From Mycoplasmopsis pulmonis (GTDB lineage Bacteria; Bacillota_I; Bacilli_A; Mycoplasmatales; Metamycoplasmataceae), in the NCBI RefSeq assembly GCF_900660575.1, contig NZ_LR215008.1, forward strand, positions 682,001 through 746,000: 64,000 nt of DNA, given 5' to 3'. Numbering within the stretch: position 1 is the stretch's first letter; every line of letters starts with the position of its first letter. The notes under the pieces were generated by a model. That model was not told the origin of the DNA and made no database searches. It saw nothing but the letters and a program-made list of their open reading frames with translations. The translations under genes were made by a program, and so were the position numbers. This document shows, one piece after another, positions 1 through 64,000 of the stretch.

Positions 1-376
1 TTCCTCTACCGTCAAAAGCTTTTGGACTAACTCCTCTAAAATCTCTAATCCTTGGCATAGCAATGTTGATTAGTTTATTTAAGAAAATTCACATGTTTTT
101 TGATCTTAGAGTAACTTTACCACCCATTGGCATTCCTTCTCTTAGTTTTCAAGAAGCCAAAGATTTTTTAGCAACAGTTTGATAAGGTTTTTGTCCTGAA
201 ATTAAAGTTAGCTCATTAATAACTTCTTCAATTGCTTTAGCATTTGTTACTTCTTTTCCAGCTGTCATATTCAAAATAACTTTTTCAATTCTAGGTATTT
301 CCATAGACGAAGAGTAATTAAATTGTTTTTGTAAATTTGACTTTACTTCTTTTAAATATTTTTCTTTTAAAATCAC
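1..376 (-). CDS. rplE: 50S ribosomal protein L5 (C-terminus cut by window edge)
   Basis: L5 binds 5S rRNA in the central protuberance of the large subunit. About 125 N-terminal residues are visible, including the family stretch with [11 protein letters not shown] and KKS near residues 60-72. A TGA codon at 149-151 must be read as Trp for the L5 sequence to continue (WKLREG, then [10 protein letters not shown]). The start is GTG at 374-376, two bases after the rplX stop, so the two genes are translationally close. It is the last visible member of the S10-spc operon; about 55 C-terminal residues lie outside the window. Identification is secure from sequence and gene order. Confidence 0.97.
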
Positions 377-378
377 AA

Positions 379-705
379 CTAAATTACCTTTCCTGTTTTT
401 CTAGCAATTCTAACTTTTTTGTCTTTTCTTTTTTCATAAGAAATTTTGCTAGCAATTCCACTTTTATCTTTTGGTCCACTTTTATGAACATAAGCTACAT
501 TTGAAATATGAATTGGAGCTTCAAAGTTTTGAATTGAACCCTCTGAATTAGATTGAGAAGGTTTTACATGTTTGGTTACAACATTTACACCTTTGACTTG
601 AACTCTTTGCTGTTTTGGTAAAACTTTTAAAATTGTTCCTTTTGTTCCTTTGTATGAACCGGCAATAACAATAACTTCATCATTTTTTCTTAATTTTGTT
701 TTCAT
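379..705 (-). CDS. rplX: 50S ribosomal protein L24
   Basis: L24 is an early large-subunit assembly protein with an N-terminal KOW fold. The 108-residue product has the expected KOW segment ([19 protein letters not shown], residues 9-27) and the downstream [12 protein letters not shown] motif typical of the family. Length is normal. It lies between rplN and rplE as in most bacteria, with an 8-10 base spacer to rplN, and is surely co-transcribed. Its ATG follows a GGAAG-type ribosome site. Nothing is unusual apart from a very basic C-terminus. Confidence 0.98.
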
Positions 706-715
706 AATTATCTTC

Positions 716-1084
716 CTACAACACCTCAGGAGCTAAAGAAACGATTTTTAAATATCCTTTTTCTCTTAACTCTCTTGCAACAGGACCAAAAACCCTTGTT
801 CCTCTTGGACTTTTATCTTCTTTAATTATTACCACAGCGTTGTCATCAAAAGAAACATGTTGACCATTTTCTCTTTTAATTCCATATTTTGTTCTTACAA
901 TTACCGCTTTAACTACTTGACCTTTTTTAACAATTCCATTTGGAATAGCTTTTTTAACAGAACAAACAACAACATCACCAATATTTGAACTTTTTTTAAC
1001 TGATCCACCTAAGTTTCTAATAATTCCAACTTCTTTAGCCCCTGAGTTATCTGCAACTTTGGCAACTGATAATTCTTGTAACAT
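716..1084 (-). CDS. rplN: 50S ribosomal protein L14
   Basis: L14 sits at the subunit interface and contacts 23S and 16S rRNA. I place the start at 1084, giving 122 residues beginning [17 protein letters not shown], which matches the family start and length. An upstream in-frame ATG at 1111 would add nine residues lying inside the end of rpsQ and has no family support. A GGAAGG ribosome site lies just upstream of the chosen ATG. The family signature around [14 protein letters not shown] is present, and the C-terminus ends in the usual [10 protein letters not shown]. Confidence 0.97.
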
Positions 1085-1085
1085 A

Positions 1086-1352
1086 CTAATTACCTTCCTT
1101 TGCAAGTTCAATAATTTTGTCTAGTCTAAATTTTTTGGTCTTAGAAATTGGTCTTGTTTCAATAATTTTGACAATGTCACCAATTTTAGCTTTGTTTTGT
1201 TCATCATGAGCTGCAAATCTCTTTGTTTTTTTGAATCTTTTTGAGTAAATTGGGTGTTTTTTATAAATATCAACTGCAACAATAATAGTCTTGTCATTAA
1301 CTGAAGAAACAACAGATCCAACTAGTGCTTTTCTTGTATTGATTCTTTCCAT
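1086..1352 (-). CDS. rpsQ: 30S ribosomal protein S17
   Basis: S17 binds helix 11 of 16S rRNA. The 88-residue product has the OB-fold family pattern: [17 protein letters not shown] near the start, then the [19 protein letters not shown] block and [18 protein letters not shown] near the C-terminus. Length is normal. Its ATG shares one base with the rpmC stop codon (TAATG), so translation of the two is probably coupled. It is followed at one base distance by rplN. Confidence 0.98.
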
Positions 1353-1549
1353 TATTGTGCTCCTCTATTTTTTTGACTTAGTGCTGTTAAGACTTTAGCA
1401 ATGTCTTGTCTTACCATTTTAATTTTGTGTGTTTGATCTAATTGTCCTGTTGAGTTTTGAAATCTTAAAGTAAATAATTCAGCTTTTAGATCATTTACCA
1501 TTTGTTCTAATTCAGCAACTGGTTTAACATTTATATCTTTAAATTTCAT
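1352..1549 (-). CDS. rpmC: 50S ribosomal protein L29
   Basis: L29 is a small helical protein near the polypeptide exit tunnel. The 65 residues start MKFKDINVKPVAELEQMV and carry the family block ELFTLRFQNSTGQLDQTHKIK followed by VRQDIAKVLT. The stop codon overlaps the rpsQ start by one base and the ATG lies directly after the rplP stop, as expected in a translationally coupled operon. No long C-terminal extension is present, unlike L29 in some other mollicutes. Confidence 0.97.
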   Translation of the reverse strand: MKFKDINVKPVAELEQMVNDLKAELFTLRFQNSTGQLDQTHKIKMVRQDIAKVLTALSQKNRGAQ

Positions 1550-1550
1550 C

Positions 1551-1979
1551 TTAAATTACCTCTTCTTTAGGGCTGGCCTCAACAATTCTTCATTTAACAG
1601 GTAATTTGTGTCCAGCTAATCTTAGAGCATCTTTGGCAACTTCAGGTTTTATTCCAGAAACTTCAAACATCATTGTTTGTCTTTTAACTACTGAATATCA
1701 TTTTTCAGGAGAACCTTTTCCTGAACCCATTCTTACTCCAATTGGTTTTGATGTTTTAGATAAGTGAGGGAAGATTCTAATAATAACTTGTCCTTCACGA
1801 CCCATTCTTCTTGTAGCTGCAATCCTTGCTGATTCAATTTGTCGTGCTGTAATTCATGCACTTGTTGTAGCTTGAAGACCATATTCACCAAAAGAAACTT
1901 TGTTACCTTTAAAGGCATCTTTTTTATCGTGTCTAATTCTAAACATTTTTCTATGTTTAGTTCTTTTTGGTTGAAGCAT
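1551..1979 (-). CDS. rplP: 50S ribosomal protein L16
   Basis: L16 helps form the A-site tRNA and antibiotic-binding region of the large subunit. Reading TGA as Trp gives 142 residues that start [20 protein letters not shown] and contain the conserved [36 protein letters not shown] and [16 protein letters not shown] segments. Two TGA codons fall inside the conserved core, which is direct support for the mollicute code. The ATG overlaps the rpsC stop by one base. Confidence 0.98.
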
Positions 1980-2632
1980 TATTGTTTACCTCCGTCTAAA
2001 ATTTCCCCTAGTGAAACTCAAACTTTAATTCCAATTGCTCCATAAGTAGTTCTAGCAGTAGCTTGTGCATAGTCAACTTTTTGTCTTAGGGTATGAAGTT
2101 TCATCTCACCCTCAGTGTAACCTTCTGTTCTAGCCATATCAACTCCATTTAAACGTCCTGATACAGCAGTTTTAATTCCTTTAGCCCCTGCTTTTAGAGA
2201 ATTTCTAATTGCAAATTTTTGAGCAATTCTAAATGGTTTACGATTTTCCAAATCAACTGCAATTTGTTCAGCTAACAAACGTGCATTTAATTCAGGTTGG
2301 TCAATGTTAATTACATCAATTTTGATGTCTTTGTTTTTTTGTCTTAAAAATTTTTGTAAAGATGCAGTTAATGTTTGGATGTTTTTACCTTCTTGTCCTA
2401 ACATAGCACCTCTTTTGGCACTATGAACTCCAACGAAAACTCTTCCTTTTTGATCTCTTTTAATTTCAACTTTTCCAATTAAGTATTGTCTAACTAGTTT
2501 TTCAAAAAACTGGTGAATTTTTTGGTCTTCTAATAAAAATTTACTAAAGTCTTTTTTCTCTGCATATCAAATAGCATTGTGTTGCTTTGTAATTCCGTAT
2601 CTAAAACCATTTGGATTGACTTTTTGTCCCAT
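1979..2632 (-). CDS. rpsC: 30S ribosomal protein S3
   Basis: S3 lies at the mRNA entry channel and is part of the ribosomal helicase. The 217-residue product starts [14 protein letters not shown], the family N-terminus, continues with the KH-domain ([18 protein letters not shown]), and ends with the [11 protein letters not shown] tail. An internal TGA near [10 protein letters not shown] is Trp. Nine bases separate it from rplV and its stop overlaps the rplP start. Length is typical. Confidence 0.98.
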
Positions 2633-2641
2633 TAATTTCTC

Positions 2642-2974
2642 CTATCTTTCGCTTACCATTACTGATAAATGTGATGTTCTTTTTAAAATTCTAGTTGCTC
2701 TACCTTGTGAGTGAGGTTGAAATCTTTTTAGAGTTGGTCCTTCATTAACCATAACATTTGAAACATAAAGTTTTGAAGCATCAAGTCCATGATTGTTAAC
2801 AGCATTTGAAATAGCTGAGTTTAAAATTTTTAGAAAAATTGGCGCTGATTTTTTATTAGTGTTTTTTAAAATTGAAATAGCATTTGCAGTTGATTGGTGT
2901 CTAAATAAATTTGCCACTAATGAAGCTTTTTTTGAACTTACTCTAACTGTTTTTAATAGTGCTCTTACTTCCAT
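2642..2974 (-). CDS. rplV: 50S ribosomal protein L22
   Basis: L22 contributes a loop to the exit tunnel and is a site of macrolide resistance changes. The 110 residues contain the family features VRVSSKKASLVANLFRHQ near the start and GPTLKRFQPHSQGRATRILKR at residues 79-99, followed by the HLSVMVSE ending. No long C-terminal extension is present, unlike L22 of some other mollicutes. Its start overlaps the rpsS stop by one base. Confidence 0.98.
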   Translation of the reverse strand: MEVRALLKTVRVSSKKASLVANLFRHQSTANAISILKNTNKKSAPIFLKILNSAISNAVNNHGLDASKLYVSNVMVNEGPTLKRFQPHSQGRATRILKRTSHLSVMVSER

Positions 2975-3249
2975 TATTTTTTCTTCCTTTTATCTTCACC
3001 ATGACCACCAAAAGTTCTTGTAGGTGCAAATTCACCTAATTTGTGACCTACCATGTCATCAGTTACAAAAACATCTATAAAATTTTTACCATTATGAACT
3101 TGGAAAGTTAAATTAACAAAATCTGGAAATATTGTTGATCTTCTTGACCATGTTTTAATTGGTTTTCTACTTTTTGATTCAATTGCTTTTTCAACTTTTT
3201 TAAGCAAATGTTCATCTGCAAAAGGCCCTTTTTTTAACGATCTAGCCAT
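2974..3249 (-). CDS. rpsS: 30S ribosomal protein S19
   Basis: S19 binds 16S rRNA in the head of the small subunit with S13. The 91 residues start [19 protein letters not shown] and include [15 protein letters not shown] and the signature [22 protein letters not shown]. Length is typical. Start and stop each overlap the neighbouring gene by one base (rplB upstream, rplV downstream). Confidence 0.99.
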
Positions 3250-4094
3250 TATTTACTTTCCTTTCTTCTTCTTATAATTAATTTAGTAGATGATTTTTTG
3301 TTATCTCTTGTTTTAACACCCAAGGCTTTTTTACCTCAAGGAGTTAAAGGAGCTTTACGACCAATTGGTTGTTTACCTTCTCCTCCACCATGTGGGTGGT
3401 CAATTGGGTTCATAACTGATCCTCTAACTGTTGGTCTTATACCTTTGTGTCTATTTCTTCCAGCTTTACCAATGTTAACTAGTGAGTGCTCTTCATTTCC
3501 AACGATTCCAATTGTAGCTCTACATTTTGCAAAAACTTTTCTAACCTCTCCTGATTTAAGTCTTATCAAAACATATTTTCCTGATTCTTCTTTACCTAAA
3601 ATTTGAGCATATGAACCAGCTGATCTTGCTAGAATTCCTCCACCTTTTGGTTGAAGCTCAATGTTGTGAATGTTTGTTCCTTCAGGAATGTTAGCTAGTT
3701 CAAGGCTATTTCCCACAATAATATCAACATTTTCTCCTGAGACAATTCTTTGTCCGACTTTGATTCCTTTAGGAGATAAAATATATCTTTTTTCTCCATC
3801 TAAATAAGTAACTAAAGAAATGTTTGCTGATCTATTTGGATCATATTCAATTGTTTTTACAATTGCTTCAATGTTGTCTTTATTTCTTTTGAAGTCAACT
3901 AAACGGTAAAATCTTTTTTCTCTTCCACCTTTGTGTCTAGTTGTAATTACACCACGGTTGTTTCGCCCTGAATTTTTCTTTAAGATTTTCATCAATGATT
4001 TTTCAGGAGCATGGCCAGTTAAATTTGTCTTATAGTCAAGAATAGACATATTTCTAGTACCGTTGGTAGTAGGGTTTAATTTTCTAATTGCCAT
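3249..4094 (-). CDS. rplB: 50S ribosomal protein L2
   Basis: L2 is needed for subunit association and peptidyl transferase function. The 281-residue product begins [20 protein letters not shown], contains [20 protein letters not shown], and has the nearly invariant segment [19 protein letters not shown] near residue 225. A TGA near the C-terminus (PLTPWGKKALG) must be Trp, otherwise the last 30 residues would be lost. A 71-base spacer separates it from rplW, larger than other gaps downstream in the operon. Confidence 0.99.
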
Positions 4095-4165
4095 TGTTTT
4101 CCTTTCTGATTAAAAATAGTTTGGCGTTTTGTCTTTTAATCATTTTTTCTAAATAAGTTTTTTAC

Positions 4166-4630
4166 TTACTTATCTGCAACTTTTCTAACTCTAATTTTTG
4201 GAGTTGAAGCACTTGTATTTGCTTTAGTTGATTTAATATTTTTTGCAGCTATTTTTTCTGCTGCTCTTTTTTCAGCATCGCTAGCTTTTTTAGTTTTAGC
4301 ACTTTCAGCTTCAACTTCTTTAGTTTTTAGCTCTTGCTCAACGCTAGGATCTTGAGGAAATAGATTGATTGAATTTCCTTGTGCCAAATAAACATAGGCT
4401 TTTTTAACAGAGTTGGTAAATCCATTGAATCTTCCTACTCTTTTAGGTTTTTTATCAATGTTAATAATGCTTACTTTTTCAACTTTAACATTGAAGATAA
4501 ATTCAACTGCTTTTTTAATTTCAATCTTATGAGTTTTTGGTGAAACTGCAAAGGTGTAAATTCCTTTTTCCATTAAACCATAAGTTTTTTCAGTTAGAAT
4601 TGGATATTTAATAACTTCACTTAATAACAT
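4166..4630 (-). CDS. rplW: 50S ribosomal protein L23 with C-terminal extension
   Basis: L23 sits at the tunnel exit and docks trigger factor and SRP. Residues 1-95 form the ordinary L23 domain ([15 protein letters not shown], then [17 protein letters not shown] and [12 protein letters not shown]). The remaining 55 or so residues are a Lys/Ala/Glu-rich tail ([19 protein letters not shown] and beyond), making the protein 154 residues instead of about 95-100. The start overlaps the rplD stop by one base. Family assignment is secure; a function for the tail is not known to me. Confidence 0.97.
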
Positions 4631-5508
4631 TATTTAATCAACCCTTCTAAATATTTAATATTTTCATTTGATAAAATCAATAAATCAGCTGCTACTAGAT
4701 CTTCAATCATTAATGAGGTAACTTTGGTAACTTTTACATTTTTTAAGTTTCTAGCACTTAAGAAAATGTTTTTATCATCACTGACTAGTAATATTCTTTT
4801 TAAATTACTTGCATTGATTTTTCTAAGTTCTTCAACTAAGTCTTTAGTAGAAGGTTTTTCTAGTGAAAATGTTTTTAATAAAACTGAATTTGATTTTGCA
4901 AGAGCAAAAAGTGATGCCATTAGAGCGTTTAATCTTACTTTTTTGTTGATTGAAATTTTATAATTTCTATTAACACTTGGTCCAAAGGCTCTACCACCAC
5001 CTACAAAAATAGGATTTCTTAGAGAACCAGCTCTAGCTTTACCTGTACCTTTTTGTTTTCAAGGTTTTTTACCTGTACCTGAAACTTCAGCTCTATTTTT
5101 TACTTTATGAGTACCTTGTCTTCTAGAAGCTCTTTCTGACAAAATACAATCAAAAATAGCTTGGTCATAGTTTTTTTCAAATTCAAATATTTTAGAATTT
5201 AATTCTTTAATATTGCTAAAGTCAGCTTTTTGAACATCCTTGCTTGAGCTTTCTCTTTTGATTGAAACTTTTTCAACATTTACTTTTTCTACTTTTTCAG
5301 TTTTTTCAACATTGATTTTTTCAGCTTTAGCACTTGTTTTAACACTAGCTTTTTTTGGTGTACTTTCAGCTTTGTCACTTACTTTTGTTTTAGGAGTTTT
5401 AGCTTTAAGAGCTGTTTTATCAGAAGTTTTTTCTTTAGTAGCTTTTGTTATTTTTGGAGCTTTTTCTTCTGTGCTTTTAGTTTTAGTTGTTTTTTTAACT
5501 TCAACCAT
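4630..5508 (-). CDS. rplD: 50S ribosomal protein L4 with N-terminal extension
   Basis: L4 reaches into the exit tunnel and helps assembly of the large subunit. With TGA read as Trp the frame is continuous for 292 residues, versus about 205 for ordinary L4. The first 95 or so residues are a low-complexity Lys/Thr/Ser/Glu tail ([20 protein letters not shown] and similar), followed by the true L4 start near [14 protein letters not shown]. The tunnel-loop block [21 protein letters not shown] and [18 protein letters not shown] is normal. The ATG is two bases after the rplC stop. No sensible L4 start exists inside the tail that has its own ribosome site, so I keep the long form. Confidence 0.95.
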
Positions 5509-5510
5509 GA

Positions 5511-6311
5511 CTATTCTCCTTTTCCTTCTTGTTCTTCTTTAGCTTTTTCGATTAAGCTTTCCATTTCTTCAATTGACATATCATTTTTTAAGTTGATATT
5601 GTATTTTTTAGAAATTTCAAATAAGTGGTTTTTCTTTGCAACAATTTCCAAATCAACAAGTTTAACAGCTTCTTTAGATGGAATTTTTTTTGCACATTCT
5701 TTGATAACAACAAATCCTTTTTTAGGTCCAGGAACAGCTCCTTTAACTAATAGAATATTATTTTTAACATCAGTCATAATAACTTCTAGATTTTGAATTG
5801 TAACTTGTTCATGTCCAAGATGACCTGGCATTGTCATACCTTTAACAACTTTGTTTCCTGAAATATCTCCAAGAGAACCAGTTTGTCTAACAGGTTTGCT
5901 TCCTCCACCTCCACCGTGAGATTTTGGACCTATTTTTTGATTATGTCTTTTAATGGTTCCGGCAAATCCTTTACCTTTTGAAATACCAGTTACATCAACA
6001 AATTCTCCTGGAGTAAATATAGATACATCAACGTTTGATCCTAGTTCAAAACCTTGCATATCTCTAATTTCTTTTACAAATCTTTTTGGTGTAGTGTTTG
6101 CTTTTGCAAAATGCCCGATTTCAGGCTTTCTTTGTCTTGATTTTTTCTTGTCTTCAAGACTTAATTGGATCGCTTTGTAACCGTTTTTTTCATCGGTTAA
6201 AACATTAGAAACAATATTTGGTTTAACTTCAATTAGAGTAACTGGAATAACAATTCCATTGTCACTGAAAATTTGGGTCATACCAACTTTTCGTCCTAAA
6301 ATTCCTTTCAT
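5511..6311 (-). CDS. rplC: 50S ribosomal protein L3
   Basis: L3 binds near the 3' end of 23S rRNA and reaches the peptidyl transferase centre. The 266-residue product begins [19 protein letters not shown] and contains the conserved block around [20 protein letters not shown] and [15 protein letters not shown]. The C-terminus is extended by about 50 residues ending in a Glu/Lys-rich tail. A GGAG ribosome site precedes the ATG. The 118-base spacer to rpsJ is the longest in the cluster. Confidence 0.98.
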
Positions 6312-6348
6312 AGTTTTCTCCTTAATAATAAATAGTTAATTTTAATAG

Positions 6349-6390
6349 GAATTTTTAAGCTCTTAAATTAATAATAAGACTTAAAAATTC
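6349..6390 (-). promoter_or_regulatory. 11-bp inverted repeat in the rpsJ-rplC spacer
   Basis: A perfect inverted repeat, GAATTTTTAAG (6349-6359) with CTTAAAAATTC (6380-6390), leaves a 20-base loop inside the 118-base gap between rpsJ and rplC. Transcribed with the operon it would form an AU-rich hairpin. It could be an RNA processing site or a weak pausing element; there is no clean U-run, so it does not look like a full terminator. Confidence 0.5.
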
Positions 6391-6429
6391 ATTAAATTTT
6401 GTCTTAGCAGTTTTATTAATTAATAATGA

Positions 6430-6741
6430 CTACTTAACTTTAAATTCAACTTCAACACCAGCTGGCATTTCTGTTCTTTTTAAAATTTCGACAAATTTTG
6501 GACCTGGATTATTGAAAACAATAAATCTTTTATATGTTCTTCTTTCGAATTGCTCTCTTGATTTTTTGTTAACGTGAACAGATCTTAAGATTGTAAAAAT
6601 TTCTCTTTTTGTTGGTAATGGTATTGGTCCACTATAGTCAATTTTTTCTTTTGAAGCTAAAATAAGCACTTTTTTAACAGCATCATCAACTAATTTGTGA
6701 TCGAAGCTCTTAAATTTCATAGCTAGTTTTTCTTTTTTCAT
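6430..6741 (-). CDS. rpsJ: 30S ribosomal protein S10
   Basis: S10 is a small-subunit head protein and the first gene of the operon. The 103-residue product carries KFKSFDHKLVDDAVKKVL, GPIPLPTKREIFTILRS and the signature HVNKKSREQFERRTYKRF. I use the ATG at 6741 because an AGGAG site lies about 10 bases upstream; a second ATG seven codons in (6720) has no such site. In many bacteria this protein also acts in transcription antitermination with NusB; that role is known of the family, not shown here. Confidence 0.97.
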   Translation of the reverse strand: MKKEKLAMKFKSFDHKLVDDAVKKVLILASKEKIDYSGPIPLPTKREIFTILRSVHVNKKSREQFERRTYKRFIVFNNPGPKFVEILKRTEMPAGVEVEFKVK

Positions 6742-6864
6742 AGATAGTTGTCTCCTTTTGTTCTTAATGAACTAGACTCCTCATAAAAACCTGATAACCA
6801 CGAACAACTTATTTTGGTGTATCAGCAACCTTATGTCTCAAAGTCAAGTTTCTTATCAATTATA
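6742..6864 (-). promoter_or_regulatory. S10 operon promoter and structured 5' leader
   Basis: On the minus strand a TATAAT hexamer lies at 6859-6864 with no convincing -35. Transcription from there would give a leader of about 110 bases before rpsJ. The leader contains a hairpin with arms at 6791-6796 and 6820-6825 (CTGATA/TATCAG), extended internally by an ACCA/TGGT pairing, and then the AGGAG ribosome site. Many S10 operons are controlled through leader RNA structure; whether this one binds a ribosomal protein is inference. Confidence 0.5.
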
Positions 6865-7049
6865 TACTAACTTAAAAAAATCCATTGCTTTTTTTTAAGA
6901 ATTTTTTTAATAAAAAATAAGGAATTTTTTTGGCCTTTTCAAAGACAAAAAATTTCTTAAAATTACTCAAAAGCTCATCATAAATTTACTATTCAAGTTT
7001 TTGCTAAAAATTTAATTGCTTAGTAATATTAATGCTTTTTTTAAAAAAA

Positions 7050-7083
7050 GCTAAAAAATAAAATTGGATAGTTGATCCAATTT
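7050..7083 (-). terminator. Rho-independent terminator after the 7.1-8.0 kb membrane gene
   Basis: The minus strand reads a 9-bp perfect stem (arms 7061-7069 and 7075-7083, AAATTGGAT/ATCCAATTT), a five-base loop, and then a U-rich tract (TTTATTTTTTAG). It ends the gene at 7095-7982. Between this stem and the S10 promoter (about 6865-7050) I see nothing else. Confidence 0.75.
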
Positions 7084-7094
7084 CAAAGTTTAAA

Positions 7095-7982
7095 TTAAGC
7101 ATTTCTTGATTTATAAATATATGATAAAAATACAACCAAAACAGAAGAAGTTATTGAAAAATTAATTAAGTTAAAAGCAATGTATAAACTATAACTTCCT
7201 GCAAAATAATTATTTATAAAGAAAAAGAAAGACTTAATTCCATCATATTTTTCAACAATTTCAACTAAGCTAACACTTTTGATGACTCTAAAAAGTTTAA
7301 AGTAAAGCAAATTAAACAAAAATGTATTTAAAGTTGAAATGAAAAGGGCTAAAAATATTGTTGTAAAAACTAAAATAGCAAGAATTTCAATTTTTTTCAG
7401 TTCATAGTAGTAATTAATGTAATAAAACTTGTTTAAAGTAAATTTAATTTTTTTTAAATGAGACTTTGTTTTAAATAAAATAAAAATGAATTTAAATAAG
7501 ATATAAAAATTTAAAAACATTCAATTGGTTAACATATTAATAAAATTACCAAGCAAGGAAATATCAGTATAGCCACTTAAAAAGCTGGGGGCTATTAAAA
7601 ATTTTAAGATCAAGTTTAAAAGAGCAAGACGATATCCAGAAATTGTATAAGTTGCAAAAATGAAAATTACTGAAATGTCAATTTCTAAAAAACCAAAAAT
7701 TTTCATGTATTTTGAAAAAAATGTAAAAATCAAAACAAGTGAAAAAGTAATTGCTGAAAAAGAAATTCTAAAAATAATTCTATTTCCATAAAAAATATCT
7801 TTAGTTGATTGAAAAAGATTATTTTTTTCATTTTCTTTGACTTCTAATTTTTCTTTTTTTTCAGTTAAGTTCTTTAATTTTTTAACTATTCTTTGGTTTG
7901 GTAAATCAGAAGACTCGCTTAATAAAGAAAGCTTTGAAATCTTTTTTTCTAGATAGTTTTTATACAAAGAAATATTTTCCAT
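7095..7982 (-). CDS. Multi-pass membrane protein, possible ECF transporter S component
   Basis: A TGA at 7521-7523 read as Trp joins two apparent frames into one 295-residue protein. Residues 1-70 are hydrophilic and Lys/Glu-rich (coil-like), followed by roughly six membrane segments. The segment SGYRLALLNLILKFLIAP followed by a loop and GNFINMLTNW resembles the transmembrane 3-4 region of vitamin-type ECF substrate-binding (S) subunits, where a Gly/Ala-rich hairpin contacts the shared T component. This is family resemblance only; substrate is unknown. It is monocistronic, with its own terminator. Confidence 0.5.
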
Positions 7983-8176
7983 ATTTGATCCTAATACATA
8001 TTCAAAATATTTATAATCAATATTTTATGTAAATATTCTCAAAATATATCAAAATTAATAATTTTTATTTATTGACAAAATATTTCTAGTAAAAAAAGAT
8101 CCTCTTATTTTTATGGAAATAAAATATGAATTTCAATTTTATTTTTTCATAGTTTTTTCATCAACAAAAACTAAAA

Positions 8177-8195
8177 CTTTCAAAGGCTTTGAAAG
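8177..8195 (-). terminator. Small hairpin-U terminator
   Basis: CTTTCAAAG and CTTTGAAAG form a 9-bp inverted repeat separated by one base (8177-8195). On the minus strand it is followed by TTTTAGTTTTT. It lies downstream of the decayed minus-strand gene at 8250-8521 and was probably its terminator. The tight spacing means the loop must use some stem bases. Confidence 0.5.
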
Positions 8196-8249
8196 TAATA
8201 AAAAAAGAACAAAATTAATTGTTTATAAAAAAAATTATTTTAAATTTTG

Positions 8250-8521
8250 CTAAAAAATTTTGTGATTTTGTTCTAAATATTTTTTAGCAAAAAAAGTAAA
8301 AAGATATTTAAACCTTTTATTAAAATTGCCTTTACTTTTTTGTTCTAAAAATAGAGCTTTTTCAACCAATACTTTTTTTGACTCATCTTTAGTTATGAAA
8401 GTAACAAAGTATTCTAAATTTTTATAGAGTTTTTGAAAGACAACTTTCTATCAAAATAAGATTATTAATTTGCTTAATTTTTTGAGTCTATCTTTTTAAC
8501 ATAGTCAAATTTTTCCGTCAT
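8250..8521 (-). pseudogene. Decayed small gene, possibly sigma-factor-like
   Basis: An ATG at 8521 opens MTEKFDYVKKIDSKN and stops; an overlapping frame continues KIKQINNLILIES; and a third frame runs 65 codons from 8447 to TAG at 8250, reading KVVFQKLYKNLEYFVTFITK and later FNKRFKYLFTFFAKKYLE. Joined by two frameshifts they give one plausible protein of about 90 residues. The last piece resembles region 2 of small (ECF-type) sigma factors in pattern only. There is no ATG for the long segment, so I call it a broken gene. The sigma idea is speculative. Confidence 0.4.
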
Positions 8522-8983
8522 CTTATTTTTATATTTACTATTAAATAATATAAAGTAAATAAAAAGAAAATTGTAACTAAGCCTAATTTTAAATCATAGT
8601 TTTATAGCTTTATAAATTAACAACAACTATTAAAAAAGATAAATTAAATTTAGAAAATAAATATAAAGTTTTTAGTCTAACTTTTTTATAAATCATGATT
8701 ATTTTTATTCGTTGATTTTTCGATTTATTCAAGCTTAATAATTTCAAATGAAAAAAGTTAATAAAGTAATCTTTGATTTTTATTTTTTTGTAAAAAATTT
8801 AACTTAAATTTTCTAAGCTTTTTTAGTCATTTAATCTACTTTAAATCAATTTTGAATAATAAGTTTTTACAAAAAAAGATCACTTGGACTAAATGAGCAA
8901 TTTTTCTTGTCAAAAAGGTGAAAATCCAATTCATAAACAAGCTTTAGAGGCTTTGAATTAAATTTTCAACTTTGAAAATGATC

Positions 8984-8989
8984 TATAAT
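8984..8989 (+). promoter_or_regulatory. Putative -10 of the sugar-acid operon
   Basis: TATAAT at 8984-8989 lies about 95 bases upstream of the first gene of the operon; no strong -35 is visible at 17 bases. The leader downstream (about 8996-9082) ends in a GGAGG ribosome site at 9072-9076, six bases before the TTG start. Confidence 0.5.
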
Positions 8990-9082
8990 TTTTATGTGAA
9001 TTTTAAGGGGATAAGCGTGGAAAACTTGTGTCAAAAATTCACTAACAAAATGATTTAAATACAAATTTTATGGAGGTAAATT

Positions 9083-10138
9083 TTGAAAAATTTTGCAAGA
9101 ACAGTATTAGGGGACATCGACCCGAAACAACTGGGGGTTGTTGATTGTCATGATCACTTAATTAAAAACTATGGTCCAGAAGCTCATGAACATCCAGATT
9201 TTATTATGCTCTCACCAAAAGCAGCAATTTTAGAAATGGAGGAATTTGTTGAAAAAGGGGGTAAAACTGTTGTAACAATGGATCCACCTAATGTGGGTAG
9301 AGATGTTATAAAAATGTTAGACATAGCTGATGAACTTAAAGGTAAAGCCAACATCATAATGGCTACTGGTTTTCATAAAGCAGCTTTTTATGATAAAGGA
9401 TCTTCATGATTAGCACTTGCTCCAATTGAGGAAATTACAAAAATGATTGTAGCCGAAATTGAAGAAGGAATGGACATTTATAATTATAGTGGACCTGTTG
9501 TTAAAAGATCAAAAGCTAAAGCAGGGATTATTAAATCAGCAACTGGTTATGCTGCAATTGATCGTTTAGAATTAAAATCACTTGAAATTGCAGCACGTTC
9601 AAGCATTGAAACAGGAGCGCCAATTTTAGTCCATACCCAGTTAGGAACCATGGCCTATGAAGCTGCTCAACATTTAATTGATTTTGGAGTTAATCCAAGA
9701 AAAATTCAGCTTTCACATTTAAATAAAAATCCTGATCCTTACTACTATGAAAAAATTATTAGAGAACTAGGAGTTACTCTATGTTTTGACGGCCCAGATA
9801 GAGTTAAATACTACACAGACTCTACACTAGCTTTAAATATTAAACACTTAGTAGATAAGGGTTATCAAAAACATATCACTCTTTCATTAGATGCTGGAAG
9901 AATTTTATATCAAAGACACTATGGAATTGAAAAAGGTAAACAAACTTTTGGTTTAGGTTATCTTTTTGATAGATTTATCCCTTTAATGAAAGAGGTTGGT
10001 ATTTCTCAAGATGCAATTGATGATATCTTGATTAATAACCCTAGAGAAATTTTAACTTTTGATAAACCAGGAAAATTTGATTTATCAAAAGTTAATCCTA
10101 GAGTTTTAAAACTAAAAGAAATTTTAAAAGTTGTTTAA
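9083..10138 (+). CDS. Phosphotriesterase-family phosphorylated sugar lactonase
   Basis: A 351-residue amidohydrolase-superfamily protein of the phosphotriesterase branch. Metal-binding features are visible: His-x-His as H23-D-H25 (VVDCHDHL), the bridging lysine in AGIIKSATGY, His in ILVHTQ, His in IQLSHLNKNPDP and Asp in LSLDAGR. From memory, homologues in Mycoplasma synoviae and M. agalactiae hydrolyse 1,4-lactone 5-phosphates of pentonic acids. Here it heads the PTS-ascorbate-type operon, so it probably opens the phosphorylated lactone delivered by the PTS. The start is TTG at 9083, chosen because GGAGG lies six bases upstream and an ATG at 9070 is out of frame. One TGA (9407) is Trp. Confidence 0.85.
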
Positions 10139-10184
10139 AATTTAATTTTTAAATTAAAAACTAAATTATTCAAAAGGAGGAAAA

Positions 10185-11969
10185 ATGACCCAAAAACTTA
10201 ACAAATCCAAGAAAATAGGTTTTTGAGTTGGTGTTGGAATATTTGTATTAATTAACTTAATTATTATTGCCATTACCTTGGGTATTAGGATGTCCAAAGA
10301 AAAACCTGACACCTATGGCGCCGCATCACTTTTCTTACTAAAAAATGTTTATCTAGATAACTTTTTTGGTCAACCAGCTCTATTACTTGGATTTTTGACT
10401 TTAATCGGTTATTTAATATTGGGTAGAGGAGCAAGAGACTCGATCGTCGGATCATTAAAAACTATTATTGGAGTTTTACTTTTAAATATTGGTTCAGGTG
10501 TTCTAGTATCTATGGCTCGTCCAGTTTTTAATGCTATTTCACAAATAGCTGGATCAAGTGCTAAATCAAGTGCCCAAATTGTTCCACTTGATCCTTACTT
10601 TGGACTATCAAGTTCACAAAATTTTTTACAAAATTTTGTAGTTGGAAATAACTATGTTACTTGAGTTTCATATGTATTTATGATTGCTTTTGCAATCAAC
10701 ATAATCTTGATCTTATTAAAAAGATGAACTAATGTTCACTCACTAATGGTAACAGGTCACATTATGTACCAACAATCAGCAATTATCGTTGTTGTTGTTT
10801 ATGCACTTTTATTTAGAGATGTGCCACTTCTAAGTAATAATGGAGGAGTTAGTGTTGGAACTCAAGTTGGAGTTGTTTTAATCTCTTCTTTACTTCTTGG
10901 AGCTTACTGAGGAGTAGGATCAACTGCTACCATTAAAGCAACAGACAAAGTTACTCAAAACGCTGGTTTTGCAGTTGGTCACCAACAAATGCTAGCTATT
11001 TCTCTTTCATACAAAATTGGAAAATATTTTGGTAAAGAAGAAGAAACAGCTGAAAATAGAAAACTTCCAAAATACTTGAGTATTTTTGAAGATAACATTT
11101 TCACTCAAACAGTACTAATTTCTATTTTATTTATTATCTTAATTTTAGTAATTGTCTTTGCAGGACCTGCAGCTGGAGTAACAGTTGTTAAAAACAATAC
11201 TTTCCAAAGTATTCCTAATGCAAATCCTGTTATTAACATTGACTTTAAACAGTGAAATGTTTTTTCACAAGCTCACTATGGAGTTAACATTGTTTTTGGT
11301 TCTCTAAAAATTGTAGCTGGTTTAGTTGCACTTATGACTGGTGTTAGAATGTTTGTTACTGAATTGCAACAAGCCTTTCAAGGGGTAAGTGAAAAAATTA
11401 TTCCTAACTCAGTTGTAGCAGTGGATGTAGCTGCAACTTATGGATTTTCAGTAAACTCAGTTACTTACGGATTTTTAGCAGGAACAATAGCTCAATTTAT
11501 TGGAGTAGGTCTTGTTATTGGACTAAGTCAAATACCTGGATTACCTATTTTTATTCCTATTCCACTATTTATAACTCTATTTTTCAACTCAGGGTCACTA
11601 GGAGTTTTTGCAAATGCCTCAGGAGGATATAAAGCAGCAATTATTGTTCCTGCCATTGTTGGTTTTCTAGAAATTATTGTTATTGCCTTTGGAACAGCTG
11701 CTCTAAGTAATGCCTTTGCAGCTACAAACACTCAAGGTATAAACCCAGTTTCAATAGGATACAACGGAATGGCTGACTGAAACCTATTTTATGGACTTCT
11801 ATACATTCTAGGTGGATACAACGTTTATGCAGGATACATCTTTGCAATAAGCTTTATTTTTGGACTATTATTCTTTGGTCAAATAGTTGACTCAGGAAGA
11901 CAAAGTCAAAAAACATTTTTCCAAAAACTTCTAAAACTTAATCCAGAATTAATACAACAAAATAGTTAA
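10185..11969 (+). CDS. ulaA: PTS ascorbate-type IIC permease
   Basis: A 594-residue polytopic membrane protein of the SgaT/UlaA family, which carries the sugar acid across the membrane during phosphorylation. Family marks include GYLILGRGARDSIVGSLKT, IGSGVLVSMARPVFNAI and a second repeat ending IPIPLFITLFFNSGSLGVF. It is longer than the roughly 465-residue E. coli UlaA through an N-terminal membrane segment and a larger central loop (about residues 280-360). Start is an ATG with AAGGAGG five bases upstream. Several TGA codons are Trp. It needs UlaB and UlaC, encoded next. Confidence 0.92.
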
Positions 11970-12011
11970 TTAAAATTTAAATAAGCAAAATAAACACTAA
12001 AATGAATTAAA

Positions 12012-12302
12012 ATGTCTCAACAATTAAAAATTATTGCAGCTTGTGGAAATGGTATGGGCACAAGCATGATCATCAAATTAAAAGTAGAAAAAATTGCTAA
12101 AAAACTTGGCTTAAATGCTAAAGTTGAAGCTTTAAGTATGGGACAAGCAAAAGGGATGACTTCTCAAGCTGATATTATTATTAGCTCAATTCATCTTATG
12201 AATGAATTTGCTACTAATCAAAAAGCAAAAATTGTTGGGGTTGTAAATTTAATGAGCGAAGATGAAATTGAAAATGCCCTAAGAAAGGCTTTGAATCCTT
12301 AA
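12012..12302 (+). CDS. ulaB: PTS ascorbate-type IIB component
   Basis: A 96-residue cytoplasmic PTS IIB protein. The phospho-accepting cysteine is C11 in the loop AACGNGMGTSM, the standard lactose/ascorbate-type P-loop. It receives phosphate from UlaC and passes it to the substrate bound to UlaA. The TAA stop overlaps the ulaC ATG by one base. No clear ribosome site precedes the ATG, so translation may be leaderless-like or coupled to ulaA. Confidence 0.93.
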   Translation: MSQQLKIIAACGNGMGTSMIIKLKVEKIAKKLGLNAKVEALSMGQAKGMTSQADIIISSIHLMNEFATNQKAKIVGVVNLMSEDEIENALRKALNP

Positions 12303-12781
12303 TGTCAAAAATTAATTTATTAGAAAACCTAAAGAAAAATGACTCAATTACTTTAAACGTTGAAGTTTCTTCTTGACAAGAGGCTATATATGAAGGGTGC
12401 AGAGTCTTAATTGAAAAAAAATTAATTACAAAAGACTACTACAATGCCATTATTGAAAGTACTTTAAAAAATGGTCCTTACTATATTATCTCTGATAATT
12501 TAGCTATGCCTCATGCACAAATGAATCGCGGTGTTTTTGACAATTGCTTTTCTTTGGTAACTTTAAAAAAACCAATCTTTTTTGAAGGTGATTCTCGGCC
12601 TGTTAGAATTTTAATTACTCTAGCTGCAACCTCAGCTGAAATTCATACCTCAGAGGCTCTTCCGCGAATTGTTGCTATCTTTGAAGATCCAGCAAATATT
12701 GAAAAAATCATGAATGCCCAAAACAAAGAAGAAATTATAGATTTAATTTCAAAGATTGATTTTACAAAATATATTTTTTAA
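12302..12781 (+). CDS. ulaC: PTS ascorbate-type IIA component
   Basis: A 159-residue PTS IIA protein of the mannitol/fructose/nitrogen superfamily. The phosphorylated histidine is H71 in NLAMPHAQ, the usual A-M-P-H-A pattern. It takes phosphate from HPr (ptsH at 18.8-19.1 kb) and gives it to UlaB. A TGA at about codon 24 is Trp. Start overlaps the ulaB stop (TAATG), indicating coupling. Confidence 0.93.
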
Positions 12782-12794
12782 AAAAGGAATAAAA

Positions 12795-13454
12795 ATGAAT
12801 AAAAGACCAATGCTTCAAATTGCCTTGGACAATTTAACTATTGAAAGTGCCATTGAAGATGCCAAAAAAGCTAGTAAATACTTAGATGTTATTGAAGTAG
12901 GAACAATTTTAATTTCCTCTGAAGGAAAAAAAGCAATCAAAGAAATTGTCAAAGCTTTTCCTGACAAAATTATAGTAGCTGATGGAAAAGTAGCTGATGC
13001 TGGAAAGATTTTTGGACAGATGTTTTTTTCTCAAGGAGCTCATTTTACAACTGCTATTTGTGCAGCTGAAGTTGAGACAATGGCCCAACTTTTAGCAGTT
13101 GCCAAAGAATATGATCCTAATAATGATGTTCAAATCGAACTAACTAGCAACTTTAGTTGAGATCAAGCTAAGTCTTGGGCTCAAAGAGGAATCAAACAAG
13201 CTGTTTGACATCGCTCTCGAGATGCTCAAGCAGCTGGAGCTAAATGGTCTAAAAACGATCTTGATTCAATCAAAAAGCTAATTGATTTAGGTTTTAAAGT
13301 AACTGTTACTGGTGGAATTGAAGTTGATGACATTAAATTTTTTAAAGACCTTCCAATCTATATTTTTATAGCAGGAAGAAGCATTAGAGATGCTAAAAAC
13401 CCAGAGCAAGCTGCAAAGGATTTTCAAGATGAAATTAGAAAATACTGACCTTAA
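12795..13454 (+). CDS. ulaD: 3-keto-L-gulonate-6-phosphate decarboxylase family
   Basis: A 219-residue (beta/alpha)8 enzyme of the orotidine-phosphate decarboxylase suprafamily. It starts MNKRPMLQIALDNLTIESA and has the family residues in VIEVGTILI, the catalytic IIVADGKVADAG (Asp-x-Lys-x-x-Asp) and the phosphate-binding TVTGGIEV and FIAGRSI. It should convert 3-keto-L-gulonate 6-phosphate to L-xylulose 5-phosphate. An AAAAGG site precedes the ATG. The frame reads a TGA as Trp at codon 218 and ends at TAA 13454, overlapping ulaE by 26 bases. Confidence 0.9.
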
Positions 13455-14307
13455 TAAGCCTCTTGTAGGAATTTACGAAAAGGCCCTTAACAATAAATTT
13501 TCTTTTGAAGAAAAAATCATAATTGCAAAAGAAGCTGGATTTGATTTTATCGAATTTAGCGTTGATGAAAGTGACGAAAAACTTGCTCGGCTTGATTGAG
13601 ATGAAAAAACAATTGCCCAAATTCGCGCTCTTCTTACAAAACATGATTTTTCATTTAACTCAATGACTCTAAGTGCTCATCGACGTTTTCCTTTTGGTTC
13701 AAAAGATGAGCAAAACGTAAAACGAGCCAATGAAATTATGTTAAAAGCTATTGTTCTAGCTAGAAAATTGGGAATAAGAACTATTCAACTAGCTGGCTAT
13801 GATGTTTATTATGAACAAGGTGATGAGCAAAGTAAAAAAAGATTTATTGAAGGAATCAAAAATGCGACTTTACTTGCTCAAAAATACTCAGTTATGCTTG
13901 CTTTTGAAACAATGGATACTTTGTTTATGTCAACTATTTCAAGAGCCCTTTATTATGTTAATAAAATAGACTCACCATTTTTGAATATCTACCCTGATCT
14001 AGGAAATTTATTTCAGTTTACTAAAGAATATGAAAATGAAATTATGCTTGGGGCAAAAAAAATAGTAGCCTTTCACTTTAAAGAAACTCTTCCTGGAGTT
14101 TTTAGAAACCTTTGATGAGGTGAGGGAAATGTTGATTTTGTATCAATGCTTAAAGTTATTAAAAAAGCAAATTTAAAAGTTCCTTTTTTATTAGAAATGT
14201 GATCTAAAAACCAACCAAATGAAACAATGGAGCAAAATAAAAAACTATTAAAAGATTCACTAGATTTTTTTAATAAAAAATGAAAAGAGGCTTGTAGTTG
14301 TGAATAA
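13429..14307 (+). CDS. ulaE: L-xylulose/L-ribulose-5-phosphate 3-epimerase
   Basis: A 292-residue TIM-barrel epimerase. It begins with KPLVGIYEKALNNKFSFEEK, close to the UlaE/SgbU start, and has ITFELMDT-like AFETMDTLFM and FHFKETLPGVFR with the expected metal-binding Glu, Asp and His residues. It interconverts L-xylulose and L-ribulose 5-phosphates. I use the ATG at 13429 (AAAGGA site nine bases upstream); an earlier in-frame ATG at 13390 would lie deeper inside ulaD and adds non-family residues. Overlaps both neighbours. Confidence 0.9.
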
Positions 14308-15031
14308 AAAATATGACTTAGATGAAATTGAAAAATTAAAGCAAAGTGTCTATGATGCAAACATGCTTTTGCACAAATATAAATTAGCCATTCACACTTG
14401 AGGAAATGTCTCAGGAATTACCAAAGACCGCCGCTTTATGGTAATCAAGCCTTCAGGGCTTTCATATGAAGCCATGAAGGCTAGTGACATGGTTATTGTT
14501 GATTTAGACAACAATGTTATTGATAGTGAGCTTAATCCTTCTTCAGATACTCCAACTCACACTCTTTTGTATAAAGCAAGCTATCAAATTCAAGCAATAG
14601 TACACACTCATTCACCTAATGCAGTAGCTTTTGCTCAAGCCGGAAAAGATATTCCTTGCTATGGAACCACTCATGCAGATAATTTCTATGGATCAGTTCC
14701 TTGTACTAGAGATTTAAGTGTTGAAGAAATTAATGGAGAATATGAACACAACACAGGGCTTGTAATAATTGAAAACTTTAAAAATAACAATCGCGATTTT
14801 AAAGCTACAAGTGCAGTTTTAGTCAAAGAACATGGTCCTTTTGTTTGATCAACAAAAAATCCAATTGATGCAGTTAATTTAGCCCTTACTCTAGAGGAAA
14901 TTGCTAAAATGGCAATCAAAACAATTATTATTAATCCTAATGCTTTACATGCAAAACAAGAGCTTCAAGACAAGCACTATCTACGTAAACACGGTAAAAA
15001 TGCCTACTATGGCCAAAGACCAAAAAAATAG
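14300..15031 (+). CDS. ulaF: L-ribulose-5-phosphate 4-epimerase
   Basis: A 243-residue class II aldolase-fold epimerase giving D-xylulose 5-phosphate. Visible family marks are LAIHTWGNVSG near residue 30, VIKPSGLSYE, the metal-binding VHTHSPNAVAFAQ, GTTHADNF, and LVKEHGPFVW. The start is GTG at 14300 with an AAAGAGG site nine bases upstream, overlapping the ulaE stop by 8 bases; the next ATG is 22 codons in and would drop conserved residues. This completes the pathway into the pentose-phosphate pool. Confidence 0.92.
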
Positions 15032-15053
15032 TTAGTTCCTATTTTTTTTACTT

Positions 15054-15094
15054 AAAATGTCAACTTTTTTTCAAAGTAAAAGTTGACATTTTTT
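15054..15094 (+). terminator. Rho-independent terminator of the sugar-acid operon
   Basis: A 15-bp stem (arms 15054-15068 and 15078-15092, AAAATGTCAACTTTT with its complement) is followed by T-runs on the plus strand, directly after ulaF. The symmetric A and T tracts could let it act on both strands. Confidence 0.85.
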
Positions 15095-15154
15095 ATGTTT
15101 TTAAAAATGATAAAAAGGCTCTTAAAAAATATAAAAACTTTTCTAATAAAATAA

Positions 15155-15521
15155 AGCTATAAATAAAAACATCTTATTTAAATCATAGTGTTTATAAACA
15201 ACTAAAAACGAAGCTGTCAAAGAAAAAAAGTTAATCTGATTTTTGCCATATTTTAAAAACCAAATTTGACAAATAATGAAAGTCAATATTTGTCAATTTA
15301 ATATTGCAAAATTATTAACATTATTTCAATGAGTAAAGTTAAAAATTTACTTGATAATCAAGTTGATAATCAAGTAAAAAAATAGTTCTTTTAAATATCA
15401 AAAAGAAGTACTTAAATGATTAAAATGTTTTGAAATTATGTTCATTGATAAAACAATAAAAACATCTCAACAAAACTGAGATGTTTAAGTGTTTTTTAAT
15501 AATTTTTTTCATTGTAATTTA
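15155..15521 (+). mobile_element. Decayed, internally deleted IS1138-like relic
   Basis: The stretch aligns by eye with both ends of the intact IS at 30.3-31.6 kb. The left part (GTGTTTATAAACAACTAAAA near 15188) matches the transposase start, and the right part matches its last 350 bases, from CAAATTTGACAAA near 15262 through GATGTTTAAGTGTTTTTTAA near 15480-15500. Most of the transposase (about 800 bases) is missing, the rest is full of stops, and the terminal repeats are degraded. No protein can be made. Boundaries are approximate. Confidence 0.8.
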
Positions 15522-15561
15522 AGCACTTTAAAATAGTAAAAAATTAATTGATTTAAACATG

Positions 15562-15588
15562 AAAAAAGCAAAAGTTTTTTATGCTTTT
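15562..15588 (-). terminator. Weak terminator overlapping the rbsD end
   Basis: On the minus strand AAAAGC (around 15588) and GCTTTTTTC (around 15562) can pair across a 13-base loop at the rbsD stop, ending in a U-run. Short stem, so moderate confidence. Confidence 0.4.
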
Positions 15589-15980
15589 CCAGCAACAACA
15601 ATTGTGTTTGAAAAAGGAGTTAATTCACCAACTCTAACATAAAGTACAACATCATTTTGGCTAGAAAGATATTTAAATTCTTCAAAGTTATTACTTAGAG
15701 AAATTGGAAGTTTACTAGAAATTAAATATGCTAAATAATCATAGTTATGTTCTTTAATTTCATTAGATAAAACTAATGCTTTGATATGAAGATTTTCAAT
15801 AATCAAAAACATAAGTTGTTTAAAACTAGGAACATTAGCAATAAGGGAAAGATCTAGGATATTAGCTCCCACGGGAATAGGAAAATAAGGATCGCAAACA
15901 ACTATTTTTTGATTGGTTTGTATTCTAGATAATGTCTCATTTAATGTTGTATTTATTATTTGAAAATCTTGATTGTACAT
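15579..15980 (-). CDS. rbsD: RbsD/FucU-family protein, D-ribose pyranase-like
   Basis: A 133-residue protein of the RbsD/FucU mutarotase family, which speeds pyranose-furanose interconversion. The family core is plain: IVVCDPYFPIPVGANILDLS, VPSFKQL, LSNEIKEHNYDYL and the C-terminal RVGELTPFSNTIVVAGKA. However, the catalytic histidine of E. coli RbsD (in the motif GHTD before VVCD) aligns with T22 in RIQTNQKIVVCD, so classical mutarotase activity is doubtful. It is followed upstream by pfkA on the same strand with a 50-base gap. Its placement beside pfkA, rather than ribose genes, is unusual. Confidence 0.8.
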   Translation of the reverse strand: MYNQDFQIINTTLNETLSRIQTNQKIVVCDPYFPIPVGANILDLSLIANVPSFKQLMFLIIENLHIKALVLSNEIKEHNYDYLAYLISSKLPISLSNNFEEFKYLSSQNDVVLYVRVGELTPFSNTIVVAGKA

Positions 15981-16030
15981 AACTTAAATTATAGTTGTTT
16001 TTTGCACTTTAATTTTTTTTAATTTTGCTA

Positions 16031-17011
16031 TTAAGCTTGATTTATATCGTTGTAACTTTTGGTTCTTCTTTCCAATAAATCTTTTCTAGTTTGAGGCATA
16101 GCAAGAGCTTCTAAAATCGGAGTAGCAGCTACTTGATTTTTAATTAGACCAAGAGCTATTCCTGATTGACCTTGTTTAAGACGAAGCACTGCATGTTTTC
16201 CTAAAATAGTAGCGTTAATTCTTTCTCTAGCTGAGGGATATCCTCCTCTTTGGATGTGAGCTAAAACAACAGCTTTAGTTGTTATGTTTGTAAGCTCTTC
16301 AATTTGCTTTGCAACTTGTTGAAGATCTTTAAAAACAAACTCACTTACTGTTATAATCACACTTCTTTTATTAGGTTTTTCAAATTGTTTTTTAACAATT
16401 TTAGCCATTTCTTCAACGCTAAGTTTATAGTCATTTGAAACAATGATTTCACTTCCTGTTGCCATTCCTGAATAAAGAGCTAAATCACTTGCTCCATGGC
16501 CCATTACTTCAACCATAATACATCTTTTATGACTTGAGGCTGTGTCCCTAATTTTATCAACAGCTTCAACTATAGTATTTAAAGCTGTATCGTAGCCAAT
16601 TGTAAAATCACTTGAGGTTATGTCATTGTCTATTGTTCCTGGAAGAGCAATTGTTTTAATGCCCATTTCATGAAGTTTTTGAGCTCCTTTATATGAACCA
16701 TCTCCTCCAATTACAACAAGAGCTTCAATGCCTAATTTTAAAAGATTTTCTTTAGCTACTTGACGATATTTTTCTTGAGCAAATTCAACAAATCTAGCTG
16801 AGAAGATAAATGTTCCACCCTTGTTTATGTAAGAATCTTCATCAATTCCTTCTGAGGGTTTTATTCACCCATTATATAAACCTAAAAAACCTTCATAAAC
16901 AAGATATGTTTCAATGTCATATAATCTTGCGGTTTTAATAATTGCCCTGATGGCATTGTTCATTCCAGGAGAGTCTCCTCCTGAGGTTAAAATTGCTATT
17001 TTTTTAATCAT
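16031..17011 (-). CDS. pfkA: 6-phosphofructokinase
   Basis: A 326-residue ATP-dependent phosphofructokinase, the committing step of glycolysis. The ATP-binding [14 protein letters not shown] starts at about residue 9, GGDGSYKGA at about 102, and the catalytic PGTIDNDI near residue 124. The effector-site and substrate residues [10 protein letters not shown] are present. Length is standard for bacterial PfkA. A 19-base gap separates it from ptsI upstream, so the two are likely one transcript, linking PTS and glycolysis. A TGA in the N-terminal third is Trp. Confidence 0.95.
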
Positions 17012-17030
17012 AAAGACCCCTTTTTATTTT

Positions 17031-18740
17031 TTATTTGATATTTTTGTAAAGCTCTTTAACTTCTTGTTCTCTTTCGCATTCTAGAGCTTTTTGAGCTAGC
17101 TCTTTCATTTGTTGATATGAAAGTCTAGAAATTAACTCTCTTGATTGTAAAACATTTGAAGCTGACATTGAAAATTCATCAAGACCTAGTCCTAAAAGAA
17201 CTGGAATAGCCTCAGGATTTCCTGCCATCTCTCCACACATACCAACTCATTTTCCGTGTTTGTGCCCTCCATCAATTGTTAGTTTAATTAACTTTAAAAT
17301 TGAAGGATTTAAAGGTTGATATAAATATGAAATTTTTTCATTCATCCTATCAGCTGCCATTGAATATTGAATTAAATCATTGGTACCAATTGAAAGAAAA
17401 TCTGCATATTTTGAAAATTTATCACTAAGCACTGCAGCAGCTGGAGTTTCAATCATTAAACCTAGTTCAATATCTTCTCTTTTTCCAATTTCTTGCTTTT
17501 CATCTTTTAAAAGTTGATATTCTTTTTCAAACATTTCTTTGGCTTTTAAAAATTCATCAACGTTGGTAATCATTGGAAACATCACACCTACTTTTCCAAA
17601 GAAACTAGCTCTAATTATGGCTCTAATTTGATCTTTAAAAATTTGTTCATGCTCTAGTGTAAAACGAATTGCTCGATATCCTAAAAATGGATTTAACTCT
17701 TTTGGAAAAGCAAAGTAATTTAGAGTTTTATCTCCACCTATGTCTAAAGTTCTAATTATGGTTTTTTTATTTTTATCTTTGAAAGCTTTTATAGTCTTTG
17801 CATATTCTTGAAACTGCTCTTCTTCAGAAGGTCAGTTGGAATTATCCATATATAAAAATTCACTTCTAAAAAGACCAACTGCTTCAGCGTCATTTTCGAT
17901 GACATCTTCCATGTCTTTTGGTGAGCCAATATTAGCTGCAATTTCAACTTTGTGACCATCTTTTGTAAGAGAGGGTTTGTTTTTGAAATTTTGTAAAATT
18001 TTTAAAAACTCCTGGTGCTTTAAAAGTTTTTCTTCATAGATTTTTAGAGTTTTTTGATCAGGGTTAATAACAACACTTTCACCCATTCCATCAATTGCTA
18101 AAATGTCACCATCTTTGGTCATTTCTAAAATGTTTTTTAGACCAACAACTGAAGGGATATTTAAAGACCTTGCCATAATAGCACTATGACTAGTTGCTCC
18201 TCCAATATTAGTTGCAAATCCCTTAACATATTTTTTGTTTAATTGCACTGTTTGTGAAGGAGTTAAATCATGAGCTACAATAATAACTTCCTGGTTAATT
18301 TTAGAAAGATCCAAAATTTCTTTACCCGCTAGTGAATAAAGCATTTTCTTTTTGATGTCTTTAATATCAGAGGCTCTTTCTCTCATATATTCATCATCCA
18401 TAGATTCAAAAAGCTCACTATATCTTTGATAAACCTCATCAACAGCTTGCATTGCACTTTTATTATTTTTGATAAGATCAATAATTTCCTCTTGCATAAC
18501 AGGATCACTTGCAATATCTTGATGAGCTTGAAAAATAGCTGCCTCTTCTGGTTTTGAAATTAACAGTTTTTTTTCAATTTCTTTAAGCTCATTTAAAATT
18601 TTTTCACAAGTTTTTTTAAAGTTTTCTGTTTCTTTTTCAACACCTAATGAGTTTTTTGGAATTTCAATTTCATCTTCTAGAATTCTAAAAACTTTAGCAA
18701 TTGCAATTCCTCTTGATGCTCCAATTCCTTTTAGTTCCAT
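17031..18740 (-). CDS. ptsI: PTS enzyme I (phosphoenolpyruvate-protein phosphotransferase)
   Basis: Enzyme I takes phosphate from phosphoenolpyruvate and gives it to HPr. The frame is continuous for 569 residues when TGA is Trp. The active-site histidine is H185 in GGATSHSAIMARS. The C-terminal PEP-binding domain shows GLFRSEFLYMD, LGLMIETPAA, SIGTNDLIQYSMAADR and the CGEMAGNPEA block with the catalytic cysteine. It lies 68 bases downstream of ptsH, with a terminator-like hairpin in between, so it may rely on read-through or a weak promoter of its own. Confidence 0.96.
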
Positions 18741-18766
18741 ATTTTTTCTCCCATATAAATTTATTT

Positions 18767-18797
18767 AAAAAAGATTGCATCATTGTGCAATCTTTTT
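18767..18797 (-). terminator. Terminator/attenuator hairpin between ptsH and ptsI
   Basis: An 11-bp perfect stem (AAAAGATTGCA with its complement, arms about 18769-18779 and 18786-18796) is followed by a T-run on the minus strand. It sits between ptsH and ptsI and should give more HPr than enzyme I transcript if it is partly read through. The flanking A/T tracts make it nearly symmetric. Confidence 0.75.
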
Positions 18798-18808
18798 CCT
18801 AGTTTTAA

Positions 18809-19072
18809 TTAGATAATTTTATTATCAACCATAACTGCTTTGATGGCGTTGATTGCCTCTTTTTCATCTTCTCCATCAGCTTTAACTTCAATTTCAGCTC
18901 CCTCTTTAACACCTAGAGCCATAATATTCATAATAGACTTTAAATTTGCTTGTCTGTCTTTGTAAAGTAAGCTAATGTTTGATTTGTATTTAGAAGCTTC
19001 TTTTGTAAGTAATGAAGCAGGTCTTGCATGCAAACCAATTGGATCAATAATTTTTGCTTTGAATTGTTCCAT
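18809..19072 (-). CDS. ptsH: PTS phosphocarrier protein HPr
   Basis: An 87-residue HPr. The phospho-histidine is H15 in PIGLHARPAS and the regulatory serine is S46 in LKSIMNIMALG, both at the standard positions, so HPr kinase control (known in Mollicutes) is possible. It supplies UlaC and other IIA components. A GGAG site lies six bases before the ATG. A promoter and an inverted repeat lie just upstream. Confidence 0.97.
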   Translation of the reverse strand: MEQFKAKIIDPIGLHARPASLLTKEASKYKSNISLLYKDRQANLKSIMNIMALGVKEGAEIEVKADGEDEKEAINAIKAVMVDNKII

Positions 19073-19088
19073 TTTTTCTCCTAATTTT

Positions 19089-19155
19089 AATATAACAAAT
19101 TGTTTTTATTGTGATAAAGCAATAAAATATCAATAACTTTTATTCTATCACAATA
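19089..19155 (-). promoter_or_regulatory. ptsH promoter with 10-bp inverted repeat
   Basis: On the minus strand TATATT (19089-19094) and a weak -35 TTATCA (19112-19117) are 17 bases apart. A perfect 10-bp inverted repeat, TATTGTGATA (19107-19116) and TATCACAATA (19146-19155), has one arm over the -35. This could be an operator. No regulator is identified in the neighbourhood. Confidence 0.5.
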
Positions 19156-19175
19156 TAACTTTTTAATTAATTTTA

Positions 19176-20657
19176 TTAAACTAAAAGGTTGTATCTACCA
19201 TTGTATAGATATCTTATATCTTCAAGAATTGTTTTTATGTTTTTAAAAGATAATTTAACAGTATTGTCTAAAAACTGATCTATAACTAAGTCAATGTCAT
19301 ATTTGACAAGGGTTCTATTTTGAATGTTAGTTTCATTGTCAATTTTTAAGACTTTTAACAATTCTAAAAATTGATTATTAGCTGTTTTAATAGCATTATA
19401 TTTTACATCAGTAGTTGAGGCAAAAACTTTGTTAAATTCCCTCATATACTTGTTGTATTCAAATTTATCAGCAAAATCTTTAATTGCATCTAAAAGCTCA
19501 TCAAATATGTTGTAAAAGGCATGAGAGTGAGTGTGAATTTGACTATTTGGATTTAAGTTTGCATTAAAATCATGTCTGTGGTCATCGTCATCATGGTCAT
19601 CATCATGTTTGTCATCATGATCTTTTGAGTCTTCATATAAATTAGCATTATAGAATTTAAAAACTTTTTGTAATGTATTTTGAATTTGAATATCTGCTAC
19701 TTGAGTATTTGAATTTAATGAATTTGAAATTTGGTTAAGTGCATTTATTCCTGTTTTTTCATCATCACGTAAATTTTGCAAGAACTGTTTGCTAAGTTCT
19801 TCAAATTCATTTAAAAGTGAAATAACTCTTGTAGAGTAATCTAAGTTTTGATTTGTTTGTCTAGTTACATTAACTACAAAAAAGTCATTATAAAATCTTC
19901 TTATGTTTGGCAAATTAACATCTGTGCTATTTGCATTATTATCTATGAACTCTTTTAGGCTTGTTTTTAAGTTAGAATAAAGAGTTTTTAAATCATAGCG
20001 AATTGTGTTAGTTTTATTTTGGTTATCTAAGTTTTTGTTTGCTAAAGTTGCATAAACTTTATCAAGTGAATTGACTCATGGATAATTTGTTGATCCACTA
20101 AATTGCACTGGTAAATGACTTCTTAAAAGATTAACTTGATTATTGAAAGCTTGAATTCTTTCAATTACTAAAGAATTTCTACTAGTTGTATTTAAAGTTT
20201 GTGGATTTATTGGACTTGGATTATTTGGATTTGGTCCACTTGTATTTGATCCATTTGTATTTGGAGTTGATTGATTTGTTTGATTTTGGTTTGAGTTTGT
20301 ATTTTGATTTGGGTTTGTGTTTTGGTTTGGGTTTGCGTTTTGATTTGGGTTTGCATTTTGGTTTTGTGGACTTATAGGAGCTATTGGAGTTATTGGAGTT
20401 ATTGGTAATGCTTGAGATAGTCCTGTATTTGTTGATTGTGAATTAGTATTTGAACCACTATCAACAGAAGATGCAGAATTCCCTTGCTCACCGCTAGGTG
20501 TTGTAGCATTTGGAGATGTAACATTTGTTCCAGCACCTAGATTTGGTCTAGCGGTTATTAAATTACAAGAAACAGCCGCTAATGGCATAAAAACTGATGT
20601 AGTTGCTAGTGTCAAAAGTAAAAACTTTTTCCTGTTTAATTTTTTATTAATTATCAT
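19176..20657 (-). CDS. Histidine-rich surface lipoprotein with Asn/Pro/Gln repeats
   Basis: A TGA at 20076-20078 read as Trp gives one 493-residue frame. The N-terminus is a lipoprotein signal (KKFLLLTLATTSVFMPLAAVSC, lipobox AVSC near residue 31). It continues with a Gly/Ser/Asn/Thr-rich linker and about five NPNQNA/NPNQNT hexapeptides, typical of a stalk lifting a domain off the membrane. The C-terminal half is helical and charged and includes the block KDHDDKHDDDHDDDDHRHD then IHTHSHAF, strongly suggesting divalent metal (zinc or nickel) binding. I do not recognise the family. Gene is single, with a normal ribosome site. Confidence 0.8.
20274..20369 (-). repeat. 18-bp coding tandem repeat (NPNQNA-type)
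   Basis: About five imperfect 18-bp units encode the Asn-Pro-Asn-Gln-Asn-Ala/Thr repeats of the lipoprotein. Plus-strand units look like TTTTGATTTGGGTTTGCG. Such repeats can change copy number without breaking the frame. Confidence 0.7.
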
Positions 20658-20735
20658 AAATATTCATTGTCTTTCTACATTTTTAAAATTAATTTTAATT
20701 TTACTTAAATTTTACCCTAAAAAGTGATTTAATTT

Positions 20736-21239
20736 CTATTTTGCCAAAAAGTCCCTTCAATTATATGAATAAGATGAGTTTTTATTTAGTGAGACAAACT
20801 TTAAGCGAAGTTCAACTTGACTTTCTTTTATTTTAAAATATGTATTATCCTCGAAAAGATCAAGCTGAATTGCAAAGGGTCCATAAATACTTGGATCAAA
20901 AATATTAAAAAGATTAACTGGATGAAAATGATCTCCATGGGGATTTTTTAAAATAGTTGAAATAATAAAATTTCTTTTCACAAACAAATTAGCTTGAGAT
21001 TGACTAAAAAGATGATTTTTTTCTTTAATTTGTTCAATTATTTTTTTTCTTTGTTCTTCATTGGCTTTAATTTGATATTGAACATTCAAAACTCTATGTG
21101 TTTTGATTGAATTAAAATCAACAACTCCTCTAAGAGAATTTGGAAAAACAACTTTTAATTCATTTTGCATTGGTGAACATGAAACAAAGAAAATACTTAA
21201 AAGCAAAATTCAAAAAACACTAATTAACTTTTTTTTCAT
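20736..21239 (-). CDS. Small lipoprotein, unknown function
   Basis: A 167-residue predicted lipoprotein. The ATG at 21239 gives a signal KKKLISVFWILLLSIFFVSC with a lipobox VSC at about residue 20. The frame continues through a TGA (20757) to TAG at 20736. The mature part has no recognisable domain; it contains a HGDHFHPVNLF stretch. The start overlaps the end of the upstream lipoprotein gene by 20 bases, so they are an operon and likely functionally linked. Confidence 0.75.
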
Positions 21240-23142
21240 GATTATTACCTCAACTAAAAATTTTTGGCAAGTTGTTTAAATTATCTTTTACAAAATCTAA
21301 AACATCAGGATCCTTCGAGTTTCTTTTAATAAAATTTTGAATCCAAATATTTTGATTATACTGATCATTATATTTTTTAAAATCAAAACCTTTGAAGCCT
21401 CCATATTTAATTATCTTTGATTTATTTTTTTTATTTAAAAGAGAATTACCATTAGCATCTAAAAAATCAATATTAATTAAAATAATTCCACTTTCATTTT
21501 CATCATATCCTCTATAAGAAATTTTAACTTTTTCAATTCCACTTTCAAAGTTATTTTCTTTATTGCCTATCAAAAACAAAAAAATATCTTTTGCTAAATA
21601 AGTTTCTAAATAATCAAGTATCTCTGGGTTTTTTTCAATTTCAATTACATCAATTTCTTTTTTAGTTTTATTAAAAAATGGAAGTATTCTTTCTTTTAAT
21701 TTTATATCTTGTAAATTTAGTAAATTTAAGATATTTTTTTCAAAAAAGCTATTTGCATCCAAGCCTAACGGAAGTTGTACTTTTTGGTTTTGTAAATCAA
21801 AATAACTTTCATTAGATCAAGTTCAATCATCTACTTTTGTTGTTAGTAAATCTAACTTGTCATCACTAGGTTTATAACCTTTAAAAATGTGTTGATGTAA
21901 ATTAAAATCAGGTGAATATCATGGATATATTTTTGTCTGACCATTTTTCTTAGTTACTTTAACACTTAACTTTAAAGTTTGTTTTGATTTAAAAATTAAA
22001 TCATCGTATTTTATTCCACCATTTTGAAGATCTAAAATCTCATATTTGAAATCTTCATTTTTTTTGTGATCTGGAACTTCTAATTTAACTAAATCATTAA
22101 AATATTTTTCGAGAAAAAATTTAAAAGCCTTTGAAGTAAAACGATCATATTCAGAGATTGAAACAATAAAATCATCAAAGTTATTAAAGTTAAAAAAGTT
22201 GTTTTCCTTAAAAGAAAAAATAGGATTATTTAAATACTCATTAAAAAGTTTTTGTTCATCATTGATATAGAAATCAAAACCAACATGACTAAGACCATTT
22301 ATTTTCCATTGACTCTTAAAATCATTTAAATAAAATTTAGTTTCTAAGCTTTGTTTTGAAATCAAAGATTTACCATTTTTATCAAGAAGATCAATGTTAA
22401 AACTAACGGTTGTTTTATCAAGAGCTTTTATGTTTTTGATTTTAACATCTTCAATTGAAGAACTTAGTTTTGATGTGTCAAAATATTTTAGATAAAGCTT
22501 TATTAATCATTGCCAATATTCATGTTGTTCTATTGAGTCATCTTCGGCTCATTGTTCTGATCTAATTTGCTTTGTGGGAATAAGATTTGGCAAAATTTTT
22601 TGGAAAATTCCATTTGTTGTTAATTTTTGAATTGTTCCTAAAATTCAATGTAAATCTGGATAAGCTTTTGAAATGATATTTTTTGTTTTAAAATCATTTT
22701 CAATATCATTTATAAAATTTTGATTTTCAAATTCATCTCTTTTTACATTTCTATAAAAATAATCATAATTACTTAAACTATTTTTATTTGGATCATTTGA
22801 AACTTCATTTAATGATGTATTTACATAGTATTTTTCTATGTTGTTTATATTTGATAAAACATAATCTTTTTCTCTTATTTTTATATGGATTTTTCCATCT
22901 TTTAAAAATGTTTTATAACTTTTTATTTCTTGCAAATTTTTGTTTTCAAAAAAAGATGTTTTATTAAAAATTTCCACTAGTTGTTCAAAGTTAAAAACCG
23001 TATCAATATCGTCATCAAAATTCAAAATAGATTCTTTTATTAATATTTGATTTTCAGGTAGATCAAGATGAGTTTTTGGACTACATGAAATTATCAACAT
23101 TCAAGAAAAAGATAATGGAAAAAGTAACTTTTTAAATTTCAT
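21220..23142 (-). CDS. Large lipoprotein, unknown function
   Basis: Joining four apparent frames through TGA codons gives 640 residues without a true stop. The signal is KFKKLLFPLSFSWMLIISC with lipobox IISC at about residue 19. The mature part alternates beta-like segments containing repeated phrases such as IKNIKALDKTTVSFNIDLLD and, later, VKISYRGYDENESGIILINI, each followed by Asp-x-Asn-Gly, suggesting duplicated beta-sandwich domains. I cannot name the family. An AAAGGA ribosome site precedes the ATG, 38 bases after the OppA-like gene. Confidence 0.75.
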
Positions 23143-23180
23143 ATTTTTCCTTTCTTCTATTTTATTTTTGATAAATTTTC

Positions 23181-25550
23181 TTACTTAATAAAGATATCAA
23201 AATAGTTAATAATTCCATCTTCTCTATATGGCAAATCAAATCTATCTTGAACTATTTTTAAGTTTAAAAATTCCATAGATGTAAAACTATTTAAATCAAT
23301 TGGTTTGGTATAAATTAAGTCTATTTCATTAACTAGTTTAATCAAATCAAAATTTATGTTTTCTCTTTGATAATTTTCAATGATTTCATAAATTTTTTTG
23401 TTAATTTCATCATTTGAAAAATTTGAAATCTTTGATTTAAATTTCGAAAATATTTTATTTAACTTTGATTCAGTTTTCAAAAAATCTAAATCAAAATCAA
23501 AATATTTTTTAATGCTATTTTTAAAGAATTTTTGAAAGTTTTCAAATCTTGTAAATAAATTTAAATTTTGTTGATTTTGTCATTTTTTGCTATCAAAAAA
23601 AATAATAGGATACAAAAGAGAAACTTCATCATTAAAAATTAAATTAGCAAAAAATTCTGATAAGTTGTTTTTTGAATAATTTATATCAATATATTTTGTA
23701 TAAGAATTTGAATTACTTTTTAGCTCATTTAATGAGTGAATATCGCTAACAAGTTTTAACTCTGGCTTTAGTGATGGATGAATACTTTTAATTAGTTGAA
23801 TTACTTGATTATATGCAAAATATTTTTCTTGATTTATAGCTTTTTCATAGACAGGAATTTGTCATTCAAAATTTCCTTTTATGTTATTTTGATTAATAAA
23901 ATTATCTAAAAGATGATTTAAGTTCTTTTTAATTTTTTCAAAGTTTTTAGATTTTAAAATATTGTTTTGATCATCTTTAAAAAGATAAAATTTTTCTCTT
24001 TGATCTATTATGTTTTCATTAATGCTTTCTTTTTTTAAAAAACTTGTAAATGAATTTAAATGATAATAAGCATCATAGAGTTTATTGTAATTATTTGTTT
24101 GATTATTTTTACCAAAAATAAGCATATTATCATTTGCATATGAATGCCAATAAGTTTTATTTTTTGAAATAAAATTTAAAGCAAAATAATTAATTAAATT
24201 ACTTAGATTATTTCTAAATTCAAAAGATAAATCATTGTAAAAATAATTTAAATTTAAATCACCATAAATTAATTTTTTAAAATTTTCATTAAAGTTATTG
24301 GAAGTAGATTCAGGAATAATTTTTCAAAAAATTTTGTTAATGTTATTGTTTGAATTTCTTAATGAGTTATATGAAATTTTGTATCTTTGATTTTTAATAA
24401 CATCATTTGCATCAGAAAGATTTAGTGAATCAACATCAAGAGTTGAAAGAAGCGAATTTTTAAATCTATTAAAAGATTGAATTTCATATGCTTTTTGATT
24501 TAAAGGACTAATGGTGTAATTTATTTCAACTCTCAAAGGTTTATTTAAATAATCTACTAAATCTAAATCAGAATTAATATCAAAAATTTGTTTTTCAATA
24601 GTGTTAGATATAAAAACATAATCACTTAAAAATAAGCTATCATTAAGAGTTTTTCCATAGCTTTGAAGTCCATAATTTAAGGCATCAAATGTGTCATTAA
24701 TAAAATCAGAAGAAACAGGAGAAAATACTAAATTTTGAATTAGTTCATTTTCAAAAAAACCAGCAAAATCTCATTGGTTTTTTTTGTTAAAAGTAATTGA
24801 GTTTTTTTGATTGTCATAATTATTTTTGTCAAAAAGATCTTCATCATTTATTTTGTATAAAGATAACTTGTTTTTTAAGTTTCATTTTCTATTTATTTCG
24901 TTATTTTTTAAGCTTATATTCATATCTTTACGAATAGACAAATCACTTAATTTATCTCTCATAAGTGAATAATAAAAATCCATAGCTTTTAATGAATAAG
25001 AGCTTAATTTATTTTCATTATTTAAGTAGTTTTTTTCCTTTAAAAAAACCTCTATTTTTTTAGCTTTATTTAAATTATTTTTAAAGTCTTTTGAATTAAT
25101 AGAACTAGGATTTTCTGAAGTTAACAAAATCACTTTTGAATCATAGCCATTTCCTAAATTAGCACTAGGTATAATTTCATGTTCATCATTGTCATATGTT
25201 AGTGTTGAATTATCTTCCATAGTTAAAACAATTGAACTAGCAAGATTCATAATTAATCATTTTTTACTAGGCTTTAATACCCTTGAATTTACATAATCAA
25301 ATTCTAAAGACTCTGAATATTTATATCTAAACAAAAAAGAGCTTGTTAGTGACTCTACATCATTATCTATATATTTGTCAACACTAGTGGCATGAAAGTT
25401 AAAATCACTTGTTGTATTGGCTTGATTTTTATATTCATAAAATATGTATTTGTTTTTAGAATCTATATGATTTTTTGCAGAACAAGAAAAAGTTAAAATT
25501 GGCAAAGCAATCATCGATAGAGAGAAAAGCAAAAATCCTTTTTTATTCAT
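23181..25550 (-). CDS. oppA: OppA-like oligopeptide-binding lipoprotein
   Basis: A 789-residue lipoprotein, assembled across several TGA=Trp codons. The signal peptide runs to the lipobox TFSC at about residue 23. Near residue 180 the segment SLKAMDFYYSLMRDK resembles the SBP_bac_5 signature T-A-x-D-F-x-Y-S-x-x-R of oligopeptide-binding proteins. The rest is very Asn/Lys/Asp-rich and diverged. Its start overlaps the OppC-like permease stop by 8 bases (ATGAATAA), supporting a binding-protein role. Symbol is by context and motif; sequence similarity is weak. Confidence 0.55.
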
Positions 25551-26652
25551 TATAGACTCCTTGTTTTTTAACTTGACTTTTATGAATGTTTAATAAAACA
25601 ATTTTGGTCAAAAATAAAAGAGAGCAAAAAATGATTGTATAAACACTAATGTATAAAGGATTGAATTTTGCAAGTTCAAGAGCATCTTTTAAAACTGATC
25701 CTATGTTGTTGGTATTGTTGATGTTATTAACATTTAAAAATACCATTGTAGTTATTGTTAAAAAAATCATTATTAAATTGTCAAATAAAAGCACTAGTGC
25801 ATCAAAAAAAATTCTTCAAAATAAAACTTTAGTAATTAAGTTAAGTTTTGAATAACCAAGGGCAATCGAAGAGATAAAAAATTCTTCTTGCATTATTTCT
25901 TTAGCTTTGTTGTAAGCAATAAAAACAAAGCTAAAAGAGCTAATTATTGAAAAAATTAATAGAGCACTTCAAAAGTTAAAACTAATGAAACTAAAGAGCA
26001 AAATAGAAATTAATAAAAATGGTATTGATAAAAAAAATTTATATATTGAAAGGCTTATTTTTGAAAAAGTTTTTTTAAAATACAGAGCTAAAAAAGAGCC
26101 TATAAAAATACTTATTATGATTTGAAAAAAATTAACAAATATAGCAAGAATAAAAACTTCAAAAATAGAAATGATTAATCTAGAATAATTGTTTTGTCCA
26201 AGTTGATTTGTTCCTAATAAAACTTTTTTATCAAAGCCATCTAAAATTTTTAAAAGACCATAGGCATCATAACTTACACTAACATAATCACTTACTACTT
26301 GGTTTGATTGATTTTTAATTTGACTAAAAGTTAAATAAAAATCAGGATTTTGCTCTTTTATTTTTGTCAAAAACAAGCTTTCATCTCCAGGGATAATTTG
26401 TCTTTGAATTATAGGTAAAAAGCTAGGAGGTAAATTTTTAGAAAAAATGAAATTTTTGGATATTGGCTCATTAATATTAGGATCAACTAGAAAATAAGAA
26501 AATGTTAAAAATAAAAGTAAAAACAAAAATAACAATGAAAAAATTATGTTTGTTTTTTTAGAAAAAAACTCTTTTAAAAAAACAATGAAGCTATTGTTAT
26601 TAATAAAAAAATAAGATTTAATTTTAAGTAAAAAATTAGAAATTTTTAACAT
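25543..26652 (-). CDS. oppC: OppC-like ABC transporter permease
   Basis: A 369-residue membrane protein, with TGA=Trp once. It has the OppC layout: a cytoplasmic N-terminus, one membrane segment (IIFSLLFLFLLLFLTFSYFL), an extracellular region ending with the family phrase LLGTNQLGQNNYSRLI, then five more segments and an EAA-like loop (AYNKAKEIMQEEFFISSIALGYS). It should pair with an OppB permease and two ATPases. Neither is next to it; an OppB-like gene lies 11.5 kb away at 38.1 kb. Confidence 0.75.
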
Positions 26653-26734
26653 TTGAGCTTTCTACTTTTTACAAAATGTAAAAATAAAATTGTTGTAAAA
26701 AATTATAACAAAAAACTAAAGTGCTTAAGCTAAT

Positions 26735-26763
26735 AAAAAATCCTACACTTAGTAGGATTTTAA
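26735..26763 (-). terminator. Terminator after rpsR
   Basis: AAAATCCTA (26737-26745) and TAGGATTTT (26753-26761) form a 9-bp stem with a seven-base loop, followed by a T-run on the minus strand. It ends the rpsF-ssb-rpsR transcript and overlaps nothing coding. Confidence 0.8.
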
Positions 26764-26766
26764 AAC

Positions 26767-27084
26767 TTATTGAGCGCTTGGTTTAGCTTCTTTTTCTTTT
26801 GGGCTATTTGAAGTTACAATAAGTGGTTTTTGAGTTCTTACTCTTTCTTGAGTAAATGGTAAAAGTGCCATGTTTCTAGCTCTTTTAATTGCTCTTGTTA
26901 ACATTCTTTGTCTTTTTGCTGAAACATCAGTAATTTTTGAAGGTAAGATTTTTCCATGTGAATTAATAAACTTTGATAATAATTCAACATCTTTATAATC
27001 GATGTAGTTAATTCCTTGCTCATCTAAAAATGAAACTCTTTTTCTCTTGTTTTTTTTCTTCAATTTATCTTTATTATGATTCAT
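26767..27084 (-). CDS. rpsR: 30S ribosomal protein S18
   Basis: S18 binds the platform of the small subunit together with S6. The 105-residue product contains [20 protein letters not shown] and the signature [31 protein letters not shown]- and C-terminal tails are slightly longer than usual (about 75-80 residues in most bacteria). It is the last gene of the classical rpsF-ssb-rpsR trio. Confidence 0.97.
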
Positions 27085-27097
27085 TGTTTATCCTTTT

Positions 27098-27643
27098 CTA
27101 ATCTCAATCACTTTCTAGATCTCATTTTTCATTAGATTCACTAGTTTGTTCATCATCTAAAAATGAAGTTTGTGATTGACTTTTTTCATTGCTATAAGAA
27201 TTTTGATTTTGAATATTATTGGTATTATGATTTTTGTATTCTTTTAATGCATTGTAGTTTATGTTATTTTCTAAAAATGAAGAATTCATTGAGTGATTGC
27301 CTTGGATTTTACTTTTTCTTTCTTCAATAATTTGTCTTGATTCTAAAATACTAAAGTTTTCAATGTTAACTTCATAACTTGTGTTTTTATCTTCACTACG
27401 AATATAAGATTGAAGGCTTCCTTCAACTGAAACTAGTGTTCCTTTGAATACATTTTTTTTAATAAATTCACTTAGACCTCTTCAAGCAACAACAGGAATA
27501 TAATCAGTGATGTTTTCACTTCTTTGTGAAGAGAAGTTTCTTCTATCAACTGCTATTGTAAATCTTGAATAAGAAATCCCTGAATTAGTGATGTTATTAT
27601 ATGGATCTCTAGTTATTCTTCCTACTATACATATTCTATTCAT
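27098..27643 (-). CDS. ssb: Single-stranded DNA-binding protein
   Basis: The 181-residue product starts [20 protein letters not shown] and has the OB-fold core [32 protein letters not shown] and [14 protein letters not shown]. Beyond residue 110 comes an Asn/Ser/Gln-rich linker and an acidic tip ending KWDLESDWD, which differs from the usual DDDIPF tail but is acidic and aromatic in the same way. Trp codons are TGA in three places, which hides it from standard-code ORF callers. It lies between rpsF and rpsR, the standard order. Confidence 0.95.
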
Positions 27644-27652
27644 CTTAAATAC

Positions 27653-28105
27653 CTATTTTTTGTTTTTATTATCTTGAGAAAATGAAGTGCTTTTTTTGTA
27701 AGTAGATTTTGTATTGGCTCTTCTTGGCTCTTCTGTTGAATGAGTTTTTGACTCATCATCTCTTGAGAATTTTCTAGCTACAAAAGGCTTTTTAAAAGTT
27801 TTTTTAGGTTTAGCTGGTTTATTAATTCCTTTTTCACTTGTTAAATTAATGATCATATGTCTTCAAAAAGTTTTTGTAATATTAGCTTTTCTAACAAATT
27901 CATTAATTTCTTCTTTACCTTGTGAATTAACAATAGCAAGTACATATTGAGCAACTTTAGATTTATTTATTTCATAAGCAAGTTTAGTAAATTCAAGTTT
28001 TTCAAATTTTTCAACTCCGCTTTTAAAAGTGCTTTTTAATAATGATTGTGCTTTTTCAATGTTTTCAGCTGGATCAAGCATAATCACAATTTCATATTTA
28101 TTCAA
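27653..28105 (-). CDS. rpsF: 30S ribosomal protein S6 with C-terminal extension
   Basis: S6 pairs with S18 on the small subunit. The 150-residue frame crosses a TGA=Trp at 27863. The first 90 residues are the S6 fold (NKYEIVIMLDPAENIEKA, KLAYEINKSKVAQYVLAIV). The last 60 form a basic, low-complexity tail (KKTFKKPFVARKFSRDDESK). The start is TTG at 28105, chosen because AAGGAGG lies six bases upstream and the family start M-x-K/R-Y-E-I follows. A leader hairpin overlaps the ribosome site. Confidence 0.93.
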
Positions 28106-28112
28106 TTTTCCT

Positions 28113-28142
28113 CCTTGTGGACTATGGGCCTTTTGGCCAAGG
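28113..28142 (-). promoter_or_regulatory. rpsF leader hairpin that covers the ribosome site
   Basis: The minus strand upstream of rpsF folds as an outer stem CCTTG/CAAGG (28138-28142 with 28113-28117), an inner GGCC-AAAA-GGCC stem-loop (28127-28138) and a single-stranded bulge between them. The 3' arm CAAGG overlaps the AAGGAGG ribosome site. In other bacteria S6:S18 binds a leader structure to control this operon; the same role here is inference. Confidence 0.5.
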
Positions 28143-28180
28143 TTGATTTATTTTAATTTTTTATCTATTTTTGCTTTTAA

Positions 28181-28221
28181 AAATTAAAAGAAAATAGCAT
28201 ATCTATAAGATACACTATTTT
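28181..28221 (-). terminator. Terminator after rpiB
   Basis: A stem of about 14 pairs with a TAT loop (AAAATAGTGTATCT and AGATATGCTATTTT on the minus strand) is followed by TTTTCTTTTAATTTTT. It separates rpiB from the rpsF operon. Confidence 0.75.
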
Positions 28222-28238
28222 AACCTAAAAAAACAAAA

Positions 28239-28706
28239 TTAGCTACATTTGGTTTTTTTAAAGCAATCTTTAATTTCAATTCCTTCAATTCTTGGAATGT
28301 GCCGTCCACCTTCAAAGCTACTTTGTTGATATTTATCAATGATTTTAACAGCTTTTTCAAGGCTGATTTGTCTTGATCCAAGAGCCAAGACATTTGCATT
28401 GTTATGAGCTTTTGCCAAATAAGCATCCTCTTCGCTTGTTACCCTTGCTGCAATGATGCCCTCGTGTCTATTTAGGGCATAACTTATTCCTAACCCCGTT
28501 CCACAAATGCCAATACCAAAATCGACTTTATTGTCTTTGTTTTGCATATACTCAGCTAATTTATGTCCATATTCTGAATAAGAAGTTGATTCTTCACTAT
28601 TGGTTCCTAGATCAATAACTTCATAATTTTGATCTTTATAATGTTTTTTAATTGATTCTTTTAATGAATATCCTGCATGATCACTTGCTATTGCTATTTT
28701 TTTCAT
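28239..28706 (-). CDS. rpiB: Ribose-5-phosphate isomerase B
   Basis: A 155-residue RpiB/LacAB-family isomerase interconverting ribose 5-phosphate and ribulose 5-phosphate. Family features: MKKIAIASDHAGYSLKE, VIDLGTNSEESTSYSEYG, and the catalytic cysteine in GIGICGTGLGISYALNRH followed by ARVTSEEDAYLAKAHNNANVL. This feeds the same pentose-phosphate pool as the ula operon. Monocistronic with its own terminator; 28 bases from tsaC. Confidence 0.93.
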   Translation of the reverse strand: MKKIAIASDHAGYSLKESIKKHYKDQNYEVIDLGTNSEESTSYSEYGHKLAEYMQNKDNKVDFGIGICGTGLGISYALNRHEGIIAARVTSEEDAYLAKAHNNANVLALGSRQISLEKAVKIIDKYQQSSFEGGRHIPRIEGIEIKDCFKKTKCS

Positions 28707-28734
28707 AAATTTATTTTATACAAGTTTTGAATCT

Positions 28735-29199
28735 TTAACGAATTTTAATATTTTTATCTATGTCAATTATTTGACTTGGAATACCTGAGCCTTTTCCAAA
28801 ATCAATAAAGTGCTTTATTTGAGGAAAAATTTTTTTAGCCTCATCCAAAGTTTTAATATTTTCAAAACCAGAAAGATTTGCACTTGTTGTATAAAGGGGC
28901 CCTTGTTCAATTAAAAACTTACATAGAGCTTTGTTTTTAGGCATTCTAAAGCCTTGGTCATTAACTATTAAAGTAGTAGCTCCTGGTCAATATTTTTGAG
29001 CTTGTTTATTAGCTTTTAAATTTCATTGACTAAAACTTTGAGCTTGAGCTAAAGAGCCAACTAATATAATCATTTTTTTATCAATAGGTCTTTTTTTAAT
29101 TTCATAAATTTTTTCTAAAATAACATCGCTGACTTTTCCGCCAAGACCTATGAGAGTATCTGTTGTAAAAACAAGCAAATCATCATCATTAATTTTCAT
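28735..29199 (-). CDS. tsaC: TsaC/Sua5/YrdC-family threonylcarbamoyl-AMP synthase
   Basis: A short 154-residue YrdC-domain protein. It has FTTDTLIGLGGKVSD, YEIKKRPIDKKMIILVGSL (the KxRp-x-x-KPl-like ATP/bicarbonate site), YWPGATTLIV and TTSANLSG, all hallmarks of the family that begins tRNA t6A synthesis. Two TGA codons are Trp. It is the short TsaC-like form, without the Sua5 C-terminal domain. Start ATG at 29199. Confidence 0.85.
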
Positions 29200-29267
29200 A
29201 AGTTAATATTATATTAACATTACTAAAGTAACTATAATTAAACTTATTTAATAACCAAAGGATGAAT

Positions 29268-29552
29268 ATGTCTTTAGATGATGATTTTTTAAAAGTTGTT
29301 GATTTACATGGCCTTGATCAGCAAGATGCTCTTGGTAAAATTATTAATTTACTTTTTGATCTTGAAAACTCTGATGATCAAAAAGTTTTGGTTATTACTG
29401 GAAGAGGATATGGTGTTTTAAAACAAACTCTTGAACAAATCCTTGATGAGCAAGATTATTACTATGAAATTCAAAATAATGGAGGAGCTTATTTGATATA
29501 TGCAAAACATGAAAAAACCTTTGATTTTGATTTAATAGAGGACTATGAATAA
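29268..29552 (+). CDS. Stand-alone Smr-domain protein
   Basis: A 94-residue protein consisting of one Smr domain (VVDLHGLDQQDALGKI, VLVITGRGYGVLKQ, NNGGAYLIY), the nuclease-like domain found at the C-terminus of MutS2. Here it is alone. The track ATG at 29262 touches the AAAGG site, so I use the ATG two codons later at 29268, where spacing is normal. The DLHG and GRG motifs are intact. Stop overlaps the ung start by 8 bases. Confidence 0.85.
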   Translation: MSLDDDFLKVVDLHGLDQQDALGKIINLLFDLENSDDQKVLVITGRGYGVLKQTLEQILDEQDYYYEIQNNGGAYLIYAKHEKTFDFDLIEDYE

Positions 29553-30210
29553 AGAGCAAAGGTGAAAGTCTTTTTTTGAAAAAGAAAAAGCTCAAAAATA
29601 TTTTAAAGATGAGCTTTGACCTTTTTTAGAAAATGAATATAAAAACAAAATCATCTTTCCAAAAAAAGAAGATATTTTTAAAGCTTTTGATTTAGTTGAT
29701 TTTAATAATTTAAAAGTTGTAATTATTGGCCAGGATCCATATATCAATGAAAATCAAGCCCATGGCTTAGCTTTTTCAACTTTAGATTTTCTCTTGCCTA
29801 AATCACTAAAAAATATTTTTATTGAATTAAAAAATAACTATCCAAATGTTGTTTTAAAAAGTGGTAATTTAACCTCTTGAGCTAGCCAAGGTATTTTACT
29901 TTTAAATAGAGTTTTAAGTGTTGAAAAAGGCCTTTCATCATCTCACTATAATAGAGGATGAGAAATTTTTACTTTTAATGTAATTGATTACATAAGTAAA
30001 AATTTTGAAAATATTATTTTTGTTTTATGAGGCAAAAAAGCCCAAGATCTTAAAAAAGATATTAACTTCAAAAATCACTTTATTTTAGAGTCATCTCATC
30101 CATCACCTTTTAGTGCAAATATTTCCTTTTTTGGCTCACAAATTTTTTTAAAAATAAACAAAATACTTGAGCAAATTAATAAAGAAAAAATCAATTGAAA
30201 TATTGAATAA
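29545..30210 (+). CDS. ung: Uracil-DNA glycosylase
   Basis: A 221-residue family 1 uracil-DNA glycosylase removing uracil from DNA. The catalytic motif is VVIIGQDPYINENQAHGLAFS (Asp and Tyr in GQDPY), and the second motif is ESSHPSPFSAN with the catalytic His. LWGKKAQ is the family segment between. Many Trp residues are TGA, which is why it is split under the standard code. It is translationally coupled to the Smr gene. Confidence 0.95.
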
Positions 30211-30292
30211 AAGCTAAGGTTTTTAAGTTAAAAAAATAGCACAACCTTAAGGAATTTTTTAAAGCAAAAAAATAAAAAAAATAAACTCCTTA

Positions 30293-31580
30293 TAAACTGG
30301 GACAAAAAAATAAAAAACACTTTTTAAAATATACTTTAAATAGGAGTGTTTATGAAACAACTAAAACCAGAACAATGAAAGAAATGATTTTCATTATATG
30401 AAGAATTTTATGATGGAAAAATTAATATAAAAAAATATATATTTTTAGTAAACAAAAATATTGGTAAAGATTGAAAAAATACATATGTAAAATCTTGATT
30501 TTTCAAAAAATATTCTGCTTTTCAAAAAGATGAACAATCTTTAATTTCACAAACTGGCAAATCTACAGCTAACAAAAAAAATAACGGTAGACCACCAAAA
30601 AGAAAAGAAGTTAATGAATATACAAGAGAAGAATTAGAAGAGATTGTTAAAATTTATAGAATAATTTTTGATGACATTAGTGAAAAAGAAATTCGAAAAA
30701 AAATTAAAGAACATAAAGATAAAGAAAAAATATTAACTAAAATTTCATGAAAAGAATTTCTCTTTTCAAAATCAACATATTATTCTTGAAAAAAACCTAA
30801 ACTTGCAGAGCCGAAAAAAGATCAAGAAATTGAAGAAATTATTAGAAAATCATTTCATGAAAACAAAGGTATATTTGGTAGAAAAAGATTAGAAATTTAT
30901 ATTCAAAATAAATATAAAAGGTATATAAACTATCGAAAAATAGGTAGAATTTTGCTTAAATTAAATCTTTTTTGCAAAATTAGAAGAGCAAAAAGAAAAA
31001 ATGAAATTAAAAATCTTAATACTAAATATCAAAATCTAATTCAAAGAGACTACAATGGCAAATTTAACAACATAGTTGCCACTGATGTAACTTATATTCC
31101 AAGCCCCAAAGATGCAATTAACAATCATGTTTATTTATCGATTGCAATTCATCATCAAAGCAAGAAAATAATTAATTGAAATCTAAGTAAAAGAAATGAT
31201 GTTAAGTTAGTTTTAGATCATATTTCTAAAATCAAATTTGATAAAGAGTGAATAATTCACTCAGATCATGGAAGTCAATATTCATCAAATCAGTATAGTG
31301 AAATTATTAAAGAAAACAATGGGATAATTTCAATGAGTAGAATCGCAAATTCACTTGATAATCGAGAAGCAGAATATTTCTTTTCAAATATCAAAAGTGA
31401 GTGCTTAAATGATCTAAAAATTTCAAAATTATCATTCAAAGAATTGCAAGAAATTATTCAAAATTATATTGACTGATACAATAATGAAAGATTACAATCA
31501 ATCTTAGAATGAAAAACACCTCAACAAAGCTGAGATGTTCTAAGTGTTTTTTAAATAGTCACTTTTTTTGTCCTAGTTTA
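30293..31580 (+). mobile_element. Intact IS3-family element, IS1138-like, copy A
   Basis: A 1288-bp element bounded by imperfect 18-bp terminal inverted repeats (left TAAACTGGGACAAAAAAA, right end the complement of TAAACTAGGACAAAAAAA, one mismatch). It is flanked by a 3-bp target duplication TTA (30290-30292 and 31581-31583). It encodes one 400-residue transposase. The size, family and 3-bp duplication match what I recall of IS1138. It lies between ung and a small membrane gene, not interrupting a recognisable gene. Confidence 0.95.
30352..31554 (+). CDS. IS3-family transposase, copy A
   Basis: A 400-residue single-frame transposase. The N-terminal 120 residues are a basic helix-turn-helix region with NNGRPPKRKEVNEYTREELE, and the C-terminal half is an integrase core. 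Catalytic residues are D245 (IVATDVTYIPSP), D305 (IIHSDHGSQYSS) and E341 (DNREAEYFFSNIKSE), giving DD(35)E. IS3 relatives usually use two overlapping frames and -1 frameshifting; here one frame covers all. An AGGAG site lies seven bases before the ATG. About nine Trp residues are TGA. Confidence 0.93.
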
Positions 31581-31634
31581 TTAAATCCCTTTGCTTAAAG
31601 CATTTTTTTAAGAAGTTTGTTTTTAAAATGTTTA

Positions 31635-32129
31635 TTAAATTGTTCTAGCGTAGTTATAAACTAAATCTGCTTTTTTATGAAAAAAGAATACTGTTACCAT
31701 TCCTACTAAAGGAATAAGTGAAAGTCAAAATCATAGATCAGATTTTTTAGATCCATCACGAATATGATTAAGAGCTAAGTTGTATTCTGAAGTTTTATGA
31801 GTTGTATTTTTGTTATGTTCATTTTGAAGAGCAATTTTTTTAATAGCTAATTTATTAAAAACTTTTAAATTTTGGAATTTAAAAAACCTTCCAATATGAA
31901 GAATAATAAGCGGAATTAAAAGAGTTGGAACTAGTGTATAGAGCCTTTTTGTAGTAATTGATGTAGTTGCTTTTTCAGATAAAACTAGGATAGTTGTAAG
32001 AAATAAAAAAGCTAGAAAAAATACTATTGAACTAACTCAAATTAACTTTCTTAATTTGTCTCATTTTTTTAATATTAATTCAAAATCTGCTTTAGGTTGA
32101 CCGGAAATTCTTTTGTTTTTTTTCGACAT
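31635..32129 (-). CDS. Small membrane protein, unknown
   Basis: A 164-residue protein with three or four predicted membrane segments (IWVSSIVFFLAFLFLTTILV, LYTLVPTLLIPLIILHIG, LWFWLSLIPLVGMVTVFFF). The N-terminus is short and basic; a Lys/Asn/His-rich loop lies before the last segment. All Trp are TGA. I do not recognise the family. Upstream (32130-32414) there is an AT-rich promoter region with nothing else to report. Confidence 0.65.
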
Positions 32130-32414
32130 TTTCCCTTTCACGAAACATTTTTTTAAAAAAATATCTGCTATTTAATTTTATATGGAAAAAAGCAAAATTA
32201 ATTTTTTTTATTTTTAAAGCAACTTTTTTGATCATCTTTATTAATGTTTTTTCTAAATTAATTTAATTTATAAGTTAATTTTAAAAATCCTTACTAGTTC
32301 ATAAATTAAAATCATAAAAATCTAATTTTAAAAATAGCATTGTAAAAAGATTTACTTTAGTAATTTAATGATGGCTTTTTATGGCTTAAATTCAAAAGTG
32401 TTTTAGTTTTTTAA

Positions 32415-32450
32415 AATAAAAAAAGTGCGCTTATTTGAAAGTGCACTTTT
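32415..32450 (-). terminator. Terminator of the nucleoside/BMP-type ABC operon
   Basis: AAAAGTGC (32421-32428) and GCACTTTT (32443-32450) form an 8-bp stem; the minus strand then has TTTTTTTATTTT. It lies just past the second permease stop. Confidence 0.8.
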
Positions 32451-32459
32451 GTAAATTTA

Positions 32460-33398
32460 TTATCTTTGAGATTTATCATAGGGAATACCAACTGCTTTTG
32501 GTATTTTGATTTTTTTAGAAAAGCCAAGAAGTATTGTTAAGGTAATTAGATATGGAAGAAACAGTAAAACGTTTGAATATTTTTTAACACTTAATAAAGG
32601 TCCTTGATTTTCTGAGTTTATGGTTATAGCAAGAGAAAAAAGAAGGGCAAAAAATAAAGCTGAAAAAGCAGAAGGCAAAACTTTTCACTGCCCCATAATC
32701 ATAATGGCAAGGGCTAAAAATCCTAGACCTCTAACACTTACTTGAAATGAAGAAGGTTCATTTTGTACAAATATTGACCCTGCAACACCAGCTAAAAACC
32801 CCGATATACTCACTCCAATTCATTTGTATTTATAAACGTTTATACCAACAACATCAATGGCTTGTGGATTTTCACCAATGGCTTTATATCTAAGACCAAA
32901 CTTTGTCTTTTTGAAAAAGAATCATGAAGCAGCTACAATTGTAATAAGAACAAAGACTTTAAATGAAATAATGTTTAAAGGATTTGTACCATTTGTACTA
33001 GCGGCTAGTTCTAAGATTCTAAAATCAAGTCGTCTTGCTTCACCAAAAAATAAGATAATAATTCAGCTTATTCCAATTGCCAAAAAGTTAATAGCAACTC
33101 CAGAAATAATTTGATTTGCTTTTAGTTTAATAGTAACAAAGCCATGCAGCCATGCAAAGGCCATAGTTAAAAGCGCTGCAAAAAACATAAGTGGAATTTG
33201 ATTTCACATTGAAGTAAGACCAGCTTTTGTAAAAAGGTGAGCAAAAAGAGCATAGAAAGTAGCTCCTACAATCATCATTCCATCAATTGCTATGTTAACA
33301 ATACCAACTCTTTCTGAGAAAATTCCTGAAATAGAGGCTATTGCTAGAATCGAACCATATAAGGCAATAAGTACAATTACTTTAATAAAGATTTCCAT
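32460..33398 (-). CDS. nupQ: Nucleoside/BMP-family ABC permease 2
   Basis: A 312-residue permease of the BPD_transp_2 class. It has the typical EVGIVNIAIDG-like SERVGIVNIAIDGMMIVGAT at residues 27-46 and GLRYKAIGENPQAIDVVGINV before the C-terminal segments. It works as the second permease with the split permease gene upstream (stop/start overlap TAATG) and the double ATPase. Substrate in relatives is nucleosides; here it is not proven. Several TGA codons are Trp. Confidence 0.85.
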
Positions 33399-34185
33399 TA
33401 GTACTCCCCTTTCATTTGTCTAATTTCTTTTAAGGTTTTTGAATGTTCTATTCTAGCTTTATTCAATTCATCTTTTAGAGAATTTTCTTTTTTGTTAAAA
33501 GTGTAATTTATTTGTTTTTTTAACAAAATTTTAAAAGAGTCATTATATGTTTTTATTAGTTTATCTTTGAAGTGTTTCTTGTGAGAGACAAAAAGTTTTT
33601 TTGATGATCTATATTCATTTTTTAAATTATTTTTTTCAAAATAACCTAGCTCTTGAAGTCTTTGATTATTAAGAGGTTTTTCCTTGGCAATTTTATTTAA
33701 AATCTCATTTTTTAATTCAAGATTTTTTTCAAGTGCAAGCTTGTCTACTAAGTCTTTGTTTTTCTTGATAATAACTTCAATTTGTTCTTTGTTTTTTTCT
33801 AAAAGTGCTTTAGTTTTTGTAAGTCTTTTTTGATAGATTATTTTTGAATATTTACTTTTAAAAAAGTATTTTCCAAAATTACCTAATAAGCTTTTTTTGT
33901 TTTCCAAGAGTTCAAAAAACTTGAGCTCATTTTCTTTAGAAAAATCGCTTTTTTCTTTTTGATTTTTTTGTTCTTGTTTTATTGATTTTAAAGCTTTATT
34001 AATAGATAAAATTTCATTAAAGTTTTTCTTTGAAAAAATGTTAATACCTTTGTAATAATGAGCTTTAAAAAAGAGGATATATTGATTTTTCAAAAATTTA
34101 ATTGGATTTAATTTTTCAAAAACTGATGAAATTGAAATTATAAACATCATCACACCAATAAAAATTAAATAAAACTCACGAGGAA

Positions 34186-35473
34186 TAAACTAGGACAAAA
34201 AAAGTGACTATTTAAAAAACACTTAGAACATCTCAGCTTTGTTGAGGTGTTTTTCATTCTAAGATTGATTGTAATCTTTCATTATTGTATCAGTCAATAT
34301 AATTTTGAATAATTTCTTGCAATTCTTTGAATGATAATTTTGAAATTTTTAGATCATTTAAGCACTCACTTTTGATATTTGAAAAGAAATATTCTGCTTC
34401 TCGATTATCAAGTGAATTTGCGATTCTACTCATTGAAATTATCCCATTGTTTTCTTTAATAATTTCACTATACTGATTTGATGAATATTGACTTCCATGA
34501 TCTGAGTGAATTATTCACTCTTTATCAAATTTGATTTTAGAAATATGATCTAAAACTAACTTAACATCATTTCTTTTACTTAGATTTCAATTAATTATTT
34601 TCTTGCTTTGATGATGAATTGCAATCGATAAATAAACATGATTGTTAATTGCATCTTTGGGGCTTGGAATATAAGTTACATCAGTGGCAACTATGTTGTT
34701 AAATTTGCCATTGTAGTCTCTTTGAATTAGATTTTGATATTTAGTATTAAGATTTTTAATTTCATTTTTTCTTTTTGCTCTTCTAATTTTGCAAAAAAGA
34801 TTTAATTTAAGCAAAATTCTACCTATTTTTCGATAGTTTATATACCTTTTATATTTATTTTGAATATAAATTTCTAATCTTTTTCTACCAAATATACCTT
34901 TGTTTTCATGAAATGATTTTCTAATAATTTCTTCAATTTCTTGATCTTTTTTCGGCTCTGCAAGTTTAGGTTTTTTTCAAGAATAATATGTTGATTTTGA
35001 AAAGAGAAATTCTTTTCATGAAATTTTAGTTAATATTTTTTCTTTATCTTTATGTTCTTTAATTTTTTTTCGAATTTCTTTTTCACTAATGTCATCAAAA
35101 ATTATTCTATAAATTTTAACAATCTCTTCTAATTCTTCTCTTGTATATTCATTAACTTCTTTTCTTTTTGGTGGTCTACCGTTATTTTTTTTGTTAGCTG
35201 TAGATTTGCCAGTTTGTGAAATTAAAGATTGTTCATCTTTTTGAAAAGCAGAATATTTTTTGAAAAATCAAGATTTTACATATGTATTTTTTCAATCTTT
35301 ACCAATATTTTTGTTTACTAAAAATATATATTTTTTTATATTAATTTTTCCATCATAAAATTCTTCATATAATGAAAATCATTTCTTTCATTGTTCTGGT
35401 TTTAGTTGTTTCATAAACACTCCTATTTAAAGTATATTTTAAAAAGTGTTTTTTATTTTTTTGTCCCAGTTTA
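34186..35473 (-). mobile_element. Intact IS3-family element, IS1138-like, copy B
   Basis: A second 1288-bp copy in inverted orientation to copy A, with the same 18-bp ends and a 3-bp target duplication GAA on the plus strand (34183-34185 and 35474-35476). As far as I compared, the internal sequence matches copy A base for base. It interrupts the first permease gene of the nucleoside-type transporter. Both intact copies face each other with about 2.6 kb between them. Confidence 0.96.
34212..35414 (-). CDS. IS3-family transposase, copy B
   Basis: Identical in deduced protein to copy A over the parts I compared: 400 residues, DD(35)E catalytic core (D245, D305, E341), single frame with TGA as Trp. 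It is intact, so the element should be able to move. It reads in the same direction as the gene it disrupts. Confidence 0.93.
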
Positions 35474-36477
35474 GAAAGCTAGGTATTTTATTTAATCCAG
35501 TATCAAAAAGAGCATAAAAAAGTGATGAAAAAACAATTCCAATTGGTGAGTTATATGCAATAAGTGAAATTACAATTGTATCAAAACCAGCTGGTAGGGG
35601 AAATGAATTAACAGGGACAAATCTATCTCTCATTAAAAACATAATAATTCCAGCTAAACCTGCAAACATTCCACTAACAAAAAACACACTCATATTTAAA
35701 ACATTTTTGTTAGTTCCTGAATAATCAGAGGCATTTGGATTTAAACCAATCATTTTAATTTTGTAACCAATTGTAGTTTTTGAAAAAATAATTCAAAAAA
35801 TAATTGCTAAAAAAATTGCAAGAGCAAGCATTGAATAAATTAGCATATTAGATTGAAAAAAGTTTCTAAATTGTGCTGCATTTTCAATATTTAAACTTGT
35901 AGTGTCAAATCTAATAGTTGACTCTGGATTTTGCCTATTTATAAAAGATGTTCCTTCATAGATTTGTTTAATAACATAAGTTGCAATTCAGTTTAGTAAA
36001 ATAGTTGAGACAACTTCATGAACTTTAAAAAATGATTTTGCAATACCAGCAATTAAAGCCCAAAGACCACCTAATAAAATTGAAATAATAAAAGCTCCAA
36101 AGACATTGCCATGATTAATTTGTCCTTGGCTGTAAATAAGATACATTCCAACAGAGCCGCCCATCATCATTTGACCGGAAATACCAATGTTAAAAACACC
36201 CGCTTTAAAAGTAAGGGCTATTCCTAGTGAGGCAATGATAAAAACCACAACCATCAAAAGGAATGTATTAGAAAGAGTGTTTGTTGAAAAAAACCAAACA
36301 TCTTTGTAAATTTGACTAGCTTCAAAACCATTGGCTTGAAATAAAATAGCCATTAAAATAATTGAAAATAAAATTGCTCATAAAGAATTGGCAATTTTAC
36401 GTCCTGATTTCATTCTTTTTTCATCAACTAATAAATTTTTATAGCTTTTTAAATGGCCTAGAGATTTTTTTAAAAAA

Positions 36478-38037
36478 TTATTCATGAGTTTCTCCTGAAA
36501 GTTGTTTTCCTGCCATTAAAAGCCCTATTTGAGTTCTTGTTATTTCCTTAGTTTTCATTTTCTTAGATAATCTACCTTTGTTGATAACAGCTATAGTATC
36601 GGCAAGGGCTAAAATTTCATCTAGTTCATAAGATATAAGCAATATGGCTTTGTTGTTCTTTTTTTCTTCTAAGATAAAATTATGAATTTTGTTAATAGCT
36701 CCAATGTCAAGACCTCTTGTAGGTTGAACCATAATTAAAAGATCATGTTGGGTTAAAATTTCTCTTCCAACAATGGCTTTTTGTTGATTACCTCCTGAAA
36801 GAGAACGAGCATCTGATTTTCCATCATTCGAACCTCTTACATCAAAGTTTTTTTGGATAATGGAATTAAACTTTTTAACTTCATCTTTTTTGATAAAGCC
36901 TAACTTTGAAATGCTTTTATCTTTTAGTCTTCTAATGATTGAATTTTCCTCAATTGAATAGTCAAGAACAAGGCCATATTTATGGCGATCTCCCGGAACA
37001 TAACTTATTCCTAAATCACGTTTTTTTGCAACTGAATATTTAGTTATGTCAACTTTGGCTCTTTTTTGACTTTGCTTATCTTTTGGATAAAAAAAGATCT
37101 TTCCACTTTTTGGTTTTAAAAGCCCGGAAATGGCAAATTCAATTTCATCTTGACCGTTTCCTCCTACCCCTGCAATAACAAAAATTTCTCCTAGCCTAAT
37201 ATCAAAAGAAACATCTTGAATTTGACGTTGAGCTTTTAGTGAAACTTTGTCAAATTCAACAACAACAGGGTTGGCTAAAAAGTTGTTGTCAATTTCATTT
37301 TTTGGCATAACAACTTTTTTACCAACCATATCCTCTGATATTTTTTCAATTGAAACATCTTTTATATCATCATAATGAGCAACTACTTTTCCATGTCTTA
37401 AAACAGTTGCTTGATCAGCTACTGCTTTAATTTCATTTAGTTTGTGAGAGATAAAAATTATAGTTTTACCTTTTTCTTTAAAAAGTAAAAGTGTTTTTAA
37501 AAAACCATCTATTTCTTGAGGAGTTAAAACAGCAGTAGGCTCATCAAAAATTAAAATCTCAACATCACGATAAAGCATTTTCATAATTTCAACTTTTTGT
37601 TGAGTTGAAACTGTTGCATCACCTGTTTTTTCTTTTAAATTAAACTTTAAGTTGTAAAGATCTTGTAAAAGCTCAATTTTATTTTTAGAAAAGTTAAAAT
37701 TCATCATTAACTTTTTATCACTTTCATTTCCTAAAACAACATTTTCTAAGTTGCTATAGATATCTACATTTTTAAAGTGCTGGTGAACCATTCCAATTCC
37801 TAAGTTATTGGCTTGGTTTGGGTTTTTAATAAAAATTGCATTTCCATTAACTTTGATCTCACCACTTGAAGGTTCATACATACCAAAAAGCATCGACATT
37901 AAAGTAGATTTACCAGCTCCATTTTCACCAATTAATGCATGAATTGAACCTTTTTTAATTGAAAAACTAACATTGTCGTTTGCTCTTAGAGTTCCAAAAT
38001 CTTTTGTGATATTAATAAATTCAATGGCGTTTTCCAT
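36478..38037 (-). CDS. nupO: Nucleoside/BMP-family ABC ATPase (two fused ATPase domains)
   Basis: A 519-residue protein with two ATP-binding domains. The first has Walker A GENGAGKST (residues 38-46), a degenerate signature ATVSTQQKVEI and Walker B ILIFDEPTAVL. The second has a degenerate Walker A (GVGGNGQDEI) but a complete signature LSGGNQQKAIVGREI and LLIMVQPTRGLD. This asymmetry is normal for the RbsA/NupO class. It is the first gene of the operon, with AAGGGG before the ATG; stop overlaps the split permease start by 8 bases. No binding lipoprotein gene is adjacent. Confidence 0.88.
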   Translation of the reverse strand: MENAIEFINITKDFGTLRANDNVSFSIKKGSIHALIGENGAGKSTLMSMLFGMYEPSSGEIKVNGNAIFIKNPNQANNLGIGMVHQHFKNVDIYSNLENVVLGNESDKKLMMNFNFSKNKIELLQDLYNLKFNLKEKTGDATVSTQQKVEIMKMLYRDVEILIFDEPTAVLTPQEIDGFLKTLLLFKEKGKTIIFISHKLNEIKAVADQATVLRHGKVVAHYDDIKDVSIEKISEDMVGKKVVMPKNEIDNNFLANPVVVEFDKVSLKAQRQIQDVSFDIRLGEIFVIAGVGGNGQDEIEFAISGLLKPKSGKIFFYPKDKQSQKRAKVDITKYSVAKKRDLGISYVPGDRHKYGLVLDYSIEENSIIRRLKDKSISKLGFIKKDEVKKFNSIIQKNFDVRGSNDGKSDARSLSGGNQQKAIVGREILTQHDLLIMVQPTRGLDIGAINKIHNFILEEKKNNKAILLISYELDEILALADTIAVINKGRLSKKMKTKEITRTQIGLLMAGKQLSGETHE

Positions 38038-38127
38038 ATAAATGCCCCTTAAAATTTTACAAAAAAATTATTTAATTTAATTTTATATAAAAAGGTCTAT
38101 AACTTTAAAAAATAACCAAAATATTAT

Positions 38128-39081
38128 TTAATTTGCTCTTTTTATTAAAGTTCTTTTTATTTTGATTTTATCTAAAAAACCTATTGTTTTTTTGATATTT
38201 AAATTACTTGGATTTAATATCTTTAGCAAAATATTTAATAGAAGATCAATGATAAAAATAATTATCAAATTAATAAAAAGTGAAAAATAAATAATCGAGC
38301 TTTCTCCTCTATTAAAAGCAGAGGTTAAAATCATGCTCTGCCCTGTAAAACTAAAGATTGATTCAACAAATAAACTATAGCTAAAAGTTAACATGTAAAA
38401 AACATTAATAAAGGGAATTAATTTAATAAAGATGTTTTTCAAAAAATAATAAAAGTAAATTTTTTTAATTGAAAAACCCTTTGATAAAAGGAACATAAAA
38501 TGCTCTGAAAAAAAGAGTTTATCACAGATGTTTTTTACAATAAAAGTTATTGCAAAAAACATTGGAAAAAAAAGTAAAAAGAAGATTTGAATTATTGAGT
38601 TAAATCAAAGTAAAAAATGTTCTTGATCAAAAGGAATATAAAAGCTAGTTAAATCAAATTTTGACAGAATCAAAACAAAAAGAGCTACTATGATGAAAAT
38701 TGGTATTGATGATAAAAAATAAATTAAAGTATTCAAAATTTGAATGCTTTTTTTTCTTGCATAAAATGAAAAAAGTGATCCTGCAATAACTCCAAAAAAA
38801 AGTGCGAAAATAATAACAAAAAAAATCACTAAAAAGCTATTTTTAAAAAAATAAAAATACAAAGATGCAACAGAAAAATTAAGTGCTTTAAATTCATCAC
38901 TTTTAAAAGAGCCAAAATTAAATGTTCAAAATCTTTTTCAAAAATTAAGTCAATTATTAAAATTATAATTTTTGTTTAAATCAACAAATATTTCTAAAAA
39001 AATAGAGCTAATCATTAAAAATAAAACAAAAAAAATAAAGAATAAAATGAATTTTTTTGTTGCATATTTTACAAAATACAT
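38128..39081 (-). CDS. oppB: OppB-like ABC permease, orphan
   Basis: A 317-residue polytopic protein read through TGA=Trp codons. The C-terminal part has the OppB pattern: FLLSKGFSIKKIYFYYFLKN (the EAA-type loop), then FSYSLFVESIFSFTGQSMIL, matching the conserved E-x-x-F-x-x-x-G. It lies 18 bases downstream of nfo on the same strand, and 90 bases before the nucleoside operon. Its natural partners (oppC and an oppA-like gene) are 11.5 kb away on the same strand and no ATPases of this class are in the window. Confidence 0.7.
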
Positions 39082-39099
39082 ATTCAAATTATACTTTAT

Positions 39100-39933
39100 T
39101 TATTTTTCTAAAAGCATTGCTATTTCTTGATCGTAAATTGGTCCTTTTTCAGTTCAAGGAGTTTCTAAAATTATAGGTATATTTTCAAAAATAGGATCAT
39201 GGACAATGCGCTTTAAATTTTTAAGTCCAATGAGACCTTTATCTATATTTGCATGTCTATCTTTGTGTGAGCCTAGTTCATTTTTAGAGTCATTTAAATG
39301 AATGACTTTGATGTGTTTTAAAATTCCGGTTTTTATAAGCTCATCTTTAAATACTTGATAGTCATTAATGTTGTAGCCTGCATCTCAAACATGACAAGTA
39401 TCAAGACAAGCTCCTAATCTAGGAGATTTTACTTTATCAATTACATATAAAATCTCTTCATAGCTCTTACCAACTTCACTACCTTTTCCACTCATTGTTT
39501 CAAGCATTATTTCTACATTTGAATCTTTAGTTATTTCAAATATTTTTTGTATTGATCTGGCAAGTTGATCAAGTGAATCTTTGACATTGTTTTTTCCATA
39601 AAAGCCAGGGTGTAAAACTAAGTATTTAAATTTAGCTTTGTCCATTCTTTTAATTTCACTAGATAAAAATGAAATAGCAAAATCAGCTTTTTCTAAGCTA
39701 GCGGGATTAATTATATAAGGAGCATGAACAACAATGTCTTCAGGCTTGATTAGATTTGAAAAATCTTTGAGATATTTTTCGTATTGGTATTTTTCAAAAT
39801 CTACTCTCTTTGTGTTTTGAGGAGCTCCTAAAAAAATCATGGCACAATTAGCTCCATTTTTAATTGATTCTTTAATTGAATCATATAAATAATTAGGTGA
39901 TTTAAATGAAACATGTGAGCCTAGTTTAATCAT
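39100..39933 (-). CDS. nfo: Endonuclease IV
   Basis: A 277-residue apurinic/apyrimidinic endonuclease. It begins KLGSHVSFKSPNYLYDSI (metal His in GSHV), contains IVVHAPYIIN, LVLHPG, MLETMSGKGSEVG and GACLDTCHVWDAGY, then KVIHLNDSKNELGSHKDRHANI, the complete set of zinc ligands. It repairs abasic sites, complementing ung at 29.5 kb. A TGA right after DTCHV is Trp. It lies three bases after the LacI-type gene stop. Confidence 0.96.
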
Positions 39934-39936
39934 AGT

Positions 39937-40884
39937 TTATTTTCCAATCAATATTTTAGGTGAAATTTCTAAAGAAAAAATATCTTGTTCATTATTTAAA
40001 AGTCTAGCTAGTTCAAGAACTAGTAAATGATAGTCAATAAAAACTTTAACAAAGTATTTTTTGTTGTAATCAAAAATACTTTGATAACCAATATCTGAGA
40101 TAAAAAAATTAAACTCAGGTTGATGAACTAACAAATTTAAAAAAACATCATGAGTTGATGAGATAACATTTTCTACTTCAAGTTTTTTTAAATTTTTAAC
40201 AAGTTTTTTAATTGAATCAAAATTACGATTATCAAAATATTTTAAATAACATGAAATTTGTTTTTGTTCGCAAAAACTAATAAAGCCTTCAATTTGTTGT
40301 TTTGAAATTTTACTCTCTAAATTCGAGTCAATAATAAGGGCAAGTTTGTCCTTGTTGTTTCGCTCTAAAAAAATATTTCCAAGTGAGTAAATCATCTTTT
40401 TATAGTCAATAAAAATTGAGTTTACTTTAGGGTTTTTTTCTCCATAAATTACTATTTTAGTTTCAGTTGAAAGTTTGTTAATAAAATCAATTAAGCTATC
40501 ATTTACAATTGGAAAAAATAGCACAATTGCATAAGGTTTTTTAATTAAAATTTCAACCATTTTAGAAATTAGTTCTTGAGTTTGTGCTGAACAATTTGTA
40601 ATATAAATTGATTTGTTGTGAACATTAGAAAAAGTATTACTAGCTGCAATAATATTTAATGTGTCATTATCAGTTCAATTGTGAATCAAAAAATAAATTT
40701 GATTATTCATTTTTTTGTTTATTCTTGTAAAGTGCTTTACCCCAAGGTCATGTTGTAAAACAATTTCATTAATTTTGTTTTTATTCTTTTCGGATACATA
40801 ACCGTTGTTATAAAATCTTGAAACCGTTGAAACACTAACCTTTGCTTCTTTAGCAATTTCTTCATATGTAGAGTTTTTTGTCAT
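39937..40884 (-). CDS. LacI-family transcriptional regulator
   Basis: A 315-residue regulator. The N-terminal helix-turn-helix is TYEEIAKEAKVSVSTVSRFYN (the family's start differs little), followed by a hinge and a periplasmic-binding-type domain that is diverged. It is transcribed with nfo and the OppB-like gene. Its target is unknown; candidates are the ula or maltose regions, but no operator has been matched. One TGA is Trp. Confidence 0.8.
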
Positions 40885-41004
40885 AAAATAATATATTATT
40901 ATAGAATAAAAAATATATAGTATTTAAAAATGCCTTAAATTGAATTTATAAGTTATTTTTTAAACTTGTAATTTCAATTTTTTAGTGTTAAAATTGTTAA
41001 AAAT

Positions 41005-41778
41005 ATGAAATCAAATACAGAAATTTATAAAAATTTAAAATTACTCGAAGACTATGGAACTTATCTTATTGAGTGAATAAAGTTAAAAGTTCAACAAGCC
41101 AATAAAAAAGGTGTTATTGTAGGAATTTCAGGAGGAATTGACTCAGCTCTAGTAGCTTGTCTTGCTAAAAAAGCTTTTCCAGAAAATTCATTAGGAATAA
41201 CAATGCCCATTGGCAATAGTATGAAATTAGATTTTGATGATATTGCAAAATTACAAAAGCTTACTAAACTAGAGATTATTAATATTGATTTGACTCTAAG
41301 CTATGATGCATTGGCAAAAACTCTTGATGTAAAAAACAAACTAGCAAAGGCTAACATCAAACCAAGGCTAAGAATGGCTAGTCTTTATGCTATGGCTCAA
41401 GAAAAAGATTATCTAGTTTTAGGAACTGATAATCTTGATGAGTGATATTTGGGTTATTTTACAAAATACGGAGATGGAGGAGTTGATCTTCTTCCAATTA
41501 GTTATTTAACTAAATCTGAAGTAAGATCTCTTGCTCAAATTTATAAAGTAGACAAGGGCATAATTGAAAAAAAACCCTCAGCTGGTTTATGAGAAAACCA
41601 AGAAGATGAAAAAGAGCTTGGATATAGTTATAGTGAAGTTGACTTGTTTTTGAGAAAAAAACAAATTGATAGTCAAATAGCCACTAAAATAGAAAAACAA
41701 CATCAAATGACCGAGCACAAAAGACAACTAGCATCAAAACCAATGGATATTGTAGACTTTGAAAATAAAGAAAGGTAA
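41005..41778 (+). CDS. nadE: NH3-dependent NAD+ synthetase
   Basis: A 257-residue NadE. The PP-loop is [21 protein letters not shown] near residue 38; later features are [36 protein letters not shown] and [19 protein letters not shown]. It makes NAD from nicotinate adenine dinucleotide and ammonia. No clear ribosome site precedes the ATG. Four bases separate it from yebC. Confidence 0.95.
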
Positions 41779-41781
41779 ATT

Positions 41782-42507
41782 ATGGCAGGACATTCCAAAT
41801 GAGCAAATATTAAACATCGTAAAGGTGCCCAAGATGCAGCTAGGGCAAAAATATTTCAAAAATTTGCAAAAGAAATTTATGTAGCGGCAGTAGCAGGAGG
41901 ACCTGATGTAGATTCTAATCCTGCACTAAGACTAGCAGTTAATAAAGCTAAGTCAAAGTCAATGCCAAAGGTAAACATCGAAAAAGCCATTGCCAAAGCT
42001 TCAGGAAATTCAAAATCTTCATCAACTTATAGTGAATATATTTACTCCGGAACTGTTTCTAAAGGAGTTCAAATTCTAGTTATTTGTCTTAGTGACAATT
42101 TTAATCGCTTAAGTTCAAATATTAAATCTTATTTCAATAAAGCTGGAGGGCAATTAAGTAAACAAGGCTCAATTCCTTATGTTTATCAGCAAAAAGGACT
42201 AATTGAAATAGATAAAAAGCTAATTAGTGAAGATAAAATAACTGAAATAGCCCTTGAAGCTGGTGCTGAGGATATTCAAGCTGAAGACAATTATTATTCA
42301 ATTACTTGTGAACCTTCAAGTTTTAACCAAGTAAGTGAATTTATTGAAAAAGCCACTGGATTTAGTGAGTTTTTAACTAGAGAAGTAAGTTACATTGCTA
42401 GTGATTATGTAGAACTTGATGATGAATCTTCTGAAAAAGTTATGGCATTTATTGAAAAGTTAGAAAATGATGAAGATGTTCAAGCTGTTTATCATAATTT
42501 AGGTTAA
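41782..42507 (+). CDS. yebC: YebC/PmpR-family DNA-binding regulator
   Basis: A 241-residue protein that starts [20 protein letters not shown], the near-invariant YebC beginning (TGA=Trp), and has [21 protein letters not shown]. Family members act as transcriptional regulators or, as reported more recently, in relieving ribosome stalling. Follows nadE within an operon and ends at a terminator. Confidence 0.95.
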
Positions 42508-42524
42508 TAAATAAACTAATTTAA

Positions 42525-42551
42525 AAAAGCATCTTAGTTGGTGCTTTTTTT
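42525..42551 (+). terminator. Terminator of nadE-yebC
   Basis: AAAAGCATC and GGTGCTTTT form a 9-bp stem with one G-U pair and a six-base loop, followed by a T-run on the plus strand, shortly after yebC. Confidence 0.85.
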
Positions 42552-42610
42552 AATAGCTTTCTTAGAGAATATCTCTAAGGTCCTATAAAATTAATTATGT
42601 TAGCCAATAT

Positions 42611-43277
42611 TTAAAACAAAAAATAGAAAAGATTTTTTTAAAATATTCTTTAAATAAGAGTGTTTACAAAGCAACTAAAAGCAAAGTAATCAAAGAAATG
42701 ATTTTAATTATATAAAGCATTTTATGATGAAAAATTAAAATGAAAATACATATTTTAAAAAGAAAAAGAAACTGCTAAAAAGATTAAAAATGTAAATCTA
42801 AATTTTCGTTTTTTTAAAAAAAAGATAAAGAGTCTTTATTTTCGCAAAAAAGAAAATCTAAACTTAATAAGAAAAAATGATAATAGATCTCCAAAATGAA
42901 AAAAATCAACTTAGTTTTAATTTGTATTTTAAAATCAAATTTGACAAACAATAAATAACTGGCCTAGATCATGAAAATAAATATTAATTAATTCAATCTA
43001 GCAAAATTAGAGAGCAAAATAACACCATTACTTCAATGAACATAATTAAAAATTTACTTATATTTAAAAAGTAGAATATTTCTTTTTAAATATTAAAGTA
43101 AGTACAAAATGATCTAAATATTTTAAAATTATCATTTAATGAATTAAAAAAATATTGAAAATTATATTCATCAATATAGAAATGAAAAGTTTAATTAATC
43201 TTAGAATTCAAAGATCTCAAAAAAGAAAAGATGCTCTAAGTTTTTAAACATTAATATTTAAATTTTTTTAAACTAAA
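42611..43277 (+). mobile_element. Second decayed, internally deleted IS1138-like relic
   Basis: Left part: TTTTTTTAAAATATTCTTTAA and GAGTGTTTACAAAGCAACTA match the intact element's 5' end and transposase start; the next 230 bases still align. After about 42900 the alignment jumps to the transposase 3' third (AAATCAAATTTGACAAA near 42930) and runs to GATGCTCTAAGTTTTTAAA near 43230. About 600 central bases are missing and stops are frequent. Terminal repeats are no longer recognisable, so limits are approximate. Confidence 0.85.
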
Positions 43278-43333
43278 TATTTATTTATATTTAAAAAAAT
43301 AAACAACATAGAATAAAAATAAGCTAATTAATT

Positions 43334-43369
43334 AAAAAACCACAATCCTTAAGGAATTGTAGTTTTTTT
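43334..43369 (-). terminator. Bidirectional-type terminator after the MacB-like genes
   Basis: The stem CTACAATTCC/GGATTGTGG around a TTAA loop has an A-run on one side and a T-run on the other. It lies four bases beyond the stop of the 750-residue ABC gene. Confidence 0.8.
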
Positions 43370-43372
43370 CAT

Positions 43373-45625
43373 TTATTCTTTAAGAGCTAAAGCTATTTTT
43401 TTCTTAAAACTTAAATATGAAATTCCAGCATATATAAGCGCAGCTAAAATAGTTGTTATTACTCATATGACAAAAATATAACCATAGACACTTAAATAAT
43501 TAATTTGAATAAAAAAACTTGAATTTAGTGAAGTATTAATAATCAAATTTAGTGGAACATAAAATATTAAAACCAAAGTCAATGCAACTAAAGTCACAAA
43601 AATAATATTAACCAAATGATAAAACATTATTTGTTTAAAAGATACTCCAAAAGATTTTAATATGATCATTTCTTTCTTTTTGGAATTTACTATTAATTTA
43701 GTACTAAAAATTAATTGGATTAAAAAGAAAATAGATGTAAGTAGCATTATTGAAATAATAGCTATATTAAATGAAAGTGAAGATCCTAAAAGAACATTAG
43801 CATAAATTTTTGCATTAGATCTTAGCTCTCAATCTGGAACAAATTGCTTTAAAGAATTTTCTAAATCCTCAAACTTTTGATTATTTTTTAAATAAATGTT
43901 AGCAGAATTATAATGAGGACCTTTCAATAAATCTAAAAGCCTTTTGCTAATTCTAATTTCTTCTTTGGAACTTTGAAAAGTTTTTGTAAGATCTAAGCTA
44001 ATTTTTTTATCATTTCTTTGTCTTCCTTGTTTATCTCTTAAAGATAAAAAATATTCAAATTTTCTTTTATCTCCAACTTTTATTCCTAATTTAGCTAAAA
44101 TTTTATTTGCAAGTATCTCTGAAATTTGAATTTCATCTTTTTCTATTAGAGTTAAGTTATTTTGATCAATTAAAAAGGTTTCTCTCCCGATTGAAATTGT
44201 ATCACCCCTCTTTTCTAATGGCTGTATTGCAAAATTTGTTAGTTGAGAAATTTCTTTTTGATGTATTTTTTCAAAAAGATTCCAAGATAAATATGAAAAT
44301 ACTACATTTCTTTTTCTCGTTGAATCTTGAAAGTTTATAGATTCAAAAGATTTTACTTTATTTACTCCTACAATTTTTACATCTAAAACTTGGTTTTGAA
44401 TTTCTAATTTAATTATTTTATTAATTGGATCTTCAATATTTAATTTTTCAACTATCTCTTCAGATAAAATAATTTCTTCATCATTTTCTAAAAATCTACC
44501 ACCACCTAAAATATCCTCATTTCCAATAAATCTTTCTCTATAAAAATCATTTATATGCACTTCATCTAAATCTATAATGTTAATTGACTTTCCATTGTAA
44601 CTAACTGAAACACTTTTTCTTTCATGTGTTTTTAAAGAGTTTTTTATTTTATCTTCATGAGTTTTTAAAAATCAATCAACATTTGTTCAATTTTTTACTT
44701 CTTCATTAATGGATTTGGGACTAAGACTTATTTTATCAGCATCAAGATAAGCTATGTTTTTGCTAACTAAAGATGTCTCAACTTTTTGAAGTTCTATAAC
44801 TTTTGAAATAGAGAAAAATGAAATAAAAAGTAAAAATATTAATGAAATAAACTGAATAAAATTTCTTCTAAAATCATTAAAAACAAGTGTTGAAACGGGT
44901 TTAAATTTGTTCAAAAATTTTTGCTCTTTATTTAGTTTAAAATCTAATTTATTTTCATTTTCAAAATTAGTTTTCTTAAGATCTTCAATCTTTGCAATTT
45001 TACCTTCATCTAAATGAATAATTTTGTCTGCAAATTTTTGAGCTAAATTAAGATCATGAGAAACAACAATAACCATTTGCTTTTGAGATAAAAATTTTAA
45101 ATTTTCTAGAACTTGATGGGCATTTTGTTGATCTAAATTTCCTGTTGGCTCATCTGCTATTAAAATGTTGTTGTTATTTATTGATGATCTAAGAATTGCT
45201 ACTCTTTGTTTTTCACCTCCTGAGAGATTTTTTACTTTTTCTTTTATTACATTTTCTGGAAAATTAAATTTTTCAAAAAGTGTAATAATTTCTTTTTTAT
45301 CTACACTATATCCTAGTGCATGTTGGATAGTTAAGATATTATCAATGGCACTTAAATTTTCCATTAAATCAAATTTTTGAGTAATAAAATCAATTTTTAT
45401 TTCTTTTTTAGAATCTAAAAGATTGATAGTTTTTTCATCTTTTGTAAAAGTTATAAGTCCATGTTCTGGTTTTTCAAAATTTGCAATAAGATTCAAAAGA
45501 GTAGATTTTCCTACACCTGATTTTCCTACAATAAAAGTTAAAGAATTATTTTCTATTTCTAAATTCAAATTATCTAAAACTATTTTATGTCCATACTTTT
45601 TAGTTAAATTTTCGATTTTTAACAT
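43373..45625 (-). CDS. MacB-like ABC protein (ATPase fused to FtsX-type permease), 750 aa
   Basis: One frame across TGA=Trp codons. Residues 1-220 are an ABC ATPase (Walker A GKSGVGKST, signature LSGGEKQR, Walker B ILIADEPTGNLD, switch VVSHD). A membrane segment follows near residue 265, then a large extracellular domain of about 370 residues, then three membrane segments with the FtsX/MacB family phrase STKLIVNSKKKEMIILKSFG. Such proteins couple ATP hydrolysis to moving substrates outside the membrane. It starts eight bases after the next MacB-like gene and likely forms a heterodimer with it. Confidence 0.88.
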
Positions 45626-45633
45626 TATTCTCC

Positions 45634-47556
45634 TTAAAATTTAAACAGTTTTGAAACTTCTATTTTTAATAATTTATAAGAAGCAACCAAGTAAATAATT
45701 ATAATTATGGAATTAACAATACTTCATGCTGCAAAAATGGCTGCAATTTTTTGATTTAATGATGGAGAAAAAAATTCCCTAACTTTCAACACATAATTAA
45801 AAAGTAATTGAGAGGGTTCAAAAAGTATTAAAATTCCAACCAATGATAATATTGCAATTAAAAAAATGTGTGCAAGATGATATAGTATTATTTGTTTCTT
45901 TGAAGCTCCTAAAATCTTGAGAATTCCCATTTCCTTTTTCTTAGAATTTAAAACAAATTTTAGATAAAATAAAAAAATAAGAAATGTCATTAGAGAGATT
46001 AAAATAAAAAAGAGAATTGTTAAATTATTAATATTTTTTGAATTATCATTGACAATTTTTGTTATGTTGTTTAGATTATTTGTAACAAAAAAATTTTTAT
46101 CAATTTCTTTTAAATCATTTGTAAGTTTTTCAACTTCACTTACTTTTTTTGCATACAAAACAATTTCATTAATCTTCATTGAATTGCTAGATTGTGACAA
46201 AAGGTTTTTAAAAACCATAGCATTAATATAAGTTTTTACTTTAGAGTTTAGGTCTTTTCCATTATTTATGCCTAATACTTTTAAATCAATTTTTGAATTT
46301 AAATGGATAATAGATAAATTAGAATTTTCTTCTTGTTTATAGTTTATTGAATTAGCTAAATCTTGTGAAATAATTATTCCATTTTCATTGCTAATAAAAT
46401 CTTTATTAATAACTTTAATATTTTCTTGATTTCAACCAATTCTTTTTTCAAAAAAAGTCGAAAAATTAATTTGTTCAAATTTATTTTTTACATCTTCTGT
46501 TATAGGAAAAATATTATTTTTGTATTGAAATAAAATGTTGTTTTTAATTAAAGAATTAAGTTTAACTACTTCATTAACCTCTTTAGGAAATTTATCAAAT
46601 TTATTTATTTCCTCTTGTGTGAAAAAACTATTATCTTTTTTAGTTATAAAAACTTTATCATTTTCTAAAAAACTATTATTTTGTAAAGTTAAATTTTTGT
46701 TAGAAATGTTAAATAAGAAAATGAAGAATAAAAAGATTAAACTAAATACTAAAGAAAATAAAAACAGTATTAAATTTATCTTATTTTTTCTTAAATCATT
46801 TAACATCAACTTAGGTAAAACAAAAAACTTGTATTTTATACTTGTTTTATTTGTATTGTTGTTCATCAAATTTTCATCATATTGAAAATCATCTATATTG
46901 TCATCAAATTTTTCTGTATCTACAAGATTACCATCTTTTAAATGAAAAATCAAATCTGCATATTTCGAAGCTGATTCAAGGTCATGAGAAACAACAATTA
47001 CAGTTTTATTTTTAGAAATTTTTTTAAGTTCTTTAAAAACTTTATTTTTGTTTTCAGAATCCAAATTTCCAGTTGGCTCATCTGCTATCAAAATGTCACT
47101 TTTTAGAGATAAAGCTCTTAAAAAAGAAATTCTTTGTTGTTGACCCACTGATAATTTTCTTGACAAAATTTTTTTCTCATTTTTTAAATCAAAAGCATCA
47201 AAATAATTATCAATGTATTCTTTTTTAGCTTTAGTGCCATTTATTAAATGAGCTATTTGTACATTATCAAATGAAGATATATTATTTAAAAGATTAAAAT
47301 TTTGAAAAATGATCCCAACTTTAATTGGAGTTTTATTATCTTGTAAACTATAACTTTCATTATTTTTGTTATATATGATTTTCCCAGAATCTACTTTCGT
47401 AATATTGGATATCATGTGTAATAAAGTGGTTTTCCCAGAACCTGAAGGTCCTACAATAAAAACAAGTTTATTTTCAGGAATTTCTAGATTAAAATCATTG
47501 AAGAGTTTTCTATTTTTGAAATTTTTATTTAAATTATTAATTTGAATCATTTCCAT
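45634..47556 (-). CDS. MacB-like ABC protein (ATPase fused to FtsX-type permease), 640 aa
   Basis: The ATPase domain has Walker A GPSGSGKTT, a slightly altered signature LSVGQQQR (normally LSGGQ), Walker B ILIADEPTGNLD and VVSHD. Membrane segment near residue 265, an extracellular domain of about 250 residues, then three membrane segments with LKFVLNSKKKEMGILKILGASKKQI. The 750-residue partner is encoded next; the AAGGAG ribosome site of that gene overlaps this stop. The start overlaps the end of the upstream frameshifted gene by 20 bases, so all three belong together. Confidence 0.87.
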
Positions 47557-49299
47557 TTACCTTCTGTAATACTAAATGTGCATAAAAATTCTCACTTAGT
47601 GATGTTGATTCATTTGTATGGATAAGACCATCTTTCTTACTCTTTTCGAAAGTCATAAATACTTTATTTTTATCAAAAAGTTCTTTTATAACAGGCGAGT
47701 TTATTTCTTGAATAATAGAGGTTGCTTCTCAAGAAAAAGAGGAATTTTCATCGAATTTTACTAGATCTGTTTTTTCGTCTTGAAGTCTTTTAATATCGTT
47801 TTTTAAATTCTCTTTATCATATGGGATATTTAAAAATTCAGCTACTTTATATGCAACTATTGTATTGAATGAAAAAGTATTTCTTGAATTTAAAAAGGTT
47901 TGAACAAAACTTTTAATTTTATTGAATAAGCTTGATTCGATTGATATTTTTTCATTTATTAAAGAAAGAGAATTTAAAGAATAATAAATTGTTGCTATAT
48001 GACCTTGTTTCATTTGATTGATAAGCATATTAGTAATAGTTGAATGGTGTTCAACTAATAATTCTGGATAAAATTTTTTTAAAACTAGAACTAAAAAATA
48101 AAAATCTTTAGGCAAAATGTTTTCATTTAAATTGAATATTTTTCTTTTTTGATCTTCAATATCTTTTTGAAATTTTTTTAAATCTAATGATTGGTCAAAA
48201 TTAGATAAAAATGATAGTCCATAAAAAGTTTCTTCTCAACTAATAATGCTTATAATTTTAAAATTTTTCAAATGATCACTCAAATTAACTCTTATCTTGT
48301 TAAAAACACCTTTTTTTAAATCTAGATTTTTACTATTTTGTAGATATGAAGCAAAATTAAAATAAGAAAAATTATTTTCTATAATTTTACTCTCATCTTC
48401 CAAGTCCTTAACTACTTTATCATAATATTTTGAATTAAATAACAATGATGTTTCACTTAAAGAAGACAATAAAATAATCAATTTATTTAAATCATTTTTA
48501 TTCTTTTGATAATCTTGATAAAGCTTTTCTTCTAGTTGTTTATGTTTAGACTCAAATTTTGAAACTTTGTCTTGCAACTCTTTAGTTAATATATTTTTTT
48601 CTTAAGAGAATTTATTATTATTCAATAGTATCACAAGTCATTTTCATCATTTGTCTTTTCTAAATTTTCTAATATATATTTTTGAATGAAATCAGTTATT
48701 TTATACTTACTTGGAATCTCTAAATTGCTATTAATGAATGCTTCCCAAATTAAGACATTGTTATAAAAAATATCTTTTTTATTTATTTCTATTTGATCAT
48801 TTTTTTCATGAAAAACTTTATTTTTTTCATCATAGAAAATATCTAAAAATTTTGTTATCTTTTTTCAATCTATATTATTTGAGTTTTTTATAAAATAAAC
48901 ACTTAAATAATAACTAAGTTGAAAAATGCTAGACATGCTTTCGAAGTTAATTGAAATTTTGTTTAAAAAAGTATTAATTTCTTCTTTTTCAAGTAGAAAT
49001 TTACTTGCAATCAAATAACTATTTAATAATTCTATGTTAGAAAAATTATTTTTTGTTTTAGTAGGAAAGAAAAAATTATTTTCTTCGCCTTCTTGCTTTA
49101 TATTTTGCACAAAAGAAACTAATGATTTTTTCTCATCATTAGTTAAATTATTATTTTTTTTAAAATGTATAAGATCATTTTCTTTATTTGCAAAAACAAT
49201 GCTTTTCTTTTGATTTATAAGAACAATAGGTAAAGCTATTGCCAAAGTCACTAAAGGCAAAGAAATTGCAAGAAAAATATATAATTTTTTTAATTTCAT
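47537..49299 (-). pseudogene. Membrane-anchored helical protein broken by a frameshift in an A7 tract
   Basis: Frame 1 (ATG 49299 to TAA 48586) has one N-terminal membrane segment (KLYIFLAISLPLVTLAIALPIVLI) and helical segments. A run of seven A on the minus strand (48594-48600) ends the frame; one extra A would continue directly into the second frame (to TAA 47537), restoring about 586 residues. Repeated helix pairs such as SIFQLSYYLSVYFI, ATIYYSLNSLSLI and a final STSLSENFYAHLVLQ suggest an alpha/alpha toroid like terpenoid-cyclase or prenyltransferase folds, facing outside. Pseudogene, phase-variable gene or slippage-rescued gene are all possible. Confidence 0.7.
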
Positions 49300-49785
49300 G
49301 TTTCATTATTTTGGATTATCATACTCATTTTTGTATCAATTAAATTTTTTCCTAAAGTCTCAAAATTTACTCTAATATAATCCTCTCTTCCTCCATATCT
49401 AAACCTAAATATTCCAGTAGTTTTTTCTTCCACATAAGTTCAATTTTAGGATTGTGACATCTTAATTAATTTTGTGTGCATTCTATTCATGTGATGTATG
49501 TGCTTGAGTGTTTTTGTTAATTGAAACAAAAACACTTAAATTAGTTCATTTATTATTAGCATCAAAAATTACAACAAAAAACCTCTTCCATTTATTAAAA
49601 CAACATCTTAGCACATTATTATGATTTAGATCGACCTACTCAAAGAATTTTATCTCTATAAAATCAGAAGTTTTTTGCTTGTACATATCCTTTAAAAGAT
49701 AAATAAGGTGCTTTTCCAAATAACTCTTATCTCTTATCCATTCTCATTTCATTTTTCCACTTGATCCAAAAAAAGACACATCCGC
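49290..49785 (-). pseudogene. Decayed gene upstream of the MacB-like operon
   Basis: Several frames show strongly protein-like pieces in order on the minus strand: FGSSGKMKWEWIRDK, then ELFGKAPYLSFKGYVQAKNF with FYRDKILWVGRSKS, then NKWKRFFVVIFDANNKWTNL with SVFVSINKN, then VEEKTTGIFRFRYGGREDYI with RVNFETLGKNL ending at TAA 49290. Stops and frameshifts separate them. The last piece overlaps the start of the next gene by 10 bases, so it was part of the operon. I do not recognise the family; the pieces are rich in aromatic residues, like a secreted protein. Confidence 0.6.
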
Positions 49786-50124
49786 TTTTTTAACACTTAA
49801 GCAACGCTTGAAATAACAATAAATAGTAGCTAAAATTCTAATTCACTTTATTTTTCTAATTTTATTTAAACTCCTTAAATATATGATTTTTATTTATTCA
49901 TTAAATTTGATTGATTAACAAACTTGATTAATTAATACAATATATCATTTTTATCTAATTTTTAAAACATTTTTTCAAACATTAAATTTAAGTATTTTTT
50001 TATTTCAAATTTATTTCACTAAATATAAAATTTTTTTATATAAAACAATCTATATATTTCTTAAGTACTATGATTTTTTATTATAACTAAACTAATGATG
50101 CTTCCAATTTCAAAAAGATAATTA
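49786..50124. other. AT-rich intergenic region, nothing recognised
   Basis: About 340 bases upstream of the decayed gene and downstream of lepB. It holds long T and A tracts and possible promoter-like TATAAA strings, but no open frame, repeat or hairpin I can support. Confidence 0.5.
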
Positions 50125-50580
50125 TTAATATTTTGCAATAATTTCTTGGTCAAAAACAAAACCAAAATGTCTACTATCTGTACTTTGAGTTGTATTGTCT
50201 CCAATGACAAAATAGGCATTATTAGGAACAACTAGTTTTTTTTCAAGAGTTAGTTCATTAGGATCAAATAGATTTGTAATATCTTGATCATTTCTAAAAA
50301 CTTTTCCATTTTCAAAAATTAAATTATCACCTGGAAGTGCAATTATTCTTTTTACATACAAGTTATCATTTTTATTAAAAACAACGATCTGAAAAAGATT
50401 TAAATTTTGATTAGTTTTTTTAAATAGTTTTAGGCTACCATCTTTAAATGTAGGAAACATGGAATTGCCAGATATTTTAATAATTGAAAAAAATTGAAAA
50501 AATGTAATCAAAAATGTTATAAAAAATAACGTTGTGAATATTGTTGTTATTAACATTATCATTTTTCTCTTTTTCTTCAT
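50125..50580 (-). CDS. lepB: Signal peptidase I
   Basis: A 151-residue type I signal peptidase anchored by one N-terminal membrane segment (residues 7-34). The Ser-Lys catalytic pair is S40 in KISGNSMFPTF and K77 in NLYVKRIIALPGD; GDNTTQSTDSRHFGFV is the family's box E. It is short, like other Gram-positive-type enzymes, and cleaves secreted non-lipoproteins. Many mycoplasmas lack an obvious classic form, so its clear Ser/Lys dyad is notable. Confidence 0.92.
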   Translation of the reverse strand: MKKKRKMIMLITTIFTTLFFITFLITFFQFFSIIKISGNSMFPTFKDGSLKLFKKTNQNLNLFQIVVFNKNDNLYVKRIIALPGDNLIFENGKVFRNDQDITNLFDPNELTLEKKLVVPNNAYFVIGDNTTQSTDSRHFGFVFDQEIIAKY

Positions 50581-50693
50581 ATGCTAAGAGATATTATAAA
50601 ACTTCAATTTTTTTGTTATTGTAAATTTATTAAAAATCACAATTTTATTTTTTTATCTTAATCAAAAACAAAATTATGGTTTAACTAATTCAA

Positions 50694-50893
50694 TTATTTC
50701 CAGCTTTTTAAAATATAAAAATATGCAACATCTTGTTGATTGTAGTCAACTATATTAATAGGGGATGGATCCTTAAAAGCAAATTTTAAAAATGGAAAAT
50801 TTTCTATTCCAAAAGGAATGTTTTCTAACTTTAATTTTTTAATGATCAATGGCTAAAAAACAATCATGCAAGTTCAGGGTCTAAAACAAATCC
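50694..50893 (-). pseudogene. Short decayed coding remnant
   Basis: On the minus strand FVLDPELAWLFFSHWSLKN runs into a stop, and the neighbouring frame continues KLENIPFGIENFPFLKFAFK with DPSPINIVDYNQQDVAYFYI, ending at TAA 50694. Both are protein-like and joined by one frameshift. No start codon or family can be assigned. It lies between lepB and the amylase; the remaining 100-base gaps on either side hold nothing else. Confidence 0.5.
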
Positions 50894-50982
50894 TTAATTT
50901 TAAGAAAAATCAAGAAAAATATCTTTTTATATCCAAAAAAATATTAAGATATTTTTAATTAAGTTTTTAAATTAAAATAGTC

Positions 50983-52806
50983 TTAAATTGCCTCACTTTT
51001 TTTATTAATTTTTAAAACAGCATAAGTACCTATTCCACTAGAAGAAATTTCTCTTGTTTGAGTATTTATATTTATATTTTTTTGCAATAAGATTTGATCA
51101 ATTTTAAAATTGTTTTTGATTTTAAAAGAAATATCATTGTTTCCTCATCCAAAAATATAAAGTAAATATTCTCCTTGATTGTTTTTTCTTAAATTTAAGT
51201 TGTTTTGATATTTTCTAATTTCACTTTCACTCAAAATCTCTTCTAAATCAGCAATTGTATTGGGATCTTGAGAAACAACATATTGATATTTATTTCTAAT
51301 TTCATTTAGTTGTTTAACAAGATTAAAAGTTGAATTTTCATTTTTTATGGCATCTTCTATTTTTTCTTCATTTTTAGATAAATTCAAAAAAATTCTACTA
51401 TTTTCTTTTCCTGATCTTAATTCATAAAAATCAACTTGTTTTGTTCTATCTTTTCAAGGAAAAGCCTCTCTTACAAAATGATCTCCAGCTTGTTTGGGTC
51501 CTCCATGTAAATTAAGCTCATTTCCGTTATATAAGATTGGGCTTCCAGCTCTTGAAAGCAAAGATACAAGAGCATATTTCATTAGTGAAATTTCTAATTC
51601 ACTAAGCTTATCAACTGATGCTACATTTTTATTAATTTGTCTTCTTACTTTGTTAATTCATCTTTCAACATCATGGTTGTCTAAAAAAGGCATTCAAGTT
51701 GAATTATTTTTGTTTAAAAATTCCAATAATGCTCTTTGTTCTTTTGCATTAATTGAAACATTAATATTATCTTTTCAATTACGTCCATCAATGACACTAT
51801 CTAATCCTTGATTTTTAATATCAAGATAGTCATTTGCTTCAAAAGGAGATTTTCATCACTCACCAAATAAAAATGGTTCTTTAGATGATCTTTGAGTATT
51901 ATCATTTATTGCTTCTTTATTAGTTGATCTTAATTTTTGAAAAATTGAATTAATTTTTTGATTACCATTTTCTCTTGGTTTATGTTGATTATTACTATCA
52001 AAAAAATGATAAAAAGCATCATAACGAAAACCATCAACTCCAATTTTTGATCAATATCTTTGAATAGCTTTTAACTCTTTAATTAAATCAGAATTATTTA
52101 AATTTAAATCAGGCATTCCTGGTCAAAAATGTGCAACATATTTTTTATTGCTTGCTTGTTTATTTTTAAGATTTTTAAATTGATTTCTTAGATCTTGACT
52201 ATCAATTCCAAGACCTTGTGTATCCTTTGAAATATTTTCATCTAAAAAATAATAATAATTTTGATACTTAGTGTTTCCATTTAGTGCTTCTTGAAATCAT
52301 GGATGCTCAAAAGAAGAGTGATTAAACACTAAATCCATTACAACTTTAATACCATTTGCATGAGATACTTTTAAAAATTCTTTAAAAGCCTCCATACCAC
52401 CAAGTTCAGGGGCAACATCAAGATAATCAATTACATCATAACCATGATATGAACTAGCAGGATGAATGGGAGAAAGATAGAGTGTATTGATTCCAAGTTT
52501 TACAAAATAGTCAATATTATTTTTAAGTCCTATAAAATCACCAATTCCATCATTATTTCCATCTGCAAAAGAATAAACAGTTAGTTGATAAATTACATTT
52601 GATTTTTGTTTTTCAATAAAAGGTGCTTCATTTTTTGCCTCTAGTGATTTATCAACATAAGTTAAATTATTTAAATTTTCTTTTTCAATATTTTTTTTAA
52701 AATTTTTGTCACCTCAATTTTTTTCATTTTTATTAATACAAGAAATAGTTATTGTTTGAGTAAGTAACAAAAGTGGTGTTAAAAAGATAAATATTTTTTT
52801 ATACAT
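50983..52806 (-). CDS. GH13 alpha-glucosidase/amylase, surface lipoprotein
   Basis: A 607-residue GH13 enzyme with a lipoprotein signal (MYKKIFIFLTPLLLLTQTITISC; lipobox ISC). The catalytic machinery is present: GVDGFRYDAFYHF (nucleophile Asp), PFLFGEWWKS (acid/base Glu) and PFLDNHDVERW (transition-state Asp); region I is VVMDLVFNHSS. It should cut alpha-glucans outside the cell and so feed the maltose transporter and enzymes encoded divergently. The C-terminal 200 residues after GSPILYNGNEL are less conserved. Nearly all Trp are TGA. Confidence 0.9.
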
Positions 52807-53400
52807 AATTAAATTATATTCATTAATATCTTTATCTAATTTTTAAAATAAAAAAAAGAATAAAAATTTGAATTTTCAACATTTAAAATTCACAAGCTAT
52901 TTTTGTTTTATAGTAAATCAAATTACATGATGAAATTTATTTTTTATGCTTTATTTTTTGCCCTTAATTTAAAAAATAATTAAAAAAATTAAGATTTATT
53001 TTTAGTTGTAAATTTGCATTTTGTTTTCATATTTTAAATTATTATTTTCTTTTAAAATACAAGCAAAATTTTAGTAAAAAATAATTGATAAGTTTTTTAA
53101 CTTTTATAAGTCTAATTTTGTATTAATTTTGTCAAAAATATCTTTTCTTATTTTTATATATTTTTTAAATTTTTTTGAATGAAAAAATAGACCTTTTAAA
53201 ACCAAAATTTCAGTTAATAAATTTTTTCAAATTACTACATTTTTTATATTAAAAATTTAAAGTTATTTTCAATTATAAATTTATAAAAATTTTTAGAGTT
53301 TATTTACAAATAAAATCGTTTTCTAGATATAGCAAGTATTTTAAATTCGTTTTTATTTTGTATTCTAAAATTATTTTGAATTCAAGAGGGTTCACTAAAT
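52807..53400. promoter_or_regulatory. Divergent promoter region of the alpha-glucan genes
   Basis: A 594-base, extremely AT-rich gap lies between the surface amylase (minus) and the cytoplasmic glucosidase (plus). On plus, TAAAAT at 53366-53371 is a possible -10 and AAGAGGG at 53384-53390 the ribosome site for the gene at 53401. I found no clear operator palindrome. The length suggests regulatory content, but I cannot resolve it. Confidence 0.4.
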
Positions 53401-55035
53401 ATGAAAACAAAAATAAGCAAATGAAATGAAAAAATAATTTACCAAATTTTTCCAAGATCATTTTATGATTCAAACAATGATGGCAATGGAGATCTAAAGG
53501 GTATTATTAATAAATTAAAATATTTAAAGCTACTAGGTATTAATGCAATTTGGCTTTGTCCAATTTATGAAACAGACTTTGTTGATGCAGGATATGATGT
53601 TTCTAACTACAAAGAAGTTTGAAAAAAATTTGGAACAATTAATGATTTTAAAGAGCTTGTAAAAGAAGCAAAAAAATATGATATTGACATAATCATGGAT
53701 ATTGTTCTTAATCATACATCAACAAATCATGTTTGATTTAAAAAGGCAATCGAATCAGAAAATAATCCAGAACATAATTATTATATTTGAACTAAAAATC
53801 CAAAAAATGAAGAGTCAATTTTTGGAGGTAGTGCCTGAGAGTATGTTCCTAATTTAAATAAGTATTATTTTCACCTTTTTAGTAAAGAACAAGCTGATTT
53901 AAATTGAGAATCTAATGAAACAATTTCTGCTATGGTTGATGTTGTAAATTATTGATACAACCTAGGTGTTAAAGGTTTTAGATTAGATGCAATTCAACAT
54001 GTCCACAAAGAATTAAAAGATGAACAATTTAGTCATTCATTTAGTTCAAAAATGGTTGCTTTTTTACAAAAATTTTTAAATCAAGTTAAAAAAGATAAAG
54101 ATGATATTTTTTTCATTGCAGAAGCCTCTGGAATAACTCCGGAAAAAGTTTTAAAGTATAGTAAAGATGAAGAAAAAATTGCAGATAACTTTTTCAACTT
54201 TTCTACATGATATGTAGGTTGAGGAAAACAAACTGGAAGAAATGGTTATGATCCAAATTGAACAGTTGATAACCTAGTAAATGACAATTTTATTGAATAC
54301 CAAAATAATGACAAAATTGAAAATTTAATGATTACAAATTTTTTATCTTCTCACGATACTTCACGAGCTATTTCAAGATGAGGAAATGAAAATCTTTTTT
54401 GAAAAGAATCTGCAAAATCACTTGCACTTTTTCAATTTATGCAAAAAGGATTACAATGCATTTTGTATGGAGAAGAAATTGGTATGTTAAATTCTGTTTT
54501 TAAAACTAGAGATGATTTTAGAGACATTGATGTTTATAATTCTTATCAATTATTTGTTGATAAAAACAAAGTTTATACAGAAGAGGAAATGACAAGATTT
54601 CATAACATAAATTCAAGAGATCATTCAAGGCTTCCAATGATATGAAACAATAAAACAAACTATGGTTTTAATGATGGTTTTAAACCTTGAATTCAATTTG
54701 GAAAATATTTTAAAAATGCTTCTGTTGAAGAGCAAATTGAAGATCAAAATTCAATATTTTATTTTTACAAAAATCTTATTGAAGCTAGAAATAAATATAA
54801 AAATATATTAGTTTATGGAAAAAGCTTTTTTGAATTTGAAAAAGATAAAAAATTAATAAAAATAACTAGACAAGATAAGGACAATAATTACATTATAAGT
54901 TTAATTAATTTAACACCTAGAGAAATAGAAATTAATGATCAAGATTTAGGTGAAATTTTGCTAACAACATATACTGATAAAAAGGAGTTTAAAAATATTT
55001 TAAGACCTTATGAGTCGATAATGTTTTTAAGATAA
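53401..55035 (+). CDS. malL: GH13 alpha-glucosidase (oligo-1,6-glucosidase type), cytoplasmic
   Basis: A 544-residue enzyme without a signal peptide. Region I is [14 protein letters not shown], nucleophile Asp lies in [13 protein letters not shown], acid/base Glu in IFFIAEASG and the third Asp in [10 protein letters not shown]-terminal [20 protein letters not shown] is the oligo-1,6-glucosidase/trehalose-phosphate-hydrolase start. It hydrolyses imported maltodextrins, isomaltose-type sugars or phosphorylated trehalose. Because the next gene is a maltose phosphorylase, non-phosphorylated alpha-glucosides are likelier. Four bases separate it from malP. Confidence 0.85.
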
Positions 55036-55038
55036 AAA

Positions 55039-57372
55039 ATGCCAAAATTATTTTATGATTTAAAAAATTTTAAAATTTATCAAAAGGGATATGATCCCTT
55101 ACTTTCTGGAAAAACAGAATCAATTTTTGCTCAAGGTAATGGTTATTTAGGTATTAGAGCAGTTGATGAAGAAAATTCTCATTTCCATAAAGAAGATTTT
55201 TTTATCAACGGACTTTTTAATAGAGGTGATGAAAATGAGGTTTCTGAACTTGCTAATTTATCAAACACCATTCAACTAAAAATTTTAATTGATGGACGTG
55301 TTTTTGAAACCTCTCATGTTTCTAGTTACTATAAGGAATTAGACTTAAAAAATGGTAAGTTAAAAAGAATATTAAGATACAAACAAAAAGATAAATTTTT
55401 TGAACTTATTTTTGAAAGATTAGTTGATCAAGAAAACAAACAACTCTATGCTCAAAAAATCACCATCAAACAATTAAAAGGACTAGAAAGTGAAATTAAA
55501 ATTTTTCCTCTAATTGATGGACAAAGTACTAATAGAGGAATTCAACATTTTAAAGAAGGTAAAAAACTTTTAATAAGTGATGCATTAATTCAATATCAAG
55601 AACAAACAAATCAAAGTAATTTTTGAGCAATTCATAACATGAAAATTAAAGTTTTTGAAAATAAAAAGTTGCTTGAATGTGATAATGATAATTTTGTTAT
55701 TAAAATGGCAAGACGTCAAATTGGTTATGAAATAAAATCAAAAGTTTCAATTGGTAAAGACTTTGTTCTTGAAAAAATAATGTCTGTAAATTCTTTGACA
55801 AAAGATGTTGAAAACAATTTTGATAATTTTTATCAACAATCACTTGAAAATGCAAAAAAAATTGATAAATTAACTTTTGATGATTTTGAAAAAAATTCAC
55901 AAAAACAATTCGACAAAATTTATAGTCAATTTGATGTGCAAATAGAAGGAAATAAAAGTGCACAATATGATTTTTTAGCAATGAAATTTGCACTTTATCA
56001 TATGAACATTTTTGTTCCAAATGATCCTCGATTATCAGTTGGTGCAAAAGGTTTATCTGGAGAGGGTTATCAAGGACATTGTTATTGAGATACAGAATTT
56101 TTTGTAATGCCAAACTATCTTTTTACAAATCCAAAAATTGCTCGCAATTTGCTGGAATATCGTTATCTAGGAATTAATGGAGCAAGAGATAAAGCCAAAG
56201 AAAAAAATCTTCTTGGTGCTCAATATCCTTGAGAAGCTGCTCTTCCTGAAGAAGGAGAAGTAACTCCATATTGAGGACAGCCCAACATCACTACAGGTGA
56301 GCAAGTTCCCATTGCATCTAGAGAACAAGAAATTCATGTTCCAGGAGATGTAGCTTTTGCTGTAAATCAATATTTTGAAGCAACAAATGATCAAAAATTT
56401 ATGAATGATATGGGTTATGAAATGATTTTTGATACAGCAATGTTTTGAGCTTCTCGTGCAGAGTGCAATAATGATATTTGTCAAATAACCAATGTTATGG
56501 GACCAAATGAATATAAAGGAAACATTGACAATAACAATTTCATAAATTTAATTGCAAAAAGAAATTTAGAGCTTGCGCTAAAGCATAAAAAAATATTAGA
56601 ATCAACATCAGAGGCAAGACAAATTTTAAATAGTGTTTTAGAAAAAATACCTTATCCAATAAATTGAGAAAAAATAGAGTATGTTTTTGAAAAAATGTAT
56701 CTTCAAAAACCAAATGAAAATTTAATCATTGCTGAAAATGATCAATTTTTAAAACTATCAAGAGTTGATATAAGTGAATTTCAATTTTTAGGTGATGCTG
56801 GTACAAAACTTTTTAATACCATAGAAGGAAATAAAAAATTAAATTCTCAAATAGTTAAACAAGCTGATGTTGTTTTATCAATGTTCATTTTTAAAGAACT
56901 TTTTTCAAAAAAAATTATTGAAGCTAATTTAGATTTTTATCTTCCAGTAACAACTCATGATTCTTCACTAAGTGCAACTACTTATACAATAGTTGCAATT
57001 GATTTAAGAAAAATGGACATTGCTCAAAAGCTTTTTAAATATTCAATTGATATTGATTTAGGAACTAATTTTAGATCAAGTGATCAAGGAATTCACTCTG
57101 GATCACTTGCTGCAATTTGACAAACTATAGTTTTTGGTTTTGGTGGTTTTAGATTCTATAATAATCAAATTCACATTAATCCAATTCTTGCTAAAGGCTG
57201 AACAAAATTATCTTATTCAGTCATTGTAAAAAACATTAAATTAAAAGTTAATGTTTATCCAAAATATTTTGAAATTATTAAAAATGGCGAAGATAATTTA
57301 GATATCTTTGTAAATGGAAAAGAAGTAACTTTAGATAAAGTAAAAAATGTTTTTGAGGTTAATTTTGATTAA
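55039..57372 (+). CDS. malP: GH65 maltose (or kojibiose-type) phosphorylase
   Basis: A 777-residue GH65 enzyme that splits maltose with phosphate into glucose and beta-glucose 1-phosphate. Family marks: AQGNGYLGIRAVDEE, SGEGYQGHCYWDTEFFVMP, the acid catalyst Glu in ITNVMGPNEYKGN, and VTTHDSSLSATTYTIVAIDL with SDQGIHSGSLAAIWQ for phosphate binding. Substrate specificity within GH65 (maltose, trehalose, kojibiose) cannot be read from sequence alone. Stop overlaps the pgmB start by 8 bases; gene order malL-malP-pgmB is classic. Confidence 0.9.
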
Positions 57373-58024
57373 AGCAATTATTTTCGACCTTGATGGGGTA
57401 ATTGTTGAAACTGCATCATTACACTTTCTTGCTTGAAAGCATGAAGTTGCTAAACTAGGAATTAATTTTACTAAAGAACAAAACACTTCTTTAAAAGGCT
57501 TAAATAGAATAGATACTTTAAAAGCAATTTTAAAGTTACACAACTACAAATTAAGTGATGAAAAAATAGAAGAAATAGCTCAAAGTAAAAATCAATATTA
57601 TCAAAGACTTTTAGATCAAGAGCTAAATAGTTCTACAATACTTCCTAACATCAAAAATTTTTTAGATCAAGCTAAAAAAAATAATCTTAAATTAGCTCTT
57701 GCCTCTTCATCACATAATGCAAAATTTATCTTAAAAAAAGTTGAATTATTATCCTATTTTGATTTTATTGTTAACCCCTCTGAAATTAAAAATGGAAAGC
57801 CTAATCCTGAAATATTTTTAAAAGCACTAGAGGGATTAAATTTAAAAGCTAGTGAAGCTATTGGAATTGAAGATGCCCTTGCTGGCATTTATGGACTTAG
57901 ACAAGCAAAAATTTTTGCAATAGCCATTAGCAATGGCGAAAATGAAAATTGATCTGAGGCTAACTTAGTTTTAAATACAACTAAAGAGCTAGATTTAGAT
58001 AAAATTTTAAAAAGCTTTAGTTAA
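57365..58024 (+). CDS. pgmB: Beta-phosphoglucomutase
   Basis: A 219-residue HAD-superfamily enzyme turning beta-glucose 1-phosphate into glucose 6-phosphate. The nucleophile is Asp in IIFDLDGVIVETA, Lys and phosphate-binding Ser lie in LALASSSHNAKFIL, and GIEDALAGIYGLRQA is motif III. Start is TTG at 57365, eight bases inside malP, preceded by GAGG; the next Met would remove the catalytic motif. Works directly after malP. Confidence 0.92.
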
Positions 58025-58082
58025 AAAAGCTAAGTTCAAACATCTAAAAAAATAACTAAAATTTTATAAATTTAATATAAGA

Positions 58083-58110
58083 CTAAAAAAGCATTTTTTT
58101 AGTTTTTTTT
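58083..58110 (+). terminator. Terminator after pgmB
   Basis: CTAAAAAA and TTTTTTAG form an AU-only stem around a GCA loop, followed by eight T. It separates the enzyme genes from the transporter genes. The stem is A/T-only, so efficiency is uncertain. Confidence 0.65.
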
Positions 58111-58224
58111 CATTTTTTTCATAACATATCCAGAAAATTCAATTTTGCTCATAATTAGAATCTAAAATTTACTTAGATAACATTTCATTAACCATTAGAA
58201 AAATTCAGTTATCAAAGGATACAG

Positions 58225-58626
58225 ATGAAATTAAAAGCATTATTTTTAGGTCCTGAAGTTCAAAAAAGAAAATATTTACCAAAGATTATTGAGCATCTTT
58301 ATTTTTTATTTTCATCATTTACTTCTACTTTAGTTTTTATCGGTATTTTTGTTTATATAAACTCATTAAATCAAAGTAACTTTTTAGAGAACTTTTATCT
58401 TTCTCTAAAAAGTTCATTTTTTAGATTTTTAATTGCAATTCTAGTAATTGTTTTTGTTTTTAACATCATCTTAAGTATTAGATTATTAAGAGTTTTGACT
58501 AAAAGTGAAAATGGAAAAATGCTTGCTATATTAGAAATTTTTTGTGGCTTAATCATTTTATTTAGTCCTTTAAATTTATTTATTTCTATTTCTTCTTTAA
58601 AGTTTAATGAAATCGTTTATCAATAG
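58225..58626 (+). CDS. Small membrane protein of the maltose transporter region
   Basis: A 133-residue protein with three predicted membrane segments (FTSTLVFIGIFVYINSL, FLIAILVIVFVFNIILSI, LAILEIFCGLIILFSPL). The start has an AAAGGA site five bases upstream. It is followed after eight bases by the MalE-like lipoprotein gene. I do not recognise a family; position suggests an accessory of the transporter. Confidence 0.7.
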   Translation: MKLKALFLGPEVQKRKYLPKIIEHLYFLFSSFTSTLVFIGIFVYINSLNQSNFLENFYLSLKSSFFRFLIAILVIVFVFNIILSIRLLRVLTKSENGKMLAILEIFCGLIILFSPLNLFISISSLKFNEIVYQ

Positions 58627-58634
58627 GGGGTTTA

Positions 58635-60966
58635 ATGAAAAAAATAAAAAAAATATTCTTAGGTTCTTTGTTTTTTGCTATGCCTTTGTTGAGCCTTTCG
58701 TGTTCAACAGGATCTCTTGTTAAAAATGAATTTCAAGATAGCAAAGATATATATGTGGCAAAAGTAGAAAGTCAAAAAGGTTTTTGAGATCAAGTAGTTA
58801 GTGAATTTAATAAAACAAGCTTTGCAACAGAACATAAATTTAATATCAAATTCATTGAAAAAAAATGAATTTGGAGTTATTGACAATGTCACAACTTTAG
58901 GTTTTCAAGATAAAAATTCACCCGATTTAATTTATGCACCACAAGATAGAATTACTAGCTTATTACAAACTAAATCAATTAGAAAATGAGATGAATCTAT
59001 TAAAGATGAAATTCTTAGTCAAGTTGGTGCAAGTGATGCAGAAAAAAGTTTTATTAACTCATTTGGTTCTTTCCAAAGATCAAATGAAGATACACCAAGT
59101 TTTTATAACTTCGCTCACAACAAAGAGGGAATTGTTTTAATGACAAAAAAATCTCTGCCAGAGGTTAAAGCCGATTTTGCCAATACATCAACTGATGAAA
59201 TGGTTGAATTAGTTAAAGCTGGAAAAGCATTTTTTAGAATTCAAGATGGTTGATATGGAAATGGTATTTTAGGTGGAGTTTTATCTCCTGAGCAAATGCG
59301 AAAAATAATTTATAAAAATGGTCAAAACTGGTCTTCTGGTTTTCTAAAAGATGATCCAAATCATGAAAAATTCAAAGAAGCTCTTTCAATAGCAGCTGAG
59401 CTTATGTATCCAATTTGAGAAGCTGCATTTAAACTATCTCAAGAAGAATATACAAAAACTGTTTGAGCTAAAAAAGACATTACTCAAGGTGATTTACAAA
59501 CACTATTACAAGCTGATCTAGGTCCTGTTCAAAATAAAGTTTTAGAGCTTGTTTCATCAGCTAAATTAGACTATGCAATAGTTGGTTCATGAGATATTGG
59601 AACTTCTTCAAAACAAGGAATTAATACTTATGTTAATTTTCCTAAACTAAAAAATGACTATGAATATAAACAAGCACCAGGTTCATGATCATGAAGTATC
59701 AATGCAAGAAACAATGGTGTAAGTGAAAATAGAATTAATGCAATTTATGAATTATTAAAAATAATTTTTAAAACCGATAGCTATTATGGATATTTTAAAG
59801 GTGATACCAAAATTCCATATTTTGTAAATGTTCAAAATGGTCTAAAGTCTAAAATTGACCAAGATAACGTGCAACAAAATCAAGCATTAACTAATTTTGC
59901 AAAAGAAGCAGGATTTGAAAATCTTAATGACTTCAACAATGAATATAATCAAAGATTTGATCAAGTTAACAAAATCCTTGAACAAGCTTTTCCTAAAAAT
60001 AATTCATGAGAACAAACACAAAATCCTAGTCCACTAGATGAGAGTAATACTTATCAAGATAAATTAGATAACATAGGTGATGAAGATAAGGCTAAATTTA
60101 TTGGAATAACTGATGAGTTATTTAATGAACTAAAATCTCTTGAATTCAAAAAAGCAATAGCTCTAAGAAATGCAATTGCTGCAATAATCGGTCTTAACAC
60201 ATTAGCTGAACTTAAAGGTAAAGGCGGAGAGAGCTGACAAGCTTCAAGAGATTTAGTAAAAGCTGATTTTGAAAAAGAAATGCAACATGACAATGACAAT
60301 GCTCACTTGCGCAAAATTGAAAAATATATCTTTGGAGTAAATGGAGATGAGCAAAGTGACAAAGATGATTTAGTAAAACAACTAAGTCAAAAAGACTCAT
60401 TTACAAGTGCTGTTGAGTCAATACATGCAAAAGCTTTAGAATTTTCTAGAAAATATGCAAAAAACAACGTTGATGAAAACAACATTAAAAAAGCTGTTGA
60501 ATTATATTTGGCAAATTACTGAAATCAAGCTATTTGAAATAAATTTAAAAACAAATACTTAGAAATTTGAAAAACATCTAAATTCAAGAAAAAAGATGGT
60601 CAAAGTGATTCATCAATGACAATTGAACAAGTTATTAATGAAGTAAATAAATATCGCTCATCTAATGTTGCTGACAAAATAATTAGTGTTATTACTTCAA
60701 CTAATACTATTGCAAACAATGGTTTTGGTATATTAAAATTACAAAACTCAAGATTAGACAATTCTAATCCACAATTTGGTGGTGCTTTTTGAAGTATTTG
60801 AAATGAAGGAATTTGAGGAAATACAACCATTTATAGAACTCTTTCAAGCACTGTAAAAAATGAGCAAGAATTTAAAGATTATTTCATTAATAAATTTGAT
60901 GAGCTATATAGAGATAGAGTAAATGTTCTTAAATCTTCAAATTCAGAAGACTTTATTCTAGATTAA
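58635..60966 (+). pseudogene. malE: MalE-like sugar-binding lipoprotein, frameshifted in an A8 tract
   Basis: The ATG at 58635 gives a lipoprotein signal (KKIKKIFLGSLFFAMPLLSLSC) and about 75 residues. At eight A (58858-58865) the frame turns into non-family sequence and stops within 20 codons. The neighbouring frame continues 700 residues in the usual mycoplasma sugar-binding-protein style (IDNVTTLGFQDKNSPDLIYA, YAIVGSWDIGTSSKQG, WSINARNNGVSENRINAIYE). Seven A would join the two perfectly. Without this protein the transporter should not bind sugar; phase variation, transcriptional slippage or a sequence error are alternatives. Confidence 0.85.
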
Positions 60967-60974
60967 CTTTTTAA

Positions 60975-61439
60975 ATGAAAAGTAAATACTTAATTCAAAA
61001 AGTCGAATTTTATTTGCAATTAATTTTGCTTTTTATTCATATTACATTATTAACTTTTTGAGTAGTTGAGATTGTGTTTTTAGGTACTAATAAATTTGAC
61101 AATTCAAGCCAGCAAGAACAAGACTTTGGATATCAAAATTTTTTGACAACTAAATTATTTGTTTTTATTGGAAGTTATTTAGTTATTGTCTTTTTTTTGG
61201 TTAATTTATTAGTTTCAAGAAGATATGGCATAGGATACTTTTTTTGCATTATTTGATTTATCTTTTTCTTATCAATTTTAATCACTCATCTTATAGACAA
61301 AAATGCTTATGAAAATACATTTAGAAAAGTTGTTTTTTCACTTTTTGTTGTAGTTAATGTTTTTCAACTTTTATTGATTCTTTATTGAATCTTTAAAGTT
61401 AACAAAGAAAGAATGATAAACAAAATATCAATGCGTTAA
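60975..61439 (+). CDS. Small membrane protein between malE and malF
   Basis: A 154-residue protein with about four membrane segments (LILLFIHITLLTFWVVEIVFL, FVFIGSYLVIVFFLVNLLVS, FIFFLSILITHLI and VVFSLFVVVNVFQLLLILYW). Trp are TGA. Eight bases follow the malE stop and 17 precede the permease start, so it belongs to the transporter operon. Family unknown. Confidence 0.75.
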
Positions 61440-61456
61440 TTCCAAAGGAGGTAAAT

Positions 61457-64000
61457 TTGGAAAAAATAAAACTTTGAAATTGATATGATCAAAGCTTTGA
61501 TAAAAAAATAGATGATTCAAAGTTTGATTATTATTTTTATAAACAACAAGCAACCAATGTTTATAATAGACAAAAATTAGCTATTGACAAAAAGAAAAAA
61601 ATTGACAAAAATTTATTTATTAAAGCTAAAAGATTATTAACAAATGAAAAGAAAAGATCTTTGTCAACTTTGAAAATAGCCAAAAAAAATGAACTAAGAA
61701 TTGCAACACAAACTATCAAACAATTAAATATAAGTAATGATTTAACTAAGCTAATTAACTTTGAAATAAATAAGATAAAAGCAAAGTTACAAGAGTCAAA
61801 AAAATATGTAGAAAATTATTATAAATTACTTAAAAATTCAGCAGATGATTTAAATGTTAAAAAAACAATAATGAATGAAATTATTAGCAATGCTAAAAAA
61901 GTTGAAATTCAAGAATTTGAAAAACTTGTTTATCTTAATGTTGCTAAAAAGTTTTATAAAAAAACAAAATCATTAGAAATTACTAAAAAAAAAATTACTC
62001 AAATAAATTTAGATTTATCTGCTTTTGAAAACGAAATTATTTTCGAAAAAAATAATTTAGATTTTCTTATTAAAACATATTTACATCTAGGTCAAAAATT
62101 AAAAGAACTTCAAAACAAAAAAACACAAATTGTAGCTCAAGTTAAAATATCAAAAAAAGAAATAAATAAAAAATATTTAGAAGATAAAAATAACTTAAAA
62201 ATAAAATACAAAGATCGAATTAACAAAGCAGAATATTCTTACAACAAAGACTATTTTGAACAAAATCAAAAAATCAAAGAATCTTTAAAACATGCAAATG
62301 AAAAAATAGCTCAAAACAAAGACAAAATTAATGAGTTAAATAAAAATAAATTAGAGAAAATAAAAGCTCTTGCTTTAGAAGAAAAAAGAGCTCTAAAAGC
62401 AAATTACTTGGAGTATAAAAAGAATTTAATTTTAGCTAAAAAATATTACAAACTTTACATTAATCATCAAAAGGTTTTATTGATTTGTAACTATTATGAA
62501 AAAGATAAAACTCAAATTGATCAATTATGGAAAAAGTATAAAAATAATTTTCTAAATAAAGTTGATGATCAGCAAGTAAAAAATGATTATTTTGAGCTTT
62601 ATAAAAAAATCATAAATGTATATGAAAATGACAATAGTTATAAAAAACAAGTTGTTAAAAAAATAATCAACAAAAGCTATAATTTTTTGATTAAATATGA
62701 ACTAAGAAAAAATGCTCTTTTCCATCTAAAATCTCAACACTGGCAAAATTTAGCACTAATAAAAAAAGACTCTTCTTATGAAGGTGATTTTTATGAAGTT
62801 AAATCAAATGCTTTATCACAATATGTAATTGACTATAGCAATGAAATTAATAACTCTATCATAGAAAAACAAAAAATATTAGAAGAGCTTTTTAATCAAA
62901 ATTATGCAAAAAATAATTTGGAAAATAAACAAGTTTTTCAAAGCAAAGTTGATAACTTAAAAGTTGATTATTTATTAGAAAAAGCAAAAGTTAAAAAGCT
63001 TGCTAAGAAAAAAGAAATAACTAAAAAAGCTCTTGTTTTCACTAATAAAAAATTGAAAATTGATTTTAAAGAAAAAGTTAATTCATTGAAATTAGAAAAT
63101 CCAAAATATCAAAATAAATTACTATTAAAAACTAATTTATCTCGTCTTTTTTCAAAGAAAAAACTTTTACATAAAATTTATCAATCAAAAATATTGGAAG
63201 CACAAAAAAGTATTCCAACTGAAAACAAAAAATATGCCAGCAAAAAAGGATTTTTAATAAATTTAATTTTGCCTGGACTAGCTGAAATATTGATTTTTAA
63301 ACAATATTGAAAGGGAATTTTATTAATTCTTTTAAGTAGTTTTTTCTATCTAGCTTTTGTTCCTTTTTCGTTTGGTCTTTACTGAAATAAAATAGGTGGA
63401 GTTCAAGGACTAGTTGATCTAGGAGCTAGCATCCATAACCATGAAAAAGGAATTACTCCAGATGCTCGTTATTGAATATTTGGTGGAGTTGTTTCAATAT
63501 TCCTTTTAATCCTTGTTATTGCATTTAATTTATCTAGTGCAATTCAGGCATATCGCAATGGAAAATTTCTTGAACAAGGTATGCGCCCTCAAAGTTGAAT
63601 TCAAACAAAAAAATGACTTTCAAAACAAGGCTTTCCATGACTTATTTCCATTCCTGGATGACTTTTAATTGTCTTTATTGTTGTAGCTCCTTTATTTGCC
63701 TCTTTACTTATTTCTTTTTCAAATACTGGCTTTCAACATGAGCCGCCCGGAAGAGTAGTTGATTGAGTTGGTTTTAGCCAATATGGTAAATGATGAATTT
63801 TTAGAAACAATGGTTTATTAACCTCACTTTTTAGAGTTGTTGGTTGAACTTTTATTTGAACTTTTTCAGCCGGTTTTCTAGTAATTATAGTCGGTGGAAT
63901 TTTTGCTATTTTAGTAAATAGCCATCATATTAAATTTAAAAAGTTTTTTAGATTAATTTACATTATTCCATGAGCTATTCCAGCTTTTGTTACTATTATT
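61457..64000 (+). CDS. malF: MalF-like sugar ABC permease with giant coiled-coil N-terminus (3' cut)
   Basis: Start is TTG at 61457 with AAAGGAGG six bases upstream. The first 595 or so residues are extremely Lys/Asn/Glu-rich, with long coiled-coil heptads (KKSLEI, KEINKKYLEDKNNLKIKYKD and so on). At about residue 600 the normal permease begins (FLINLILPGLAEILIF), with later segments WLISIPGWLLIVFIVVAPLF and FLVIIVGGIFAILVN. The frame is open to the window edge (848 codons). Ordinary MalF has no such cytoplasmic domain. The ATPase and MalG genes are presumably to the right. Confidence 0.88.

Follow-up and report, generated by a model that had tools for sequence, protein, structure and literature searches.

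A lysine-rich, helical N-terminal extension on the MalF permease of mycoplasma maltose importers

Does a sugar permease in a near-minimal cell really begin with almost 600 lysine-rich residues ahead of its first membrane segment and, if so, what might they do? The window analysed here (the whole stretch of 64,000 nucleotides) ends within such a gene, malF, which the original prediction had interpreted as an ordinary sugar ABC permease fused to a long cytoplasmic coiled coil. The frame is open from 61457 to 64000 (+) under genetic code 4 (TGA=W) and runs beyond the window edge to a stop 3105 nt after the start, giving a full length of 1034 codons (genome C1:743457-746561). TGA encodes Trp in the 963 kb host genome, and table 4 restores long operon frames that are broken by table 11, under which the malF frame is also interrupted by TGA. 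The features of malF are as follows.

61444..61452 (+), Shine-Dalgarno sequence AAAGGAGGT, from the sequence, four bases 5' of the TTG start
61457..61498 (+), conserved N-terminal motif MEKIKLWNWYDxxF, residues 1-14; family consensus M(E/D)xLKLYNWYGxxF
61457..63241 (+), lysine-rich extension at the N-terminus of MalF, helical throughout, residues 1-595; no match in Pfam, NCBIfam or PDB sequences
61532..61981 (+), segment 1, residues 26-175, nearly without indels in 30 orthologs, with AF2 helices
62048..62494 (+), segment 2, residues 198-346, a predicted 149-residue helix, from AF2 and the indel pattern
62942..63241 (+), basic juxtamembrane stalk, residues 496-595, ending in K-S-I-P-T, common to other Mollicutes lineages
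63242..64000 (+), MalF permease core, residues 596-848 in the window, continuing to residue 1034 outside it

The permease core

Residues 596-1034 match BPD_transp_1 (PF00528; 3.7e-13, 50 bits against a cut-off of 26.4) and, among PDB sequences, the solved E. coli MalF chains (E about 1e-39). Eight hydrophobic peaks lie within residues 605-1017, six of them preceding the EAA loop (917-937), whose coupling motif YEAGAIDGAKRNRQFFYITMP, from residue 917, aligns with MalF of PDB 3fh6. The permease part is thus, as originally proposed, of an ordinary sugar ABC type, namely the eight-helix MalF type. As in the E. coli maltose importer, the EAA loop and the eight peaks occur together with MalG, MalK and binding-protein genes alongside, and residues 764-994 align with the core of E. 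coli MalF (PDB 2r6g; PRK10999) with E values of about 1e-46 and about 1e-39. Unlike E. coli MalF, the mycoplasma protein lacks the large P2 periplasmic domain, the loops between its first hydrophobic peaks being only about 25-35 residues long, and it alone has a 595-residue cytoplasmic N-terminus. It also scores below the cut-off of the E. coli MalF equivalog (NCBIfam PRK10999; 157 bits versus 392). Judged by its sequence, the protein is a MalF-type permease of a type I ABC importer, but not an E. coli MalF equivalog; malF encodes the MalF subunit of a maltose/maltodextrin ABC importer.

The extension is translated together with the permease

The TTG start at 61457 is preceded, four bases upstream, by a perfect ribosome site, in agreement with the strong site first noted there. 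The start site of MalF and its motif are kept across genera. AAAGGAGG precedes the same start motif in three orthologs (G021, G028 and G034), the remaining ones having mostly weaker ribosome sites or none recognisable, and N8-W9-Y10 and the conserved start are common to the first nine orthologs. In genomes of genus g11, including M. collis, orthologs of 1032-1046 residues align end to end with 50-56% identity.

An annotation artefact, or an internal start near residue 595 yielding a permease of normal size, was the outcome that would have undone the original prediction. TTG codons do occur in the window malF at -107, -62, -51 and -15 relative to the core, but there is no ribosome site at any of them, and the last 120 codons of the extension contain no ATG, GTG or TTG in M. 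collis, G028 and G026. The start-free ends of these extensions and the TTGs devoid of a ribosome site make an internal start very unlikely and, with the upstream start conserved and its ribosome site perfect in several orthologs, we rejected it, having found no credible start near residue 595; the probability left to it is close to negligible.

The search for the extension in related species, suggested with the original prediction, found homologs in 46 of 135 family genomes by profile, all of them among the 55 family genomes with a MalF core. At 20 further loci, extension and core form one continuous frame, the only exceptions being two genes that are evidently disrupted (G059, G105). In G118 and G060 the extension is shorter, with 528 and 488 residues, respectively, and the absent head was matched separately upstream. 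Overall, malF is broken, rearranged or without the head region in G105, G059, G112, G118 and G060 (L091, L092, L117-L119). We saw no standalone copy of the extension among the examined loci, and a search of the own genome for standalone or paralogous copies returned only one match. The claim that the long N-terminus is no annotation error therefore holds, on the grounds of full-length orthologs, a conserved start, in-frame joining and purifying selection (see below), and it is strongly supported that the N-terminus is real and translated together with the permease. The word fusion was apt in that both parts are joined in frame, but the structure is better termed a clade-wide ancestral N-terminal extension.

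Conservation and selection along the extension

In close pairs with unsaturated dS, dN/dS on the extension was 0.15 (G001/G002), 0.12 (G138/G135) and 0.08 (G063/G060), against 0.02-0.04 on the MalF core. The core value for G094/G111 was left out because its 21% identity reflects misalignment, the two cores being clearly similar, and so was the pair G057/G178, because the G057 core was mis-split. These ratios indicate that the extension is under purifying selection, weaker than that on the core.

Conservation of the extension peaks at both ends (1-125 and 500-595), and its middle (326-400) is poorly conserved, with a minimum at 351-400. Indels in 30 orthologs concentrate near residues 185, 355 and 485, which are variable linkers, and the stretches 26-175, 201-325, 401-475 and 501-595 are nearly free of them.

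Composition, location and predicted structure

Residues 1-595 contain 21.5% Lys, compared to a mean of 10.8% for the 47 window ORFs, with a net charge of +65 and about four Pro/Gly in total, which bears out the lysine-rich N-terminus of roughly 600 residues. None of their segments is hydrophobic, mean hydropathy over 19 residues reaching 0.36 at most. The EAA loop is cytoplasmic in all permeases of the MalF kind and, since an even number of peaks (six) precedes it, the N-terminus should lie inside. This helix parity, the positive-inside rule and the lack of a TM segment in residues 1-590 support a cytoplasmic N-terminus, as had been supposed.

An AF2 model of 600 residues, built with two sequences, was all-helical, with helices at 20-90, 96-126, 132-170 and 198-346; its pLDDT was 61 (mostly 65-88 for residues 50-260) and its pTM 0.29, so that the predicted packing of the helices is of low confidence. 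A model of 848 residues with two sequences was unusable (pLDDT 40). In a PDB fold search with the AF2 model, nothing fell below E 0.2 and only generic helical bundles were retrieved. A heptad test on alignment-averaged hydrophobicity gave a significant period of about 3.5 only at residues 85-140 (p=0.01), with p=0.06 in the neighbouring window and no significance elsewhere in the extension. Of the coiled coil originally proposed, for which structure prediction had been advised, the long predicted helices stand, but the heptad signal is weak and local and the pTM low. It is plausible, from the model, that the extension is a helical arm, partly coiled coil; the data reach no further.

An old feature, divided between MalF and MalG

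In a MalF-core tree, 53 members form one clade with support 0.99, comprising family f1, some f3 and f6 genomes (Mycoplasmatales) and one other Bacilli genome (G351). An N-terminal extension, of 138-666 residues, is present in every one of the 53; it is absent from the outgroup MalFs, which are 430-439 aa long, and from G257d, a divergent MalF of the Spiroplasma type. The normal MalF of other Bacilli (G307, G318, G340; 430-439 aa) has the same permease core, at about 400 bits with the same profile, but only 5-13 residues before it. The form of about 590 residues with the NWYG head is confined to one subclade of 34.

Profile comparison shows homology of the juxtamembrane part among the three Mollicutes lineages (hhalign scores of 59 and 48 versus column-shuffled maxima of 26 and 19), and in each of them the net charge of the last 100 residues is about +12 to +16 per 100 aa. 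Spiroplasma-like and clade-B mycoplasma MalFs thus share the homologous Lys-rich stalk, but they have no NWYG head and their extensions, at 138-560 aa, are for the most part shorter. Profile comparison of the G351 extension with those of Mollicutes scored 23 against clade B (shuffled maximum 18) and background against the others, which does not demonstrate homology. Taken together, the extension is an old, conserved feature of the maltose importer in mycoplasmas and spiroplasmas.

Lineages in which the MalF extension is mostly shorter have an N-terminal extension on MalG, usually of about 270 residues and of 145-558 overall, as in Spiroplasma-like and clade-B genomes, whereas MalG of the window's lineage has none. 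Both extensions are unrelated in profile comparisons (score at most 17, like shuffles). Because MalF is long in some lineages and MalG extended in others, the extra residues are divided differently between the permease subunits, and nearly all these importers have several hundred of them on the cytoplasmic side.

Three side observations concern this distribution. The MalG extension of the clade-B/Spiroplasma type (L052:10224-11903, L058:9685-11379 and others) has no Pfam family above cut-off. The window MalF groups with genus g11 (the M. collis group), and genus-mates (relatives G001-G003) have another MalF/MalG type; horizontal transfer or hidden paralogy of the window operon is likely, judging by this grouping. 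In MalF homologs of other Bacilli, the loop behind the first TM hairpin is enlarged by some 530-950 residues (L152:2075-6619, L153:2745-6011), with long charged, helix-like stretches, or else an insertion of some 280-380 residues follows the first TM segment (L151, L154, L155).

The operon and its neighbourhood

Two genes of the same operon lie upstream of malF in the window.

58801..60966 (+), solute-binding lipoprotein gene, main frame; the signal-peptide frame starts at 58635
60975..61439 (+), 154-aa small membrane protein directly upstream of malF, its order conserved

The gene order SBP-TM154-MalF-MalG-MalK is conserved in relatives, and the OB and TOBE regulatory domains of MalK, though weak, can still be recognised. 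Beyond the transporter, the genes adjoining the operon differ between genomes and no single enzyme is a constant neighbour. An operon of the same kind is the maltose/maltodextrin cluster of Mycoplasma mycoides subsp. capri, with phosphoglucomutase, amylases, binding lipoproteins, a TM protein, malC, malG, malK, mapA and dexA (PMC3053259); the parts of that paper describing the cluster mention no N-terminal extension on the permease, unlike what we find here.

The lipoprotein gene (58635-60966) is split by one base at an A8 tract near 58858-58865, where its two frames meet, and is intact in relatives (767-854 aa); phase variation, a broken gene or a sequencing error may each account for this. 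Small membrane proteins of 133, 154 and 184 aa (58225-58626, 60975-61439, L013:13686-14240) flank the transporter genes, in an order kept in many relatives; none has a match in Pfam or NCBIfam, and those of 154 and 184 aa are beyond BLAST detection in some relatives. Elsewhere in the window, two 402-aa ORFs of equal length and composition lie in opposite orientation, at 30346-31554 (+) and 34212-35420 (-), and are possibly copies of one mobile element; a 251-aa ORF with 21.5% lysine (33398-34153, -) adjoins one of them.

Possible roles of the extension

We are highly confident of the anatomy, i.e. that the first 595 residues are a genuine cytoplasmic multi-helix domain on MalF. The best explanation overall, which we favour tentatively and at somewhat less than even odds, is that MalF carries an arm in the cytoplasm, facing MalK, that serves for scaffolding or docking. 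The basic last ~100 residues of this multi-helix arm would stand on the membrane beside the permease, next to the channel exit and the MalK dimer, the conserved N-terminal head, M(E/D)xLKLYNWYG, would be a likely contact site, and the arm, on the MalK (cytoplasmic) face, might keep partner proteins, or adjacent transporters, close to where the sugar leaves the channel. Scaffolding or docking as the function itself, for which the position, the conserved ends and the division between MalF and MalG argue, is likewise tentative and a shade less probable. The in-frame joining, purifying selection, indel-free segments and inheritance with MalF over the whole clade support the explanation as a whole; against it are the poorly conserved middle, the mostly non-significant heptads, the pTM of 0.29 and the variable operon neighbours. 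Among the partners first proposed for the arm, nothing in this analysis favours a cytoskeletal one.

Regulation through MalK and electrostatic anchoring are serious rivals to scaffolding. In the first, the arm would fold onto MalK or the coupling helices and control transport, as a switch resembling inducer exclusion. Mycoplasma-type organisms have few transcription factors, the extension lies on the cytoplasmic side of the permease with both ends conserved, and the extended MalG of some lineages means that both MalK-facing subunits are elaborated; however, MalK retains its OB and TOBE domains, so that replacement by the arm is needless, and no known sensor domain was found in the extension, which leaves a regulatory domain unlikely, if the better of the two. 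In the second, basic helices on the anionic inner leaflet, or bound to ribosomes, RNA or DNA, would fix the position of the transporter. Such an anchor fits the basic juxtamembrane segment of all three lineages and the net charge, which lies between +36 and +74 in almost every intact member of clade A, but lysine is abundant anyway in this AT-rich proteome and the conserved head motif, with its Trp and Tyr, points to specific contacts beyond charge; we regard this role, too, as improbable.

Tolerated growth, with Lys-rich helical extensions gathered by drift and kept as passive ballast, is compatible with lengths that range from 138 to 666 residues across lineages and with the fast divergence of the middle region. 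It is very unlikely, given the dN/dS well below 1, the long indel-free segments, the conserved start motif and the survival of the extension in reduced genomes, in all 53 tree members. Less probable still is cleavage of an initially single chain, which would release the helical part into the cytoplasm and leave a separate permease, as the conserved basic stalk links both parts and we know of no cleavage motif for their junction.

Significance

A literature search outside subscription journals found no description of the MalF extension. Accessory domains of ABC importers usually sit on the ATPase; here, genomes of ~1 Mb that lost most regulation retain 140-670 extra codons on one sugar permease, and this retention singles the extension out as a good candidate for an ABC importer domain with a genuine role in the cytoplasm. 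Because some lineages have a long MalF and others an extended MalG, such a role can be tested. Beyond the scaffold on MalF itself, there is some chance, although a low one, that Mollicutes have a helical platform on the maltose importer, shared between MalF and MalG according to lineage, that recruits cytosolic enzymes or partner transporters. If true, this would be a transporter-borne metabolic scaffold in near-minimal cells.
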